DNA from: Candidatus Staskawiczbacteria bacterium RIFOXYB1_FULL_37_44
GTDB lineage: Bacteria; Patescibacteriota; Minisyncoccia; Minisyncoccales; Staskawiczbacteraceae
Direction: 5' to 3'
DNA length: 41,333 nucleotides
NCBI GenBank assembly: GCA_001822065.1
Contig: MHPJ01000010.1
Span: 1-41,333 of the forward strand
Of the stretch, positions 1-41,333 are shown in pieces (position 1 is the stretch's first letter; each line of letters opens with the position of its first letter). Below the pieces are notes generated by a model that was not told where the DNA came from, did no database searches, and was given only the letters and a program-made list of their open reading frames with translations. The position numbers and the translations under genes are program-made.

Positions 1-2
1 CC

Positions 3-233
3 CTTTCTTTGGATTCCTCCGATGCTCAAGCCTCTTTTTACACTGCCCAAGAATTACTGGAAGGAAAAATTATGACCCCGGAGGAAAAATTTAAAAAAAT
101 TGACGCAATTACCGTTGAAGACATCCAAAGAGTAGCCAATGATATATTTACTCCTGAAAAATTAAATTTGGCAGTTCTCGGCCCGTTTGAAGAAAAAGAT
201 TCTGAAAAACTTAAAAATTTGTTGAAATTATAA
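3..233 (+). CDS. M16-family (insulinase-like) zinc peptidase, C-terminal fragment
   Basis: The reading frame is open at the left edge, so this is the 3' end of a longer gene; the TTG at 9 is not a credible start. The visible residues read like the end of a processing-peptidase-type M16 protein: a helix with SSDAQASFYTAQELL, then MTPEEKFKKIDAITVEDIQR followed by a typical 'A.dif....l.lavlGp' ending. The zinc-binding HxxEH motif would lie upstream of the window. The stop codon overlaps the ATG of the next gene by one base (TAATG), which suggests translational coupling. Family assignment rests on this C-terminal pattern only. Confidence 0.6.
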   Translation, partial: LSLDSSDAQASFYTAQELLEGKIMTPEEKFKKIDAITVEDIQRVANDIFTPEKLNLAVLGPFEEKDSEKLKNLLKL

Positions 234-1264
234 TGGAGAAAGAAAATATTTTAGATATTTCGTGGGAAACTATAATAAAAATTTTTGTAGCAATTTTTAT
301 TTTTTATATTATTTATTTGGCCAGAGAAGTGGCTCTTTGGTTTTTATTTGCGTTGGCCATTTCAATTTTGCTTGATCCTGCAATTAACTTTTTTAAAAAA
401 ATCCATATACCAAGAATTTTCGCAATACTTATAGTTTATCTGTCAATTTTTGGCATTCTTGGGCTTTTAATATATATTACCGCTCCAATTTTTATTTCAG
501 AAATGCGGCAATTTTTGCAATACTTGCCGGAATATTTTGAACAAATCAGCCCCGTTTTAAGACAATTTGGAATTGATACTGTCCAAAATTTTGACGATTT
601 TACAGAAGCTTTTTCCTCATATTTACAGCAAAGTTCTCAAAGCATTTTAAAAGCTCTAATGGTCTTTTTTGGCGGAGTTGCATCTACGATATCAATTTTA
701 ACAATGGCTTTTTTCCTTTCTTTGGAAGAGAAAGGGACAGAAAAAGTTTTATTGCTTCTTTTCCCATCTAAATTTGAAGATCAAATAAAATCTATTTTTG
801 AGAAAGTTCAGAAAAAAGTTGCCGGCTGGTTTGGCGCCAGGCTGCTGGCCTGCCTTTTTGTGGGGATTGCCTCGTATATTGTTTTTTATATATTCGGGAT
901 CAAATATGCTTTTATTTTAGCTTTAATATCCGGTTTTTTAAATTTTATACCTTATATTGGCCCATGGATAACAAGCATTTTACTGATTGCGCTTATTATA
1001 GTTTCTTCCGGCTCATGGCTGACCGTTCTTTATGTTTTAATCGCAATAACAATAGTCCAGGAGATAGAAAACAAACTCTTAACGCCCATGTTAATGAAAA
1101 AAATGACCGACATTCCGCCGGTTTTAGTTTTGGTTTCTTTATTGCTGGGAGCTCAAATTTTTGGGGTTTTAGGAATGATTTTTGCAGTGCCGATTTTCGG
1201 AATACTTTATGAATTTACAAAAGATTTTTTGGAAAAAAGAAGAGAAGGAGCAACACCTGAGTAA
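233..1264 (+). CDS. AI-2E family transporter / PerM-like membrane protein
   Basis: A 343-aa polytopic membrane protein. Hydrophobic segments lie near residues 12-45, 60-85, 145-165, 205-235, 240-275 and 300-330. The C-terminal half has the hallmark run 'FALISGFLNFIPYIGPW' followed by a long helix pair and 'PPVLVLVSLLLGAQIFGVLG', typical of the AI-2E transporter (PerM/YdiK/TqsA) family. Members have been linked to export of signalling molecules or to Na+/H+ antiport, so the substrate cannot be deduced. Length matches the family. It starts on the stop of the preceding peptidase gene. The gene ends next to a palindromic repeat element that lies between it and a converging gene. Confidence 0.85.
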   Translation: MEKENILDISWETIIKIFVAIFIFYIIYLAREVALWFLFALAISILLDPAINFFKKIHIPRIFAILIVYLSIFGILGLLIYITAPIFISEMRQFLQYLPEYFEQISPVLRQFGIDTVQNFDDFTEAFSSYLQQSSQSILKALMVFFGGVASTISILTMAFFLSLEEKGTEKVLLLLFPSKFEDQIKSIFEKVQKKVAGWFGARLLACLFVGIASYIVFYIFGIKYAFILALISGFLNFIPYIGPWITSILLIALIIVSSGSWLTVLYVLIAITIVQEIENKLLTPMLMKKMTDIPPVLVLVSLLLGAQIFGVLGMIFAVPIFGILYEFTKDFLEKRREGATPE

Positions 1265-1278
1265 ATATTTAGGTAAGT

Positions 1279-1350
1279 GTCATTCCCGCGAAAGCGGGAA
1301 TCCATAATTTTATGCCTACACTCTGGATTCCCAATCAAGTTGGGAATGAC
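1279..1350. repeat. Palindromic repeat element, 'cattcccgcg/gggaatgac' type
   Basis: The element opens with GTCATTCCCGCGAAAGCGGG, a compact hairpin (TTCCCGC-GAAA-GCGGGAA), and closes with TTGGGAATGAC, so its two ends are also complementary. The interior contains TCTGGATTCC, which recurs in other copies. A half-copy of the same sequence sits inside tsaC at 26329-26354, and related full-length elements are at 10457, 15401, 28878 and 31515. The leftward gene ending at 1335 takes its last codons and stop from this element. Confidence 0.8.
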
Positions 1351-1790
1351 AATATGTAAATACAAATAATTACAACTACCGCTTGAGTGGAAACTCTCCA
1401 AAACATGGAGATTTTTTTATATTTTAGGAAATGAATTTTTTCGCTATGAATATTTTTGTGCATTTTTAAAATTTTATTTGGGAGAATAGAATTTAAAACA
1501 GTCAGACCGTCAGGCAAAATTGCAAAAAACGCGCAGATATAAATTATGGGAAAGTTTTTTGAGAACAAAAAAATAAACAAAATGCCAAAAGTAAAATCCA
1601 GTAAAACTTTAAATATTTCAGTGCGCGCTTTTGCCCACTGTTTTTCTTTGATATTCTCAACCCCGTATTCCGCATGGGGAATAAAATCCAAAAAATAATG
1701 GCTCAAGAATGCCAGCACGATTGCCAGAACAGGGCTTGAAACTTTTTGGCCGGTTAATGCCCCCAAAAGCATATGTACAAATAAAATCAT
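1335..1790 (-). CDS. Small polytopic membrane protein (possibly DUF457/YdjM-like)
   Basis: A 151-aa protein with about four hydrophobic stretches. Near residues 28-42 it has 'LSHYFLDFIPH', an H-x3-D-x3-H pattern in a membrane setting, and near residue 91 'PDGLTVLNS'. Conserved His/Asp in membrane helices is reminiscent of the DUF457 'membrane-bound metal-dependent hydrolase' family, but this is a weak match and no activity is claimed. It is transcribed divergently from metG, whose predicted -35 overlaps its start codon. The C-terminal residues LSFPT and the stop codon are supplied by the palindromic element at 1279-1350, so the original C-terminus may have been replaced. Confidence 0.55.
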   Translation of the reverse strand: MILFVHMLLGALTGQKVSSPVLAIVLAFLSHYFLDFIPHAEYGVENIKEKQWAKARTEIFKVLLDFTFGILFIFLFSKNFPIIYICAFFAILPDGLTVLNSILPNKILKMHKNIHSEKIHFLKYKKISMFWRVSTQAVVVIICIYILSFPT

Positions 1791-1817
1791 TGAAATTTGG
1801 CTAAAAAGTAATAGAAT
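1790..1817 (+). promoter_or_regulatory. Predicted promoter of metG
   Basis: TTGAAA (1790-1795), 16-base spacer, TAGAAT (1812-1817). The metG ATG is at 1835, so the predicted leader is only about ten bases and has no Shine-Dalgarno sequence. Confidence 0.5.
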
Positions 1818-1834
1818 TAGATAATTATCTTATT

Positions 1835-3277
1835 ATGCCAAAAAAATATTATATTACAACTAGTATACCCTACACAAATGCGCCTCCGCATATTGGGTTT
1901 GCATTGGAAATTGTGCAGGCCGATGTTTTAGCGCGTTATTTTAGAACTGCCGGCAGAGATGTTTTTTTCTTGACCGGAACCGACGAACACGGTCTAAAAA
2001 CATTAAGGGCGGCTGAGGTGGCCGGCAAAAGCACAATAGATTTTGCAGACGAGGTTTCGGGCAAGTTTGCAGAACTGGCAAAAACTTTGAATATTTCAAA
2101 TGATGATTTTATAAGAACCACCGATGAAAAAAGGCATAAGCCCGCGGTTTATAAGCTTTGGGAAAAGTATATAAAAAACGGAGACATTTACAAAAAGAAA
2201 TATAAAGGCTTTTATTGCGCAGGATGCGAGGCGTTTAAAACTGGAAAAGAAATAATTGGCGGCGAATGTATAATCCACCAAAAGCCGGTTGAAATAATTG
2301 AAGAAGAAAATTACTTTTTTAAGCTTTCAAAATATCTGCCGGAAATTAAAAAAATAATTGGAAAGGAAAAAATAAAAATTGTTCCAGAATCCAAAAAAAA
2401 CGAAGTTTTGGGAATGATCGGAAACGGCATTGAAGACGTGAGTTTTTCAAGAATGAAGGATAAATATTGGGGGTGGCCTGTGCCAAACGATCCTTCGCAA
2501 AATTTATATGTTTGGCTGGACGCCTTGCCAAATTATATTTCAGCCCTTGGATACGGAAGCAATGAAAAACAGCTTAAAAAATATTGGCCCGTTAATGTTC
2601 ATTGCATTGGAAAAGACATAGTAAAGTTCCATGCTATTTATTGGCCGGCAATGCTTTTGTCTGCCGGTCTTGATTTGCCAAAATCAATTTTTATACATGG
2701 TTTTATAAATGTGGGCGGACAGAAAATGTCTAAGAGTTTGGGAAATGTTATTGATCCGTTTGAATTGGTAAAAAAATATGGAGCAGATGCTGTGCGTTAT
2801 TATTTGCTGCGGGAAATTCCCTCAACAGAAGACGGTGATTTTTCTTTCGAAAAATTCAAGCAAAGATACAATGCGGATTTGGCAGGAGGAGTCGGAAATT
2901 TGGTTGCTAGAGTTTTAGGAATATCAGCGAAAATTTCGAATTTCGAATTTCGAATTTCGGATAAATTTGAAAATAAAGAATTAAAAAAGCAAATAAAAAG
3001 TACAAAAAAACGAGTTGCGAAAAAATTAGAAGAATTTAAATTTAATGAGGCGTTAGCAAGCGTTTGGGGATTAATCAGTTTTTGCGATAAATATATCAAT
3101 GAAGAAAAGCTGTGGGAAACAAAAAACCCTAAAGTTATAAACGATTTGTTTTTTACAATAAAAGAAATTGCCGGATTTTTAAGGCCTTTTTTGCCCGAAA
3201 CATCGGAAAAAATTATGCGTCTCTATTCAGGGCAAGCTAAGCCGGAAATATTATTTCCAAGGCTGCAGGAAAAATAG
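1835..3277 (+). CDS. metG: Methionyl-tRNA synthetase
   Basis: A class I aminoacyl-tRNA synthetase (480 aa) charging tRNA-Met in the cytoplasm. The ATP-binding HIGH signature appears as HIGF in 'NAPPHIGFALEIVQADVLAR', the 'FLTGTDEHG' segment follows, and KMSKS is intact in 'GGQKMSKSLGNVIDP'. A single zinc knuckle is indicated by CAGC (about residue 127) and a following C-x2-H. The C-terminus stops after the anticodon-binding helical domain, so the dimerisation domain of longer MetRS forms is absent. An AT-rich direct repeat at 2933-2959 adds the residues ISNFEFRISD between catalytic and anticodon-binding parts. The start ATG is the first in frame after the predicted promoter. Confidence 0.97.
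   Translation: MPKKYYITTSIPYTNAPPHIGFALEIVQADVLARYFRTAGRDVFFLTGTDEHGLKTLRAAEVAGKSTIDFADEVSGKFAELAKTLNISNDDFIRTTDEKRHKPAVYKLWEKYIKNGDIYKKKYKGFYCAGCEAFKTGKEIIGGECIIHQKPVEIIEEENYFFKLSKYLPEIKKIIGKEKIKIVPESKKNEVLGMIGNGIEDVSFSRMKDKYWGWPVPNDPSQNLYVWLDALPNYISALGYGSNEKQLKKYWPVNVHCIGKDIVKFHAIYWPAMLLSAGLDLPKSIFIHGFINVGGQKMSKSLGNVIDPFELVKKYGADAVRYYLLREIPSTEDGDFSFEKFKQRYNADLAGGVGNLVARVLGISAKISNFEFRISDKFENKELKKQIKSTKKRVAKKLEEFKFNEALASVWGLISFCDKYINEEKLWETKNPKVINDLFFTIKEIAGFLRPFLPETSEKIMRLYSGQAKPEILFPRLQEK
2933..2959. repeat. In-frame 'atttcga' tandem repeat within metG
   Basis: The unit ATTTCGA is repeated four times and encodes SNFEFRIS. A similar tandem ATTTGAA repeat lies in pth (37821-37850), and a related 'AAATCCGAA' repeat in leuS (22057-22090). 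The insert falls in a linker, which may be why it is tolerated. Confidence 0.7.
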
Positions 3278-3296
3278 TCGCTCCTGCCTCGTGCCT

Positions 3297-3325
3297 TTGA
3301 CAAATTTTAATATATTTGCTAAGAT
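3297..3325 (+). promoter_or_regulatory. Strong predicted promoter of rpsT
   Basis: TTGACA (3297-3302), a 17-base spacer ending in TTTGC, and TAAGAT (3320-3325). The rpsT ATG is at 3332, six bases after the -10, so transcription should begin at or next to the A of the start codon, giving a leaderless mRNA. The same TGC-TAAGAT arrangement occurs in the promoter at 12259-12287. Confidence 0.75.
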
Positions 3326-3331
3326 GTCCTT

Positions 3332-3595
3332 ATGGCAATCACAAAATCAGCTAAAAAAGCTATCAGGCAATCGGTCTCCAGAAAGGAGCATAACGTTGCC
3401 TATAAAAACAAAATAAAGGCTTTAGTAAAACAAGCTCGAGCTTTTGTTGCGGCAAAAAAAAACAGCGATGCAAAAAAACTTCTGCCAGATATTTATGCAG
3501 CGTTTGACAAGGCGGCCAAGGTTGGAATTATCAAAAAAAATAACGCTTCAAGACATAAATCAAGGTTAACAAAACTCATAGACAAAAAGATCTAA
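3332..3595 (+). CDS. rpsT: 30S ribosomal protein S20
   Basis: An 87-aa basic protein with the S20 pattern: 'SAKKAIRQSVSRKEHN' at the N-terminus, a long central helix, and 'DKAAKVGIIKKNNASRHKSR' near the C-terminus. It binds 16S rRNA during 30S assembly. Length is normal. It appears to be transcribed alone from its own promoter as a leaderless message. Its last 30 bases overlap the end of the converging holA gene. Confidence 0.97.
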   Translation: MAITKSAKKAIRQSVSRKEHNVAYKNKIKALVKQARAFVAAKKNSDAKKLLPDIYAAFDKAAKVGIIKKNNASRHKSRLTKLIDKKI

Positions 3596-4504
3596 CGCGG
3601 TTTCTGGTTCAACTTTCCCGGTTTTGATATCCAAATCTATCTGAAAAATTTTCCGGTAGATTTTTTTTAATTCTGGCATTGAAAACTGGCCGCATAAACT
3701 GTAAGTTTTTTGCGCAACAAAAGGGTGAAGCCCGGATTTTTTTACAATTATCTGGTACTGATTTTTTTTATCAATCAACTCTTTTATAATCAATAAATTT
3801 TTAAATTGGTAAGCAATCATGCTCAATAAATAAAGAGTATTGTCGCCGCCGTCTAAATGCTCGTGAAGCAAAGATAGCGCCAACTTTTTATTTTTTGAGG
3901 CCAAGGCGTCAATGGTTTTAAAAATATCATTTTCAATGCCGGGCGCAACCAGCTGCTCAACATCTTCTTTTTTTACAGCTCCTCCTGCTCTATAATTTGC
4001 CAGCTTGTTTATTTCGTTTGCCATGCGCCATAAATCTGTTTTTACACAATTTGCAAGCAAATCCATAGCGAAAGAATCAATTTTTGTTTCGGTTTTTGAA
4101 AATTCCGCAACAATCCATTTTTTTAAATTAGCAGGTTTTAAGCAGCCAAATTCCTGGCACGTTGCGCATTTTAAAAGGGTTTTAAAAAACTTTGCCCGTT
4201 GGTCTGCAGGACAATCTTCGTAAATGACAATTATATCTTTTAAATTTTCCAAGCCCTTAATATTCTCTAAAAATTCTTCTTGAAATTTTACGTTTGAAAA
4301 AACATTATTCAAAACTATTAGTTTTTTTTCCGCAAACATTGAGCTTACCCTGAAATTACTGTAAAAATCCTTGAAACTTGCTTCTTTGGCATTTATGTAA
4401 ATTAAATTCAGTCCGGATTTGTGGACTTTTTTATAACCCAAAATAATCTCTTCTAACTTCCTTTTTGACCTGTAAGAATCTTCCCCGTACAAAAATATAA
4501 TCAT
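3566..4504 (-). CDS. holA: DNA polymerase III, delta subunit (clamp loader)
   Basis: A 312-aa protein with the HolA layout: N-terminal 'IIFLYGEDSYRSKRKLEEI', a central AAA+-like domain without a functional Walker A, and a C-terminal collar domain with 'LLSMIAYQFKNLL'. Delta opens the beta clamp within the clamp-loader complex. I place the start at the ATG at 4504, which overlaps the mutM stop in an ATGA arrangement; an upstream in-frame ATG at 4585 would add residues that lie inside mutM and match no part of HolA. The 3' end overlaps rpsT tail to tail by 30 bases. Confidence 0.88.
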   Translation of the reverse strand: MIIFLYGEDSYRSKRKLEEIILGYKKVHKSGLNLIYINAKEASFKDFYSNFRVSSMFAEKKLIVLNNVFSNVKFQEEFLENIKGLENLKDIIVIYEDCPADQRAKFFKTLLKCATCQEFGCLKPANLKKWIVAEFSKTETKIDSFAMDLLANCVKTDLWRMANEINKLANYRAGGAVKKEDVEQLVAPGIENDIFKTIDALASKNKKLALSLLHEHLDGGDNTLYLLSMIAYQFKNLLIIKELIDKKNQYQIIVKKSGLHPFVAQKTYSLCGQFSMPELKKIYRKIFQIDLDIKTGKVEPETALDLFVYEFC

Positions 4505-5370
4505 AGTTTTTGGCAGTGGGGACAAAAAAATGCCGAACGCTGGGCAACTTTGATTCGCTTTATTTTTGTTCCGCACTTGCGGCATTTTTGGTTTTCCCTT
4601 TTATAGGCTTTTCTTTCTGTATCAAAATCTCCTTTAGTGCCGTCCGGCTTTCTGTAATCAGAAAAGCTTTCTCCTCCCAATTTTACGCCTAATTCTAAAA
4701 CTTTTTTAATTGCTTTATATAAAGATTCTAATTCTTTTTCAGACAATTTTGCAACACTTTTTCCAGGATGTATTTTTGCATGCCACAAAGCCTCGCTGGC
4801 ATAAATATTTCCAACGCCCGCAATTACGCCTTGATCCATTATAATTTGCTTAATTTTTCCGTGTTTATCTTTTAAAACTTCTTTAAATTTATTTAAATTA
4901 AATTTTTTATCCAATGGCTCGGGTCCGATTTTTTTAAATTCTTTTTTTAAATTTTCTGTTTTCCATAATTCAACTTTTGCAAATTTTCTGGCGTCGGACA
5001 AGGCAAGCATCAATCCGTTGTCTAAAAAAAATATTAAATGCAAAAAACGGTTATACGGATCATTCAACGGCCCCTCTTTCACGGGCACCCACTTTTCACC
5101 TTCAGCTTTCCACTTTCCAACTAAAAAATGCCCTGTCATTTTCATGTGCACCAGCAAAGAATAATTTTCAGATAAGTCAAAAATAACATTTTTTGCCCTG
5201 CGCCAGATTTTTTTTATTTTTTTATTTTTTATTTCTTTTTTAAACAGTTTAAAATCTTTCGGTTTTTTTACAATTTTCTCCCAATCTGACCACACATCAA
5301 CAAAGGCCCGGCTAAGGACCTTTTTATTCAAACCGTTTACAGTTGTTTGCACTTCAGGCAATTCGGGCAT
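4501..5370 (-). CDS. mutM: Formamidopyrimidine-DNA glycosylase (Fpg)
   Basis: A base-excision repair enzyme (289 aa) that removes 8-oxoguanine and nicks the abasic site. It begins MPELPEVQT, where the proline after Met is the catalytic nucleophile and Glu3 follows. Also visible are 'HMKMTGHFLVG', the helix-two-turn-helix segment 'DQGVIAGVGNIYASEALW' and a C-terminal zinc finger with CRKC and CPHC. All catalytic elements are present and length is standard. It overlaps the preceding gene's stop and the following holA start, so it lies in a compact repair/replication operon. Confidence 0.97.
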   Translation of the reverse strand: MPELPEVQTTVNGLNKKVLSRAFVDVWSDWEKIVKKPKDFKLFKKEIKNKKIKKIWRRAKNVIFDLSENYSLLVHMKMTGHFLVGKWKAEGEKWVPVKEGPLNDPYNRFLHLIFFLDNGLMLALSDARKFAKVELWKTENLKKEFKKIGPEPLDKKFNLNKFKEVLKDKHGKIKQIIMDQGVIAGVGNIYASEALWHAKIHPGKSVAKLSEKELESLYKAIKKVLELGVKLGGESFSDYRKPDGTKGDFDTERKAYKRENQKCRKCGTKIKRIKVAQRSAFFCPHCQKL

Positions 5371-5975
5371 TATATATTTTCTATATTATTTATATTTTTT
5401 TTATTTTTTGCTTTACCTGCTTTTTTCCTTAAATTTTCCAGCCCTTCCTTTAATTGGCGCGTTTCCAATTCCTTGTCTTTAGCTTTCGCGGAAAGCGCTT
5501 CTAACTGCCTTACCAATCTTTCCAGCTCTATAGTTCTGTTTTTTACTTTTTGTTCTAGAGCATTTATTATTACCTGCAAATCTTGCGTTTTGGCTTGCAC
5601 TTTTATGCCAACAAATTTTTCCGCATTCTCTTGCTGCTCGCGGCTTTTCTGCAATTCTTCGGCTATTTTATTAAAAACTTTTGCAAGCTCGGCAAATTCA
5701 TCTTTAGTTTCCAAGTAAACTCTGCTGGAAGAATTTCCCTTGCTTAATTCTGTTGCTTTTTCCAGTAATTCCTTTAAAGGAGAAACTAAATTTTGACCGC
5801 TTGCAAAACCAAAGAAAAAAACATAAATACCTAAAATTCCAATAACAATATAAAATCCTATGTCAAATTTATCAAAATTAAGGGCTGTAACATAACTTAA
5901 AGCCACAAATACAGATATGGCAAAAATGCCGGCTAAAATTATGGGAACTGCTATTTTAAATTTTAATTTTGCCAT
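5370..5975 (-). CDS. Membrane-anchored HAMP and coiled-coil protein without output domain
   Basis: A 201-aa protein with two N-terminal transmembrane helices (about residues 7-28 and 40-62), a HAMP-type segment (about residues 63-120, 'LVSPLKELLEKATELSKGN', 'DEFAELAKVFNKIAEELQ') and a long charged coiled coil to the end. HAMP domains relay signals across the membrane in sensor kinases and chemoreceptors, but no kinase, cyclase or methyl-accepting domain follows here and no large sensor domain lies between the helices. Its partner is unknown. It sits between the exonuclease gene (15-base gap) and mutM (1-base overlap). Confidence 0.65.
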   Translation of the reverse strand: MAKLKFKIAVPIILAGIFAISVFVALSYVTALNFDKFDIGFYIVIGILGIYVFFFGFASGQNLVSPLKELLEKATELSKGNSSSRVYLETKDEFAELAKVFNKIAEELQKSREQQENAEKFVGIKVQAKTQDLQVIINALEQKVKNRTIELERLVRQLEALSAKAKDKELETRQLKEGLENLRKKAGKAKNKKNINNIENI

Positions 5976-5990
5976 ATATAATCATAAATT

Positions 5991-6887
5991 TTATTTATGC
6001 GATAAAAGAGACAGGCGCTCAACTAATGAATTGAATTCTAAAGCGTATAATTTTTCTTCAACTTTTATTTTATCAAATTTTCCAAACTCGCAATCTTTCA
6101 AAACAAAATCTATTTTTACATCATTTTTCATTTCCACAAGTTCGCGTGACATAAGCGCGTTTTCTTTATTTTGTCTTAACGCTTCTTTTACCTTGGGCTT
6201 TAAAACAGCCGTGTCTGTTAAAAGTTCATCGTACAAATTTTCTATGCTGTTGTATTTTTGGATAATCTCTGCCGCTGTTTTTTTGCCGATTCCCGCAACG
6301 CCGGGAATATTATCTGAAGGGTCGCCAGTTAAAGCCTTAAAGTCATTCATCTGATCCGGCTTTACGCCAAACCTTTCTACTACTTTATTTATATCATAGA
6401 TTATCGTGTCTTTAATACCCTTTCCTAAAGTATAAATTTTTATTTTTTCATTTACCAGCTGCAAGCTGTCCATATCTCCGGTTAAAATAAATATCTCTAA
6501 ATTATTATTTTGTAAAAGCGCTAATTTAGAAATAGTCGCGATTAAATCATCTGCCTCAAAACCGTCTTTTGCAAAAACAGGAATTTTAAAAGCTTCTAAA
6601 ACTTCTTTTACAATTGGAATTTGGGTAACAATTCCTGAAGGAGTCAAAGGCCTTTGGGCTTTATAATCTAAAAATTTTTCGTGCCTGAAAGTTTTGGCTT
6701 TTGTGTCAAAAGTTGCGACAACATATTCCGGATTTAAATCTTTTATTGCTTTAAACAAAGTCAGCAAATACCCATAAACAGCTCCGGTTTCCTGTCCGTT
6801 TTTCATTGCCAGCGGAGGCAAGGCATGAAACGCCCGATGCAACAGCGCATTTGAGTCTATAATAATCAGTCTTTTTTTATCGTCCAT
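5991..6887 (-). CDS. 5'-3' exonuclease (PolA N-terminal-like, stand-alone)
   Basis: A 298-aa FEN-type nuclease equivalent to the N-terminal domain of DNA polymerase I. The acidic metal-binding residues appear in 'IIIDSNALLHRAFH', 'FEADDLIATI' and 'LTGDMDSLQLV', and the helix-3-turn-helix DNA-binding motif in 'GDPSDNIPGVAGIGKKTA'. No proofreading or polymerase domain follows: the protein stops after the nuclease fold. It is likely used for RNA primer removal and flap trimming. The ATG at 6887 lies 11 bases after the tsaE stop, so the genes are probably co-transcribed. Confidence 0.9.
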   Translation of the reverse strand: MDDKKRLIIIDSNALLHRAFHALPPLAMKNGQETGAVYGYLLTLFKAIKDLNPEYVVATFDTKAKTFRHEKFLDYKAQRPLTPSGIVTQIPIVKEVLEAFKIPVFAKDGFEADDLIATISKLALLQNNNLEIFILTGDMDSLQLVNEKIKIYTLGKGIKDTIIYDINKVVERFGVKPDQMNDFKALTGDPSDNIPGVAGIGKKTAAEIIQKYNSIENLYDELLTDTAVLKPKVKEALRQNKENALMSRELVEMKNDVKIDFVLKDCEFGKFDKIKVEEKLYALEFNSLVERLSLLSHK

Positions 6888-6898
6888 TATATATCATA

Positions 6899-7375
6899 TC
6901 ACGTTTTAATATTTATTTCTCTAGTTTTTTCATCGACAAATGTAAAATTTATTTTTATAAAATTTTTGGGCAGGTATTTTTTAATTTTTTCTGGCCATTC
7001 AATTGCCACAATATTTTCCGGGTTTGAAATTATTTCTTTAAAACCCAATTCTAAAATTTCCTCGGACTTATTTATTCTATAACAATCAAAATGAAAAAGC
7101 CTTTTATTCGTTAAAATTGACGACCGTCCATTTTTTGGAATACAAAATTTTCTGTAAATTATAAATGTGGGGCTTAAAATTTTTTCTTTTATGCCAAGCC
7201 CTTTCGCAAAGCCCTGCAAAAAAGTTGTTTTTCCTCCGCCTAAATTTCCATGTAGAGCAATAACAACAGCGGTTTTAGATTGCTTCGTCGCTACGCTCCT
7301 CGCAATGACGAGCGCGAAATCTTGACCAAGTTTTTGCGTTTGCTTATAATTTTTTGTTGTATATTTTTTTAGCAT
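6899..7375 (-). CDS. tsaE: tRNA t6A biosynthesis ATPase TsaE, with a repeat-encoded insert
   Basis: The P-loop ATPase that partners TsaB/TsaD in making N6-threonylcarbamoyladenosine at tRNA position 37 (158 aa). Walker A is 'GNLGGGKTTFLQGFAKGLG'; 'SPTFIIYR', 'HFDCYRI' and 'AIEWPEKI' are family hallmarks. Before the Walker A strand an extra segment, IARSVATKQSKTA, is encoded by a half-copy of the 'cgcaatgac' palindromic element (7278-7309), which lengthens the N-terminal part. A second possible insert, near residues 78-88 (GRSSILTNKRL), is encoded by an imperfect palindrome around 7119-7134. tsaC, from the same pathway, lies at 26.0 kb. Confidence 0.9.
   Translation of the reverse strand: MLKKYTTKNYKQTQKLGQDFALVIARSVATKQSKTAVVIALHGNLGGGKTTFLQGFAKGLGIKEKILSPTFIIYRKFCIPKNGRSSILTNKRLFHFDCYRINKSEEILELGFKEIISNPENIVAIEWPEKIKKYLPKNFIKINFTFVDEKTREINIKT
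7278..7309. repeat. Half palindromic element in frame inside tsaE
   Basis: The stretch GATTGCTTCGTCG followed by CTCCTCGCAATGAC matches one half of the intergenic elements at 15401 and 28878. It is read in the tsaE frame as IARSVATKQS. The insertion keeps the frame and lies just before the P-loop strand. Confidence 0.8.
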
Positions 7376-7459
7376 AACTTAAAAAATTTGACTTTAAAAA
7401 CAAATTCGTTTAGTGTGTAAAAATACCTGCCTCGCAGAATCAAGGCGGGAAGAAAAAAT

Positions 7460-8029
7460 ATGGAACTTCAAGAAGCAAAACAAATTATTACCGAGGCAAA
7501 AAATATTTATTTAATTCCCGAAGAAACTCCTGAAGCAATAACCTCTGTGCTAGCCCTTTTTTATACTTTAAAAGAAATGGGCAAAAATGTAAACCTGTTG
7601 CTGGAAAATTTGCCTGAAAATTTAAAATTTTTATCGCCATCTTTGGATTTTATTTCTTACCCGAAAAACTTTGTAATTTCGGTTCCAAACAATATCGCCA
7701 ATGTGTCTCAAATTTTTTACGAAAAAAACGACGAGGCTTTAAAAATACACTTAACTGTAGAAAATGGTAATATTAAAAAAGATAACATTGCGTTTTATTT
7801 TGCCGAAACAAAACCCGACCTTATTATAACCCTAGGAATAAAAGATTATACCGAACAATTAAAAGGCAGGCTGAATACTTTTGGATTTTTACTTGACTCG
7901 CCCATTTTAGATATTGACAGCACTCCGACGGGCTCAGTGCAAGAAAACAAAAAATTTGGTAAAATAAACTTACTGGAAGACAATCCTTTGTTTGAAATTA
8001 TTATGCGTTTAATAAACAATTTACATTAA
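7460..8029 (+). CDS. Degenerate DHH-phosphoesterase-like protein
   Basis: A 189-aa protein I do not recognise with certainty. The N-terminus ('NIYLIPEETPEAITSVLALF') has the spacing of the first DHH motif, where active enzymes read roughly 'HxxPDgDaigS', and 'SPILDIDSTPTGS' occupies the place of the 'NIDHHxxN' motif. The fold pattern seems kept but the metal-binding Asp and His residues are largely missing and the C-terminal DHHA1 domain is absent, so it is probably not a phosphoesterase. Its stop lies two bases before the ATG of the GspE/PilB-type ATPase, which suggests co-expression and possibly a role linked to pilus assembly. Confidence 0.5.
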   Translation: MELQEAKQIITEAKNIYLIPEETPEAITSVLALFYTLKEMGKNVNLLLENLPENLKFLSPSLDFISYPKNFVISVPNNIANVSQIFYEKNDEALKIHLTVENGNIKKDNIAFYFAETKPDLIITLGIKDYTEQLKGRLNTFGFLLDSPILDIDSTPTGSVQENKKFGKINLLEDNPLFEIIMRLINNLH

Positions 8030-8031
8030 AT

Positions 8032-9243
8032 ATGGAAGACGTAAAAAAATTATTGGGATCGGTGGCAATTTCTCCAAAAATTATTGAAGAAACAGATAAG
8101 GGGGTAAAAGACATTGAAGGATTTAAAAATAAAATAGAAGAATATCTCTCCCAAAACGTTACTGAACTTTTAGATGTTATTTTATATGGAGCAATAGCGC
8201 TTGATACTTCAGACATCCACGTTGAGCCGGAGCAAGAAAAATCAAGACTAAGAATTAGATTGGACGGCATCCTGCAAGATGTTGTTTTTTTTGACCGAAA
8301 TATTTACCGCCATTTAATTTCCAGATTAAAGTTGCTTTCAAAATTAAAATTAAACATTACAGACAAGCCTCAAGACGGCAGGTTTACAATTGGCGTTAAA
8401 GATTTGTTAATTGAAATAAGAACTTCCAGCTTGCCGGCCGAATACGGCGAATCAATTGTAATGAGAATTCTAAATCCAAAAAGCTTGATCAGTTTGGAGG
8501 ACCTTGGCTTGCGCGAAGACTTGTATAAAATTTTTCAGAAAGAAATTGAAAAGCCAAATGGAATGATAATCGTTACCGGCCCCACGGGATCGGGAAAAAC
8601 AACCACGCTTTACGCATTTTTAAAAAAAATACAAAATCCTGAAATTAAAATTATCACAATTGAAGACCCAATTGAATATCATTTGGCGGGAGTTTCGCAA
8701 ACGCAAGTCGCTCCGGAAAAAGGCTATGATTTTTCAGACGGATTAAAAAGCATTGTACGGCAAGATCCCGATGTTATTCTGGTTGGAGAAATAAGGGACT
8801 TGGAAACCGCAAAAATAGCCCTGCAAGCGTCTTTAACCGGGCATCTGGTACTTAGCACTTTGCATACAAATGATGCGGCTGGGACCATCCCAAGGCTTGT
8901 GGACATTGGTACAGACGCTTCGTCAATTGCATCGGGGTTGAAAATGGCAATTGCCCAAAGATTGGTCAGAAAAATCTGCCCAAAATGCAAAGCCAAAAAA
9001 GGCGGCTGCGAATATTGCAATTTTACAGAATATAAAGGCAGAATGGGCTTATACGAAGTTCTCTTGGTTGACGCTGAAATGGAAAAATTTATTTTAACCA
9101 ATCCGCCGGTTTCTGAAATCAAAAAATTAGCCATACAAAAAGGCATGGTCACAATGTACCAATCTGGATTGCTGGCGGTAAAAGAAAAAAAGACAACATT
9201 GCAAGAAGTTAAACGCGTTGTGGAAGAAGACGAATCGCTTTAA
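8032..9243 (+). CDS. GspE/PilB-family secretion or type IV pilus assembly ATPase
   Basis: A 403-aa hexameric ATPase of the type II secretion / type IV pilus superfamily. It has the N2 segment 'ALDTSDIHVEP', Walker A 'GPTGSGKTTTLYAF', the Asp box 'TIEDPIEYHLAGVSQTQV', Walker B 'RQDPDVILVGEIRD', the His box 'TGHLVLSTLHTNDA' and a tetracysteine zinc site CPKC...CEYC. The large N1 domain present in most PilB/GspE proteins is missing; only about 45 residues precede the N2 domain. Extension (PilB-like) rather than retraction is suggested by the zinc site. No pilin or platform gene lies in the window. Confidence 0.9.
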   Translation: MEDVKKLLGSVAISPKIIEETDKGVKDIEGFKNKIEEYLSQNVTELLDVILYGAIALDTSDIHVEPEQEKSRLRIRLDGILQDVVFFDRNIYRHLISRLKLLSKLKLNITDKPQDGRFTIGVKDLLIEIRTSSLPAEYGESIVMRILNPKSLISLEDLGLREDLYKIFQKEIEKPNGMIIVTGPTGSGKTTTLYAFLKKIQNPEIKIITIEDPIEYHLAGVSQTQVAPEKGYDFSDGLKSIVRQDPDVILVGEIRDLETAKIALQASLTGHLVLSTLHTNDAAGTIPRLVDIGTDASSIASGLKMAIAQRLVRKICPKCKAKKGGCEYCNFTEYKGRMGLYEVLLVDAEMEKFILTNPPVSEIKKLAIQKGMVTMYQSGLLAVKEKKTTLQEVKRVVEEDESL

Positions 9244-9250
9244 CAAAAAA

Positions 9251-9384
9251 AACGGCTCTGGGGTTGGAGGTAGTTTTATTGTCTGGGACAATAAGAAAGA
9301 TTTTTTTGAGGAGCGGTCGAGCCGGAGCAAGACCGTCCGAAGCTGAAAAAAATCCAAATAAATACCTCCAACTCCAGAGCCGTT
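9251..9384 (+). ncRNA. Structured intergenic element, predicted three-way junction
   Basis: The 188-base gap between the ATPase gene and ruvB is dominated by nested inverted repeats. An outer helix of 22 pairs with one mismatch joins 9251-9272 (AACGGCTCTGGGG...) to 9363-9384. Inside are a perfect 8-bp hairpin, TTATTGTC-TGG-GACAATAA (9276-9294), and a longer arm in which GATTTTTTT (9299-9307) pairs with AAAAAAATC (9346-9354) and GCGGTC (9313-9318) with GACCGT (9331-9336). The shape fits a structured RNA or a small transposable element. Strand is arbitrary because an inverted repeat reads similarly on both. No known RNA family was recognised. Confidence 0.5.
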
Positions 9385-9431
9385 TCCGGTGTATTTTTCA
9401 ATATCTTTAATATTAGCATTTTTTAAAGTAT

Positions 9432-10445
9432 ATGTCAAGAGTTTTAGACCAAAAACCCGCCAAAGAAGATGAAGCGCTAGATTCTGCTTTAAGACCTAAA
9501 ATTTGGGCTGATTACATTGGCCAAGAAAAAATTAAGGAAAATATAAGAATAATTTTAACTGCCGCAAAGCAAAGAGGTCAAAGTCCGGATCATTTGCTGT
9601 TTTATGGAAATTCAGGATTGGGAAAAACTACGCTGGCTCAACTGGTGGCTATGGAAATGGGTAAAGAAATAAAAATTTCATCAGGTCCGGCGATTGAACG
9701 CGCTGGCGATTTGGCTGCAATTTTGACAAATTTAAACGATGGCGATGTTTTGTTTTTAGATGAAATCCATCGCATCAGCAACACAGTTGAAGAATATTTA
9801 TACCCGGCAATGGAAGACTACAAACTAAATTTAATTTTGGGCAAAGGCCCGATGGCGCGAACAATGGAGTTAAAGCTGCCTAAATTTACTTTAATTGGAG
9901 CAACAACAAGGCCGGCGCTATTGTCTGCTCCGCTAAGAAACCGCTTTGGCGCCATTTTTCAGCTTGATTTTTATAAACCAGAAGATATTGAAAAAATAAT
10001 TGAAAGATCTGCTAGAATTTTGAATATACAAATAGAACCAGATGCCGTAAAAGCTGTTGCCGAACGTTCGCGCTTTACTCCTCGCGTTGCCAACCGGCTT
10101 TTAAAAAGGGCCAGAGATTTTGCCGAAGTCCAGTCGGACGGAAAAATTACAAAAGAAATATCAGCGAAGGCGCTGGAATCTTTAGATATAGATAAAATGG
10201 GTTTAGAACTCGGAGACAGAAAAATTTTGCTGGCGCTTATTGAAAAATTTGACGGAGGTCCGGTTGGGCTTCAAACCTTGTCGGCTGCTGCTATGGAAGA
10301 AGAAGACACAATTTTAGATATTTACGAACCGTATTTAATGCAAATGGGATTTATTGAGCGAACGCCCCGTGGCAGAATTGCCTCAAAAATGGCTTATGAA
10401 CACCTCGGCATAAAAATAAAAAACTCTCAAAGCCAATTAATTTAA
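9432..10445 (+). CDS. ruvB: Holliday junction branch migration helicase RuvB
   Basis: A 337-aa AAA+ motor that drives branch migration with RuvA. Visible are 'ALRPKIWADYIGQEKIKENI', Walker A 'GNSGLGKTTLAQLVA', Walker B 'DVLFLDEIHRI', sensor 1 'TLIGATTRPALLSAPLRNRF' and the winged-helix end 'YLMQMGFIERTPRGRIAS', which normally reads 'G.i.RTPRGR'. Length is normal. ruvA and ruvC are not in the window. The gene is followed by a palindromic repeat element. Confidence 0.97.
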   Translation: MSRVLDQKPAKEDEALDSALRPKIWADYIGQEKIKENIRIILTAAKQRGQSPDHLLFYGNSGLGKTTLAQLVAMEMGKEIKISSGPAIERAGDLAAILTNLNDGDVLFLDEIHRISNTVEEYLYPAMEDYKLNLILGKGPMARTMELKLPKFTLIGATTRPALLSAPLRNRFGAIFQLDFYKPEDIEKIIERSARILNIQIEPDAVKAVAERSRFTPRVANRLLKRARDFAEVQSDGKITKEISAKALESLDIDKMGLELGDRKILLALIEKFDGGPVGLQTLSAAAMEEEDTILDIYEPYLMQMGFIERTPRGRIASKMAYEHLGIKIKNSQSQLI

Positions 10446-10456
10446 ATCTGGCTGTT

Positions 10457-10549
10457 GTCATTGCGAGGAGGCTCGCAAGCCGACGTGGCAATCTATAACT
10501 CTGGATTGCCACGCTCGTCGCCCAAAGGGCGAACTTCGCTTGCAATGAC
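10457..10549. repeat. Palindromic repeat element, 'gtcattgcgagg' type
   Basis: It starts GTCATTGCGAGG and ends GCTTGCAATGAC, with the internal pair GTGGCAATC / GATTGCCAC. Related elements lie at 15401-15490 and 28878-28969, and half-copies are inside tsaE and iorA. It fills the gap between ruvB and the terminator of the converging LEPR-motif gene. Confidence 0.85.
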
Positions 10550-10554
10550 AATGC

Positions 10555-10597
10555 AAAAAAAACGCGCCCCTCATTTCGCTTTCGCGAAATTCGGGGC
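10555..10597 (-). terminator. Rho-independent terminator of the LEPR-motif gene
   Basis: Read on the minus strand: GCCCC, then ATTTCGC-GAAA-GCGAAAT, then GGGGC, followed by GCG and a run of T (A run at 10555-10562 on the plus strand). It lies about 50 bases past the stop of the gene ending at 10645. Confidence 0.85.
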
Positions 10598-10644
10598 ACT
10601 TATTGTTTTACTCGCGAGAACTTTGTCCTCGCCTACTTGAACTT

Positions 10645-12195
10645 TCAGCCCATCCCGCCGCCATCGCCGGAGTAAATGCTCCAGCGGGTCTGATCAGCGT
10701 ACTGCTCGAAGATCTTGTCGGTCGCCAGAGCCGAGCCGTCGGGACGCTTGGCGCTGATGCCAGCATCTCCCGAAAGCTGCGCTCGCAAATATCCATACTG
10801 GATATCGTCGCGCGCATCGGCGCGAATCTCAAAGCTGTAAGTATTTCCTACGGGGCTGGTGAGCAAAAGGCCGTCAAAGACAACCTGCTCGTTCACCAAC
10901 TCGCCCGCCACCGAGCCGTCGAAAATGCCGTCGCTGTTGGTGTCCCAGTGCATCACATAATTAGTGAAACTGGACAGATCACCTTGGGTAGCCGTGATAG
11001 CCACATGGGTGATGTACATCAAGCTGGTACTGGAAGCCGTGAAGGCCTCCAAAACCAAATCCGGCGTTCCCGGCTCCACAGTCTGCCAGTTTGGCGAAGC
11101 GGTCGGGATCTCTTTGACCACCAGCTCGTGATCAGCGGACTTAAACGAGAACAGAGTGGCGACGTTGGTGTAAAGCCGAATTTGCGCTCCTGTGGCTGGC
11201 GCCGTGCCATTGACCATAGTGCCCTGCAAGGGCTTACCGGTTTCCGTGTTCACTGCGTTCAGCCCCGACGTATCGAAGGCCAATTGCAGATGGTCAGAAA
11301 CTGGCACGGCAACGATGTCGCCACGCACCTCGTATCGGCCGTCAGGCATGTCTGCATCGGCAAGATTAAAACTGAGCTTGCCGTTGGACACGGTTCCGGC
11401 GCTACAAACACTCACGTCGAAAACATCGTCCCAGTTGGTATCTGCCCACAAAGAGTAAGCCGCATCATCGAGATCACCCTGTTGAGCCGTAAAGCTCATG
11501 GTCTTGGGCTGAACCAATTCGGACTGCCAAGAATAAAACTTCAGCAGGCTGACGCCTTGCTGGTCAATTTCCACAGACCCGTACTTGTCGCCAGATTCTT
11601 GGCTGACGCTCCAGGACTGCGTGTCCATGGGTTGTAAAATGGGATCCACGCCGCCGTACCTGACGTTTTCAAACGGCAGATCCACACCCCGCAAATTGAC
11701 GCCCGAGACCAACGCGATGTCCAACCCAATGTCCTCGCCGGACAAATAAGAGTTAAACTTCGCATAAACCTCGATATGGAGCCCCTTTTTGGACAGCCAC
11801 ACCGGCCTGTAGACGTCTGTGCTAATGACGTCGTAATAGTCCGGCCTCGCGGATGCGAGATTGGCCTCACAGCCATCCTTGGACTTGCCGTTCAAATCGG
11901 CCATCACCACCACTTCGGTGATGTTGTACCGCAGTTCGGCGCTTCCAAAAGCTGGCAAGAAGTCAAACCCCGTGAGCCGAGCGCGATTGCGACCGGTCTT
12001 CAGAGTCATGTCCAACAGCTCCACTTTGGAAGCGCCGGGCAGAACGCCCGAAGCCAACAATGGGATCTTGTTGTTGATCACATCGATGAACGGCATGGGC
12101 GCAGGTCTTAATGTCCCGCTCCCGCCGCCGGCCAGCATTTGCCGAGGCTCCAACGACTCAACGCGCAACTTCCGGCTCGTCAAATTCCTACGCAT
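10645..12195 (-). CDS. Secreted repeat protein with Planctomycetes-type LEPR N-terminal motif
   Basis: A 516-aa protein whose N-terminus, MRRNLTSRKLRVESLEPRQM followed by LAGGG, matches the 'R.L..E.LEPR.LLA' export signal found on Planctomycetes extracellular proteins. The body shows at least two related segments, each with an acidic calcium-site-like turn ('ADTNWDDVFD' about residue 265, 'WDTNSDGIFD' about residue 430), suggesting tandem beta-rich domains. The gene is far richer in G+C than its neighbours. I start at 12195, where TAAGGAG lies seven bases upstream; an ATG nine codons earlier has no such site. It has its own promoter (12259-12287) and terminator (10555-10597). Function is unknown; acquisition by transfer is inferred. 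Confidence 0.75.
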   Translation of the reverse strand: MRRNLTSRKLRVESLEPRQMLAGGGSGTLRPAPMPFIDVINNKIPLLASGVLPGASKVELLDMTLKTGRNRARLTGFDFLPAFGSAELRYNITEVVVMADLNGKSKDGCEANLASARPDYYDVISTDVYRPVWLSKKGLHIEVYAKFNSYLSGEDIGLDIALVSGVNLRGVDLPFENVRYGGVDPILQPMDTQSWSVSQESGDKYGSVEIDQQGVSLLKFYSWQSELVQPKTMSFTAQQGDLDDAAYSLWADTNWDDVFDVSVCSAGTVSNGKLSFNLADADMPDGRYEVRGDIVAVPVSDHLQLAFDTSGLNAVNTETGKPLQGTMVNGTAPATGAQIRLYTNVATLFSFKSADHELVVKEIPTASPNWQTVEPGTPDLVLEAFTASSTSLMYITHVAITATQGDLSSFTNYVMHWDTNSDGIFDGSVAGELVNEQVVFDGLLLTSPVGNTYSFEIRADARDDIQYGYLRAQLSGDAGISAKRPDGSALATDKIFEQYADQTRWSIYSGDGGGMG

Positions 12196-12258
12196 CACAG
12201 CTCTCCTTAAATCAATGAACACTTTAACAAAAAAGAGGAACCATTCCTCTCTTTATTT

Positions 12259-12287
12259 ATCTTAGCATATTATTAAAACCTTGTCAA
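12259..12287 (-). promoter_or_regulatory. Promoter of the LEPR-motif gene
   Basis: On the minus strand: TTGACA (12287-12282), 17-base spacer ending ATGC, TAAGAT (12264-12259). The downstream sequence AAATAAAG closely follows, as it does at the promoter of the 432-aa gene (18814-18842). The leader to the start codon is about 57 bases and carries a Shine-Dalgarno sequence. Confidence 0.8.
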
Positions 12288-12380
12288 CTCATTCGGCCTA
12301 CATAAAAAATCGCCTAAAAAGGTGATAAAAGTTTTAACTACAATTAGGGGTATACAAAATTTACGACTATTTTTAGTATG

Positions 12381-12451
12381 AGCGGGTGATGGGAATCGGA
12401 CCCACGTACTTTGATTGGCAACCAAATGCACTACCATTGTGCTACACCCGC
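12381..12451 (-). tRNA. tRNA-Gly (GCC)
   Basis: Cloverleaf: acceptor GCGGGTG/CACCCGC, D arm GCACAATGGTAGTGC, anticodon loop TTGCCAA with anticodon GCC, and T arm with TCCGATT. Discriminator is U, as usual for tRNA-Gly. CCA is not encoded; the next bases are CA. It is the last tRNA in a minus-strand cluster behind rplS. Confidence 0.95.
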
Positions 12452-12459
12452 AGTTCATG

Positions 12460-12531
12460 TGCCGGGGAAAGGAATCGGACCTTCGACCACTGCTTTTTCA
12501 GAGCAGTGCTCTACCACTGAGCTACCCCGGC
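12460..12531 (-). tRNA. tRNA-Phe (GAA)
   Basis: Acceptor GCCGGGG/CCCCGGC, D arm GCTCAGTGGTAGAGC, anticodon stem CTGCT/AGCAG with loop CTGAAAA (anticodon GAA), T arm with TCCGATT. Discriminator A, followed by CA rather than CCA. Its 5' end overlaps the last codons and stop of the HTH/LAGLIDADG-like gene. Confidence 0.95.
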
Positions 12532-13196
12532 ATATTAATTATGTTTTTATATATACCCTCTGTCCATCCTTTAATCTTCAAAAACAATTTAGTATTGCAT
12601 ACATAAATATCAAAAGTTCCGAAGGGTAAAGAATTTTTTTTGTTTTGGCTACTTATATTATGCTTTGAATATGTTTTATAAAATTGGCTTAACGGAATTT
12701 TAGAAACTGAGGACCAATAATTTTCAGCTTTTTTTATGTTAAGATGTGGGTGAATATGGATATGCCCTCTAAACTTTTTTTCTGGAACATAGCAGATTTT
12801 TCTCAAAAATTCCATCATAATTTCAATTATTTTGGGGTCGCCGTTTGCTATTCTAACTAATCCACGTTGTGTCTTGCCTCCCTCCGCCCAATATAAAGCA
12901 ATTCCTAAAATTTTTAAATCTTGTAAAGATAAATTATTTATCTCTTCTCTTGCTTTATCAATTATTATCTGTCTCCGATTATTTTCATTCTTAAATCTAG
13001 TCGCCCTTCTTTTTTCTATTATTTCCTTTTTAACGCCCTTGTTAGATAATTCTTGTTTTTGATCTTTTGTAAGCTCTATATTTTTTACCCATAAACTGAT
13101 ACTACTTTTGGAAACTCCCAATTCTTTTTTAATTTCGTTCATTGACCAGCCTTGTTTTCTTAAACTGATAGCCAAATTTTTTTCTTTTAGTTTCAT
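12522..13196 (-). CDS. HTH protein with LAGLIDADG-like domain, embedded in a tRNA cluster
   Basis: A 224-aa protein. Residues 1-40 form a helix-turn-helix ('AISLRKQGWSMNEIKKELGV' then SKSSISLWVK), followed by a basic linker. Around residue 95, 'LGIALYWAEGGKTQ' has the position and spacing of a divergent LAGLIDADG motif, and the rest ('GHIHIHPHLN') is compatible with that fold. This suggests a homing-endonuclease-derived or regulatory protein, with catalytic activity uncertain. It lies between tRNA-Val and tRNA-Phe on the same strand. Its stop TAG lies within the 5' part of tRNA-Phe, so its 3' end is removed when RNase P matures that tRNA. Confidence 0.6.
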   Translation of the reverse strand: MKLKEKNLAISLRKQGWSMNEIKKELGVSKSSISLWVKNIELTKDQKQELSNKGVKKEIIEKRRATRFKNENNRRQIIIDKAREEINNLSLQDLKILGIALYWAEGGKTQRGLVRIANGDPKIIEIMMEFLRKICYVPEKKFRGHIHIHPHLNIKKAENYWSSVSKIPLSQFYKTYSKHNISSQNKKNSLPFGTFDIYVCNTKLFLKIKGWTEGIYKNIINMPG

Positions 13197-13226
13197 AATT
13201 AAACCCGTTAGTTGTTTGTTATATCT

Positions 13227-13255
13227 ATTATAGCATAACGGTCTAATTATGGAAA
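13227..13255 (-). promoter_or_regulatory. Predicted promoter of the HTH/LAGLIDADG-like gene
   Basis: On the minus strand: TTTCCA (13255-13250), 17-base spacer ending TATGC, TATAAT (13232-13227). It lies just after tRNA-Val, so the gene could be expressed independently of the upstream tRNA transcript and also drive tRNA-Phe and tRNA-Gly. Confidence 0.55.
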
Positions 13256-13257
13256 TG

Positions 13258-13329
13258 TGAACGGCATAGGATTCGAACCTATAACCTCCGCGATGTAAAC
13301 GCGATGCTCTGCCGTTGAGCTAGCCGTCC
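13258..13329 (-). tRNA. tRNA-Val (UAC)
   Basis: Acceptor GGACGGC/GCCGTTC (one G-U pair), D arm GCTCAACGGCAGAGC, anticodon loop TTTACAT with anticodon TAC, T arm with TTCGAAT. Discriminator A, followed by CA. Reads GUA/GUG valine codons. Confidence 0.95.
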
Positions 13330-13336
13330 TTGTCTT

Positions 13337-13356
13337 GCACTGAGCTTGTCGAAGTG
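13337..13356. repeat. Short palindromic spacer repeat between two tRNAs
   Basis: GCACTGAGCTTGTCGAAGTG fills the spacer between tRNA-Leu and tRNA-Val. CACTG/CTTCG parts form an imperfect hairpin. It resembles the 'ccctgagcggagtcgaaggg' element inside pth (37919-37940) in general form. Confidence 0.55.
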
Positions 13357-13437
13357 TGCGCGAGAGAGGAGTCGAACCTCCACGCCTTTCGGCACCAGCT
13401 CCTTAGGCTGGCGTGTATGCCATTTCACCACTCGCGC
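13357..13437 (-). tRNA. tRNA-Leu (AAG)
   Basis: Class II tRNA: acceptor GCGCGAG/CTCGCGC, D arm GTGGTGAAATGGCATAC, anticodon stem CCAGC/GCTGG with loop CTAAGGA (anticodon AAG), long variable arm GTGCCGAAAGGCGTG, T loop TTCGACT. Discriminator A, followed by CA. The A at position 34 is uncommon in bacterial tRNA-Leu and would need deamination to inosine to read CUC well. Confidence 0.92.
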
Positions 13438-13440
13438 AAT

Positions 13441-13905
13441 TTATTTTTTCTCCCGCCCCTCTGAGGCGGCTGGCGCGCCTGCTGTTGATTCCTCAACTGG
13501 CTCCCGCCCTTCTGGGACGAGGCTCGCCTCTTCAGAGGCGGCGGGCGCAATTGCAACTGCAAAATCTCTTTTCTTTAATTTTGCTTTTTTCCCTTTGGCT
13601 GTTCTTAAATAATAAAGTTTTGATCTTCTGGCCTTTGCGCTTCTTATAATTTCAAATTTTTCCACAGACGGCGAATGGATTGGGAAAACCCTTTCAACTC
13701 CTACGCTGTCAACAACTTTACGCACAGTTATTGTGGCTGAAATTCCTTTGCCGTGCTTTTTGGCAATAATTATGCCTTCAAAAATCTGAATTCTTTCTTT
13801 GTCGCCTTCTTTTATTTTTTGGTGTACTTTAATTGTATCTCCCGGCCTTAAGTCTGGTATTTTTCTTTCTTGCTCTTTATTAAATTTTTCAAGTAATGTT
13901 GTCAT
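13441..13905 (-). CDS. rplS: 50S ribosomal protein L19 with repeat-encoded C-terminal tail
   Basis: A 154-aa protein. Residues 1-115 are a regular L19 ('[15 protein letters not shown]', '[15 protein letters not shown]', '[20 protein letters not shown]', '[11 protein letters not shown]'), which lies at the 30S-50S interface. The last roughly 35 residues ([18 protein letters not shown] and beyond) are an acidic, low-complexity tail encoded by GC-rich palindromic repeats at 13449-13548, absent from ordinary L19. It sits four bases upstream of tRNA-Leu(AAG) on the same strand, so mRNA and tRNA may share a transcript. Confidence 0.95.
13449..13548. repeat. GC-rich palindromic repeats forming the rplS 3' end
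   Basis: Two related blocks contain CTGAGGCGG / CAGAGGCGG and CTCCCGCCC, with internal hairpins such as CGAGGCTCGCCTC. They encode the extra C-terminal tail of L19. The block AGGCTCGCC also occurs in the insert in topA (34191-34232). Confidence 0.65.
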
Positions 13906-13963
13906 CTAAATGAATTTTAAATTTTAAGTTTTAAATTTTAAATATTTTGGTTTGAATTAAAAT

Positions 13964-14716
13964 TTATAATTTATTATTTAAAATTTTAAGTGCTTGTTTT
14001 AATTCTTCCGGCAGTTCTGACAAAAATTCTTTTGTCTCTCCGCCTAATAATTGGATTTTTAAGTATTTTGCGTGCAGGAATTGTCTTGTCAGGCCTTCTG
14101 GTATTTTTGAATTTTTAAAGCCATACATTTTATCTCCTGCAATTGGATGTTTTAAATAAGCTAAATGGCACCGTATTTGGTGCCTGCGGCCTGTTTTTAT
14201 TTTGACTTCAAGTAATGTAAATTCACTTGAGGTCATCCCGCGAAGCCTTGGCGAAGTGGGACTTTTATATCTGTCGATGACTCTATATTCGGTAATTGCT
14301 TCCCTGGCAGATTTGGCCTGCCTGCCGGCAGGCAGGGAGCGTAACGCCACTTGTTTTCTAAAATCTTTTTTAGATCGGGCAATTAAAGTTTTAATTTCTC
14401 CAGAGTCATTTTCCATAACTCCCTCTGCCAAACAAACATATTTCTTTTCTACCTCTCTACTTATAAACTGTTTTTGCAGAAAAATCAAGCTTTCATTTGT
14501 TTTTGCCACCAGTAAAACTCCCGAAGTGTCTTTGTCTAACCTGTGAACAATTCCATATCTCGGGGGAGACCCGATGTCCCCCAAATTCGGCTTTTGCTCT
14601 ATTAAGGCGTCGATTAGCGTATTTTCTGTTGTTTTTCCTTCGGGAAACACAACCATTCCCGCTGGCTTGTCCACCGCCAGCACATCATTATCTTCGTAAA
14701 TTATTTTTATTTCCAT
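13964..14716 (-). CDS. RluA/RluD-family 23S rRNA pseudouridine synthase
   Basis: A 250-aa enzyme that isomerises uridine to pseudouridine in rRNA. The catalytic aspartate is in 'GIVHRLDKDTSGVLLVAK'; 'VDKPAGMVVFPEG' and 'ALLEVKIKTGRRHQIR' minus its first residue are family motifs. The N-terminal S4 RNA-binding domain of RluD is absent. About residue 125 the segment LRSLPAGRQAKSA is encoded by a CCTGCCGGCAGG palindrome (14316-14337), inserted in frame. The ATG at 14716 is chosen because the protein then begins with the conserved 'IKIIYEDNDVLAVDKP'; it lies six bases after the hicA stop. Confidence 0.9.
   Translation of the reverse strand: MEIKIIYEDNDVLAVDKPAGMVVFPEGKTTENTLIDALIEQKPNLGDIGSPPRYGIVHRLDKDTSGVLLVAKTNESLIFLQKQFISREVEKKYVCLAEGVMENDSGEIKTLIARSKKDFRKQVALRSLPAGRQAKSAREAITEYRVIDRYKSPTSPRLRGMTSSEFTLLEVKIKTGRRHQIRCHLAYLKHPIAGDKMYGFKNSKIPEGLTRQFLHAKYLKIQLLGGETKEFLSELPEELKQALKILNNKL
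14316..14337. repeat. Palindromic insert in the pseudouridine synthase gene
   Basis: CCTGCCTGCCGGCAGGCAGG is a perfect palindrome read in frame as part of SLPAGRQA. The frame on both sides is preserved. Confidence 0.8.
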
Positions 14717-14721
14717 TTGTT

Positions 14722-14934
14722 TTAGGCTTCTTCCCACTCGTTAATTGAAATACCGGCTTGTTTTAAAATTTCAGAAACAAGATGCCTTGAAATATCTCCG
14801 CGATGAGGATTTGGAATATGAACTTTTAATTCTCCCTTCACCATAAATAAATGACGACCACCCGAAAAGGGGCCATCAAATCCAAGCCTTTGGAATTTTT
14901 GCACAAATTTACGCCAGGAAATATTTTTAGGCAT
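14722..14934 (-). CDS. hicA: HicA-family toxin (mRNA interferase)
   Basis: A 70-aa double-stranded-RNA-binding-fold toxin that degrades mRNA. It shows 'SWRKFVQKFQRLGF' and the catalytic-histidine segment 'SGGRHLFMV', then 'VHIPNPHRGDISRHLVSEIL' ending in a helix typical of HicA (YcfA). I prefer the ATG at 14934, which overlaps the hicB stop by eight bases, to the TTG four codons upstream. The antitoxin precedes the toxin here. Confidence 0.85.
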   Translation of the reverse strand: MPKNISWRKFVQKFQRLGFDGPFSGGRHLFMVKGELKVHIPNPHRGDISRHLVSEILKQAGISINEWEEA

Positions 14935-15160
14935 GGCGGTTGCCAATTTTCATTAAAAAGCCGGGTATTTTTTCTTTTGCCTGAATTTTTAAAATAAACC
15001 AATCTTCTAAAACTTCTTTCAACTCTTGTCTGCAGTCTTCCAAGTTTTTTGCATTAGACCAAACCCCGCGAAGTCCTGCTATTTCACCAAAATAACTTCC
15101 ATTCTCCAAAATTTTATATCGCGCTGTTTTTAATTTTTTCTTTATAAATTCTCCAAACAT
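14927..15160 (-). CDS. hicB: HicB-family antitoxin
   Basis: A 77-aa protein with the partial RNase-H-like HicB fold: 'YKILENGSYFGEIAGLRGVW' followed by 'NLEDCRQELKEVLEDW', the usual 'G.tleec..el.evle.w' pattern. No DNA-binding ribbon-helix-helix or HTH domain follows, so autorepression is not evident. It precedes and overlaps hicA and lies downstream of tRNA-Val and tRNA-Ile on the same strand. Confidence 0.85.
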   Translation of the reverse strand: MFGEFIKKKLKTARYKILENGSYFGEIAGLRGVWSNAKNLEDCRQELKEVLEDWFILKIQAKEKIPGFLMKIGNRHA

Positions 15161-15221
15161 ATTTTTAGTATTTATGACTTTAAATTATCACATTTTTATC
15201 ATAAAAACAACATTAAGCTTG

Positions 15222-15295
15222 TGGGCGGTATAGGACTCGAACCTATAACATCGAAAACGTCAATTTCGCGCTCTACCAAATTGAGCTAACCGCCC
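15222..15295 (-). tRNA. tRNA-Val (GAC)
   Basis: Acceptor GGGCGGT/ACCGCCC, D arm GCTCAATTTGGTAGAGC, anticodon stem CGAAA/TTTCG with loop TTGACGT (anticodon GAC), T loop TTCGAGT. Discriminator A, followed by CA. Complements tRNA-Val(UAC) at 13258. Confidence 0.95.
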
Positions 15296-15321
15296 TCATT
15301 ATTTTAAAATTTTTAATTTTG

Positions 15322-15393
15322 TGGTCCTGGCAGGGATCGAACCTGCGACGGCCGTCTTATAAGGGCGGTGCTCTGCCACTGAGCTACAGGACC
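15322..15393 (-). tRNA. tRNA-Ile (UAU)
   Basis: Acceptor GGTCCTG/CAGGACC, D arm GCTCAGTGGCAGAGC, loop CTTATAA with anticodon TAT, T arm GCAGG-TTCGATC-CCTGC. The anticodon stem CCGCC/GACGG has one C-A mismatch (positions 30-40). Discriminator A, followed by CA. Most bacteria read AUA with a lysidine-modified CAU anticodon; a direct UAU reader is uncommon. Confidence 0.88.
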
Positions 15394-15400
15394 GAGTCTA

Positions 15401-15490
15401 GTCATTGCGAGGAACGAAGTGACGAAGCAATCCAGAGTGAAATTCACATACTATAGATTGCCGCGTCGCCTGCGGGCTCCTCGCAATGAC
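15401..15490. repeat. Palindromic repeat element, 'gtcattgcgagg' type
   Basis: It starts GTCATTGCGAGGAACG and ends CTCCTCGCAATGAC, with internal GCAATCCAGAG and ATACTATAGATTGC. It lies between ftsH and tRNA-Ile. The internal block TACTATAGATTGC is shared with the copy at 28878-28969. Confidence 0.9.
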
Positions 15491-15500
15491 GATTTGCAAA

Positions 15501-17327
15501 TTATTTTGACTTAATTAGTTTTTCAAATTCTTCGCGCTCTATAATTTCTTTTTCTATCAAATCTTTGGCAACTTTGTCCAGCAATGCGCGGCGCTTTAAC
15601 AAAATTTGTTCTGCATTTTTTTGGGCTCCCTTTATTATTACATCAACTTCTTCGTCAATTCTTTCGGCAATTTTTTCAGAATAATTTCTTTGTTCGGAAA
15701 TTTCTTTTCCCAAAAACACCAGTTCTTCTTTTTCGCCAAAAGCAATCAAGCCCAATGAAGACATACCAAATTCTTTTACCATCCTTCTTGCCAAGTCCGA
15801 AGCTCTTTGTAAGTCATTTGAAGCGCCGGTTGTCATTTCGCCAAATTTTATTTTTTCAGCCGAGCATCCGCCAAGCAAAGTGGCAATTTCAGAAATAAAT
15901 CCGGTTTTTGTTTTCATTTTTCTTTCTTCGCTTGGCACTTGCAAAGTGTAGCCGGCGGCCATTCCTCTGGCAATTATGGAAATTTTTCTAACAGGTTCTG
16001 TTTCAGGCGAAAATGTGGAAACTAAAGCATGTCCTGCTTCATGGAAGGCTGCAATTTCTTTTTCTTTTTTAGATAAAATGTGCGACTTTCTTTCTGGGCC
16101 CAGCAAAACTTTTTCAATTGCTTCCAAAAAATCTTTTTGGTGAATTTCTGTTTTATTTTGTCTGGCAGCCAGTAAAGCTCCTTCATTTGCCACATTTGCC
16201 AAATCTGCTCCGGAAAAACCCGGAGTTCTTTCGGCAACTTCTTTAAAATTGACGCCTTTTGCCAAAGGTTTTGTTTTTGAATGGATTTCTAAAATTTCTT
16301 CTCGGTCGTGGACATCCGGCGGATCTAAAACAATTTTTCTGTCAAATCTTCCCGGCCTTAATAAAGCCGGGTCTAAAATGTCCGGCCTGTTTGTGGCAGC
16401 TAAAATAATCACGCCGGTTTCTTTTTCAAAGCCGTCCATTTCAACCAAAATTTGGTTTAAAGTTTGTTCTCTTTCATCGTGTCCGCCTCCAATGCCGGCT
16501 CCTCTGTGGCGTCCAATAGCGTCAAGTTCGTCAATAAAAACAATTGACGGCGAAGATTTTTTTGCCATTGAAAATAAATCGCGAACGCGAGCTGAACCCA
16601 CTCCTACAAACATTTCCACAAATTCAGATCCTGAAATTGATAAAAACGGCACATTGGCTTCACCTGCCACTGCTCTTGCCAACAAAGTTTTTCCAACTCC
16701 GGCTCCTCCAACCAGCAAAACGCCGCGTGGAATTTTTGCTCCCATTGCCAAATATTTTTTTGGAAATTTTAAAAAGTCTACAATTTCAACCAATTCTTCT
16801 TTGGCCTCTTTCAGGCCGGCTACGTCTTTGAAAGTAATTTTTTCTTTGCCATGTCCCTCGGCTCCAAAAATTCTGGCTTTGGCTTTTGTAAAATCAAATG
16901 CCTGCATTGCTCCTGTTTTTGCCTGTCGGAACATAAACCAAAATATCAATCCAAAAAATACCAAAGGCAAAATCCCAAAAACCAGAAGCGGAGTTGCCCA
17001 AGACCAAAAATCCTGTTTGACAGGCTGTACGTCCACTTGCACTTTTTGCAAAGCATCTTTATTTACTCCCAAATTTGCCAGCAAATCAGTTACGCTGGTG
17101 TTTTCTTCTTTCATTGAGGTTACGGTTTTATTGTCATTATATGTAATTTCAAGAGTTGTTCCTGCAACAGTAACCTTTTTTACTTTGTTCGCGTTTATGT
17201 CGCTAACCAATTGCGTGGCAGAAATTTCATTTGGAGTTACCGCCGGAAAATAAAGCGCGCTGAAAATTCCTGTAATTACAATTAGGATTAAAACTACTAA
17301 TATAAAATTTTTTATAAGTGGATTCAT
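15501..17327 (-). CDS. ftsH: ATP-dependent zinc metalloprotease FtsH
   Basis: A membrane-anchored AAA+ protease (608 aa) that degrades misfolded membrane and regulatory proteins. Two transmembrane helices (about residues 7-27 and 110-132) flank a small external domain; then come Walker A 'GGAGVGKTLLARAVAGE', Walker B 'SIVFIDELDAIGR', the second region of homology 'ATNRPDILDPALLRPGRFDR', and the zinc site 'HEAGHAL'. All catalytic parts are intact. Upstream lies the terminator of the GC-rich 432-aa gene, so ftsH is probably transcribed from its own promoter. Confidence 0.98.
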   Translation of the reverse strand: MNPLIKNFILVVLILIVITGIFSALYFPAVTPNEISATQLVSDINANKVKKVTVAGTTLEITYNDNKTVTSMKEENTSVTDLLANLGVNKDALQKVQVDVQPVKQDFWSWATPLLVFGILPLVFFGLIFWFMFRQAKTGAMQAFDFTKAKARIFGAEGHGKEKITFKDVAGLKEAKEELVEIVDFLKFPKKYLAMGAKIPRGVLLVGGAGVGKTLLARAVAGEANVPFLSISGSEFVEMFVGVGSARVRDLFSMAKKSSPSIVFIDELDAIGRHRGAGIGGGHDEREQTLNQILVEMDGFEKETGVIILAATNRPDILDPALLRPGRFDRKIVLDPPDVHDREEILEIHSKTKPLAKGVNFKEVAERTPGFSGADLANVANEGALLAARQNKTEIHQKDFLEAIEKVLLGPERKSHILSKKEKEIAAFHEAGHALVSTFSPETEPVRKISIIARGMAAGYTLQVPSEERKMKTKTGFISEIATLLGGCSAEKIKFGEMTTGASNDLQRASDLARRMVKEFGMSSLGLIAFGEKEELVFLGKEISEQRNYSEKIAERIDEEVDVIIKGAQKNAEQILLKRRALLDKVAKDLIEKEIIEREEFEKLIKSK

Positions 17328-17379
17328 GTGTATATATTTAATATGCTAAATTTAACATAAAATTAAAAATTATTCAATG

Positions 17380-17414
17380 AAAAAGCCGAAGGGTTGTTTT
17401 GCAACACCTCCGGC
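17380..17414 (-). terminator. Rho-independent terminator of the 432-aa gene
   Basis: On the minus strand GCCGGAGGTGTTG pairs with CAACCCTTCGGC around a CAAAA loop and is followed by TTTTT. It isolates the GC-rich gene from ftsH on the same strand. Confidence 0.85.
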
Positions 17415-17436
17415 AGACTATGACTTTGCGGCAATA

Positions 17437-18735
17437 TCAGCCTCGAGTCTTATTTTTTTCTTGCTTTGCGCGAACCATGCGGAAAACTGTCCGCAAGAAA
17501 TTCTTGCATTGGACAGGTTTCATATCAAGGAAGGCTTCACCGGGATTGTGGAACTGCCCGACTGCTTTGTCGTACAACTTAGCAGCCTTCGGGCTTTTTG
17601 AAACAACTTCCACAAGACCGATATGACCGTCTGACCTGCGCGCGAAGCGCAAAGTTAGATTCTTGATGGTGACTCCCTCATCAGGATTATTTGGTGGAGC
17701 CCATTTAAACTCCTCCTCGCAAATTAAGGTGGCCATGCCGACAGCGCCTTTCAAAAACTCCCACGGCTCAAGCTCTCGGTTTTCCTTCTCGAAAATCGCC
17801 GAGAATCCGCGTTTGAGCGCGGCGCCGAGTTGTTCGGTCTTCCTTTGCCAGTTTTCCAGTTTTTCACCGGACAACTGTGGCGGCGGGATAATCCTAAGTC
17901 CGTCGCAGACTTTTCCGTCGTCAGCCTTAATCGCCGACAACAGAATTGTTGCGTTTCCGAGCTCGGCAAGTCCGTTTTTGTGGCCGGTAATTCCGGTCAC
18001 AATCAGAACTTGCTTGTCGATTCCGTTTAGTTGGCTTTCCAGTTCGAAAGTCGCCTTGTTGTCGATTCCAAGTTGGAACTTTCCGAGTTTTCCAGCCCAA
18101 GCTTCCTGTGGAATGATTTCTTCGTCGGAAGTCCGGGGTTTGGGCGGGGCAGTCACGGTAGCGAGTTTTTCTGCAGACCGTGTTTCCACGGCGTGCAATT
18201 GCTCGCCGCGCAACCTGCCCACAAGCTGCAGAATCTCGGTTTTGTCTTCGGGTTTGAGCCCAAAACCTTCTGCCGTAACTTGAAAGGTTGGCGACAGGTA
18301 TTTCTCCTGTGCCGCCCAGACAAGTATGTCCACTGCTTCTTGCTCATTTATTTCTCGTTTCATTTTGAAACGAATGTTTGCAAGGTGCGCGGCACGCCGG
18401 AGGGCAAACGCCGAATTCTCCATGAGCTTGGCGATGCCGAGCTTGAACCGCGAAATAACGTCGGCCCAGGTAAGCTCCGGAATATCCGAGGGGTTGTCGA
18501 GTCCTGCTTCGATTTTCTCGGTCTCGGCCAGAAACTCGAACACCAGCGGCAGAACGACTGCCAGCAGGTACTCGGCGTGCTCAGCAATTTTGCCGGCGGC
18601 CGCCTGCACAGCCTTGATGGCCTCCATCGCCGAGCGTTTCTTTTCGCTCGGCTCCATACGCGAGGGGTCTTTCTCAATGGCCTCGAGTAGTTCGGTGATG
18701 GACAGTTCAACCTGGGTGTCAATGGTTTTTTCCAT
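17437..18735 (-). CDS. Unknown 432-aa GC-rich protein, divergent from csrA
   Basis: I do not recognise this protein. Residues 1-135 are mostly helical and charged ('SITELLEAIEKDPSRMEPSE'), residues 60-72 are hydrophobic but a convincing membrane helix or signal peptide is lacking, and a Pro/Thr-rich hinge (about residues 213-220) separates a second part with beta-like strands ('KQVLIVTGITGHKNG', 'ATILLSAIKADDGKVCDGL'). It ends basic. Base composition is clearly GC-rich compared with ftsH and tatD. It has a consensus promoter, a leader of about 70 bases with GAAGGA before the ATG, and a terminator. Divergence from csrA suggests joint control; function cannot be inferred. Confidence 0.7.
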   Translation of the reverse strand: MEKTIDTQVELSITELLEAIEKDPSRMEPSEKKRSAMEAIKAVQAAAGKIAEHAEYLLAVVLPLVFEFLAETEKIEAGLDNPSDIPELTWADVISRFKLGIAKLMENSAFALRRAAHLANIRFKMKREINEQEAVDILVWAAQEKYLSPTFQVTAEGFGLKPEDKTEILQLVGRLRGEQLHAVETRSAEKLATVTAPPKPRTSDEEIIPQEAWAGKLGKFQLGIDNKATFELESQLNGIDKQVLIVTGITGHKNGLAELGNATILLSAIKADDGKVCDGLRIIPPPQLSGEKLENWQRKTEQLGAALKRGFSAIFEKENRELEPWEFLKGAVGMATLICEEEFKWAPPNNPDEGVTIKNLTLRFARRSDGHIGLVEVVSKSPKAAKLYDKAVGQFHNPGEAFLDMKPVQCKNFLRTVFRMVRAKQEKNKTRG

Positions 18736-18813
18736 GACGAGAATCCTTCAAAAACAGGGTTTAGTGTGCCGGCCGAAAAAATATCGGGCAGCTCTTAAGT
18801 GCCTACTTTATTT

Positions 18814-18842
18814 ATTATAGCATTTTAGGAAGTCGTTGTCAA
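18814..18842 (-). promoter_or_regulatory. Consensus promoter of the 432-aa gene
   Basis: On the minus strand: TTGACA (18842-18837), 17-base spacer ending ATGC, TATAAT (18819-18814), a perfect match to the sigma-70-type consensus. It lies 12 bases from the -35 of the csrA promoter, which points the other way. Confidence 0.9.
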
Positions 18843-18854
18843 GACCTTGACCTC

Positions 18855-18882
18855 TTGACAATTAGATTGTATTTGCTATACT
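18855..18882 (+). promoter_or_regulatory. Promoter of csrA
   Basis: TTGACA (18855-18860), 16-base spacer ending TTTGC, TATACT (18877-18882). The leader to the csrA ATG is about 73 bases and has several GGA triplets, including one in the Shine-Dalgarno sequence, which are potential CsrA targets. Confidence 0.85.
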
Positions 18883-18961
18883 TAAATCAGCTCATTAGAT
18901 GCCCTGGCTTGGAGGCTTGGGGAGCGATCCGGTTTTTCATCCTGAACAGGAGGGATTTGCA

Positions 18962-19141
18962 ATGTTGGTACTTTCCCGAAAGAAGAACGAGAGTATTGTC
19001 ATCAATGATGACATCACAATCGTTGTCGTTGAAATCCGGGGCGACAAAGTGCGCCTTGGTATTGAAGCGCCCAAAGAAGTTCCGGTGCATCGGCGAGAGG
19101 TTTTCGACGCCATCCGTCGCAACGATGCGACGGTCAAGTAG
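18962..19141 (+). CDS. csrA: Carbon storage regulator CsrA
   Basis: A 59-aa RNA-binding regulator that dimerises and binds GGA-containing hairpins near ribosome-binding sites. The sequence follows the family closely: 'MLVLSRKKNESIVINDDI', 'VVVEIRGDKVRLGIEAPKEV', then PVHRREVFDAI; the RNA-contacting Arg at position 6 and 'PVHRREV' are present. I use the ATG at 18962, preceded by AGGAGG seven to eight bases upstream; an earlier in-frame ATG would add residues unlike any CsrA. The gene is GC-richer than its neighbours and looks most like Planctomycetes CsrA. It has its own promoter and terminator, and the GGA in its Shine-Dalgarno suggests autoregulation. Confidence 0.95.
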   Translation: MLVLSRKKNESIVINDDITIVVVEIRGDKVRLGIEAPKEVPVHRREVFDAIRRNDATVK

Positions 19142-19171
19142 GCTATGCAAATGCCCGGCAGATAGTATTTT

Positions 19172-19203
19172 AGCAGGAAGCTTCGGCGACCTGCTCTTTT
19201 TTT
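19172..19203 (+). terminator. Rho-independent terminator of csrA
   Basis: AGCAGG (19172-19177) pairs with CCTGCT (19190-19195), followed by a run of seven T. It lies 30 bases after the csrA stop and separates csrA from tatD. Confidence 0.85.
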
Positions 19204-19232
19204 GTTTAAAATTATAAGATAATATAAAAAAT

Positions 19233-19961
19233 ATGATTATAGATACGCATTCGCATTTAAGCTTTAAAGCATACAATACAGATAGAGATGAGGTTATAAA
19301 ACGCAATTTAGAAAATGGCGTTGTTTGTATTGATGTTGGAACTGATTATAATTCAAGTAAAAAAGCTGTTGAATTGGCAAAAAAATATGAAAATATTTAT
19401 GCGTCTGTTGGCATGCACCCCGAAGTTGTTGATGAAGAATTCGACAAAGAAAAATATATAGAATTAGCGAAGTCAAAAAAGATTGTTGCTATTGGGGAGA
19501 TCGGGCTGGATTATAAGTTTAAAAACGAAGGTCAAAAAAAACTTTTTATTGAGCAATTAGAATTAGCAAAAGAATTAAATTTGCCGGTTATTATTCACTG
19601 CCGCGCTGCTCACAATGATGTGCTGGAAATTCTTAAAAACTACAAACTATCCGGAGTTATTCACTGTTTTACAGGCAATTGGCAAGAAGCTCAAAAATAT
19701 TTGGAGTTGGGTTTTTATTTGGGAATTAACGGAATAATCGATAAATTAAATTTGGACGAAGTTATAAAAAATTGTTCGTTAGATAAAATTTTGGTTGAGA
19801 CAGATTGTCCGTATTTGACTCCGAAAGAAGAAGGAACTAAACGAAATGAGCCAATTTTTGTAAAACATGTTATTCAAAAAATTGCAGGCTTACGAGAAAT
19901 TACTTTTGACGAAGTTGCCTCTGCAACTTTTCAAAACGCAAAAAACCTATTTAGAATATAA
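19233..19961 (+). CDS. tatD: TatD-family metal-dependent hydrolase / 3'-5' DNase
   Basis: A 242-aa TIM-barrel hydrolase. The metal ligands are visible: 'IIDTHSHLSF' (HxH), 'AIGEIGLDYKF' (Glu), 'LPVIIHCRAAH' (His), 'GVIHCFTGNWQEA' (His) and 'LVETDCPYLTP' (Asp). TatD proteins act as exonucleases in DNA repair and possibly as quality-control deacylases. Length is slightly below the usual 255-265. It starts 30 bases after the csrA terminator and ends seven bases before the -35 of the structured RNA candidate. Confidence 0.93.
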   Translation: MIIDTHSHLSFKAYNTDRDEVIKRNLENGVVCIDVGTDYNSSKKAVELAKKYENIYASVGMHPEVVDEEFDKEKYIELAKSKKIVAIGEIGLDYKFKNEGQKKLFIEQLELAKELNLPVIIHCRAAHNDVLEILKNYKLSGVIHCFTGNWQEAQKYLELGFYLGINGIIDKLNLDEVIKNCSLDKILVETDCPYLTPKEEGTKRNEPIFVKHVIQKIAGLREITFDEVASATFQNAKNLFRI

Positions 19962-19967
19962 AACATC

Positions 19968-19996
19968 TTGACAGTCAGGTGTGTTTTTGGTAACTT
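19968..19996 (+). promoter_or_regulatory. Predicted promoter of the structured RNA candidate
   Basis: TTGACA (19968-19973), 17-base spacer, TAACTT (19991-19996). The -35 is a perfect consensus, the -10 weak. It begins directly after the tatD stop. Confidence 0.5.
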
Positions 19997-19997
19997 T

Positions 19998-20356
19998 AAT
20001 TTGATGATGCTCCTTTGATCGTGAGGAGAGGGGCCGCTGATAGTTTCCCGCTTAGGATATGGTGTCTCAGACGTGAAACTATTATGTCCCTCTCCTCGTT
20101 TTGAGGAATTTGTTCTTTGATAGCGTCCTATGCGAGAAGAAGGGTTGAAGACTTTCCGTTTTTAGCCCACGGGAATGATAGGAAGGCTCGTCGCTTTCCT
20201 TCGGTTGCCTCCGTCGCAGCCTTTCTTCTCGCTTTGTCTTATCAAACCCATCTGGGTTTGGTTATAGCCTTCGGGCAAACCCCAAAGAGAGATATTATAG
20301 TACCGCGCGGTCATTCTTGCGTATTATTTCCCCATCTCTCTGCGGGGCTTTTTTTA
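19998..20356 (+). ncRNA. Candidate structured non-coding RNA, about 350 nt
   Basis: This region has no convincing protein but dense complementarity. A 5' stem-loop pairs GAGGAGAGGG (20023-20032) with CCCTCTCCTC (20088-20097), and inside it ATAGTTTC with GAAACTAT. A second domain is closed by TTTGATA (20116-20122) with TATCAAA (20240-20246) and GCGAGAAGAAGGG (20132-20144) with CCTTTCTTCTCGC (20220-20232). Then CAAACCCA/TGGGTTTG (20243-20260) competes with GGGTTTG/CAAACCC (20254-20282). The 3' end is a terminator. Size is close to tmRNA or RNase P RNA, but I see neither a tRNA-like T loop, a tag reading frame, nor the RNase P core. Identity is open; a leuS leader is the main alternative. Confidence 0.55.
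20280..20355 (+). terminator. Terminator at the end of the structured RNA candidate
   Basis: CCCC (20280-20283) and AGAGAGAT (20286-20293) pair with ATCTCTCT (20334-20341) and GGGG (20344-20347), followed by C and seven T. The loop is long (about 40 bases). The CCCC side overlaps CAAACCC, which can instead pair with GGGTTTG upstream. Confidence 0.65.
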
Positions 20357-20401
20357 TAAACTTTTTGCAAAAAAATACCAAAATAAGTCTACGCCATATT
20401 A

Positions 20402-20429
20402 TTGCTATAGCATTGGTGCGGAGTATAGT
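20402..20429 (+). promoter_or_regulatory. Possible promoter of leuS
   Basis: TTGCTA (20402-20407), 16-base spacer, TATAGT (20424-20429), about 80 bases before leuS and after the preceding terminator. Confidence 0.4.
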
Positions 20430-20508
20430 ATACTTTGTATTTAAAGTAGTTATTTGTCAAGATTTACGAAGTTAAAGATATTTGGTAAAATAAAAAATTA
20501 AAGAAAGA

Positions 20509-22989
20509 ATGAAAAGATACAGTCCAAAATTAATAGAGAAAAAATGGCAGGAGAAGTGGTATGGCTCGGGCGTTTTTAAGGCGCAGAACGGTTCTAAAAA
20601 AAGGAAATTTTATCTTTTAGTTGAGTTTCCTTATCCGTCTGGAGACGGGCTTCATGTTGGACATTGCCGAAGCTACACTGCTTTAGACGTAATTGCCAGA
20701 AAAAAAAGAATGGAGGGCAATAATGTTTTATTTCCAATTGGTTGGGACGCTTTTGGCTTGCCTACAGAAAATTATGCTATAAAAAAAGGAGTCCATCCGT
20801 CTATTGTTACGAAAAAAAACACAGATAATTTTAGACGGCAAATGAAAGAATTGGGGTTTTCTTTTGACTGGTCAAGAGAGATAAATACCACAGACCCTAA
20901 ATATTACAAATGGACGCAATGGATATTTTTAAAATTATTTGAGTCGGGATTAGCCTATAAAGATAAAATTGCAATAAATTGGTGTCCTAAGGACAAGATT
21001 GGTTTAGCAAACGAAGAAGTTATTGGCGGAAAATGCGAAAGATGTGGAACAAAAGTTGAAAAAAAAGAAAAAGAGCAGTGGATGATAAAAATTACAAAAT
21101 ATGCTGAAAGGCTGGTGAAAGACTTGGACAATGTAAATTTTTTAGAAAAAATAAAAACACAGCAGAAAGAATGGATTGGCGAGAGCCACGGAGCAATTGT
21201 AAAATTTTCTGTTGAAGGGATTGAAGAAAGTATTGAAGTTTTTACCACGAGGATGGACACGATATTTTCGGGCACATTTTTAATTTTGGCTCCCGGGCAT
21301 AATTTTATAGAAAAATATAAAAACAAAATTGAAAATATTGATGAGGTTTTAAAATATAAAGAAGAAGCAAAAAACAGCTCGGACATTGATAGGACAAATT
21401 TGGACAAAGATGTGACAGGCGTGCAGTTAAAAGGAATTGTTGCCAAAAATCCGGCAACAAACGAAGAAATGCCTGTTTGGATTGCGGATTTTGTTTTAGA
21501 GCAATATGGAACCGGAGCTGTTTTTGCCGACGCGCACGACAAGAGGGATTTTAAAATGGCAAAAAAATATGGCATTGCCTTGCGTACCTCAATTAAGCCA
21601 AACGATGAACTTTTGTGGCAAAAAGTAAAAAATTTGGAAGAATGTTTTGAAGGCGATGGGACATTGTACAATTCTAGCCAGTTTGACGGAATGTCTTCAG
21701 CAATTGCAAGACCTTTAATTATTGCATGGCTTTTGGGAAAGGGCTTGGCAAAACCAAAAACAAGCTATAAATTGCGCGATTGGGTTTTTTCGCGCCAGCA
21801 TTACTGGGGCGAACCCATTCCGCTTATTTTTTGTAGTCAGTGTGGTTGGCAACCTGTTCCTGAAAAGGATTTACCAATAGAATTGCCAAAAGTCAAAAAT
21901 TATAAACCAACAGACACGGGTGAATCGCCTTTGGCCGCAATTTCAAAATGGATAAATGTAAAATGCCCAAAATGCAAAGGCTTTGCAAAACGGGAAACCG
22001 ACACAATGCCAAACTGGGCAGGATCAAATTGGTACTACCTCGCATATGCTATGCTCGGAAATTCGAAATCCGAAGCACGAAATCCGAAACTCGACTGGAA
22101 TGAAAAAAATATAAAATACTGGATGAGTGTTGATTGGTATAATGGCGGGATGGAACACACAACTTTGCATTTGCTTTATTCGCGGTTTATTTTTAAATTT
22201 TTATGGGACATCGGGGCGGTTCCAAAACAAATTGGCGCAGAGCCTTACAAAAAAAGAACTTCACATGGAATGGTTTTAGGTGAAGGCGGAATTAAAATGT
22301 CTAAGTCAAAAGGAAATGTAATAAATCCCGATTCTGTTGTAAAACAATATGGAGCAGATACTTTGCGTGTATACGAAATGTTTATGGGGCCTTTTGAGCA
22401 AATGATTCCTTGGGACGCAAAAGGAGTGGTGGGATGCCAGAGATTTTTGGAAAAAATTTATAACCTTGCGCTAAAAATCAATCCGGCTATGAGGCGTGGC
22501 GCAAAGTCAAACAGCGAGTTGGATCCAAAATTTAAATTTTCGCTGAATAAAACAATTAAAAAAATCAGCGAAGACATAGAGGCAATGAAATTTAACACGG
22601 CAGTTTCTTCGCTGATGATTTTGGCAAATAATTTTATTGAAAATAAAGAGTTTATTGCAAAAGAAGATGTGAAGACTTTGCTGTTGCTGTTAAGCCCTTT
22701 TGCTCCGCACTTGGCTGAAGAGCTTTGGCTTGCGTCGAGTTTTAAGGGATTGTGCTGCAATCAAAAATGGCCCAAATATAATCCAAAATTTATTGAAGAA
22801 GAAAAAGTCTTGCTGATTGTGCAAATAAACGGTAAGGTTAGAGATAAAATAGAAGCTGATTTTGGAATTTCCCAAAAAGAAGCTGAAAGTTTAGCATTAA
22901 AATCTGAAAAAATAAAAGTTTTGGTTGGCGGAAACAAACCTGTAAAAATAATTTTCGTGGCAAATAAATTAATTAATATTGTAATTTAA
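20509..22989 (+). CDS. leuS: Leucyl-tRNA synthetase
   Basis: A class I synthetase (826 aa) charging tRNA-Leu. HIGH appears as HVGH in 'YPSGDGLHVGHCRSYTALDV', KMSKS is intact ('GGIKMSKSKGNVINPD'), and the CP1 editing domain is present with 'VFTTRMDTIFSGTF' (T-rich region) and 'YGTGAVFADAHDKRD', where the usual 'VPAHD' reads 'ADAHD'. Two zinc-type Cys clusters are visible (CPKD...CERC and CPKC). A repeat-encoded insert, NSKSEARNPK, lies about residue 520. This is the first gene of a run with iorA, iorB, a nucleotidyltransferase and tsaC, with gaps of six bases or fewer, or overlaps. Confidence 0.97.
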   Translation: MKRYSPKLIEKKWQEKWYGSGVFKAQNGSKKRKFYLLVEFPYPSGDGLHVGHCRSYTALDVIARKKRMEGNNVLFPIGWDAFGLPTENYAIKKGVHPSIVTKKNTDNFRRQMKELGFSFDWSREINTTDPKYYKWTQWIFLKLFESGLAYKDKIAINWCPKDKIGLANEEVIGGKCERCGTKVEKKEKEQWMIKITKYAERLVKDLDNVNFLEKIKTQQKEWIGESHGAIVKFSVEGIEESIEVFTTRMDTIFSGTFLILAPGHNFIEKYKNKIENIDEVLKYKEEAKNSSDIDRTNLDKDVTGVQLKGIVAKNPATNEEMPVWIADFVLEQYGTGAVFADAHDKRDFKMAKKYGIALRTSIKPNDELLWQKVKNLEECFEGDGTLYNSSQFDGMSSAIARPLIIAWLLGKGLAKPKTSYKLRDWVFSRQHYWGEPIPLIFCSQCGWQPVPEKDLPIELPKVKNYKPTDTGESPLAAISKWINVKCPKCKGFAKRETDTMPNWAGSNWYYLAYAMLGNSKSEARNPKLDWNEKNIKYWMSVDWYNGGMEHTTLHLLYSRFIFKFLWDIGAVPKQIGAEPYKKRTSHGMVLGEGGIKMSKSKGNVINPDSVVKQYGADTLRVYEMFMGPFEQMIPWDAKGVVGCQRFLEKIYNLALKINPAMRRGAKSNSELDPKFKFSLNKTIKKISEDIEAMKFNTAVSSLMILANNFIENKEFIAKEDVKTLLLLLSPFAPHLAEELWLASSFKGLCCNQKWPKYNPKFIEEEKVLLIVQINGKVRDKIEADFGISQKEAESLALKSEKIKVLVGGNKPVKIIFVANKLINIVI
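22057..22090. repeat. In-frame repeat inside leuS
   Basis: GAAATTCGAAATCCGAAGCA followed by CGAAATCCGAAAC is a near-tandem repeat of CGAAATCCGAA, read as GNSKSEARNPK. It belongs with the AT-rich repeats in metG and pth. Confidence 0.7.
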
Positions 22990-22995
22990 AATTAA

Positions 22996-24738
22996 ATGGC
23001 AAAAAAAGTTTTGTTGGGAAACGAAGCAATTGTAAGGGGAGCCTTGGAAGCCGGAGTTAGTTTTGTTACAGGTTACCCGGGATGTCCCTCGGCCGAAATT
23101 GGCGAAGAATTTTTGCGCATTGCAAAAAAGGAAGGAATTTATGCAGAATGGGCAACAAATGAAAAAGTTGCTTTAGAATCTGCCATTGGCGCCAGTTTTT
23201 CTGGATTAAAAAGTTTGATAAATATGAAAAGTTTTGGAATAAATGTTTGTTCTGACAGCTTGTTGCCTTTGGCTTATACCGGCGTTAAAGCTCCAATGGT
23301 AATCGTTGTTGCAGACGATCCGAGCTGCCATAGCTCGGCGCAATCTGAACAAGATTCAAGAGGTTATGCTTTTTTGTCGCACATTCCTGTTTTAGAGCCC
23401 GCCGATGTGCAAGAATGCTATGAGTTTACAAAACTAGGGTTTGAAATTTCTGAAAAATTTAATATTCCGGTAATTTTACGCACCACAACGCGTGTTAATC
23501 ATCAGAGAGCAATAGTTGAATTTAATGAGATTGCTTCGTCGCAAGCTCCTCGCAATGACGGGAATTTTGTGAAAAATCCGCACCAGTTTTGCACAATGCC
23601 TCCGCGGGTTTTGGAAATGAAAAAAGAGCTTTTGGAAAAAATGGAAAAAATAAAACAGTTTGCAGAAAAATCGAAAATTAACAAAATTGAAAATTCATTA
23701 AAAATAGGTAATTCTAAATTGGGAATTATCACATCTGGCGTGTCTTATTTGTATGTAAAAGAAGCGCTTGGCGAACTTGGCTTGAATTTGCCAATTTTAA
23801 AATTGGGATTTTTTTATCCTTTGCCAGATAAAACTGTTTTAAAATTTATTAAAGGCCAGAAAAAAGTTTTAGTTGTGGAGGAATTAAACGGCTATATAGA
23901 AAACGGAATAAAAATAATTGCCAAAGACGCGAATTTAAAAACCGAAATACTCGGCAAAAATGTTTTGCCTGAAATTGGTGAATTAAATACAGAAAAAATT
24001 ATTTTAGCTTTGTTAAAAGTCCTGAAATTGAAAATTGGAAAATTGGAAAACTCATTGAAAATAGAATCGCTTTGCTGTAATTCTGCGGAATTAAGTGAAA
24101 ATTTAAAATTGGAAATTCCCCGCAGATTTCCAAAACTTTGCGAGGGATGCCCGCATTTGTACACATTGGCCGCAATTAAAAGAGCGGCTCCGGAAAATAC
24201 AGTTTTTGGCGGAGACATCGGATGCTATATGATTGCCGGATATCCTCCGCACAATATGCAAGATTATGTTTTTTCAATGGGCTCGTCTATGGGAATAAGC
24301 CACGGCATTGTGAAAGCAACCAGCCCCGCCTTCGCCAAGGCTTCGGCGGGCAAGCAAAAGGTGATTTCTTTAATTGGCGACGCGACATTTTTTCATGCTG
24401 GAATTCAAGGATTGATAAATATGGTTTATAACAAATCTAATTCGCTGGTTGTTATTTTAGACAACAGGATTACCGCAATGACCGGCCACCAGCCAAACCC
24501 GGGAATGGGAAAAAACGGAATGGGAGAAACGGTTGAAGAGCTGAAAATTGAAGATATTGTAAGAGCTTGCGGAGTAAAACATATTAAAGTTTTAGATCCG
24601 ATAAATGTAAAAGAGCTGGAAGAGACAGTAAAAGATTTTCTAACAAAAGACGAAGTTTCGGTTATAATTTCAAAGCGCATTTGCGCATTGCTGGAAAGAC
24701 GGCAGCCAAAAAGTGAATCTCTACAAGTAGTTGAATAA
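22996..24738 (+). CDS. iorA: Indolepyruvate ferredoxin oxidoreductase alpha subunit, lacking the ferredoxin domain
   Basis: A 580-aa TPP enzyme subunit that oxidatively decarboxylates aryl pyruvates to acyl-CoA with reduction of ferredoxin. It opens with 'GNEAIVRGALEAGVSFVTGY' and PGCPSAEIGE; the TPP half has 'FPKLCEGCPHLYTL', 'GGDIGCYMIAGYPPHN', 'LIGDATFFHAGIQGLI' and 'LDNRITAMTGHQPNPG'. Normal IorA ends with two 4Fe-4S clusters; here the protein stops after 'ISKRICALLERRQPK' with no Cys cluster, and iorB begins five bases later. Two repeat-encoded inserts are present: IASSQAPRNDG (23529) and PAFAKASAGKQ (24325). Substrate range is inferred from the family. Confidence 0.9.
   Translation: MAKKVLLGNEAIVRGALEAGVSFVTGYPGCPSAEIGEEFLRIAKKEGIYAEWATNEKVALESAIGASFSGLKSLINMKSFGINVCSDSLLPLAYTGVKAPMVIVVADDPSCHSSAQSEQDSRGYAFLSHIPVLEPADVQECYEFTKLGFEISEKFNIPVILRTTTRVNHQRAIVEFNEIASSQAPRNDGNFVKNPHQFCTMPPRVLEMKKELLEKMEKIKQFAEKSKINKIENSLKIGNSKLGIITSGVSYLYVKEALGELGLNLPILKLGFFYPLPDKTVLKFIKGQKKVLVVEELNGYIENGIKIIAKDANLKTEILGKNVLPEIGELNTEKIILALLKVLKLKIGKLENSLKIESLCCNSAELSENLKLEIPRRFPKLCEGCPHLYTLAAIKRAAPENTVFGGDIGCYMIAGYPPHNMQDYVFSMGSSMGISHGIVKATSPAFAKASAGKQKVISLIGDATFFHAGIQGLINMVYNKSNSLVVILDNRITAMTGHQPNPGMGKNGMGETVEELKIEDIVRACGVKHIKVLDPINVKELEETVKDFLTKDEVSVIISKRICALLERRQPKSESLQVVE
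23529..23559. repeat. Half palindromic element in frame inside iorA
   Basis: GATTGCTTCGTCGCAAG then CTCCTCGCAATGAC, nearly identical to the half-copy in tsaE, here read in a different frame as IASSQAPRND. The same DNA is therefore tolerated in two different reading frames. Confidence 0.85.
24325..24350. repeat. Palindromic insert inside iorA
   Basis: CCCGCCTTCGCC and GGCTTCGGCGGG pair around AA. Read in frame as PAFAKASAGK, between the 'GISHGIVKAT' helix and the 'KVISLIGDATFF' strand of the TPP domain. Confidence 0.8.
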
Positions 24739-24743
24739 AAATT

Positions 24744-25313
24744 ATGAAAAATTTTAATATTATTATTGCGGGAGTTGGCGGACAAGGTTTGATTACTTTG
24801 GTAAAAATTATTACAGAAGCTGCTTTTATTGAAGGTTGCGATGTTAAAAGTTCCGAGCTCCACGGGCTTTCGCAAAGAGGCGGAAGCGTTATTGTGCATA
24901 TAAGATTCGGTAAAAAAATATATTCTCCATTGGTAAAAACTGGCGGAGCGGATTTGATAATCGGGCTTGAAGAGCTGGAAGGTTTGAGGGCGCATGTTTT
25001 TGCCGGTCCGCAGACAAAATTTTTAGTTAATAAATATTTCTCTCCGTTTATTGGAACATTGCCGGAAGAAAAAATTATGGAAAATTTGAATAAGATAGCA
25101 AAAAATAATTTGTATTTAGTTGAAGCTTCAAAAATTTGCAAAGAAAAACTGCAAAACGAAGTGGTTAGCAGTTTGTATCTTTTGGGCTTTTGCGTTAACG
25201 AAAAATTAATACCGCTTAGCGGGGGCTCAATCTTTGAGGCGATTAAAAAAACAATGCCGGAAAAATTTGTAGATTTGAATATTAAAGCTTTTGAATTATC
25301 TAAAAATATATGA
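24744..25313 (+). CDS. iorB: Indolepyruvate ferredoxin oxidoreductase beta subunit
   Basis: A 189-aa gamma-type pyruvate/ketoisovalerate oxidoreductase domain that pairs with IorA. It begins 'NIIIAGVGGQGLITLVKIIT' and contains 'VKSSELHGLSQRGGSVIVHI', the signature of this subunit, and 'GADLIIGLEELEGLRA'. Length is normal. It starts five bases after iorA and its stop overlaps the next gene's ATG (ATGA), so the three are translationally coupled. Confidence 0.92.
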   Translation: MKNFNIIIAGVGGQGLITLVKIITEAAFIEGCDVKSSELHGLSQRGGSVIVHIRFGKKIYSPLVKTGGADLIIGLEELEGLRAHVFAGPQTKFLVNKYFSPFIGTLPEEKIMENLNKIAKNNLYLVEASKICKEKLQNEVVSSLYLLGFCVNEKLIPLSGGSIFEAIKKTMPEKFVDLNIKAFELSKNI

Positions 25314-26077
25314 AAGTTGTAATTGCCGCTGCCGGACAAGGAACAAGAATGCTGGATTTGTCAATGAATAAATCCAAACATTTAATAGAGGTTGAAAAAC
25401 GGCCGTTTTTGGCGTATGTTTTGGACAATTTAGTTGCCGCCGGATATAACGACATAATTTTGGTAGTGGGTTTTAAAGAAGAACTGATGGAAGAATTTAG
25501 GAAAGAATTCTTAAAATACGTTAAATCATCCGGTGAATTAAAAATTAGAATTATTAACCAGCACAAGATTTTAGGTCCAAAAGAAAAAGAATACGGCACT
25601 GCCTGCCCAGTAAAATGCGTTAAAAACGAGATTGGAAAAGAAAATTTTATTTATTTGTATGGCGATAATTTGTTTTCTGTAAACGATTTGAGATCATTGA
25701 ATATAGAAGACAACTTTTGCTATATTGCCGGATTAAAACATCAAAATTCGGAGAAATACGGAGTTTTAATCCGGGACGGAGAAGATTTTTTGGATAAAAT
25801 TATTGAAAAACCCAAGGAATTTGTTGGAAATTTAATTAATGCCGGGCTTTATAAATTTACTCCGGAAGTTTTTGAAAAAATAAATATAATCCAAAAATCT
25901 CCAAGGGGAGAATATGAAATAACAGACGCGATTTCTCTTTTAGCAAAAGACAGAAAAGTAAAAATTAGGGAAATAAATGATTATTGGCTGGATTTTGGAA
26001 ATCCCGAAGATATAAAAAAAGTTTCAGATTTTATAAAAAATGGACGCAATAAAACAATCGCAGAAAGCCTTAAATAG
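25310..26077 (+). CDS. Sugar-phosphate nucleotidyltransferase (RmlA/GalU-like)
   Basis: A 255-aa enzyme of the NTP-transferase superfamily that makes NDP-sugars for cell-surface polysaccharide. The nucleotide-binding loop is 'VVIAAAGQGTRMLDLSMNKS' with K following (normally GxGTRl.p.t...pK); 'NFIYLYGDNLFSV' holds the metal-binding Asp, then 'IIEKPKEFVGNLINAGLY' and 'YWLDFGNPEDIKK'. The substrate cannot be read from the sequence, and there are no other sugar genes beside it. It overlaps iorB by four bases and tsaC by 38. Confidence 0.85.
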   Translation: MKVVIAAAGQGTRMLDLSMNKSKHLIEVEKRPFLAYVLDNLVAAGYNDIILVVGFKEELMEEFRKEFLKYVKSSGELKIRIINQHKILGPKEKEYGTACPVKCVKNEIGKENFIYLYGDNLFSVNDLRSLNIEDNFCYIAGLKHQNSEKYGVLIRDGEDFLDKIIEKPKEFVGNLINAGLYKFTPEVFEKINIIQKSPRGEYEITDAISLLAKDRKVKIREINDYWLDFGNPEDIKKVSDFIKNGRNKTIAESLK

Positions 26078-26627
26078 AGCTGTTGAGGTTTTAAAAAACG
26101 GCGGAGTTGTAATTTTCCCCACAGATACGGTTTACGGATTTTTGGCACTTGCGGATAATGGAAAGGCAATAGAAAAAATATATAAAATTAAAAAAAGGCC
26201 AAGGTCAAAACCTTTGGCTGTTTTTGTAAAAGACATAAAAATGGCTAAAACATTAGCAGAAATTAGTGAAAAGCAAGAAAAAATCTTAAAAAAGCGCTGG
26301 CCCGGCAAATTCACCTTTATACTTGAGTGTCATTCCCGCGAAAGCGGGAATCCAGTCATCAAAGACGGAAAAATAGCCCTACGAATTCCGAAACGTAAAT
26401 TTTTAAATGATTTGTTAAAAAAAATAAATAAGCCGTTGGCGCAAACTTCGGTAAATATTTCCGGCCAGCCCGCTTTGACAAAAATCAGCGACATTATAAA
26501 TTTATTTAAAAACCGATCGACATCGGAAGTCGAACAATTTTTAATAATAGACGCGGGAAACTTGCCAAAATCAAAACCTTCAGCCATTATTGACTTGACT
26601 TCGGAAGCATTGAAAAGATTAAGATAA
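26040..26627 (+). CDS. tsaC: Threonylcarbamoyl-AMP synthase (TsaC/Sua5/YrdC), with a repeat-encoded insert
   Basis: A 195-aa enzyme that makes threonylcarbamoyl-AMP from threonine, bicarbonate and ATP for tRNA t6A. Family motifs: 'GGVVIFPTDTVYGFLALADN', 'IYKIKKRPRSKPLAVFV', 'KRWPGKFTFIL', 'LRIPKRKFL' and 'PLAQTSVNISGQPAL'. Between the 'KFTFIL' strand and 'KIALRIP' the residues ECHSRESGNPVIKDG appear, encoded by the palindromic element at 26329-26354. A second possible insert, RSTSEVEQF, is encoded by a CCGATCGACATCGG palindrome near 26514. The start overlaps the previous gene. tsaE of the same pathway is at 6.9 kb. Confidence 0.92.
   Translation: MDAIKQSQKALNRAVEVLKNGGVVIFPTDTVYGFLALADNGKAIEKIYKIKKRPRSKPLAVFVKDIKMAKTLAEISEKQEKILKKRWPGKFTFILECHSRESGNPVIKDGKIALRIPKRKFLNDLLKKINKPLAQTSVNISGQPALTKISDIINLFKNRSTSEVEQFLIIDAGNLPKSKPSAIIDLTSEALKRLR
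26329..26354. repeat. Palindromic element in frame inside tsaC
   Basis: GTCATTCCCGCGAAAGCGGG then AATCCA is identical over its length to the start of the intergenic element at 1279. It is read as CHSRESGNP, within a loop next to a conserved strand. Confidence 0.9.
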
Positions 26628-26638
26628 TGTTTTAATAT
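26610..26638 (+). promoter_or_regulatory. Predicted promoter of the 65-aa gene
   Basis: TTGAAA (26610-26615), 17-base spacer, TAATAT (26633-26638), overlapping the end of tsaC. Confidence 0.5.
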
Positions 26639-26680
26639 AAAATATGTTCTCTTGTTTTCCTAATTTTGAGGAGGTTTGTT

Positions 26681-26878
26681 ATGCGAGGCAAAAGAGATGA
26701 AAAATTGAAAAAAGCGTTGGAAGCTATTGCTTCTGGATTGGGATATAACGGCAAGCCAATAAATTTGGCGCTTATTGCTGCCGAAGCCTATACAAGCACT
26801 CAGAAATTTGCAAGAGAAATCAGGCTATGCGAGGCTATAACGCGTCGAAAACTTTACGGCGCACGCTATAAAGGGTGA
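26681..26878 (+). CDS. Unknown 65-aa basic protein with strong ribosome-binding site
   Basis: I do not recognise this protein. It is basic, opens 'MRGKRDEKLKKALEAIASGL', has a central helical segment 'NLALIAAEAYTSTQKFAREI' and ends RRKLYGARYKG, which could bind nucleic acid. The coding case rests on context: GAGGAGG lies seven bases before the ATG, a promoter precedes it and a strong terminator follows 20 bases after the stop, so it is a self-contained unit. Such a ribosome-binding site is unusual among the housekeeping genes here and matches the style of csrA and the other GC-richer genes. Confidence 0.7.
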   Translation: MRGKRDEKLKKALEAIASGLGYNGKPINLALIAAEAYTSTQKFAREIRLCEAITRRKLYGARYKG

Positions 26879-26899
26879 AAAATATCACATCGCTGGCAT

Positions 26900-26923
26900 G
26901 GCCGAGCAAGTCTCGGCCTTTTT
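26900..26923 (+). terminator. Rho-independent terminator of the 65-aa gene
   Basis: GGCCGAG (26900-26906), loop CAAGT, CTCGGCC (26912-26918), then TTTTT. Confidence 0.92.
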
Positions 26924-26924
26924 A

Positions 26925-26952
26925 TTGAATAAAAAATGGGATTTGGTATACT
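26925..26952 (+). promoter_or_regulatory. Predicted promoter of the mntA-hepT-glyA run
   Basis: TTGAAT (26925-26930), 16-base spacer, TATACT (26947-26952), directly after the preceding terminator. The leader to the mntA ATG is only about 11 bases. Confidence 0.65.
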
Positions 26953-26970
26953 AAAGGATAACTTTAAAAT

Positions 26971-27261
26971 ATGAAAATTGATGAAATAAAAGAAAAAATA
27001 AAGTTTGTTGAGACTGTTTTGAAAGAAAAATTCCGAGTCAAAAAAATTGGTATTTTTGGTTCGTATTCAAGAGGAGAACAAAGAAAGGGAAGCGATATAG
27101 ATATTTTAGTTGAATATTATGATGACCCCAGCCTTTTCGAATTCTTTGCCTTAAAGAGGTTTTTATCTAAAATTTTAGGATCAAAAGTTGATTTGGTAAT
27201 GAAAAATTCTTTGAAACCCTATATAGGCAAGAGGATATTAAGTGAAGTGATTTATATATGA
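26971..27261 (+). CDS. mntA: MntA-type minimal nucleotidyltransferase antitoxin
   Basis: A 96-aa protein of the DNA polymerase beta-like MNT family. The motif 'KIGIFGSYSRGEQRKGSDID' gives GS-x-x-R-G...SDID, with the catalytic acidic pair, and a third carboxylate in 'KVDLVM'. MNT antitoxins inactivate HEPN toxins by AMPylating a tyrosine next to the RNase motif. It overlaps hepT by four bases (ATGA), as expected for a toxin-antitoxin pair. Confidence 0.9.
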   Translation: MKIDEIKEKIKFVETVLKEKFRVKKIGIFGSYSRGEQRKGSDIDILVEYYDDPSLFEFFALKRFLSKILGSKVDLVMKNSLKPYIGKRILSEVIYI

Positions 27262-27629
27262 AAAAATCATCGTCCAAAAGAGATTATAGGGATTTTTTAA
27301 TTGATATAGCCTTCTCGGCAGAACAGGCTGAAAAGTTTATTGAAGGATTCACTTTTGAGAGTTTCAGCCAGGATGAGAAGACTAAATATGCAGTCATAAG
27401 AGCGCTTGAAATTATCGGTGAAGCGGTGAAAAACGTACCTCAAAAATTTAAAAATGAGCGTAAGGAAATTCCTTGGAAAGATATGGCAGATTTGAGGAAT
27501 GAGCTAATACATGAATATTTTGGCGTTAATGCAAAAGTGGTTTGGAAAGCATTAAAAAACGATATTCCAAATATCAGAGATAAAATGTCAAAATTATTAA
27601 AAGAGTTAAAAATTAATAAATTAATATGA
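27258..27629 (+). CDS. hepT: HepT-like HEPN RNase toxin (DUF86)
   Basis: A 123-aa all-helical HEPN protein. The RNase motif R-x4-H-x-Y is intact in 'DLRNELIHEYFG', and 'YAVIRALEIIGEAVKNVP' is the typical DUF86 helix. It is predicted to be a metal-independent RNase held in check by MntA, with the tyrosine after the catalytic His as the AMPylation target. Its stop overlaps the glyA start (ATGA), so a housekeeping gene is translationally coupled to a toxin. Confidence 0.9.
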   Translation: MKKSSSKRDYRDFLIDIAFSAEQAEKFIEGFTFESFSQDEKTKYAVIRALEIIGEAVKNVPQKFKNERKEIPWKDMADLRNELIHEYFGVNAKVVWKALKNDIPNIRDKMSKLLKELKINKLI

Positions 27630-28870
27630 AATTAAAAAAACAGGATTCGCAAATTTATAAATTAATAAATTTGGAAACAGAGAGGCAAAAAACTTCGCTG
27701 GAAATGATTCCTTCGGAAAATCATAGCTCGCCTGCGGTGCGTGAAGCGCTGGGGTCAATTTTGACTGATAAATACGCCGAAGGATATCCCGGGAAAAGAT
27801 ATTACGCAGGTTTAAAATACTATGATATTTTAGAGGATTTATGCAGAGAACGGGCAAAAAAATTATTCAAAGTTCCTCATGCAAATGTGCAGCCGTATTC
27901 TGGATCGCCTGCAAATGCCGCTGTTTATATGGCAGTCTGCGAGCCGGGAGATACGGTTATGGGTTTAGCCTTGCCAATGGGAGGACATTTAACTCACGGC
28001 TGGAAGGTGAACTTTTCTGCTAAGTTTTTTAAATCTGTGCAATATGGCGTTGACGAAAAAACTCATTTGATAAATTATGAAGAAATGGAAAAACTGGCAA
28101 AAGAAAACAAGCCAAAATTAATTTTTGTGGGAGCCACGGCCTATCCGCGAATTTTTGACTGGAAAAGATTGGGAGAAATTGCAGATTCTACCGGCGCTTA
28201 TTTGGCCGCCGATATAGCCCATATTGCCGGGTTAGTTGCCGGCGGGGCGCATCCTAGCCCTGTGCCGTATGTGCATATTGTTTCTACAACAACCCATAAA
28301 ACTTTACGGGGTCCGCGAGGAGGAATGATAATGGTAACAGAAAAAGGAATGAAAAAAGACCCAGAATTAGACAAAAAAATTGATAAGGCAATTTTTCCCG
28401 GATTTCAAGGGGGGCCTCATATGCATCAAGTGGCTGCAATTGCAGTATGTTTAAAAGAAGCTGCAACTCCGGCTTTTAAAAAATATGCGGCCCAAATTGT
28501 AAAAAATTCCAAAGCGCTTGCGGAAGAATTAAAAAAACTTGGCTTTAACTTAATAACTTGCGGAACAGACAATCATTTACTCTTGATTGATTTGCGAAAT
28601 AAAAATATTTCCGGCTCCGACGCTCAAATAGCTTTGGAAGAGGCCGGCATCACCACAAATAAAAATACAATTCCGTATGATCCAAATCCGCCTTTCAAGC
28701 CTTCGGGAATCCGACTTGGAACTCCTGCAATTACAACCCGCGGAATGAAAGAAAAAGAAATGCAAAAAATAGCAGGCTGGATGAGAGAGGTAATTTCAAA
28801 CCCTAAAAGCGCAAAAAGGGTCAGAAAAGAAATTGCCAGCTTTTGCAAAAAATTTCCTTTGCCAAGATAA
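27626..28870 (+). CDS. glyA: Serine hydroxymethyltransferase
   Basis: A PLP enzyme (414 aa) interconverting serine and glycine with tetrahydrofolate one-carbon units. Motifs: 'LEMIPSENHSSPAVREALGS', 'YAEGYPGKRYYAG', 'AADIAHIAGLVAGG' and the PLP-lysine site 'VSTTTHKTLRGPRGG'. Length is standard and catalytic residues are intact. It overlaps hepT by four bases and is followed by a palindromic element. Confidence 0.97.
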   Translation: MKLKKQDSQIYKLINLETERQKTSLEMIPSENHSSPAVREALGSILTDKYAEGYPGKRYYAGLKYYDILEDLCRERAKKLFKVPHANVQPYSGSPANAAVYMAVCEPGDTVMGLALPMGGHLTHGWKVNFSAKFFKSVQYGVDEKTHLINYEEMEKLAKENKPKLIFVGATAYPRIFDWKRLGEIADSTGAYLAADIAHIAGLVAGGAHPSPVPYVHIVSTTTHKTLRGPRGGMIMVTEKGMKKDPELDKKIDKAIFPGFQGGPHMHQVAAIAVCLKEAATPAFKKYAAQIVKNSKALAEELKKLGFNLITCGTDNHLLLIDLRNKNISGSDAQIALEEAGITTNKNTIPYDPNPPFKPSGIRLGTPAITTRGMKEKEMQKIAGWMREVISNPKSAKRVRKEIASFCKKFPLPR

Positions 28871-28877
28871 TTACGGT

Positions 28878-28969
28878 GTCATTGCGAGCCTTGCAACAGC
28901 AAGGCGTGGCAATCCAGAGTTTTATGCATATACTATAGATTGCTTCGTCGTTTCACTCCTCGCAATGAC
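28878..28969. repeat. Palindromic repeat element, 'gtcattgcgag' type
   Basis: It starts GTCATTGCGAGCC and ends CACTCCTCGCAATGAC, with internal GGCAATCCAGAG and TACTATAGATTGCTTCGTCG. It fills the glyA/PAP2 gap almost completely; the PAP2 gene starts ten bases after it. Confidence 0.9.
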
Positions 28970-28978
28970 AGAAATATT

Positions 28979-29518
28979 ATGAATATAGATTTATATTTGT
29001 TTAATTTTATAAATCAGTTTGCGGGCAAATGGGCTTGGCTGGATTATTTTGGTATTTTTTGCGCAGATTATTTGGGCTATTTCTTACTTTTTGCTTTGGC
29101 AGTATTGTTACTATTGAATTTAAAAAAATATTGGAAAATGGTGGCAGAAGCTCTTGTTGTAGCCGGATTCTCAAGGTTTGTTTTAGCTGAAATTATCCGG
29201 TTGATTTGGTTTAGGCCAAGGCCGTTTATTTCTAAAAGTTTTGTTCCCCTAATTGCTCAAAGCGCAGATGAGGCTTCTTTTCCTTCGGGCCACGCCACTT
29301 TTTTCTTTGCTATGTCAACCATTGTTTATTTTTACAATAAAAAACTTGGTATAATATTTTTTATTGCCAGTTTTTTTATAGCAATAGCCAGAGTTTTTGT
29401 GGGAGTCCATTGGCCGTCCGACATTTTAGCCGGCGCTGTTTTAGGAATTTTAACAGGATATATTTTAAATTGGCTATTTCGCAACCACGCTAAAAAACTA
29501 ATTAAGAACTATGAGTAA
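28979..29518 (+). CDS. PAP2-family membrane phosphatase
   Basis: A 179-aa membrane protein with about five hydrophobic segments and the three acid-phosphatase motifs: 'IIRLIWFRPRPF' (motif 1, with R/K in the usual K position), 'FPSGHATFF' (motif 2, catalytic His) and 'ARVFVGVHWPSDILAG' (motif 3). Candidates are undecaprenyl-pyrophosphate or phosphatidate phosphatase. I use the ATG at 28979; an upstream in-frame start would translate the repeat element. It overlaps the next gene by eight bases. Confidence 0.88.
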   Translation: MNIDLYLFNFINQFAGKWAWLDYFGIFCADYLGYFLLFALAVLLLLNLKKYWKMVAEALVVAGFSRFVLAEIIRLIWFRPRPFISKSFVPLIAQSADEASFPSGHATFFFAMSTIVYFYNKKLGIIFFIASFFIAIARVFVGVHWPSDILAGAVLGILTGYILNWLFRNHAKKLIKNYE

Positions 29519-30093
29519 TTTTAAAAATCAGTATTTTGCATTGCGCCACGGGCAGAGCAAGGCCAATGTTTTAAAAATAGTTTTAAGTGATTTGAAAGAT
29601 GGAAAAAAGGAAGAATATACGCTTTCAGAAATGGGGGAGGAGCAAGTTAAATTATCTGTAAAAAAAGGCAAAAGAAGAAGCGTTGCTCGGTAGCGATACA
29701 ATAATTTATTCTTCGCCTTTTTCAAGAACTAAAAAAACTGCAGAAATAGCAAAAGAAATTTTAGGTGTAAAATCTGAAATAATTTTTGATGAAAGGTTGC
29801 GAAAAAGATGGTTTGGAGACTGGGAAAAGACAGACCATTCAGCTTATGAAAAAGTTTGGGAAGATGATGAAAAAAATCCGGAACATAAAGAAAAAAACGT
29901 TGAAAGTATAGCAGAAGTTTTAAAAAGAACGATGTCTTTAATAAAAGATTTGGAAGAAAGGTACGGGGGTAAAAATATTTTATTGGTTTCGCACGAAGAC
30001 GCTTTAAAAATATTGCAGACCGGGTTTCAAAATGTTTCTCCGGCCATGCATACAAAATTGGGCATACATACAGCAGAAATAAGAAAATTATAA
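29511..30093 (+). pseudogene. Histidine phosphatase (phosphoglycerate mutase family) gene with a frameshift
   Basis: The first frame (29511-29693) encodes 'FALRHGQSKANVLKIV', containing the RHG catalytic motif, and ends at a TAG. The rest of the fold continues in another frame to 30093: 'IIYSSPFSRTKKTAEIAKEI', 'DERLRKRWFGDWEK' and 'LLVSHEDALKIL' with the second catalytic His. The frames meet at a run of seven A (29660-29666); six A would restore one 190-residue protein. This is either a real inactivating one-base insertion or a sequencing error in a homopolymer. Both halves look well conserved, so decay would be recent. The final codons AEIRKL lie in a 38-bp palindrome. Confidence 0.8.
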
Positions 30094-30109
30094 TTTTCTT
30101 ATTTCTGCT
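30072..30109. repeat. Perfect 38-bp palindrome shared by two converging gene ends
   Basis: The sequence from 30072 to 30109 equals its own reverse complement, starting AGCAGAAATAAGAAAATTA and centred between 30090 and 30091. It encodes AEIRKL and the TAA stop of the phosphatase on the plus strand, and AEIRKL with TAA for the HD protein on the minus strand. It may act as a bidirectional terminator hairpin. Confidence 0.95.
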
Positions 30110-30744
30110 TGGTAAAAGTCGATGCGATTTTTAAATTCTTCTGGACACGCTATTCTCAATTTGCTGTTTATGGTATCGGCGTACGACAGGACAATTAGTT
30201 CTGGATAGATAGATTCACCAAATTTACTTCTTAAATCTTGCAAGTCTTTTGCGAAATTTTGGTTATCTGGCATCAATAAATAATGAAACACAGAGTGGTT
30301 AGCGATTATGTCTAAAACTAATTGGGTTTCTTCTGCTGATAAGTTGAAGCGTTCCAGTATTATTTTTGTTTTTTCAACGCTGATTTTTTCATGTCCAGAA
30401 CATTTTGTGAAGCCGCCTTCTTGAACCATAGCCTCTTTCTTACCTATATCGTGCAGCGCAGTCGCTATTTCAAGCAATTCCTTTCTTGTATAGCCGTCTA
30501 TCTTTTTACTGAATACGATTTCTAAATTTTTGTTATCTTTAAATGTTTTTTCTAAACCATCCATAACGCTCAGGGTATGGTCAAGCACTGACTCTTGTTG
30601 ATGCCATCCGTCTTTAGAATTTTCAACTGAATCTTTTAGTTCATAAAATTCCGGAAGTAATTCAACCAACTTTCCAGATCTTAAATCTTGAGCAGTCAAA
30701 TTTAGTCTTTGTTTTTCCTGATTTTCAAATTTTGATTCTGCCAT
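30088..30744 (-). CDS. HD-domain phosphohydrolase-like protein
   Basis: A 218-aa protein with the HD metal-site order: H in 'QESVLDHTLSVMDGL' (about residue 56), HD in 'LEIATALHDIGKKEA' (about residue 98), H in 'CSGHEKISVEKT' and H in 'IIANHSVFHY', then a late D in 'LIVLSYADTIN'. HD proteins include phosphohydrolases, nucleases and nucleotidases; nothing here fixes the substrate. Its last six residues and stop are encoded by the palindrome at 30072-30109. Confidence 0.8.
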   Translation of the reverse strand: MAESKFENQEKQRLNLTAQDLRSGKLVELLPEFYELKDSVENSKDGWHQQESVLDHTLSVMDGLEKTFKDNKNLEIVFSKKIDGYTRKELLEIATALHDIGKKEAMVQEGGFTKCSGHEKISVEKTKIILERFNLSAEETQLVLDIIANHSVFHYLLMPDNQNFAKDLQDLRSKFGESIYPELIVLSYADTINSKLRIACPEEFKNRIDFYQAEIRKL

Positions 30745-30776
30745 TTTTATAAAATTAATTTTTGTGCCGAAGTTTT

Positions 30777-31397
30777 TTAATTTTTTTCAGGCTTTATTAG
30801 TTCTAAAAATTTATCCACATTTTTTGATAGCCTAATGTGATATGTTGTTTGTTGATTAAATTTATATTTTGCACTTGGCTTGTGATTTATTTTATAAGAA
30901 TGAGGCTTAAATCCTAACGAGACGACCATTTCGTGAAAATCATTTGCCAGTTTTGGTATTATTGTCGTAAAAGCCATCATTTTGTATCCTCTGTCTTTAT
31001 ATATACACCCATCAGTTTCAATGAGCCCCCGCAGACAGTTAATTTTGTAATTATTATTTGTTTTTATCCAATCTGGTATACTGGCCATTTGCTCAAACTT
31101 TGGTCCGTTTCCAGTTTTCCACGGAATGATTTCTTTTAGGCGGTTGGAATATACGCTTACATTATAATAATTATTTTTTCTATTAGAAACACTAGCTTTA
31201 TTTTTAGGAAATAATAATTGTAGAGAGTTTTTTATTTTTTGAACTAACGAAGGATATTTTGCATCGCAAGTTATCCGTAATCTGACGGCTCTTTTGTTTG
31301 GATTTGATAAATTACCATCTCCAAGAGCCAGTCCTATAACATAGGATTGCAATTCTTTATTTTCACTAATAGGTGTTTTGCGAAAATACCCTCTCAT
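30777..31397 (-). CDS. LAGLIDADG homing endonuclease abutting tRNA-Leu
   Basis: A 206-aa protein with two LAGLIDADG-type motifs: 'SYVIGLALGDGNLS' (about residues 18-31) and 'CLRGLIETDGCIYK' (about residues 112-125), the pattern of a monomeric homing endonuclease with acidic residues retained in both. I start at the ATG at 31397; a longer frame upstream only translates tRNA-Leu. The ATG begins two bases after the tRNA discriminator base, so cleavage at the tRNA 3' end would leave an essentially leaderless message. No intron or intein surrounds it, so it is free-standing. Confidence 0.85.
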   Translation of the reverse strand: MRGYFRKTPISENKELQSYVIGLALGDGNLSNPNKRAVRLRITCDAKYPSLVQKIKNSLQLLFPKNKASVSNRKNNYYNVSVYSNRLKEIIPWKTGNGPKFEQMASIPDWIKTNNNYKINCLRGLIETDGCIYKDRGYKMMAFTTIIPKLANDFHEMVVSLGFKPHSYKINHKPSAKYKFNQQTTYHIRLSKNVDKFLELIKPEKN

Positions 31398-31398
31398 G

Positions 31399-31481
31399 TG
31401 CCGTCGGTGGGAGTCGAACCCACATGCCCTTGCGGACAATTGATTTTGAGTCAATCGCGTATCCCATTCCGCCACGACGGC
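31399..31481 (-). tRNA. tRNA-Leu (CAA)
   Basis: Class II tRNA: acceptor GCCGTCG/CGACGGC, anticodon stem ATTGA/TCAAT with loop CTCAAAA (anticodon CAA), long variable arm TGTCCGCAAGGGCATG, T loop TTCGACT. Discriminator A, followed by CA, which is also the start of the CATG containing the endonuclease ATG. Confidence 0.95.
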
Positions 31482-31514
31482 TTATTTTTTAACTTAACAT
31501 ATAAATTTTTATTT

Positions 31515-31609
31515 GTCATCCCCCATGAAAATGAAAATGGGGATCCAGAGTTTCTAATTCTAATCTGGATTTCCGCCCTTACATGACCTTCGGCTTACAC
31601 GGGAATGAC
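31515..31609. repeat. Palindromic repeat element, 'gtcatccccc/gggaatgac' type
   Basis: It starts GTCATCCCCCATGAAAATG and ends ACACGGGAATGAC, with internal GGGGATCCAGAG and AATCTGGATTTCCG. It shares the TCTGGATT core with the copies at 1279 and 10457. It lies between relA and tRNA-Leu. Confidence 0.8.
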
Positions 31610-31620
31610 ATAGCTGCGCA

Positions 31621-33399
31621 TCACTCCCACGAGGCGCTGATAATTTTTTCCGGAAATTTTTCAGCCAGTTTTTGAAAATTTTCGCAGGAAGTTTTGTGCA
31701 AAACAGCCGCCCTGTATTTTGTAAGATACGCCATTACCTTGTCTCCAGCCTCTGGGTTGCAGCACTTTGCAATGTTTACAAGCATTCCCTTTTGGCCGCC
31801 CAAAAATATGCGAGATATTTTTTCTCTTTTTATTTGCTGTTTTTCTTTCTTTTTTCTTTGGGCAATTTCAGAAATCTCAATAAATTTTTGTTTTATAAAT
31901 CCGGGAATAGGAAAATTAAAAAAGGAATTGGTCTGGCTTATCGCTTTTTTAATGTGCCCATGAGCCATATTTGTTTTGACAAATTTCAGCCAGTCTGCGG
32001 ACGGTTTTTTATTTTTATTTGTCAAAATTTCAACAATATCTCCGTTTTCTAAAACATATGAAAGCGGGACAATTTTCCCTCCAACTTTTGCAGACTCGCA
32101 ATGGTTTCCAACATCAGAATGCACTGCATAGGCAAAATCAACCGTCGTTGCTCCTTTTTTCATAACAATTACATCTCCCTTTGGAGTCAGCGCGAAAACT
32201 TGATTTGTAAAAAAATCAAGTTTAAAAGTTTTCCAAAATTCACTCGCGCCCTTCATCCACTCAAAGTTTCCCCCTTCTTTTTTTAGGTCAATTTTTTCTT
32301 TATAAGCCCAATGCGCGCAAATGCCATACTCGGCTTCTTTGTGCATTTCGGCTGTTCTTATTTGTACTTCGGTAATTCTGCCCGCCTTGCCGCTCGCCTC
32401 GCTTCGGCGGAGCGGGCGAGGCAGGCCGTTTTCGGGTAAAATTGTCGTATGCAATGATCTGTAGCCGTTGGATTTTGGTTTGGCGATATAATCATTAATT
32501 TCTTCGGAAATAGGTTTAAAATGCTTATGGATTATGCCCAAAATTTTATAACAGTTTTCTGTGTCTAAGGCAATTATTCTTAAAGCAAGCAGGTCATGGA
32601 TTTTGTTAAAGTCCATATTATGGCGCGCCAGTTTTTGATAGGTGCTCCAATAAGATTTTGTCCTGTAATTTATATCCAAAACTTTTACCCTTTCTTTTTT
32701 GAATATTTTTTTTAAATAAGGGATAAATTTTTTAAGATATTTTTCCCGGTCTTCGTACTGGCCTTTGATGTTTTCTTTTGTCCATTTAAACCTGTCGGGA
32801 AATAAATATGAAAAAGATATATCTTCAAGATTTCTCCTGATTTCGCTCAAACCCAGCCTGTTTGCCACCGGCACAAAAATTTGCAAAGTTTCAAGGGCAT
32901 AAAGCCTTTGTTTGTCTTCGGGCAAATCTTGCAAAAAATTCAATCCGTCCAGCCTTGAAATAAGTTCAACCAAAATTACCCTCAAATCTCCGGCAATTGC
33001 CATAAACATTTTTCTCAAATTTTCTATTTTCTCTCTTGTAACTTTTTTTTTATTGCTTATATTAATTTTTAAAGAGTAACGGACTTTGCTTAAGCCGGAA
33101 ATTTTTTCTATCATCTGGCTGATATTCTTGCCGAATTTTTTTTCGATTGCGTTTATTTCAACTGTTTTTGCCGATTCCGGAATGTCGTCAATTACATCGT
33201 GCAATAGCCCAAAAGCGATTGTTTCTGCGTCCAGATCCATTTTATCCAGCAATAAGGCTACTCTCACGGCGTGTTGAATATAGTTTTCTCCGGAAATTCT
33301 GTTTTTATCTTTATAGGCTTCTTTTGCAAAATTAAAAACCTCCTCAATTAATTTTGGATTTAAGCTTTTTTTAATTATTTTTTGAATGTCATTTGGCAT
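31621..33399 (-). CDS. Bifunctional (p)ppGpp synthetase/hydrolase (RelA/SpoT), without ACT domain
   Basis: A 592-aa RSH-type protein controlling the stringent response. The HD hydrolase domain is indicated by 'YIQHAVRVALLLDKMDLDAE' and 'FGLLHDVIDDI'; the synthetase domain by 'KIHDLLALRIIA', 'KSNGYRSLHTTIL' and 'EVQIRTAEMHKEAEYGICAH'; the TGS domain by 'VFALTPKGDVIVM' and 'TVDFAYAVHSDVG'. It ends shortly after the conserved-cysteine region ('IAKCCNPEAGDKV'), with no ACT domain. A palindromic insert (32380-32427) adds LPRPLRRSEASGKAGR before the conserved ITEVQIRT. It lies two bases after topA. Confidence 0.93.
   Translation of the reverse strand: MPNDIQKIIKKSLNPKLIEEVFNFAKEAYKDKNRISGENYIQHAVRVALLLDKMDLDAETIAFGLLHDVIDDIPESAKTVEINAIEKKFGKNISQMIEKISGLSKVRYSLKINISNKKKVTREKIENLRKMFMAIAGDLRVILVELISRLDGLNFLQDLPEDKQRLYALETLQIFVPVANRLGLSEIRRNLEDISFSYLFPDRFKWTKENIKGQYEDREKYLKKFIPYLKKIFKKERVKVLDINYRTKSYWSTYQKLARHNMDFNKIHDLLALRIIALDTENCYKILGIIHKHFKPISEEINDYIAKPKSNGYRSLHTTILPENGLPRPLRRSEASGKAGRITEVQIRTAEMHKEAEYGICAHWAYKEKIDLKKEGGNFEWMKGASEFWKTFKLDFFTNQVFALTPKGDVIVMKKGATTVDFAYAVHSDVGNHCESAKVGGKIVPLSYVLENGDIVEILTNKNKKPSADWLKFVKTNMAHGHIKKAISQTNSFFNFPIPGFIKQKFIEISEIAQRKKKEKQQIKREKISRIFLGGQKGMLVNIAKCCNPEAGDKVMAYLTKYRAAVLHKTSCENFQKLAEKFPEKIISASWE
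32380..32427. repeat. GC-rich palindromic insert inside the RelA/SpoT gene
   Basis: CTGCCCGCCTTGCC, CTCGCCTCGCTTCGGCGG and GAGCGGGCGAGGCAGG form nested hairpins. Read in frame just before the most conserved helix of the synthetase domain. Confidence 0.8.
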
Positions 33400-33401
33400 C
33401 T

Positions 33402-35444
33402 TTAAGATTTAACAAAGTCGCATTCTTTGTTTGAACACTTGATAATCTTTTTGGTTTTTTGCACAAGTATTGAATCGCACTTCGGGCAGAATTCGTTTAC
33501 GGGCTTGTCCCACAAAGCAAAGTCGCATTTTGGAAATCGGTTGCATCCGTAAAATATTTTACCTCGCTTGGTTTTTTTGGCAACAATATCTCCCTCTTTG
33601 CATTTTGGGCACTTTATATTTAATTCCGCAACTTTATTTTCTATGGACTCAGTATATTTGCATTCGGGAAACTTTGAACAAGCATAAAACCGTCCAAATC
33701 TTCCCATTTTTTCAACAATTGCAGACCCGCATTTCGTGCAAATTTTATCGGTTTTTTCTGTGAAATTTTCTTTTGGAACTTCTTTATATTTTTCCGCTAA
33801 ATTTTTAGCAAACGGAGTATAAAAATCTTTACAGGTTTTTCGCCACGAATCTTTTCCTTCGGCAACTTCGTCAAGTTCTTTTTCCATTTTGGCGGTAAAA
33901 TCTATATCCACAATTTTCGGAAAATTTTTGACCAAAACATCATTTACTACGGTTCCCATTTCGGTGGGTTTAAATCTTTTCTGTTCATTTTTTTCAACAT
34001 AATTTCTTGTTTGGATAGTTGTTAATGTTGGCGCGTATGTTGAAGGCCTGCCAATGCCGAATTTTTCTAATGTTTTTATCAGGCTTGCTTCATTATAGCG
34101 CGCGGGAGGTTCTGTAAAATGCTGTTCTGAATTTAATTTTATAAAATCTAATTTGTCTCCTTTTATCAAGTCCGGCAACGCTGTATCTTCCCGCCCCGAA
34201 GGGGCGAGGCTCGCCCCGCTTTGCGGGGCGGCAAATTTTGTCGGGTAAACTTTTAAAAACCCGTCAAATTTCAGAGTTTGTCCGGTGGTTCTAAATGTAT
34301 ATTCTCCTGCTGTTATGTCTGCTGACACAGAATTAAAAACAGCGCTCGCCATTTGGCAGGCAATAAACCTTTGCCAGATTAAAGTATAAAGTTTTAACTG
34401 CCTGGCATCAAGACCGGTTAAAGATTCTGGAGTTCTGTCTGCGTAAGCCGGCCTTATTGCTTCGTGGGCTTCTTGAGCCCCTTTGCTTTTTGTTACATAT
34501 TTTACTGTTTTGCCGGCCCAATAATTGCTGCCGTATTTGTCAGCAATAAATGTTTTTGCTATAGCCAAAGACATTTCAGACAAATTTAGCGAATCGGTTC
34601 TGTGGTAGGTAATGTTTCCTTCTTCATAAAGGCGTTGAGCAATTGACATTGTCATTTTTGCCGGCCAGCCAAACCTTTGCGAAGCCGCCTGTTGCAAAGT
34701 GCTGGTTGTAAACGGGGGAGCCGGATGCCTTTTTGTTTCCTTTTTTTCTACAGATTCCACAACATAATCTGCGCTATTTAAATCTTGCAAAATTTTATTC
34801 GCCTCGGTCTTATTTTTTATTTCCTGTTTTAATTGCGCGGTAAATTCCTTTCCCTTTTTTGCCAGAAAAGCTTCAATGCTCCAATATTCAACTGGCGCAA
34901 ATTTTTCAATTTCCCTTTCCCTTTCAACAACAAATCTTACGGCAACAGACTGCACTCTGCCGGCCGACAAACCTTTGTTGACTTTTTTCCATAAAAACGG
35001 CGACAATTTATAGCCTACAATTCTATCTAAAACTCTTCTTGCCTGCTGGGCGTTTACCAAGCTCATATCAATTTTGCGCGGTTTTTCTAAAGCGCCCTCA
35101 ATTGCGGTTTTTGTAATTTCGTGGAAAACAATTCTTTGCGGATTTTTTAATTTCAAAGCCTCTTGCAAGTGCCATGCAATTGCCTCTCCTTCGCGGTCTT
35201 CGTCAGTTGCCAGAATAGTATTGTCGGCTTTTGCGGAATCTTTTTTTAATTCAGCGACAACCTTTTTGGCTTTTGCCGGAACAACATATTTTGGCTCAAA
35301 ATCTTTTTCAACATCAACTCCAAGCTCTCTTTTCGGCAAATCTCTCACATGTCCAAAAGACGACTTTATTATAAAATCTTTTCCCAAAAATTTCTGGATT
35401 GTCCGTGCTTTCGTTGGCGACTCAACAATAACTAAACTTTTCAT
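33402..35444 (-). CDS. topA: DNA topoisomerase I
   Basis: A type IA topoisomerase (680 aa) that relaxes negative supercoils. The TOPRIM domain shows 'SLVIVESPTKARTIQKFLG' and 'ILATDEDREGEAIAWHL'; the active-site tyrosine is in 'GNITYHRTDSLNLS', and 'GIGRPSTYAPTLTTIQTRNY' is intact. Three C-terminal zinc-ribbon modules follow (CTKCG...CKYT, CPKCK...CDFA, CPKCD...CDFVK). A GC-rich palindromic insert at 34191-34232 adds AAPQSGASLAPSGREDTA in the DNA-gate region. It is the first gene of a topA-relA pair with a predicted promoter at 35470-35497. Confidence 0.97.
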   Translation of the reverse strand: MKSLVIVESPTKARTIQKFLGKDFIIKSSFGHVRDLPKRELGVDVEKDFEPKYVVPAKAKKVVAELKKDSAKADNTILATDEDREGEAIAWHLQEALKLKNPQRIVFHEITKTAIEGALEKPRKIDMSLVNAQQARRVLDRIVGYKLSPFLWKKVNKGLSAGRVQSVAVRFVVEREREIEKFAPVEYWSIEAFLAKKGKEFTAQLKQEIKNKTEANKILQDLNSADYVVESVEKKETKRHPAPPFTTSTLQQAASQRFGWPAKMTMSIAQRLYEEGNITYHRTDSLNLSEMSLAIAKTFIADKYGSNYWAGKTVKYVTKSKGAQEAHEAIRPAYADRTPESLTGLDARQLKLYTLIWQRFIACQMASAVFNSVSADITAGEYTFRTTGQTLKFDGFLKVYPTKFAAPQSGASLAPSGREDTALPDLIKGDKLDFIKLNSEQHFTEPPARYNEASLIKTLEKFGIGRPSTYAPTLTTIQTRNYVEKNEQKRFKPTEMGTVVNDVLVKNFPKIVDIDFTAKMEKELDEVAEGKDSWRKTCKDFYTPFAKNLAEKYKEVPKENFTEKTDKICTKCGSAIVEKMGRFGRFYACSKFPECKYTESIENKVAELNIKCPKCKEGDIVAKKTKRGKIFYGCNRFPKCDFALWDKPVNEFCPKCDSILVQKTKKIIKCSNKECDFVKS
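34191..34232. repeat. GC-rich palindromic insert inside topA
   Basis: CGCCCCGAAGGGGCG and CGCCCCGCTTTGCGGGGCG are two adjacent perfect hairpins around AGGCT. Read in frame as part of APQSGASLAPSGRED. Confidence 0.85.
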
Positions 35445-35469
35445 TTTTATATTTTATTAGTGAATATAT

Positions 35470-35497
35470 ATTTTACCCAAAACTGCCATTAAAGCAA
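35470..35497 (-). promoter_or_regulatory. Predicted promoter of topA
   Basis: On the minus strand: TTGCTT (35497-35492), 16-base spacer, TAAAAT (35475-35470). The topA ATG is about 26 bases downstream. Confidence 0.5.
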
Positions 35498-35527
35498 GAT
35501 TAGCATTTTTAACTATACCACAAAAAT

Positions 35528-37519
35528 TTAATTTTTCAGTTTTTCGACGGCTTCAGAGAGTATTTGCGAATACAAATTTAGGCCAATTTTATTTATGGCG
35601 CCAGACTGCTCTTTGCCAAGTATATTTCCGGCTCCCCGCAATTCAAGGTCTTTAATAGCAAGACGGTATCCTGCTCCCAATTCTTTTGCATCTTCTAATG
35701 CCTCTAACCGTTCTTTTGCCAGTGGCGTTAAATTTTTTGGATTATATAAAAAATATGCAAAACTTTCTATGTTTGACCTTCCAACTCTGCCTCTTATTTG
35801 ATGCGCCTGCGAAAGCCCAAGGCGGGTGGCATCTTCTATTATAATAGTATTTACGTTAGGCAGATCTAATCCATTTTCAATAATTGTTGTTGCCAGCAAA
35901 ATATCTATATCTTTTTTTTGAAAGCTGTCCATTATTTTTATAAGCTGTTTTTCTCTCATTCTCCCGTGTATGAGAGAAATTCTAGCGGAGGGAATAAGCT
36001 TTAAAATTTTCTCTTTTGTTTTTTCAAGGCTTTCTACGCGATTGTGCAAAAAATACACCTGTCCTTTTCTTTTTAATTCCGCGTTTATAGCATTTTTTGT
36101 TAGTTTATTATTGTACGGCAAAACTTTTGTATTTGTGGCGGTTCTGCCTTGAGGGGGAGTTTGCACTAAACTTATATTTTTAAATGAAGAAAGCGCCAAA
36201 TAAATTGTGCGCGGAATTGGCGTTGCAGACAAGCTTAAAATATCCAAAGACGGATTTCTTTCCCGCAATTTTTCTTTTTGCTTTACGCCAAATCTTTGTT
36301 CGTCGTCAATAATTAAAAGTTGGAGATTTTTAAATTTAACATCGTTAGACAAAATTCTGTGCGTTCCTATTAAAATATCAATTTTTCCATTTTCCAAATC
36401 ATTTAATATTTTTTTCTGTTCCGATTTTGTTTGCAATCTTGTGAGCTGGGAAATTCTAATTAAAGGATCGTTTTTTCCGCCCGAGGCGGATCCGCCTATG
36501 GCGGAGAACCTGTTTTTAAAATTATTAAAATGCTGGTTTGCCAAAATTGTTGTTGGGCAAATTATTGCTGTCTGCCTGCTGTTTGACGAAGCTATTAAGG
36601 CTGTTCTCATTGCAACTTCTGTTTTTCCAAAGCCAACATCTCCGCAAACAATGCGGTCCATTGGAATATCTTTTGCCAAGTCTTTTTCTATTTCTTCAAT
36701 TGCGCTAAGCTGGTCTGGAGTTTCTTCATATAAAAATCCGGACTTTAATTCAGACTCTAATTCTTCGTCAACTTGGTAAGGCGCTCTCTTCGCAATTTCT
36801 TTTTTGGCGTACAAAGCCAAAAGTTCTTTTGCCAGCTTTTCAATTTCTTCTTTTAGTTTGCTTTTTGTTTTTTGCCAAACTGACGAACCAAGCCTTGAAA
36901 TTTTAGGATCTGAAAATCCTACATATCTTGAAAGTTTTCTTTCAAGCCCCAATGGCACATACAACTTATCGCCCGCGGAATATTCTAAAACATAATATTT
37001 CTCTTGTCGATAAAGTTGACGATCGTCAATTTCGATGAATTTTCCGACTCCATGGTCTAAATGCACCAAATAGTCGCCATGCCTTAAACCCTTAATATCT
37101 GAAAATACTTTTTGCGATTTCAGCCGTTTTTTTAGGATTTCTTTAAATTTTTTTTCGTCGTTAATTTTTATGTCCAGATTTTTTATGTTATCAACTTCGT
37201 TTCCTAAAAAATCAAGGCGCACGGCATTTGTTAAATTTATCGGAAAAACATCTATTATCCCGCCCCTTTGCGCAAATTCACCGGGTTCTGAAACTTTAAA
37301 AACTTTTTCATAGCCCATTTCATCCAATTTTCTTATAAATTGTGAAAAGTTTATGCTTTGCTCTTTTTTTAAAAAAATTATATTGTCTTCAAAAAAGTTT
37401 TGCGTGCCCCTGGCGCCTAAAATTTTCTGCAAATTTTCTTGAAACCAAAAAACCTCCTTTTCCAAAAAGTAGGGGGTAATACTCACGATGAGCAAATTTT
37501 CAATTTTAATTGTATTCAT
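35528..37519 (-). CDS. mfd: Minimal transcription-repair coupling factor (Mfd)
   Basis: A 663-aa protein. It retains the RNA-polymerase-interaction domain ('LVHLDHGVGKFIEIDD', 'GDKLYVPLGLERKLSRYVG') and the RecG-like translocase: 'DQLSAIEEIEKDL', Walker A 'CGDVGFGKTEVAMR', motif II 'LLIIDDEQRFGVKQKEKL' (usually DEEQ), 'LSATPIPRTIYLAL' and 'ATTIIENGLDLPNVNTIII'. Full Mfd is about 1100 residues. Here most of the UvrB-like N-terminal module and the C-terminal TRCF domain are missing. A GC-rich palindromic insert (36478-36508) adds GGSASGGKND. The start overlaps the pth end by 14 bases. Confidence 0.88.
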   Translation of the reverse strand: MNTIKIENLLIVSITPYFLEKEVFWFQENLQKILGARGTQNFFEDNIIFLKKEQSINFSQFIRKLDEMGYEKVFKVSEPGEFAQRGGIIDVFPINLTNAVRLDFLGNEVDNIKNLDIKINDEKKFKEILKKRLKSQKVFSDIKGLRHGDYLVHLDHGVGKFIEIDDRQLYRQEKYYVLEYSAGDKLYVPLGLERKLSRYVGFSDPKISRLGSSVWQKTKSKLKEEIEKLAKELLALYAKKEIAKRAPYQVDEELESELKSGFLYEETPDQLSAIEEIEKDLAKDIPMDRIVCGDVGFGKTEVAMRTALIASSNSRQTAIICPTTILANQHFNNFKNRFSAIGGSASGGKNDPLIRISQLTRLQTKSEQKKILNDLENGKIDILIGTHRILSNDVKFKNLQLLIIDDEQRFGVKQKEKLRERNPSLDILSLSATPIPRTIYLALSSFKNISLVQTPPQGRTATNTKVLPYNNKLTKNAINAELKRKGQVYFLHNRVESLEKTKEKILKLIPSARISLIHGRMREKQLIKIMDSFQKKDIDILLATTIIENGLDLPNVNTIIIEDATRLGLSQAHQIRGRVGRSNIESFAYFLYNPKNLTPLAKERLEALEDAKELGAGYRLAIKDLELRGAGNILGKEQSGAINKIGLNLYSQILSEAVEKLKN
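36478..36508. repeat. Palindromic insert inside mfd
   Basis: CGCCCGAGGCGGATCCGCC and TATGGCGGAGAACC form a hairpin (GGCGGATCCGCC is a perfect palindrome). Read in frame as IGGSASGGK. A second 14-bp palindrome, TTGACGATCGTCAA, at about 37017-37030 encodes part of IDDRQL. Confidence 0.75.
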
Positions 37520-38093
37520 TCATAGCCTTATCTAATCCTTCTCTTAATAAAAAATCAAGAGCCTCTGCGGTTTTTTCTGTTGTTTGATTTAAAATTTCTT
37601 GTTCTTCCGGTGAGAATTTTTTTAAAACTATATTACTTGCTTTTGCCTGTTTAACCCCAGGGGTTAAACAGGGAGAAATGCCAATACGCAGGCGGATTAA
37701 ATTTTCATTTCCAATTGCTTTTATTATAGATTCTACGCCTTTATGCCCGGCAGACCCGCGTTCCTGAATTATTTTAATTTTTCCAACGGGCAAATCAATG
37801 TCGTCGTGGACAACTATAAAATTTGAAATTTGAAATTTGAAATTTGAAATTAATTTTTTAGCGGATTTGCCGGATTCATTCATAAAAGTCTGGGGCTTGG
37901 CGAGAATTATATTCTCGTCACCCTGAGCGGAGTCGAAGGGTTTTTCAGAAATTTCGGCAGTATATTTTTTTACCAGTTTAAACTCCGGAAAATTATTTTT
38001 TTCCGCGAATTTGTCTAAAATCATAAAACCAATATTATGCCGGGTATTTTTATATTTTTCGCCCGGATTTCCCAAGCCAATTATTATTGTCAT
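37506..38093 (-). CDS. pth: Peptidyl-tRNA hydrolase carrying three repeat-encoded inserts
   Basis: A 195-aa esterase that releases tRNA from peptidyl-tRNA. Core motifs: 'IIGLGNPGEKYKNTRHNIGF' (Asn and the catalytic His), 'LAKPQTFMNESGKS', 'FIVVHDDIDLPVGKIKI' and 'GSAGHKGVESIIKAIG'. Three in-frame repeats interrupt it: FDSAQGD (37919-37940) before the KPQTFMN strand, ISNFKFQISN (37821-37850) before the VHDD strand, and CLTPGVKQ (37646-37672) after 'LIRLRIGI'. All fall between conserved elements. It is the first gene of the pth-mfd pair. Confidence 0.95.
   Translation of the reverse strand: MTIIIGLGNPGEKYKNTRHNIGFMILDKFAEKNNFPEFKLVKKYTAEISEKPFDSAQGDENIILAKPQTFMNESGKSAKKLISNFKFQISNFIVVHDDIDLPVGKIKIIQERGSAGHKGVESIIKAIGNENLIRLRIGISPCLTPGVKQAKASNIVLKKFSPEEQEILNQTTEKTAEALDFLLREGLDKAMNEYN
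37646..37672. repeat. Perfect 27-bp palindrome inside pth
   Basis: CCTGTTTAACCCC, a central A, then GGGGTTAAACAGG. Read in frame as PCLTPGVKQA. Confidence 0.9.
37821..37850. repeat. AT-rich tandem repeat inside pth
   Basis: The unit ATTTGAA is repeated four times (ATTTGAAATTTGAAATTTGA...), encoding NFKFQISN. Comparable to the metG repeat. Confidence 0.8.
37919..37940. repeat. Short repeat 'caccctgagcggagtcgaag' inside pth
   Basis: CACCCTGAGCGGAGTCGAAG then GG has inverted ends (CCCT...AGGG-like) and is read as PFDSAQGD. A relative lies between tRNAs at 13337-13356. Confidence 0.7.
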
Positions 38094-38129
38094 TTTATTA
38101 TAATATACTAATTTATTGAAAATTTCCAG

Positions 38130-38138
38130 TTATCCACA
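38130..38138 (+). promoter_or_regulatory. Single DnaA-box-like site
   Basis: TTATCCACA matches the DnaA box consensus. Only one copy is present in this 130-base intergenic region between pth and the surface protein, so it is not evidence of an origin. It could bind DnaA as a regulator or be chance. Confidence 0.35.
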
Positions 38139-38159
38139 GGGCAAGCCTTGACACGGCTA

Positions 38160-38187
38160 TTGTCAACTGTGCTTGGGGGGGTATTAT
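38160..38187 (+). promoter_or_regulatory. Predicted promoter of the surface protein gene
   Basis: TTGTCA (38160-38165), 16-base spacer with a G7 run, TATTAT (38182-38187). An upstream TTGACA at 38149 forms an inverted repeat with the TTGTCAA, a possible operator. The leader is about 30 bases and AT-rich. Confidence 0.5.
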
Positions 38188-38223
38188 TAGATAATAAATA
38201 AAAATTAAAAAATAAAAAATATT

Positions 38224-41200
38224 ATGAAAATAAGATTTTTTGTGATTACGGCTGTTTTAGCAACAGCAATTTTTGGGTTTGGTATGCCACGCGCAATAGA
38301 AGCGGTAACAGAAGATGGGCTTAAGACTCAAATTGCCGAATTGCAGGCGCAGATCCAGGAGTTAACGCAACAATTAACTATAATGCAAACCCAGCAAAGC
38401 GTTGTCGCTGATTGGTGTCATAATTTTGATACAAATTTTGGATATGCAAATTCAGGCAGTAAAGAAGTTAGCTATTTGCACACAGCTTTAGAAAAAGAGA
38501 GCATTTCTTTCGCGCCCGATACGGGTAATAAATTTAGCCGCGAAGGAGGGACTAATTCAGCGGTAATTGCTTTTCAGCAAAAATACGAAATATCTCCTTT
38601 GAGCGGTTTTGTTGGACCCCTAACTAGGGCAAAACTTAATGTATTATATGGGTGCCGCCCTACGTCAATTAAAGTTCTCTCCCCCAACGGCGGAGAAAAA
38701 TGGGAACCGGGAAAACCATATGACATAAAATGGAGCGCTCAAAATGTAGCTGAAAATGTTGTTGTTTCAATTTACAATAATGCAGCTGATGTTGCAGGAA
38801 GCCGCGTGACAATTGTAGCCGAGTCTGTTTCTGCAAGCGCCGGAACAGCAAGTTTTACCGTGCCTTTAGATTTTGTTTTGGGCGGCAGTTATGATGTTAG
38901 AGTAGGGGTAGGAGCAAATACCGCGCCACAAGACAGAAGCGACAGGTATTTTAGCGTTGCCATAGTTGACCCTGTATTAAAAAATTGCAGGCTTGACCAC
39001 CTCAATGGATTAGGTGTTACGGAAACATCAGTTAGTAATAAAGAAGCTTGTTCAACATTTTGCGACCATTACGGATTGGCCAACTTGAATGATGTGATGC
39101 CGCCAGAAGAACGTTTTTTTTCAAAATGCATTTTTAACGGCAGAGCAATTAAACATTATACAATTCCAAATGGTTGGTGTTATACTTTTGCGGAAAATTT
39201 AGCCGTAGGATTTCAAAAGCCAAATCAAATAAAAAAATTACAGCAAGTTTTGGCTAACGAAGAATTTTATGATGGTTTAATTAACGGAATTTTTAACAAT
39301 AACGTCTATAAAGCTGTCAAAGATTTCCAGAAAAAATATAATATAAATCCAACAGGAAATGTTTGGCCAGTAACAAGAGCAAAATTGAATGCACTTTATA
39401 GGTGCGCTGCTCCTTTAATTACTGTCACCTCCCCAAATGGCGGTGAGACATGGAAAGTTGGCGAAACCCATAGTATTACTTGGAATTCCATTAATGTAAA
39501 TGGTACTATTTTAACTATTCAGCTTAAAAATTCTGTTACCAACGTAGCGACTATGATTACATATCAAACCGTTCCATCGTCAGAGTTTTATTCATGGATA
39601 ATTCCATCGAATATCGCACCGGGACAATATAAAATGCAATTATCAGCATACAGCGATTCTACTAATACTGAATTAATTCAAGATTTATCTGATAATTATT
39701 TCACCATTGTCGCGGCAGACACAATCCAACCGTCTATTACCGTTACTTCCCCCAACGGCGGAGAAACACTCGCTGTCGGTCAAATATACAATTTAACATG
39801 GACATCAACAGCCATAGATAATTCTCTGGTTAATTTGTATGTAATATCCAGCGACGGCACAACGCAAAGCAACATAGCAACGGGTATAGCGAATACCGGA
39901 AATTATTCGTGGACTATTCCACAAAATCAACTTGAAGGAGCTCATAGGTTTTATGTTTCATCGGGAACGATATCTGATCACAGCAACAATGTTTTTTCTA
40001 TATGGAAAACAACCCAGCCGGCGGCTATTTTAACATTTCTCACAGCTACCAATACTTATTCTTATAATAATACGATTCCGGCGGATAGTTATGCTACCGG
40101 CGTGATTACATTTAAAATAAAAGCCAACGGAGCTACTTTATCTCATATAACCGCAAACGACGTTGCAGTCCAGTTTTGCAGTGTTGGCGGCAACTGCACA
40201 TTAACAGGAGTCAGCAGAAGTGTTACTATTACGCCTGACCAAGCCAATATTTCAGATGGCACGGAATCAACCGTGACAGTTAGCGCAACTTCCAAGGGAG
40301 GCTCGGGATATGTTTATTTCAAAATTAGCGAAATAGACTGGACAGCAAACGGAACAACGACTCATCAAACATCTGGCTTAGATAACTTTAAGACGCCAGT
40401 TGTAAATGCGGTTGGCGGCGTAACCACGCCTTCAATCACCATCACCTCCCCTAACGGCGGGGAAACATGGAAAGTTGGCGAAACTAAGAGAATAACATGG
40501 GCTTCAACAGGTGTAGGCTTAATTAAGATTTATCTTTATAATGATAGTCTTATTGGAAGCGGATCTACCCATTTGATTACCAGTACAAACGTTTTTGCAT
40601 CGCAAGGGTATTATGACTGGACAGTGGTTAACCCATACAGTCAAACCTCTAATGTTGATCAAAGCAAATATAAAATCAGAGTCGATGATGTTGATGCAGA
40701 CAATGTTACTATTAGAGATTACAGTAATAACTATTTCACCATTGCCGCGCCAGTGTCAGATACTTACACCTTGACAACTTTGGCCGCTAACGGAACTGTT
40801 GCCAAAAGTCCAAACCAGACAACTTATGATACGGGAACAGAGGTAACTTTGACAGCCACGGCTAATGCTGGTTACCACTTTGTTAATTGGACGGGCGGCG
40901 CGTCTGGAACAGTAAATCCACTTACAATAACAATGAATGCCAATAAGTCAGTGACAGCCAATTTTGTGGCGGATGTTGTTGCTACTTGCACCGATACAGA
41001 CGGAGGAAAAGATTATTTTGTAAGAGGAACAGTAACCAACGCAACCGGAAGTTCAACTGATTTATGTTATCAGGCAGTCAAAAAAATAGCCGAATATTTT
41101 TGTGATTCAAATGGTTTTAGGGTTTATGAATGGCACGCCTGTCCTAATGGATGCAGTAACGGGGCATGCATTGGGACCACGTCATTGGCTCCAGATAGCA

Positions 41201-41274
41201 TTAATTCTCGACAAAGCTTGTTGGATTCTATGGCGGCGTCATTATTAACTTTGAATTACGAAATGCAACTTTGA
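38224..41274 (+). CDS. Large secreted surface protein with peptidoglycan-binding and Kre9/KNH-like repeats
   Basis: A 1016-aa exported protein. A Sec signal peptide (about residues 1-27, 'FFVITAVLATAIFGFG') is followed by a coiled coil ('LKTQIAELQAQIQELTQQL'). Two peptidoglycan-binding-like modules follow (about residues 65-140, 'AVIAFQQKYEISP', and 320-390, 'AVKDFQQK'-like), each before a domain opening 'SPNGGE'. Four copies of the 'tSPNGGE.w..G....I.W' Kre9/KNH-like domain begin near residues 154, 400, 505 and 738. Near residue 850 comes an InlB-type 'Bacterial repeat' ('YDTGTEVTLTATANAGYHF' with VNWTGG), then a Cys-rich end. No LPxTG or sorting signal is visible. Likely anchors to the wall and mediates contact. 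Confidence 0.88.
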   Translation: MKIRFFVITAVLATAIFGFGMPRAIEAVTEDGLKTQIAELQAQIQELTQQLTIMQTQQSVVADWCHNFDTNFGYANSGSKEVSYLHTALEKESISFAPDTGNKFSREGGTNSAVIAFQQKYEISPLSGFVGPLTRAKLNVLYGCRPTSIKVLSPNGGEKWEPGKPYDIKWSAQNVAENVVVSIYNNAADVAGSRVTIVAESVSASAGTASFTVPLDFVLGGSYDVRVGVGANTAPQDRSDRYFSVAIVDPVLKNCRLDHLNGLGVTETSVSNKEACSTFCDHYGLANLNDVMPPEERFFSKCIFNGRAIKHYTIPNGWCYTFAENLAVGFQKPNQIKKLQQVLANEEFYDGLINGIFNNNVYKAVKDFQKKYNINPTGNVWPVTRAKLNALYRCAAPLITVTSPNGGETWKVGETHSITWNSINVNGTILTIQLKNSVTNVATMITYQTVPSSEFYSWIIPSNIAPGQYKMQLSAYSDSTNTELIQDLSDNYFTIVAADTIQPSITVTSPNGGETLAVGQIYNLTWTSTAIDNSLVNLYVISSDGTTQSNIATGIANTGNYSWTIPQNQLEGAHRFYVSSGTISDHSNNVFSIWKTTQPAAILTFLTATNTYSYNNTIPADSYATGVITFKIKANGATLSHITANDVAVQFCSVGGNCTLTGVSRSVTITPDQANISDGTESTVTVSATSKGGSGYVYFKISEIDWTANGTTTHQTSGLDNFKTPVVNAVGGVTTPSITITSPNGGETWKVGETKRITWASTGVGLIKIYLYNDSLIGSGSTHLITSTNVFASQGYYDWTVVNPYSQTSNVDQSKYKIRVDDVDADNVTIRDYSNNYFTIAAPVSDTYTLTTLAANGTVAKSPNQTTYDTGTEVTLTATANAGYHFVNWTGGASGTVNPLTITMNANKSVTANFVADVVATCTDTDGGKDYFVRGTVTNATGSSTDLCYQAVKKIAEYFCDSNGFRVYEWHACPNGCSNGACIGTTSLAPDSINSRQSLLDSMAASLLTLNYEMQL

Positions 41275-41289
41275 TGCATAAATTTGAAC

Positions 41290-41310
41290 AATCCAAACAC
41301 GCGTTGGATT
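41290..41310 (+). repeat. Small hairpin downstream of the surface protein gene
   Basis: AATCCAA (41290-41296) pairs with TTGGATT (41304-41310). It lies 16 bases after the stop but has no T run, so terminator function is uncertain. The remaining bases to the window edge show nothing further. Confidence 0.4.
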
Positions 41311-41333
41311 AGCCAAGTTTGTATGTCGTATTG

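Follow-up and report, generated by a model that had tools for sequence, protein, structure and literature searches.

The gap of about 550 nt between tatD and leuS in a Ca. Staskawiczbacteria-type Patescibacterium, whose reduced genome comes to 0.84 Mb (836 kb) in 26 contigs, probably holds an independent, lineage-restricted gene for a structured RNA, one that would act in trans on a target we leave unspecified; we put the probability of this reading at roughly 0.6. The window analysed here is one whole contig of 41,333 bases, in which csrA, tatD, the gap and leuS follow one another in that order (Table 1). Relatives of its leuS group the genome with Candidatus Staskawiczbacteria within the Patescibacteria. 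Sequence comparison supports shared ancestry with a copy in a sister species, selection on the stem of one hairpin (P2), the absence of coding, and separateness from leuS; we infer transcription, trans action and the contact site of the RNA. A first-pass annotation had placed at this locus a separate, highly structured unit of about 350 nt with a promoter box and a terminator; the sequence evidence supports this (fold z -6.8), and every one of the repeats, stems, -35 box and terminator that it named was found in its place.

Table 1. Features of the csrA to leuS region, in window positions.
Feature	Position	Strand	Basis or remark
csrA, 59 aa, upstream neighbour	18962..19141	+	PF02599, 92.8 bits
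tatD	19233..19961	+	PF01026, 272.9 bits
Predicted sigma-70 promoter of the RNA: -35 TTGACA 19968-19973, 17-nt spacer, -10 TAACTT 19991-19996	19968..19996	+	Sequence
Predicted non-coding RNA, ~350 nt	20003..20356	+	Start inferred from promoter, end from terminator
P1, long hairpin near the 5' end: 10-bp perfect stem 20023-20032/20088-20097, inner arm 20040-20050/20072-20082	20023..20097	+	Pair probabilities 0.98-1.0
Most conserved stretch, TCCTCGTTTTGAGGAATTTGTTCTTTG; in the homologue TCCTCGTTTTG----ATTTGCTCTTTG	20093..20119	+	Fold and alignment
BoxA-like TGTTCTTTGA; in the homologue TGCTCTTTGT	20111..20120	+	Assignment not supported by the family's rRNA leaders
P2, hairpin: 13-bp basal stem 20132-20144/20220-20232, interior unconserved	20132..20232	+	Compensatory changes
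Hairpin A, CAAACCCA 20243-20250/TGGGTTTG 20253-20260	20243..20260	+	7/8 pairs at 0.99-1.0; sequence not conserved
Alternative helix B, GGGTTTG 20254-20260/CAAACCC 20276-20282	20254..20282	+	Geometrically possible, predicted not to form
Terminator domain: CCCC/GGGG 20280-20283/20344-20347 and AGAGAGAT/ATCTCTCT, then T7	20280..20355	+	Pair probabilities 0.89-1.0
Separate predicted leuS promoter, TTTACG-17-TAAAAT	20463..20491	+	Promoter scan and family comparison
leuS	20509..22989	+	

Predicted promoter, fold and terminator

The -35 box of the predicted RNA promoter is a perfect TTGACA, and the -10 is weak, with TGG before it. A consensus promoter scan of the window did not list this promoter, since the scan required 4 of 6 matches in each hexamer and the weak -10 fails that rule. 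At the other end, the full terminator stem pairs 20277-20293 with 20334-20350, and the T7 run comes directly after it. A 359-nt stretch spanning the unit folds at -140 kcal/mol, with z -6.8 against 100 dinucleotide shuffles. When 340-nt stretches were scanned along both strands of the window (25 shuffles each), the RNA region ranked first of 364 stretches, itself included, at z -7.8 against a scan median of -0.6. Other strong folds in the scan, at 10371+, 17341+ and 10541-, reached z -6.2 to -6.7; the fold of the RNA is exceptional in the window, but not alone.

We picture the RNA in three parts, namely a 5' part, the long hairpin P2 and the terminator domain. Transcription would start at its own TTGACA promoter and end at its own intrinsic terminator. 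The 5' part would carry the conserved sequence (UCCUCGUUUUG..AUUUGYUCUUUG), partly unpaired; P2 would have its stem held by compensatory changes and its tip free to drift. In trans, the conserved unpaired stretch may contact an RNA or protein partner, with P2 and the terminator stem protecting and positioning it. Within the conserved stretch, AUUUGUUCUUUGAUA is predicted unpaired in this species; the UCUUUG is predicted unpaired here but is paired in the predicted fold of the homologue. P1 makes up about a quarter of the RNA and is present in this species only, being missing from the homologue. The 13-bp helix of P2 sits inside an imperfect 16-nt pair, 20132-20147/20217-20232. Two further ideas were discarded: a pairing of UUUGAUA (20116-20122) with UAUCAAA (20240-20246), which has a probability of about 0.01, and an anti-Shine-Dalgarno role for GCUCCUUUG near the 5' end, a sequence that the homologue lacks.

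The homologue and the distribution of the RNA

One homologue, about 290 nt long, was found in the tatD-leuS gap of a sister species, Parcubacteria (group) bacterium GW2011_GWA2_37_10 (GTDB contig LBSQ01000021; G015 below). The Smith-Waterman score between the two RNAs is 66, against a maximum of 45 among 1000 dinucleotide shuffles, and is still 66 after promoter and terminator are excluded; for the 3' domain on its own the score is 47, which none of 1000 shuffles reaches, their maximum being 42. The homologue has a predicted promoter, TTGACA-17-TATGCT, in the same place as here. It also has the conserved sequence, as TCCTCGTTTTGATTTGCTCTTTG, and the P2 stem, as GCGAGGAAGAAAG/CTTTCTTCCTCGC; its terminator is of the CCCC..GGGG form with a run of T, and its fold has z -5.7. 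The perfect TTGACA and the strong terminator are thus kept in position in both species. Pair by pair, the P2 stem shows four compensatory changes, one change from G-T to A-T, eight unchanged pairs and none broken, a covariation signal from one stem in one comparison because there are just two sequences; the interior of P2 differs between the species and the stem is kept. The leuS proteins of the two carriers are 81% identical, and the carriers come out as sisters (support 100/99) in a tree built from the leuS of 24 family members, a result that fits a single origin of the RNA. Six-frame peptides of the two RNAs gave no mutual match (best E = 0.14), and by this comparison the RNA has no conserved ORF.

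Beyond these two species we found no further member. Among the aligned tatD-leuS gaps of the family, only that of G015 is alignable to the RNA; in the others there are small genes, of which some are encoded on the reverse strand. A DNA search against 98 genomes returned, besides the RNA itself, chance-like matches only, and the best of those inspected (L003) falls within a long ORF. A covariance model built from the conserved stretch together with P2 picked out the RNA in 2 of 247 genomes from the order, this one and that of the homologue; the next seven matches were read and resembled chance hits, several apparently lying within genes. Applied to the leuS loci of 40 GTDB contigs of the Patescibacteria type, the same model gave no further member, and a pattern search of viral contigs gave 0 matches. 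The genome-wide scan used strict filters, under which the known G015 copy scored only 37 bits, so that divergent members could be missed.

The site itself is changeable. Adjacent tatD and leuS genes in the same order occur across much of the family, with a gap that ranges from 8 to 2071 nt and holds inserts unrelated between species. This variability, together with the part of the folding that comes from P1 of this species only, gives some footing to the idea of a functionless by-product, either an insert in decay or a mobile palindrome. We consider this rather unlikely, given that the unit occupies the same site in two species as far apart as their leuS proteins indicate, that P2 has changed in a compensatory manner, that promoter box and terminator are kept, and that the RNA is single-copy in the genome.

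The proposed RNA gene resembles the lineage-specific intergenic small RNAs of other bacteria in having its own promoter box, an intrinsic terminator, a strong fold, one conserved and partly unpaired stretch and a narrow distribution; it differs in being longer than many of them, in having no known target and in its host, a reduced-genome Patescibacterium. It is, then, an unrecorded family but an ordinary kind of thing, and the 'new RNA class' suggested for it earlier is justified in one weak sense only, that of a family known from two species and not yet listed. Unlikely, though still worth naming, is the larger claim of an undescribed Patescibacteria RNA family, free-standing and with a conserved contact stretch, whose trans action makes it a global regulator or scaffold; if true, it would do so in cells with very few known regulators. 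No catalogue of non-coding RNAs from Candidate Phyla Radiation bacteria came up in a limited literature search, so that an example as clean as this one, with its promoter box, terminator, homologue and compensatory changes, offers a concrete target for metatranscriptome checks. The reach of the example is limited, the RNA being known from two species.

Relation to leuS and to known RNAs

The first-pass annotation had proposed that helices A and B are mutually exclusive and that the RNA is a switching attenuator or riboswitch, perhaps one regulating leuS. The two helices do overlap on paper. However, the partition function puts the probability of helix A near 0.99 and that of helix B near 0.00, folds that contain B being 8.4 kcal/mol worse. 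Helix A coexists with the terminator in the minimum-energy fold, so that no genuine competition is expected. The homologue lacks the trio CAAACCC/GGGTTTG/CAAACCC. A helix-switching attenuator with two competing conserved folds is therefore not supported by the folding predictions.

A cis-acting leader, whether T-box-like, attenuator or riboswitch, that controls leuS through helix switching seems very doubtful to us, although the RNA does precede leuS and share its direction, overlapping helices do exist, and UAGUACCGCG in the terminator domain loosely resembles a T-box core. The T-box leaders of aminoacyl-tRNA synthetase genes share with it the position upstream of leuS, the terminator and a loosely similar ACCGCG stretch; the RNA differs from them in having no Rfam match, in that leuS has a separate promoter-like sequence, and in being parted from leuS by genes in the homologue's genome. 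That promoter-like sequence lies just before the leuS start, and a -10 of the TATTAT/TAAAAT type recurs there across much of the family, including relatives without the RNA. In G015 the RNA is set apart from leuS by a PaaX-like gene (PF20803) and a reverse-strand ORF, and in most leuS-bearing genomes of the family no such RNA is visible in the gap. Terminator, separate promoter-like sequence and intervening genes all argue against co-transcription with leuS, and a role of the RNA as leuS leader, or as a regulator of leuS in cis, is judged from sequence to be unlikely.

As to known families, Rfam 15 at gathering scores found only tRNAs in the whole window; up to E = 5 the RNA region had one chance-level snoRNA match and no match to T-box or other leaders, 6S or SRP RNA, and the homologue had sub-threshold matches only. 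The earlier proposal of a structured RNA thus came through both of the checks set for it, an Rfam search and a covariation analysis, because no family was assigned and the homologue's P2 carries compensatory changes with no broken pair.

We give very little weight to the notion of a highly divergent universal RNA (6S, tmRNA, RNase P RNA or SRP RNA), in spite of a fitting size and some vacancies among these RNAs. The RNA does not match RF00010 (RNase P RNA); this genome has its RNase P RNA elsewhere (C15:11288-11590), as does the homologue's genome. No tmRNA was found in the RNA region or the window by Rfam or ARAGORN, and genome-wide RF00023 gave nothing here beyond tRNA-like matches; tmRNA exceeds the cut-off in 31 of 36 family genomes, that of the homologue (with a normal tmRNA) among them, and its non-detection here could reflect an assembly gap, divergence or loss. 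6S RNA (RF00013) went undetected by Rfam in 35 of 36 family genomes and exceeded its cut-off in none of the 36, this one included. Checks for ssrA and ssrS, as had been advised, thus leave tmRNA and 6S RNA undetected elsewhere in this genome, and neither matches the RNA. That the RNA is this genome's missing tmRNA was rejected because the homologue's genome carries both. The RNA shares with 6S RNA a long hairpin with internal loops but does not match its covariance model, and its occurrence in 2 of 247 genomes is much narrower than a universal RNA would show.

A transcript guarded by BoxA and NusB/S10, in the manner of rRNA or pre-crRNA leaders, would have the BoxA-like motif load an antitermination complex and P2 serve as an RNase III-type processing stem. 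The motif matches the BoxA-type consensus used at 10/10 positions (9/10 in the homologue), and this genome encodes nusB (126 bits), but the motif was chosen after the fact and no nusB turned up in the genome of the homologue (93% complete). The family's 16S leaders, moreover, carry a different conserved element, AGTTTTTTAAAG, present in this genome's own leader and in six of the seven others read, and no TGYTCTTTR was found in them; the seventh, that of G015, shows neither element. BoxA-containing leaders of rRNA and CRISPR arrays likewise have UGYUCUUUR ahead of a long stem in an untranslated RNA, but the RNA here is upstream of neither rRNA nor CRISPR, and the family's rRNA leaders use another element. 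We regard this reading as improbable.

Hardly any likelihood attaches to the reading of the RNA as a CsrB/RsmZ-type sponge for CsrA, whose gene lies two genes upstream. The csrA gene lies close to tatD in many family genomes, and CsrB-type RNAs are like this one in size and terminator. However, csrA also keeps its place in genomes where the gap shows no such RNA, and GGA is not enriched (5 here against 6.2 expected, 6 in the homologue against 5.0); ANGGA occurs 0 times here and once in the homologue, and one of the five GGA here is predicted unpaired. The many exposed ANGGA motifs of CsrB/RsmZ RNAs are thus not found: the likeness lies in length and in being a free-standing structured RNA within a csrA-encoding genome, the difference in GGA motifs that are neither enriched nor exposed.

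The tatD-leuS gap and other parts of the window and genome

Several further observations concern the gap. (i) In G004, G008, G009, G018, G021, G027, G028 and G031 it holds small ORFs that differ from species to species, several of which are encoded on the reverse strand or preceded by strong promoters and 5' hairpins; in its behaviour the gap resembles a hot spot for insertions. (ii) The PaaX-like gene (a Cas2-like domain, tested on the G015 copy), with flanking inverted repeats of the TACGCC type, occupies the same gap in several relatives (L108 in G015, L111 in G007, L113 in G011 and L116 in G023). (iii) Where those relatives have the gene, window positions 20370-20450 hold only a similar palindromic stretch, TACGCC..GCTATAGC..GGTGCGGAGTA, perhaps a scar or leftover operator.

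The strongly conserved element of the 16S leaders, ATTAGTTTTTTAAAGTTGTTTCGAAT, seen at L126, L234, L235 and L237-L240 (the genome's own leader and six of the seven others read), is possibly the family's BoxA. In this genome (G000) the 16S rRNA match at C4:64635-67094 is split, with about 680 bases between two of its parts, which suggests that the gene holds insertions (introns). An inverted element, TCATTGCGAG...GCAATGACA, occurs after ruvB in the window (10455-10552) and within the 16S region at L126:1013-1110, and looks like a dispersed repeat of the REP/MITE type.

Elsewhere in the window, a long inverted repeat (26 nt, 92% complementary; fold z -5.3) lies at 9250-9385 (+) between two genes before ruvB. 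A 525-aa protein encoded at 10645-12222 (-) has a start, ..ESLEPRQMLAGG.., that resembles the LEPR-type start of planctomycete surface proteins and was unexpected here.
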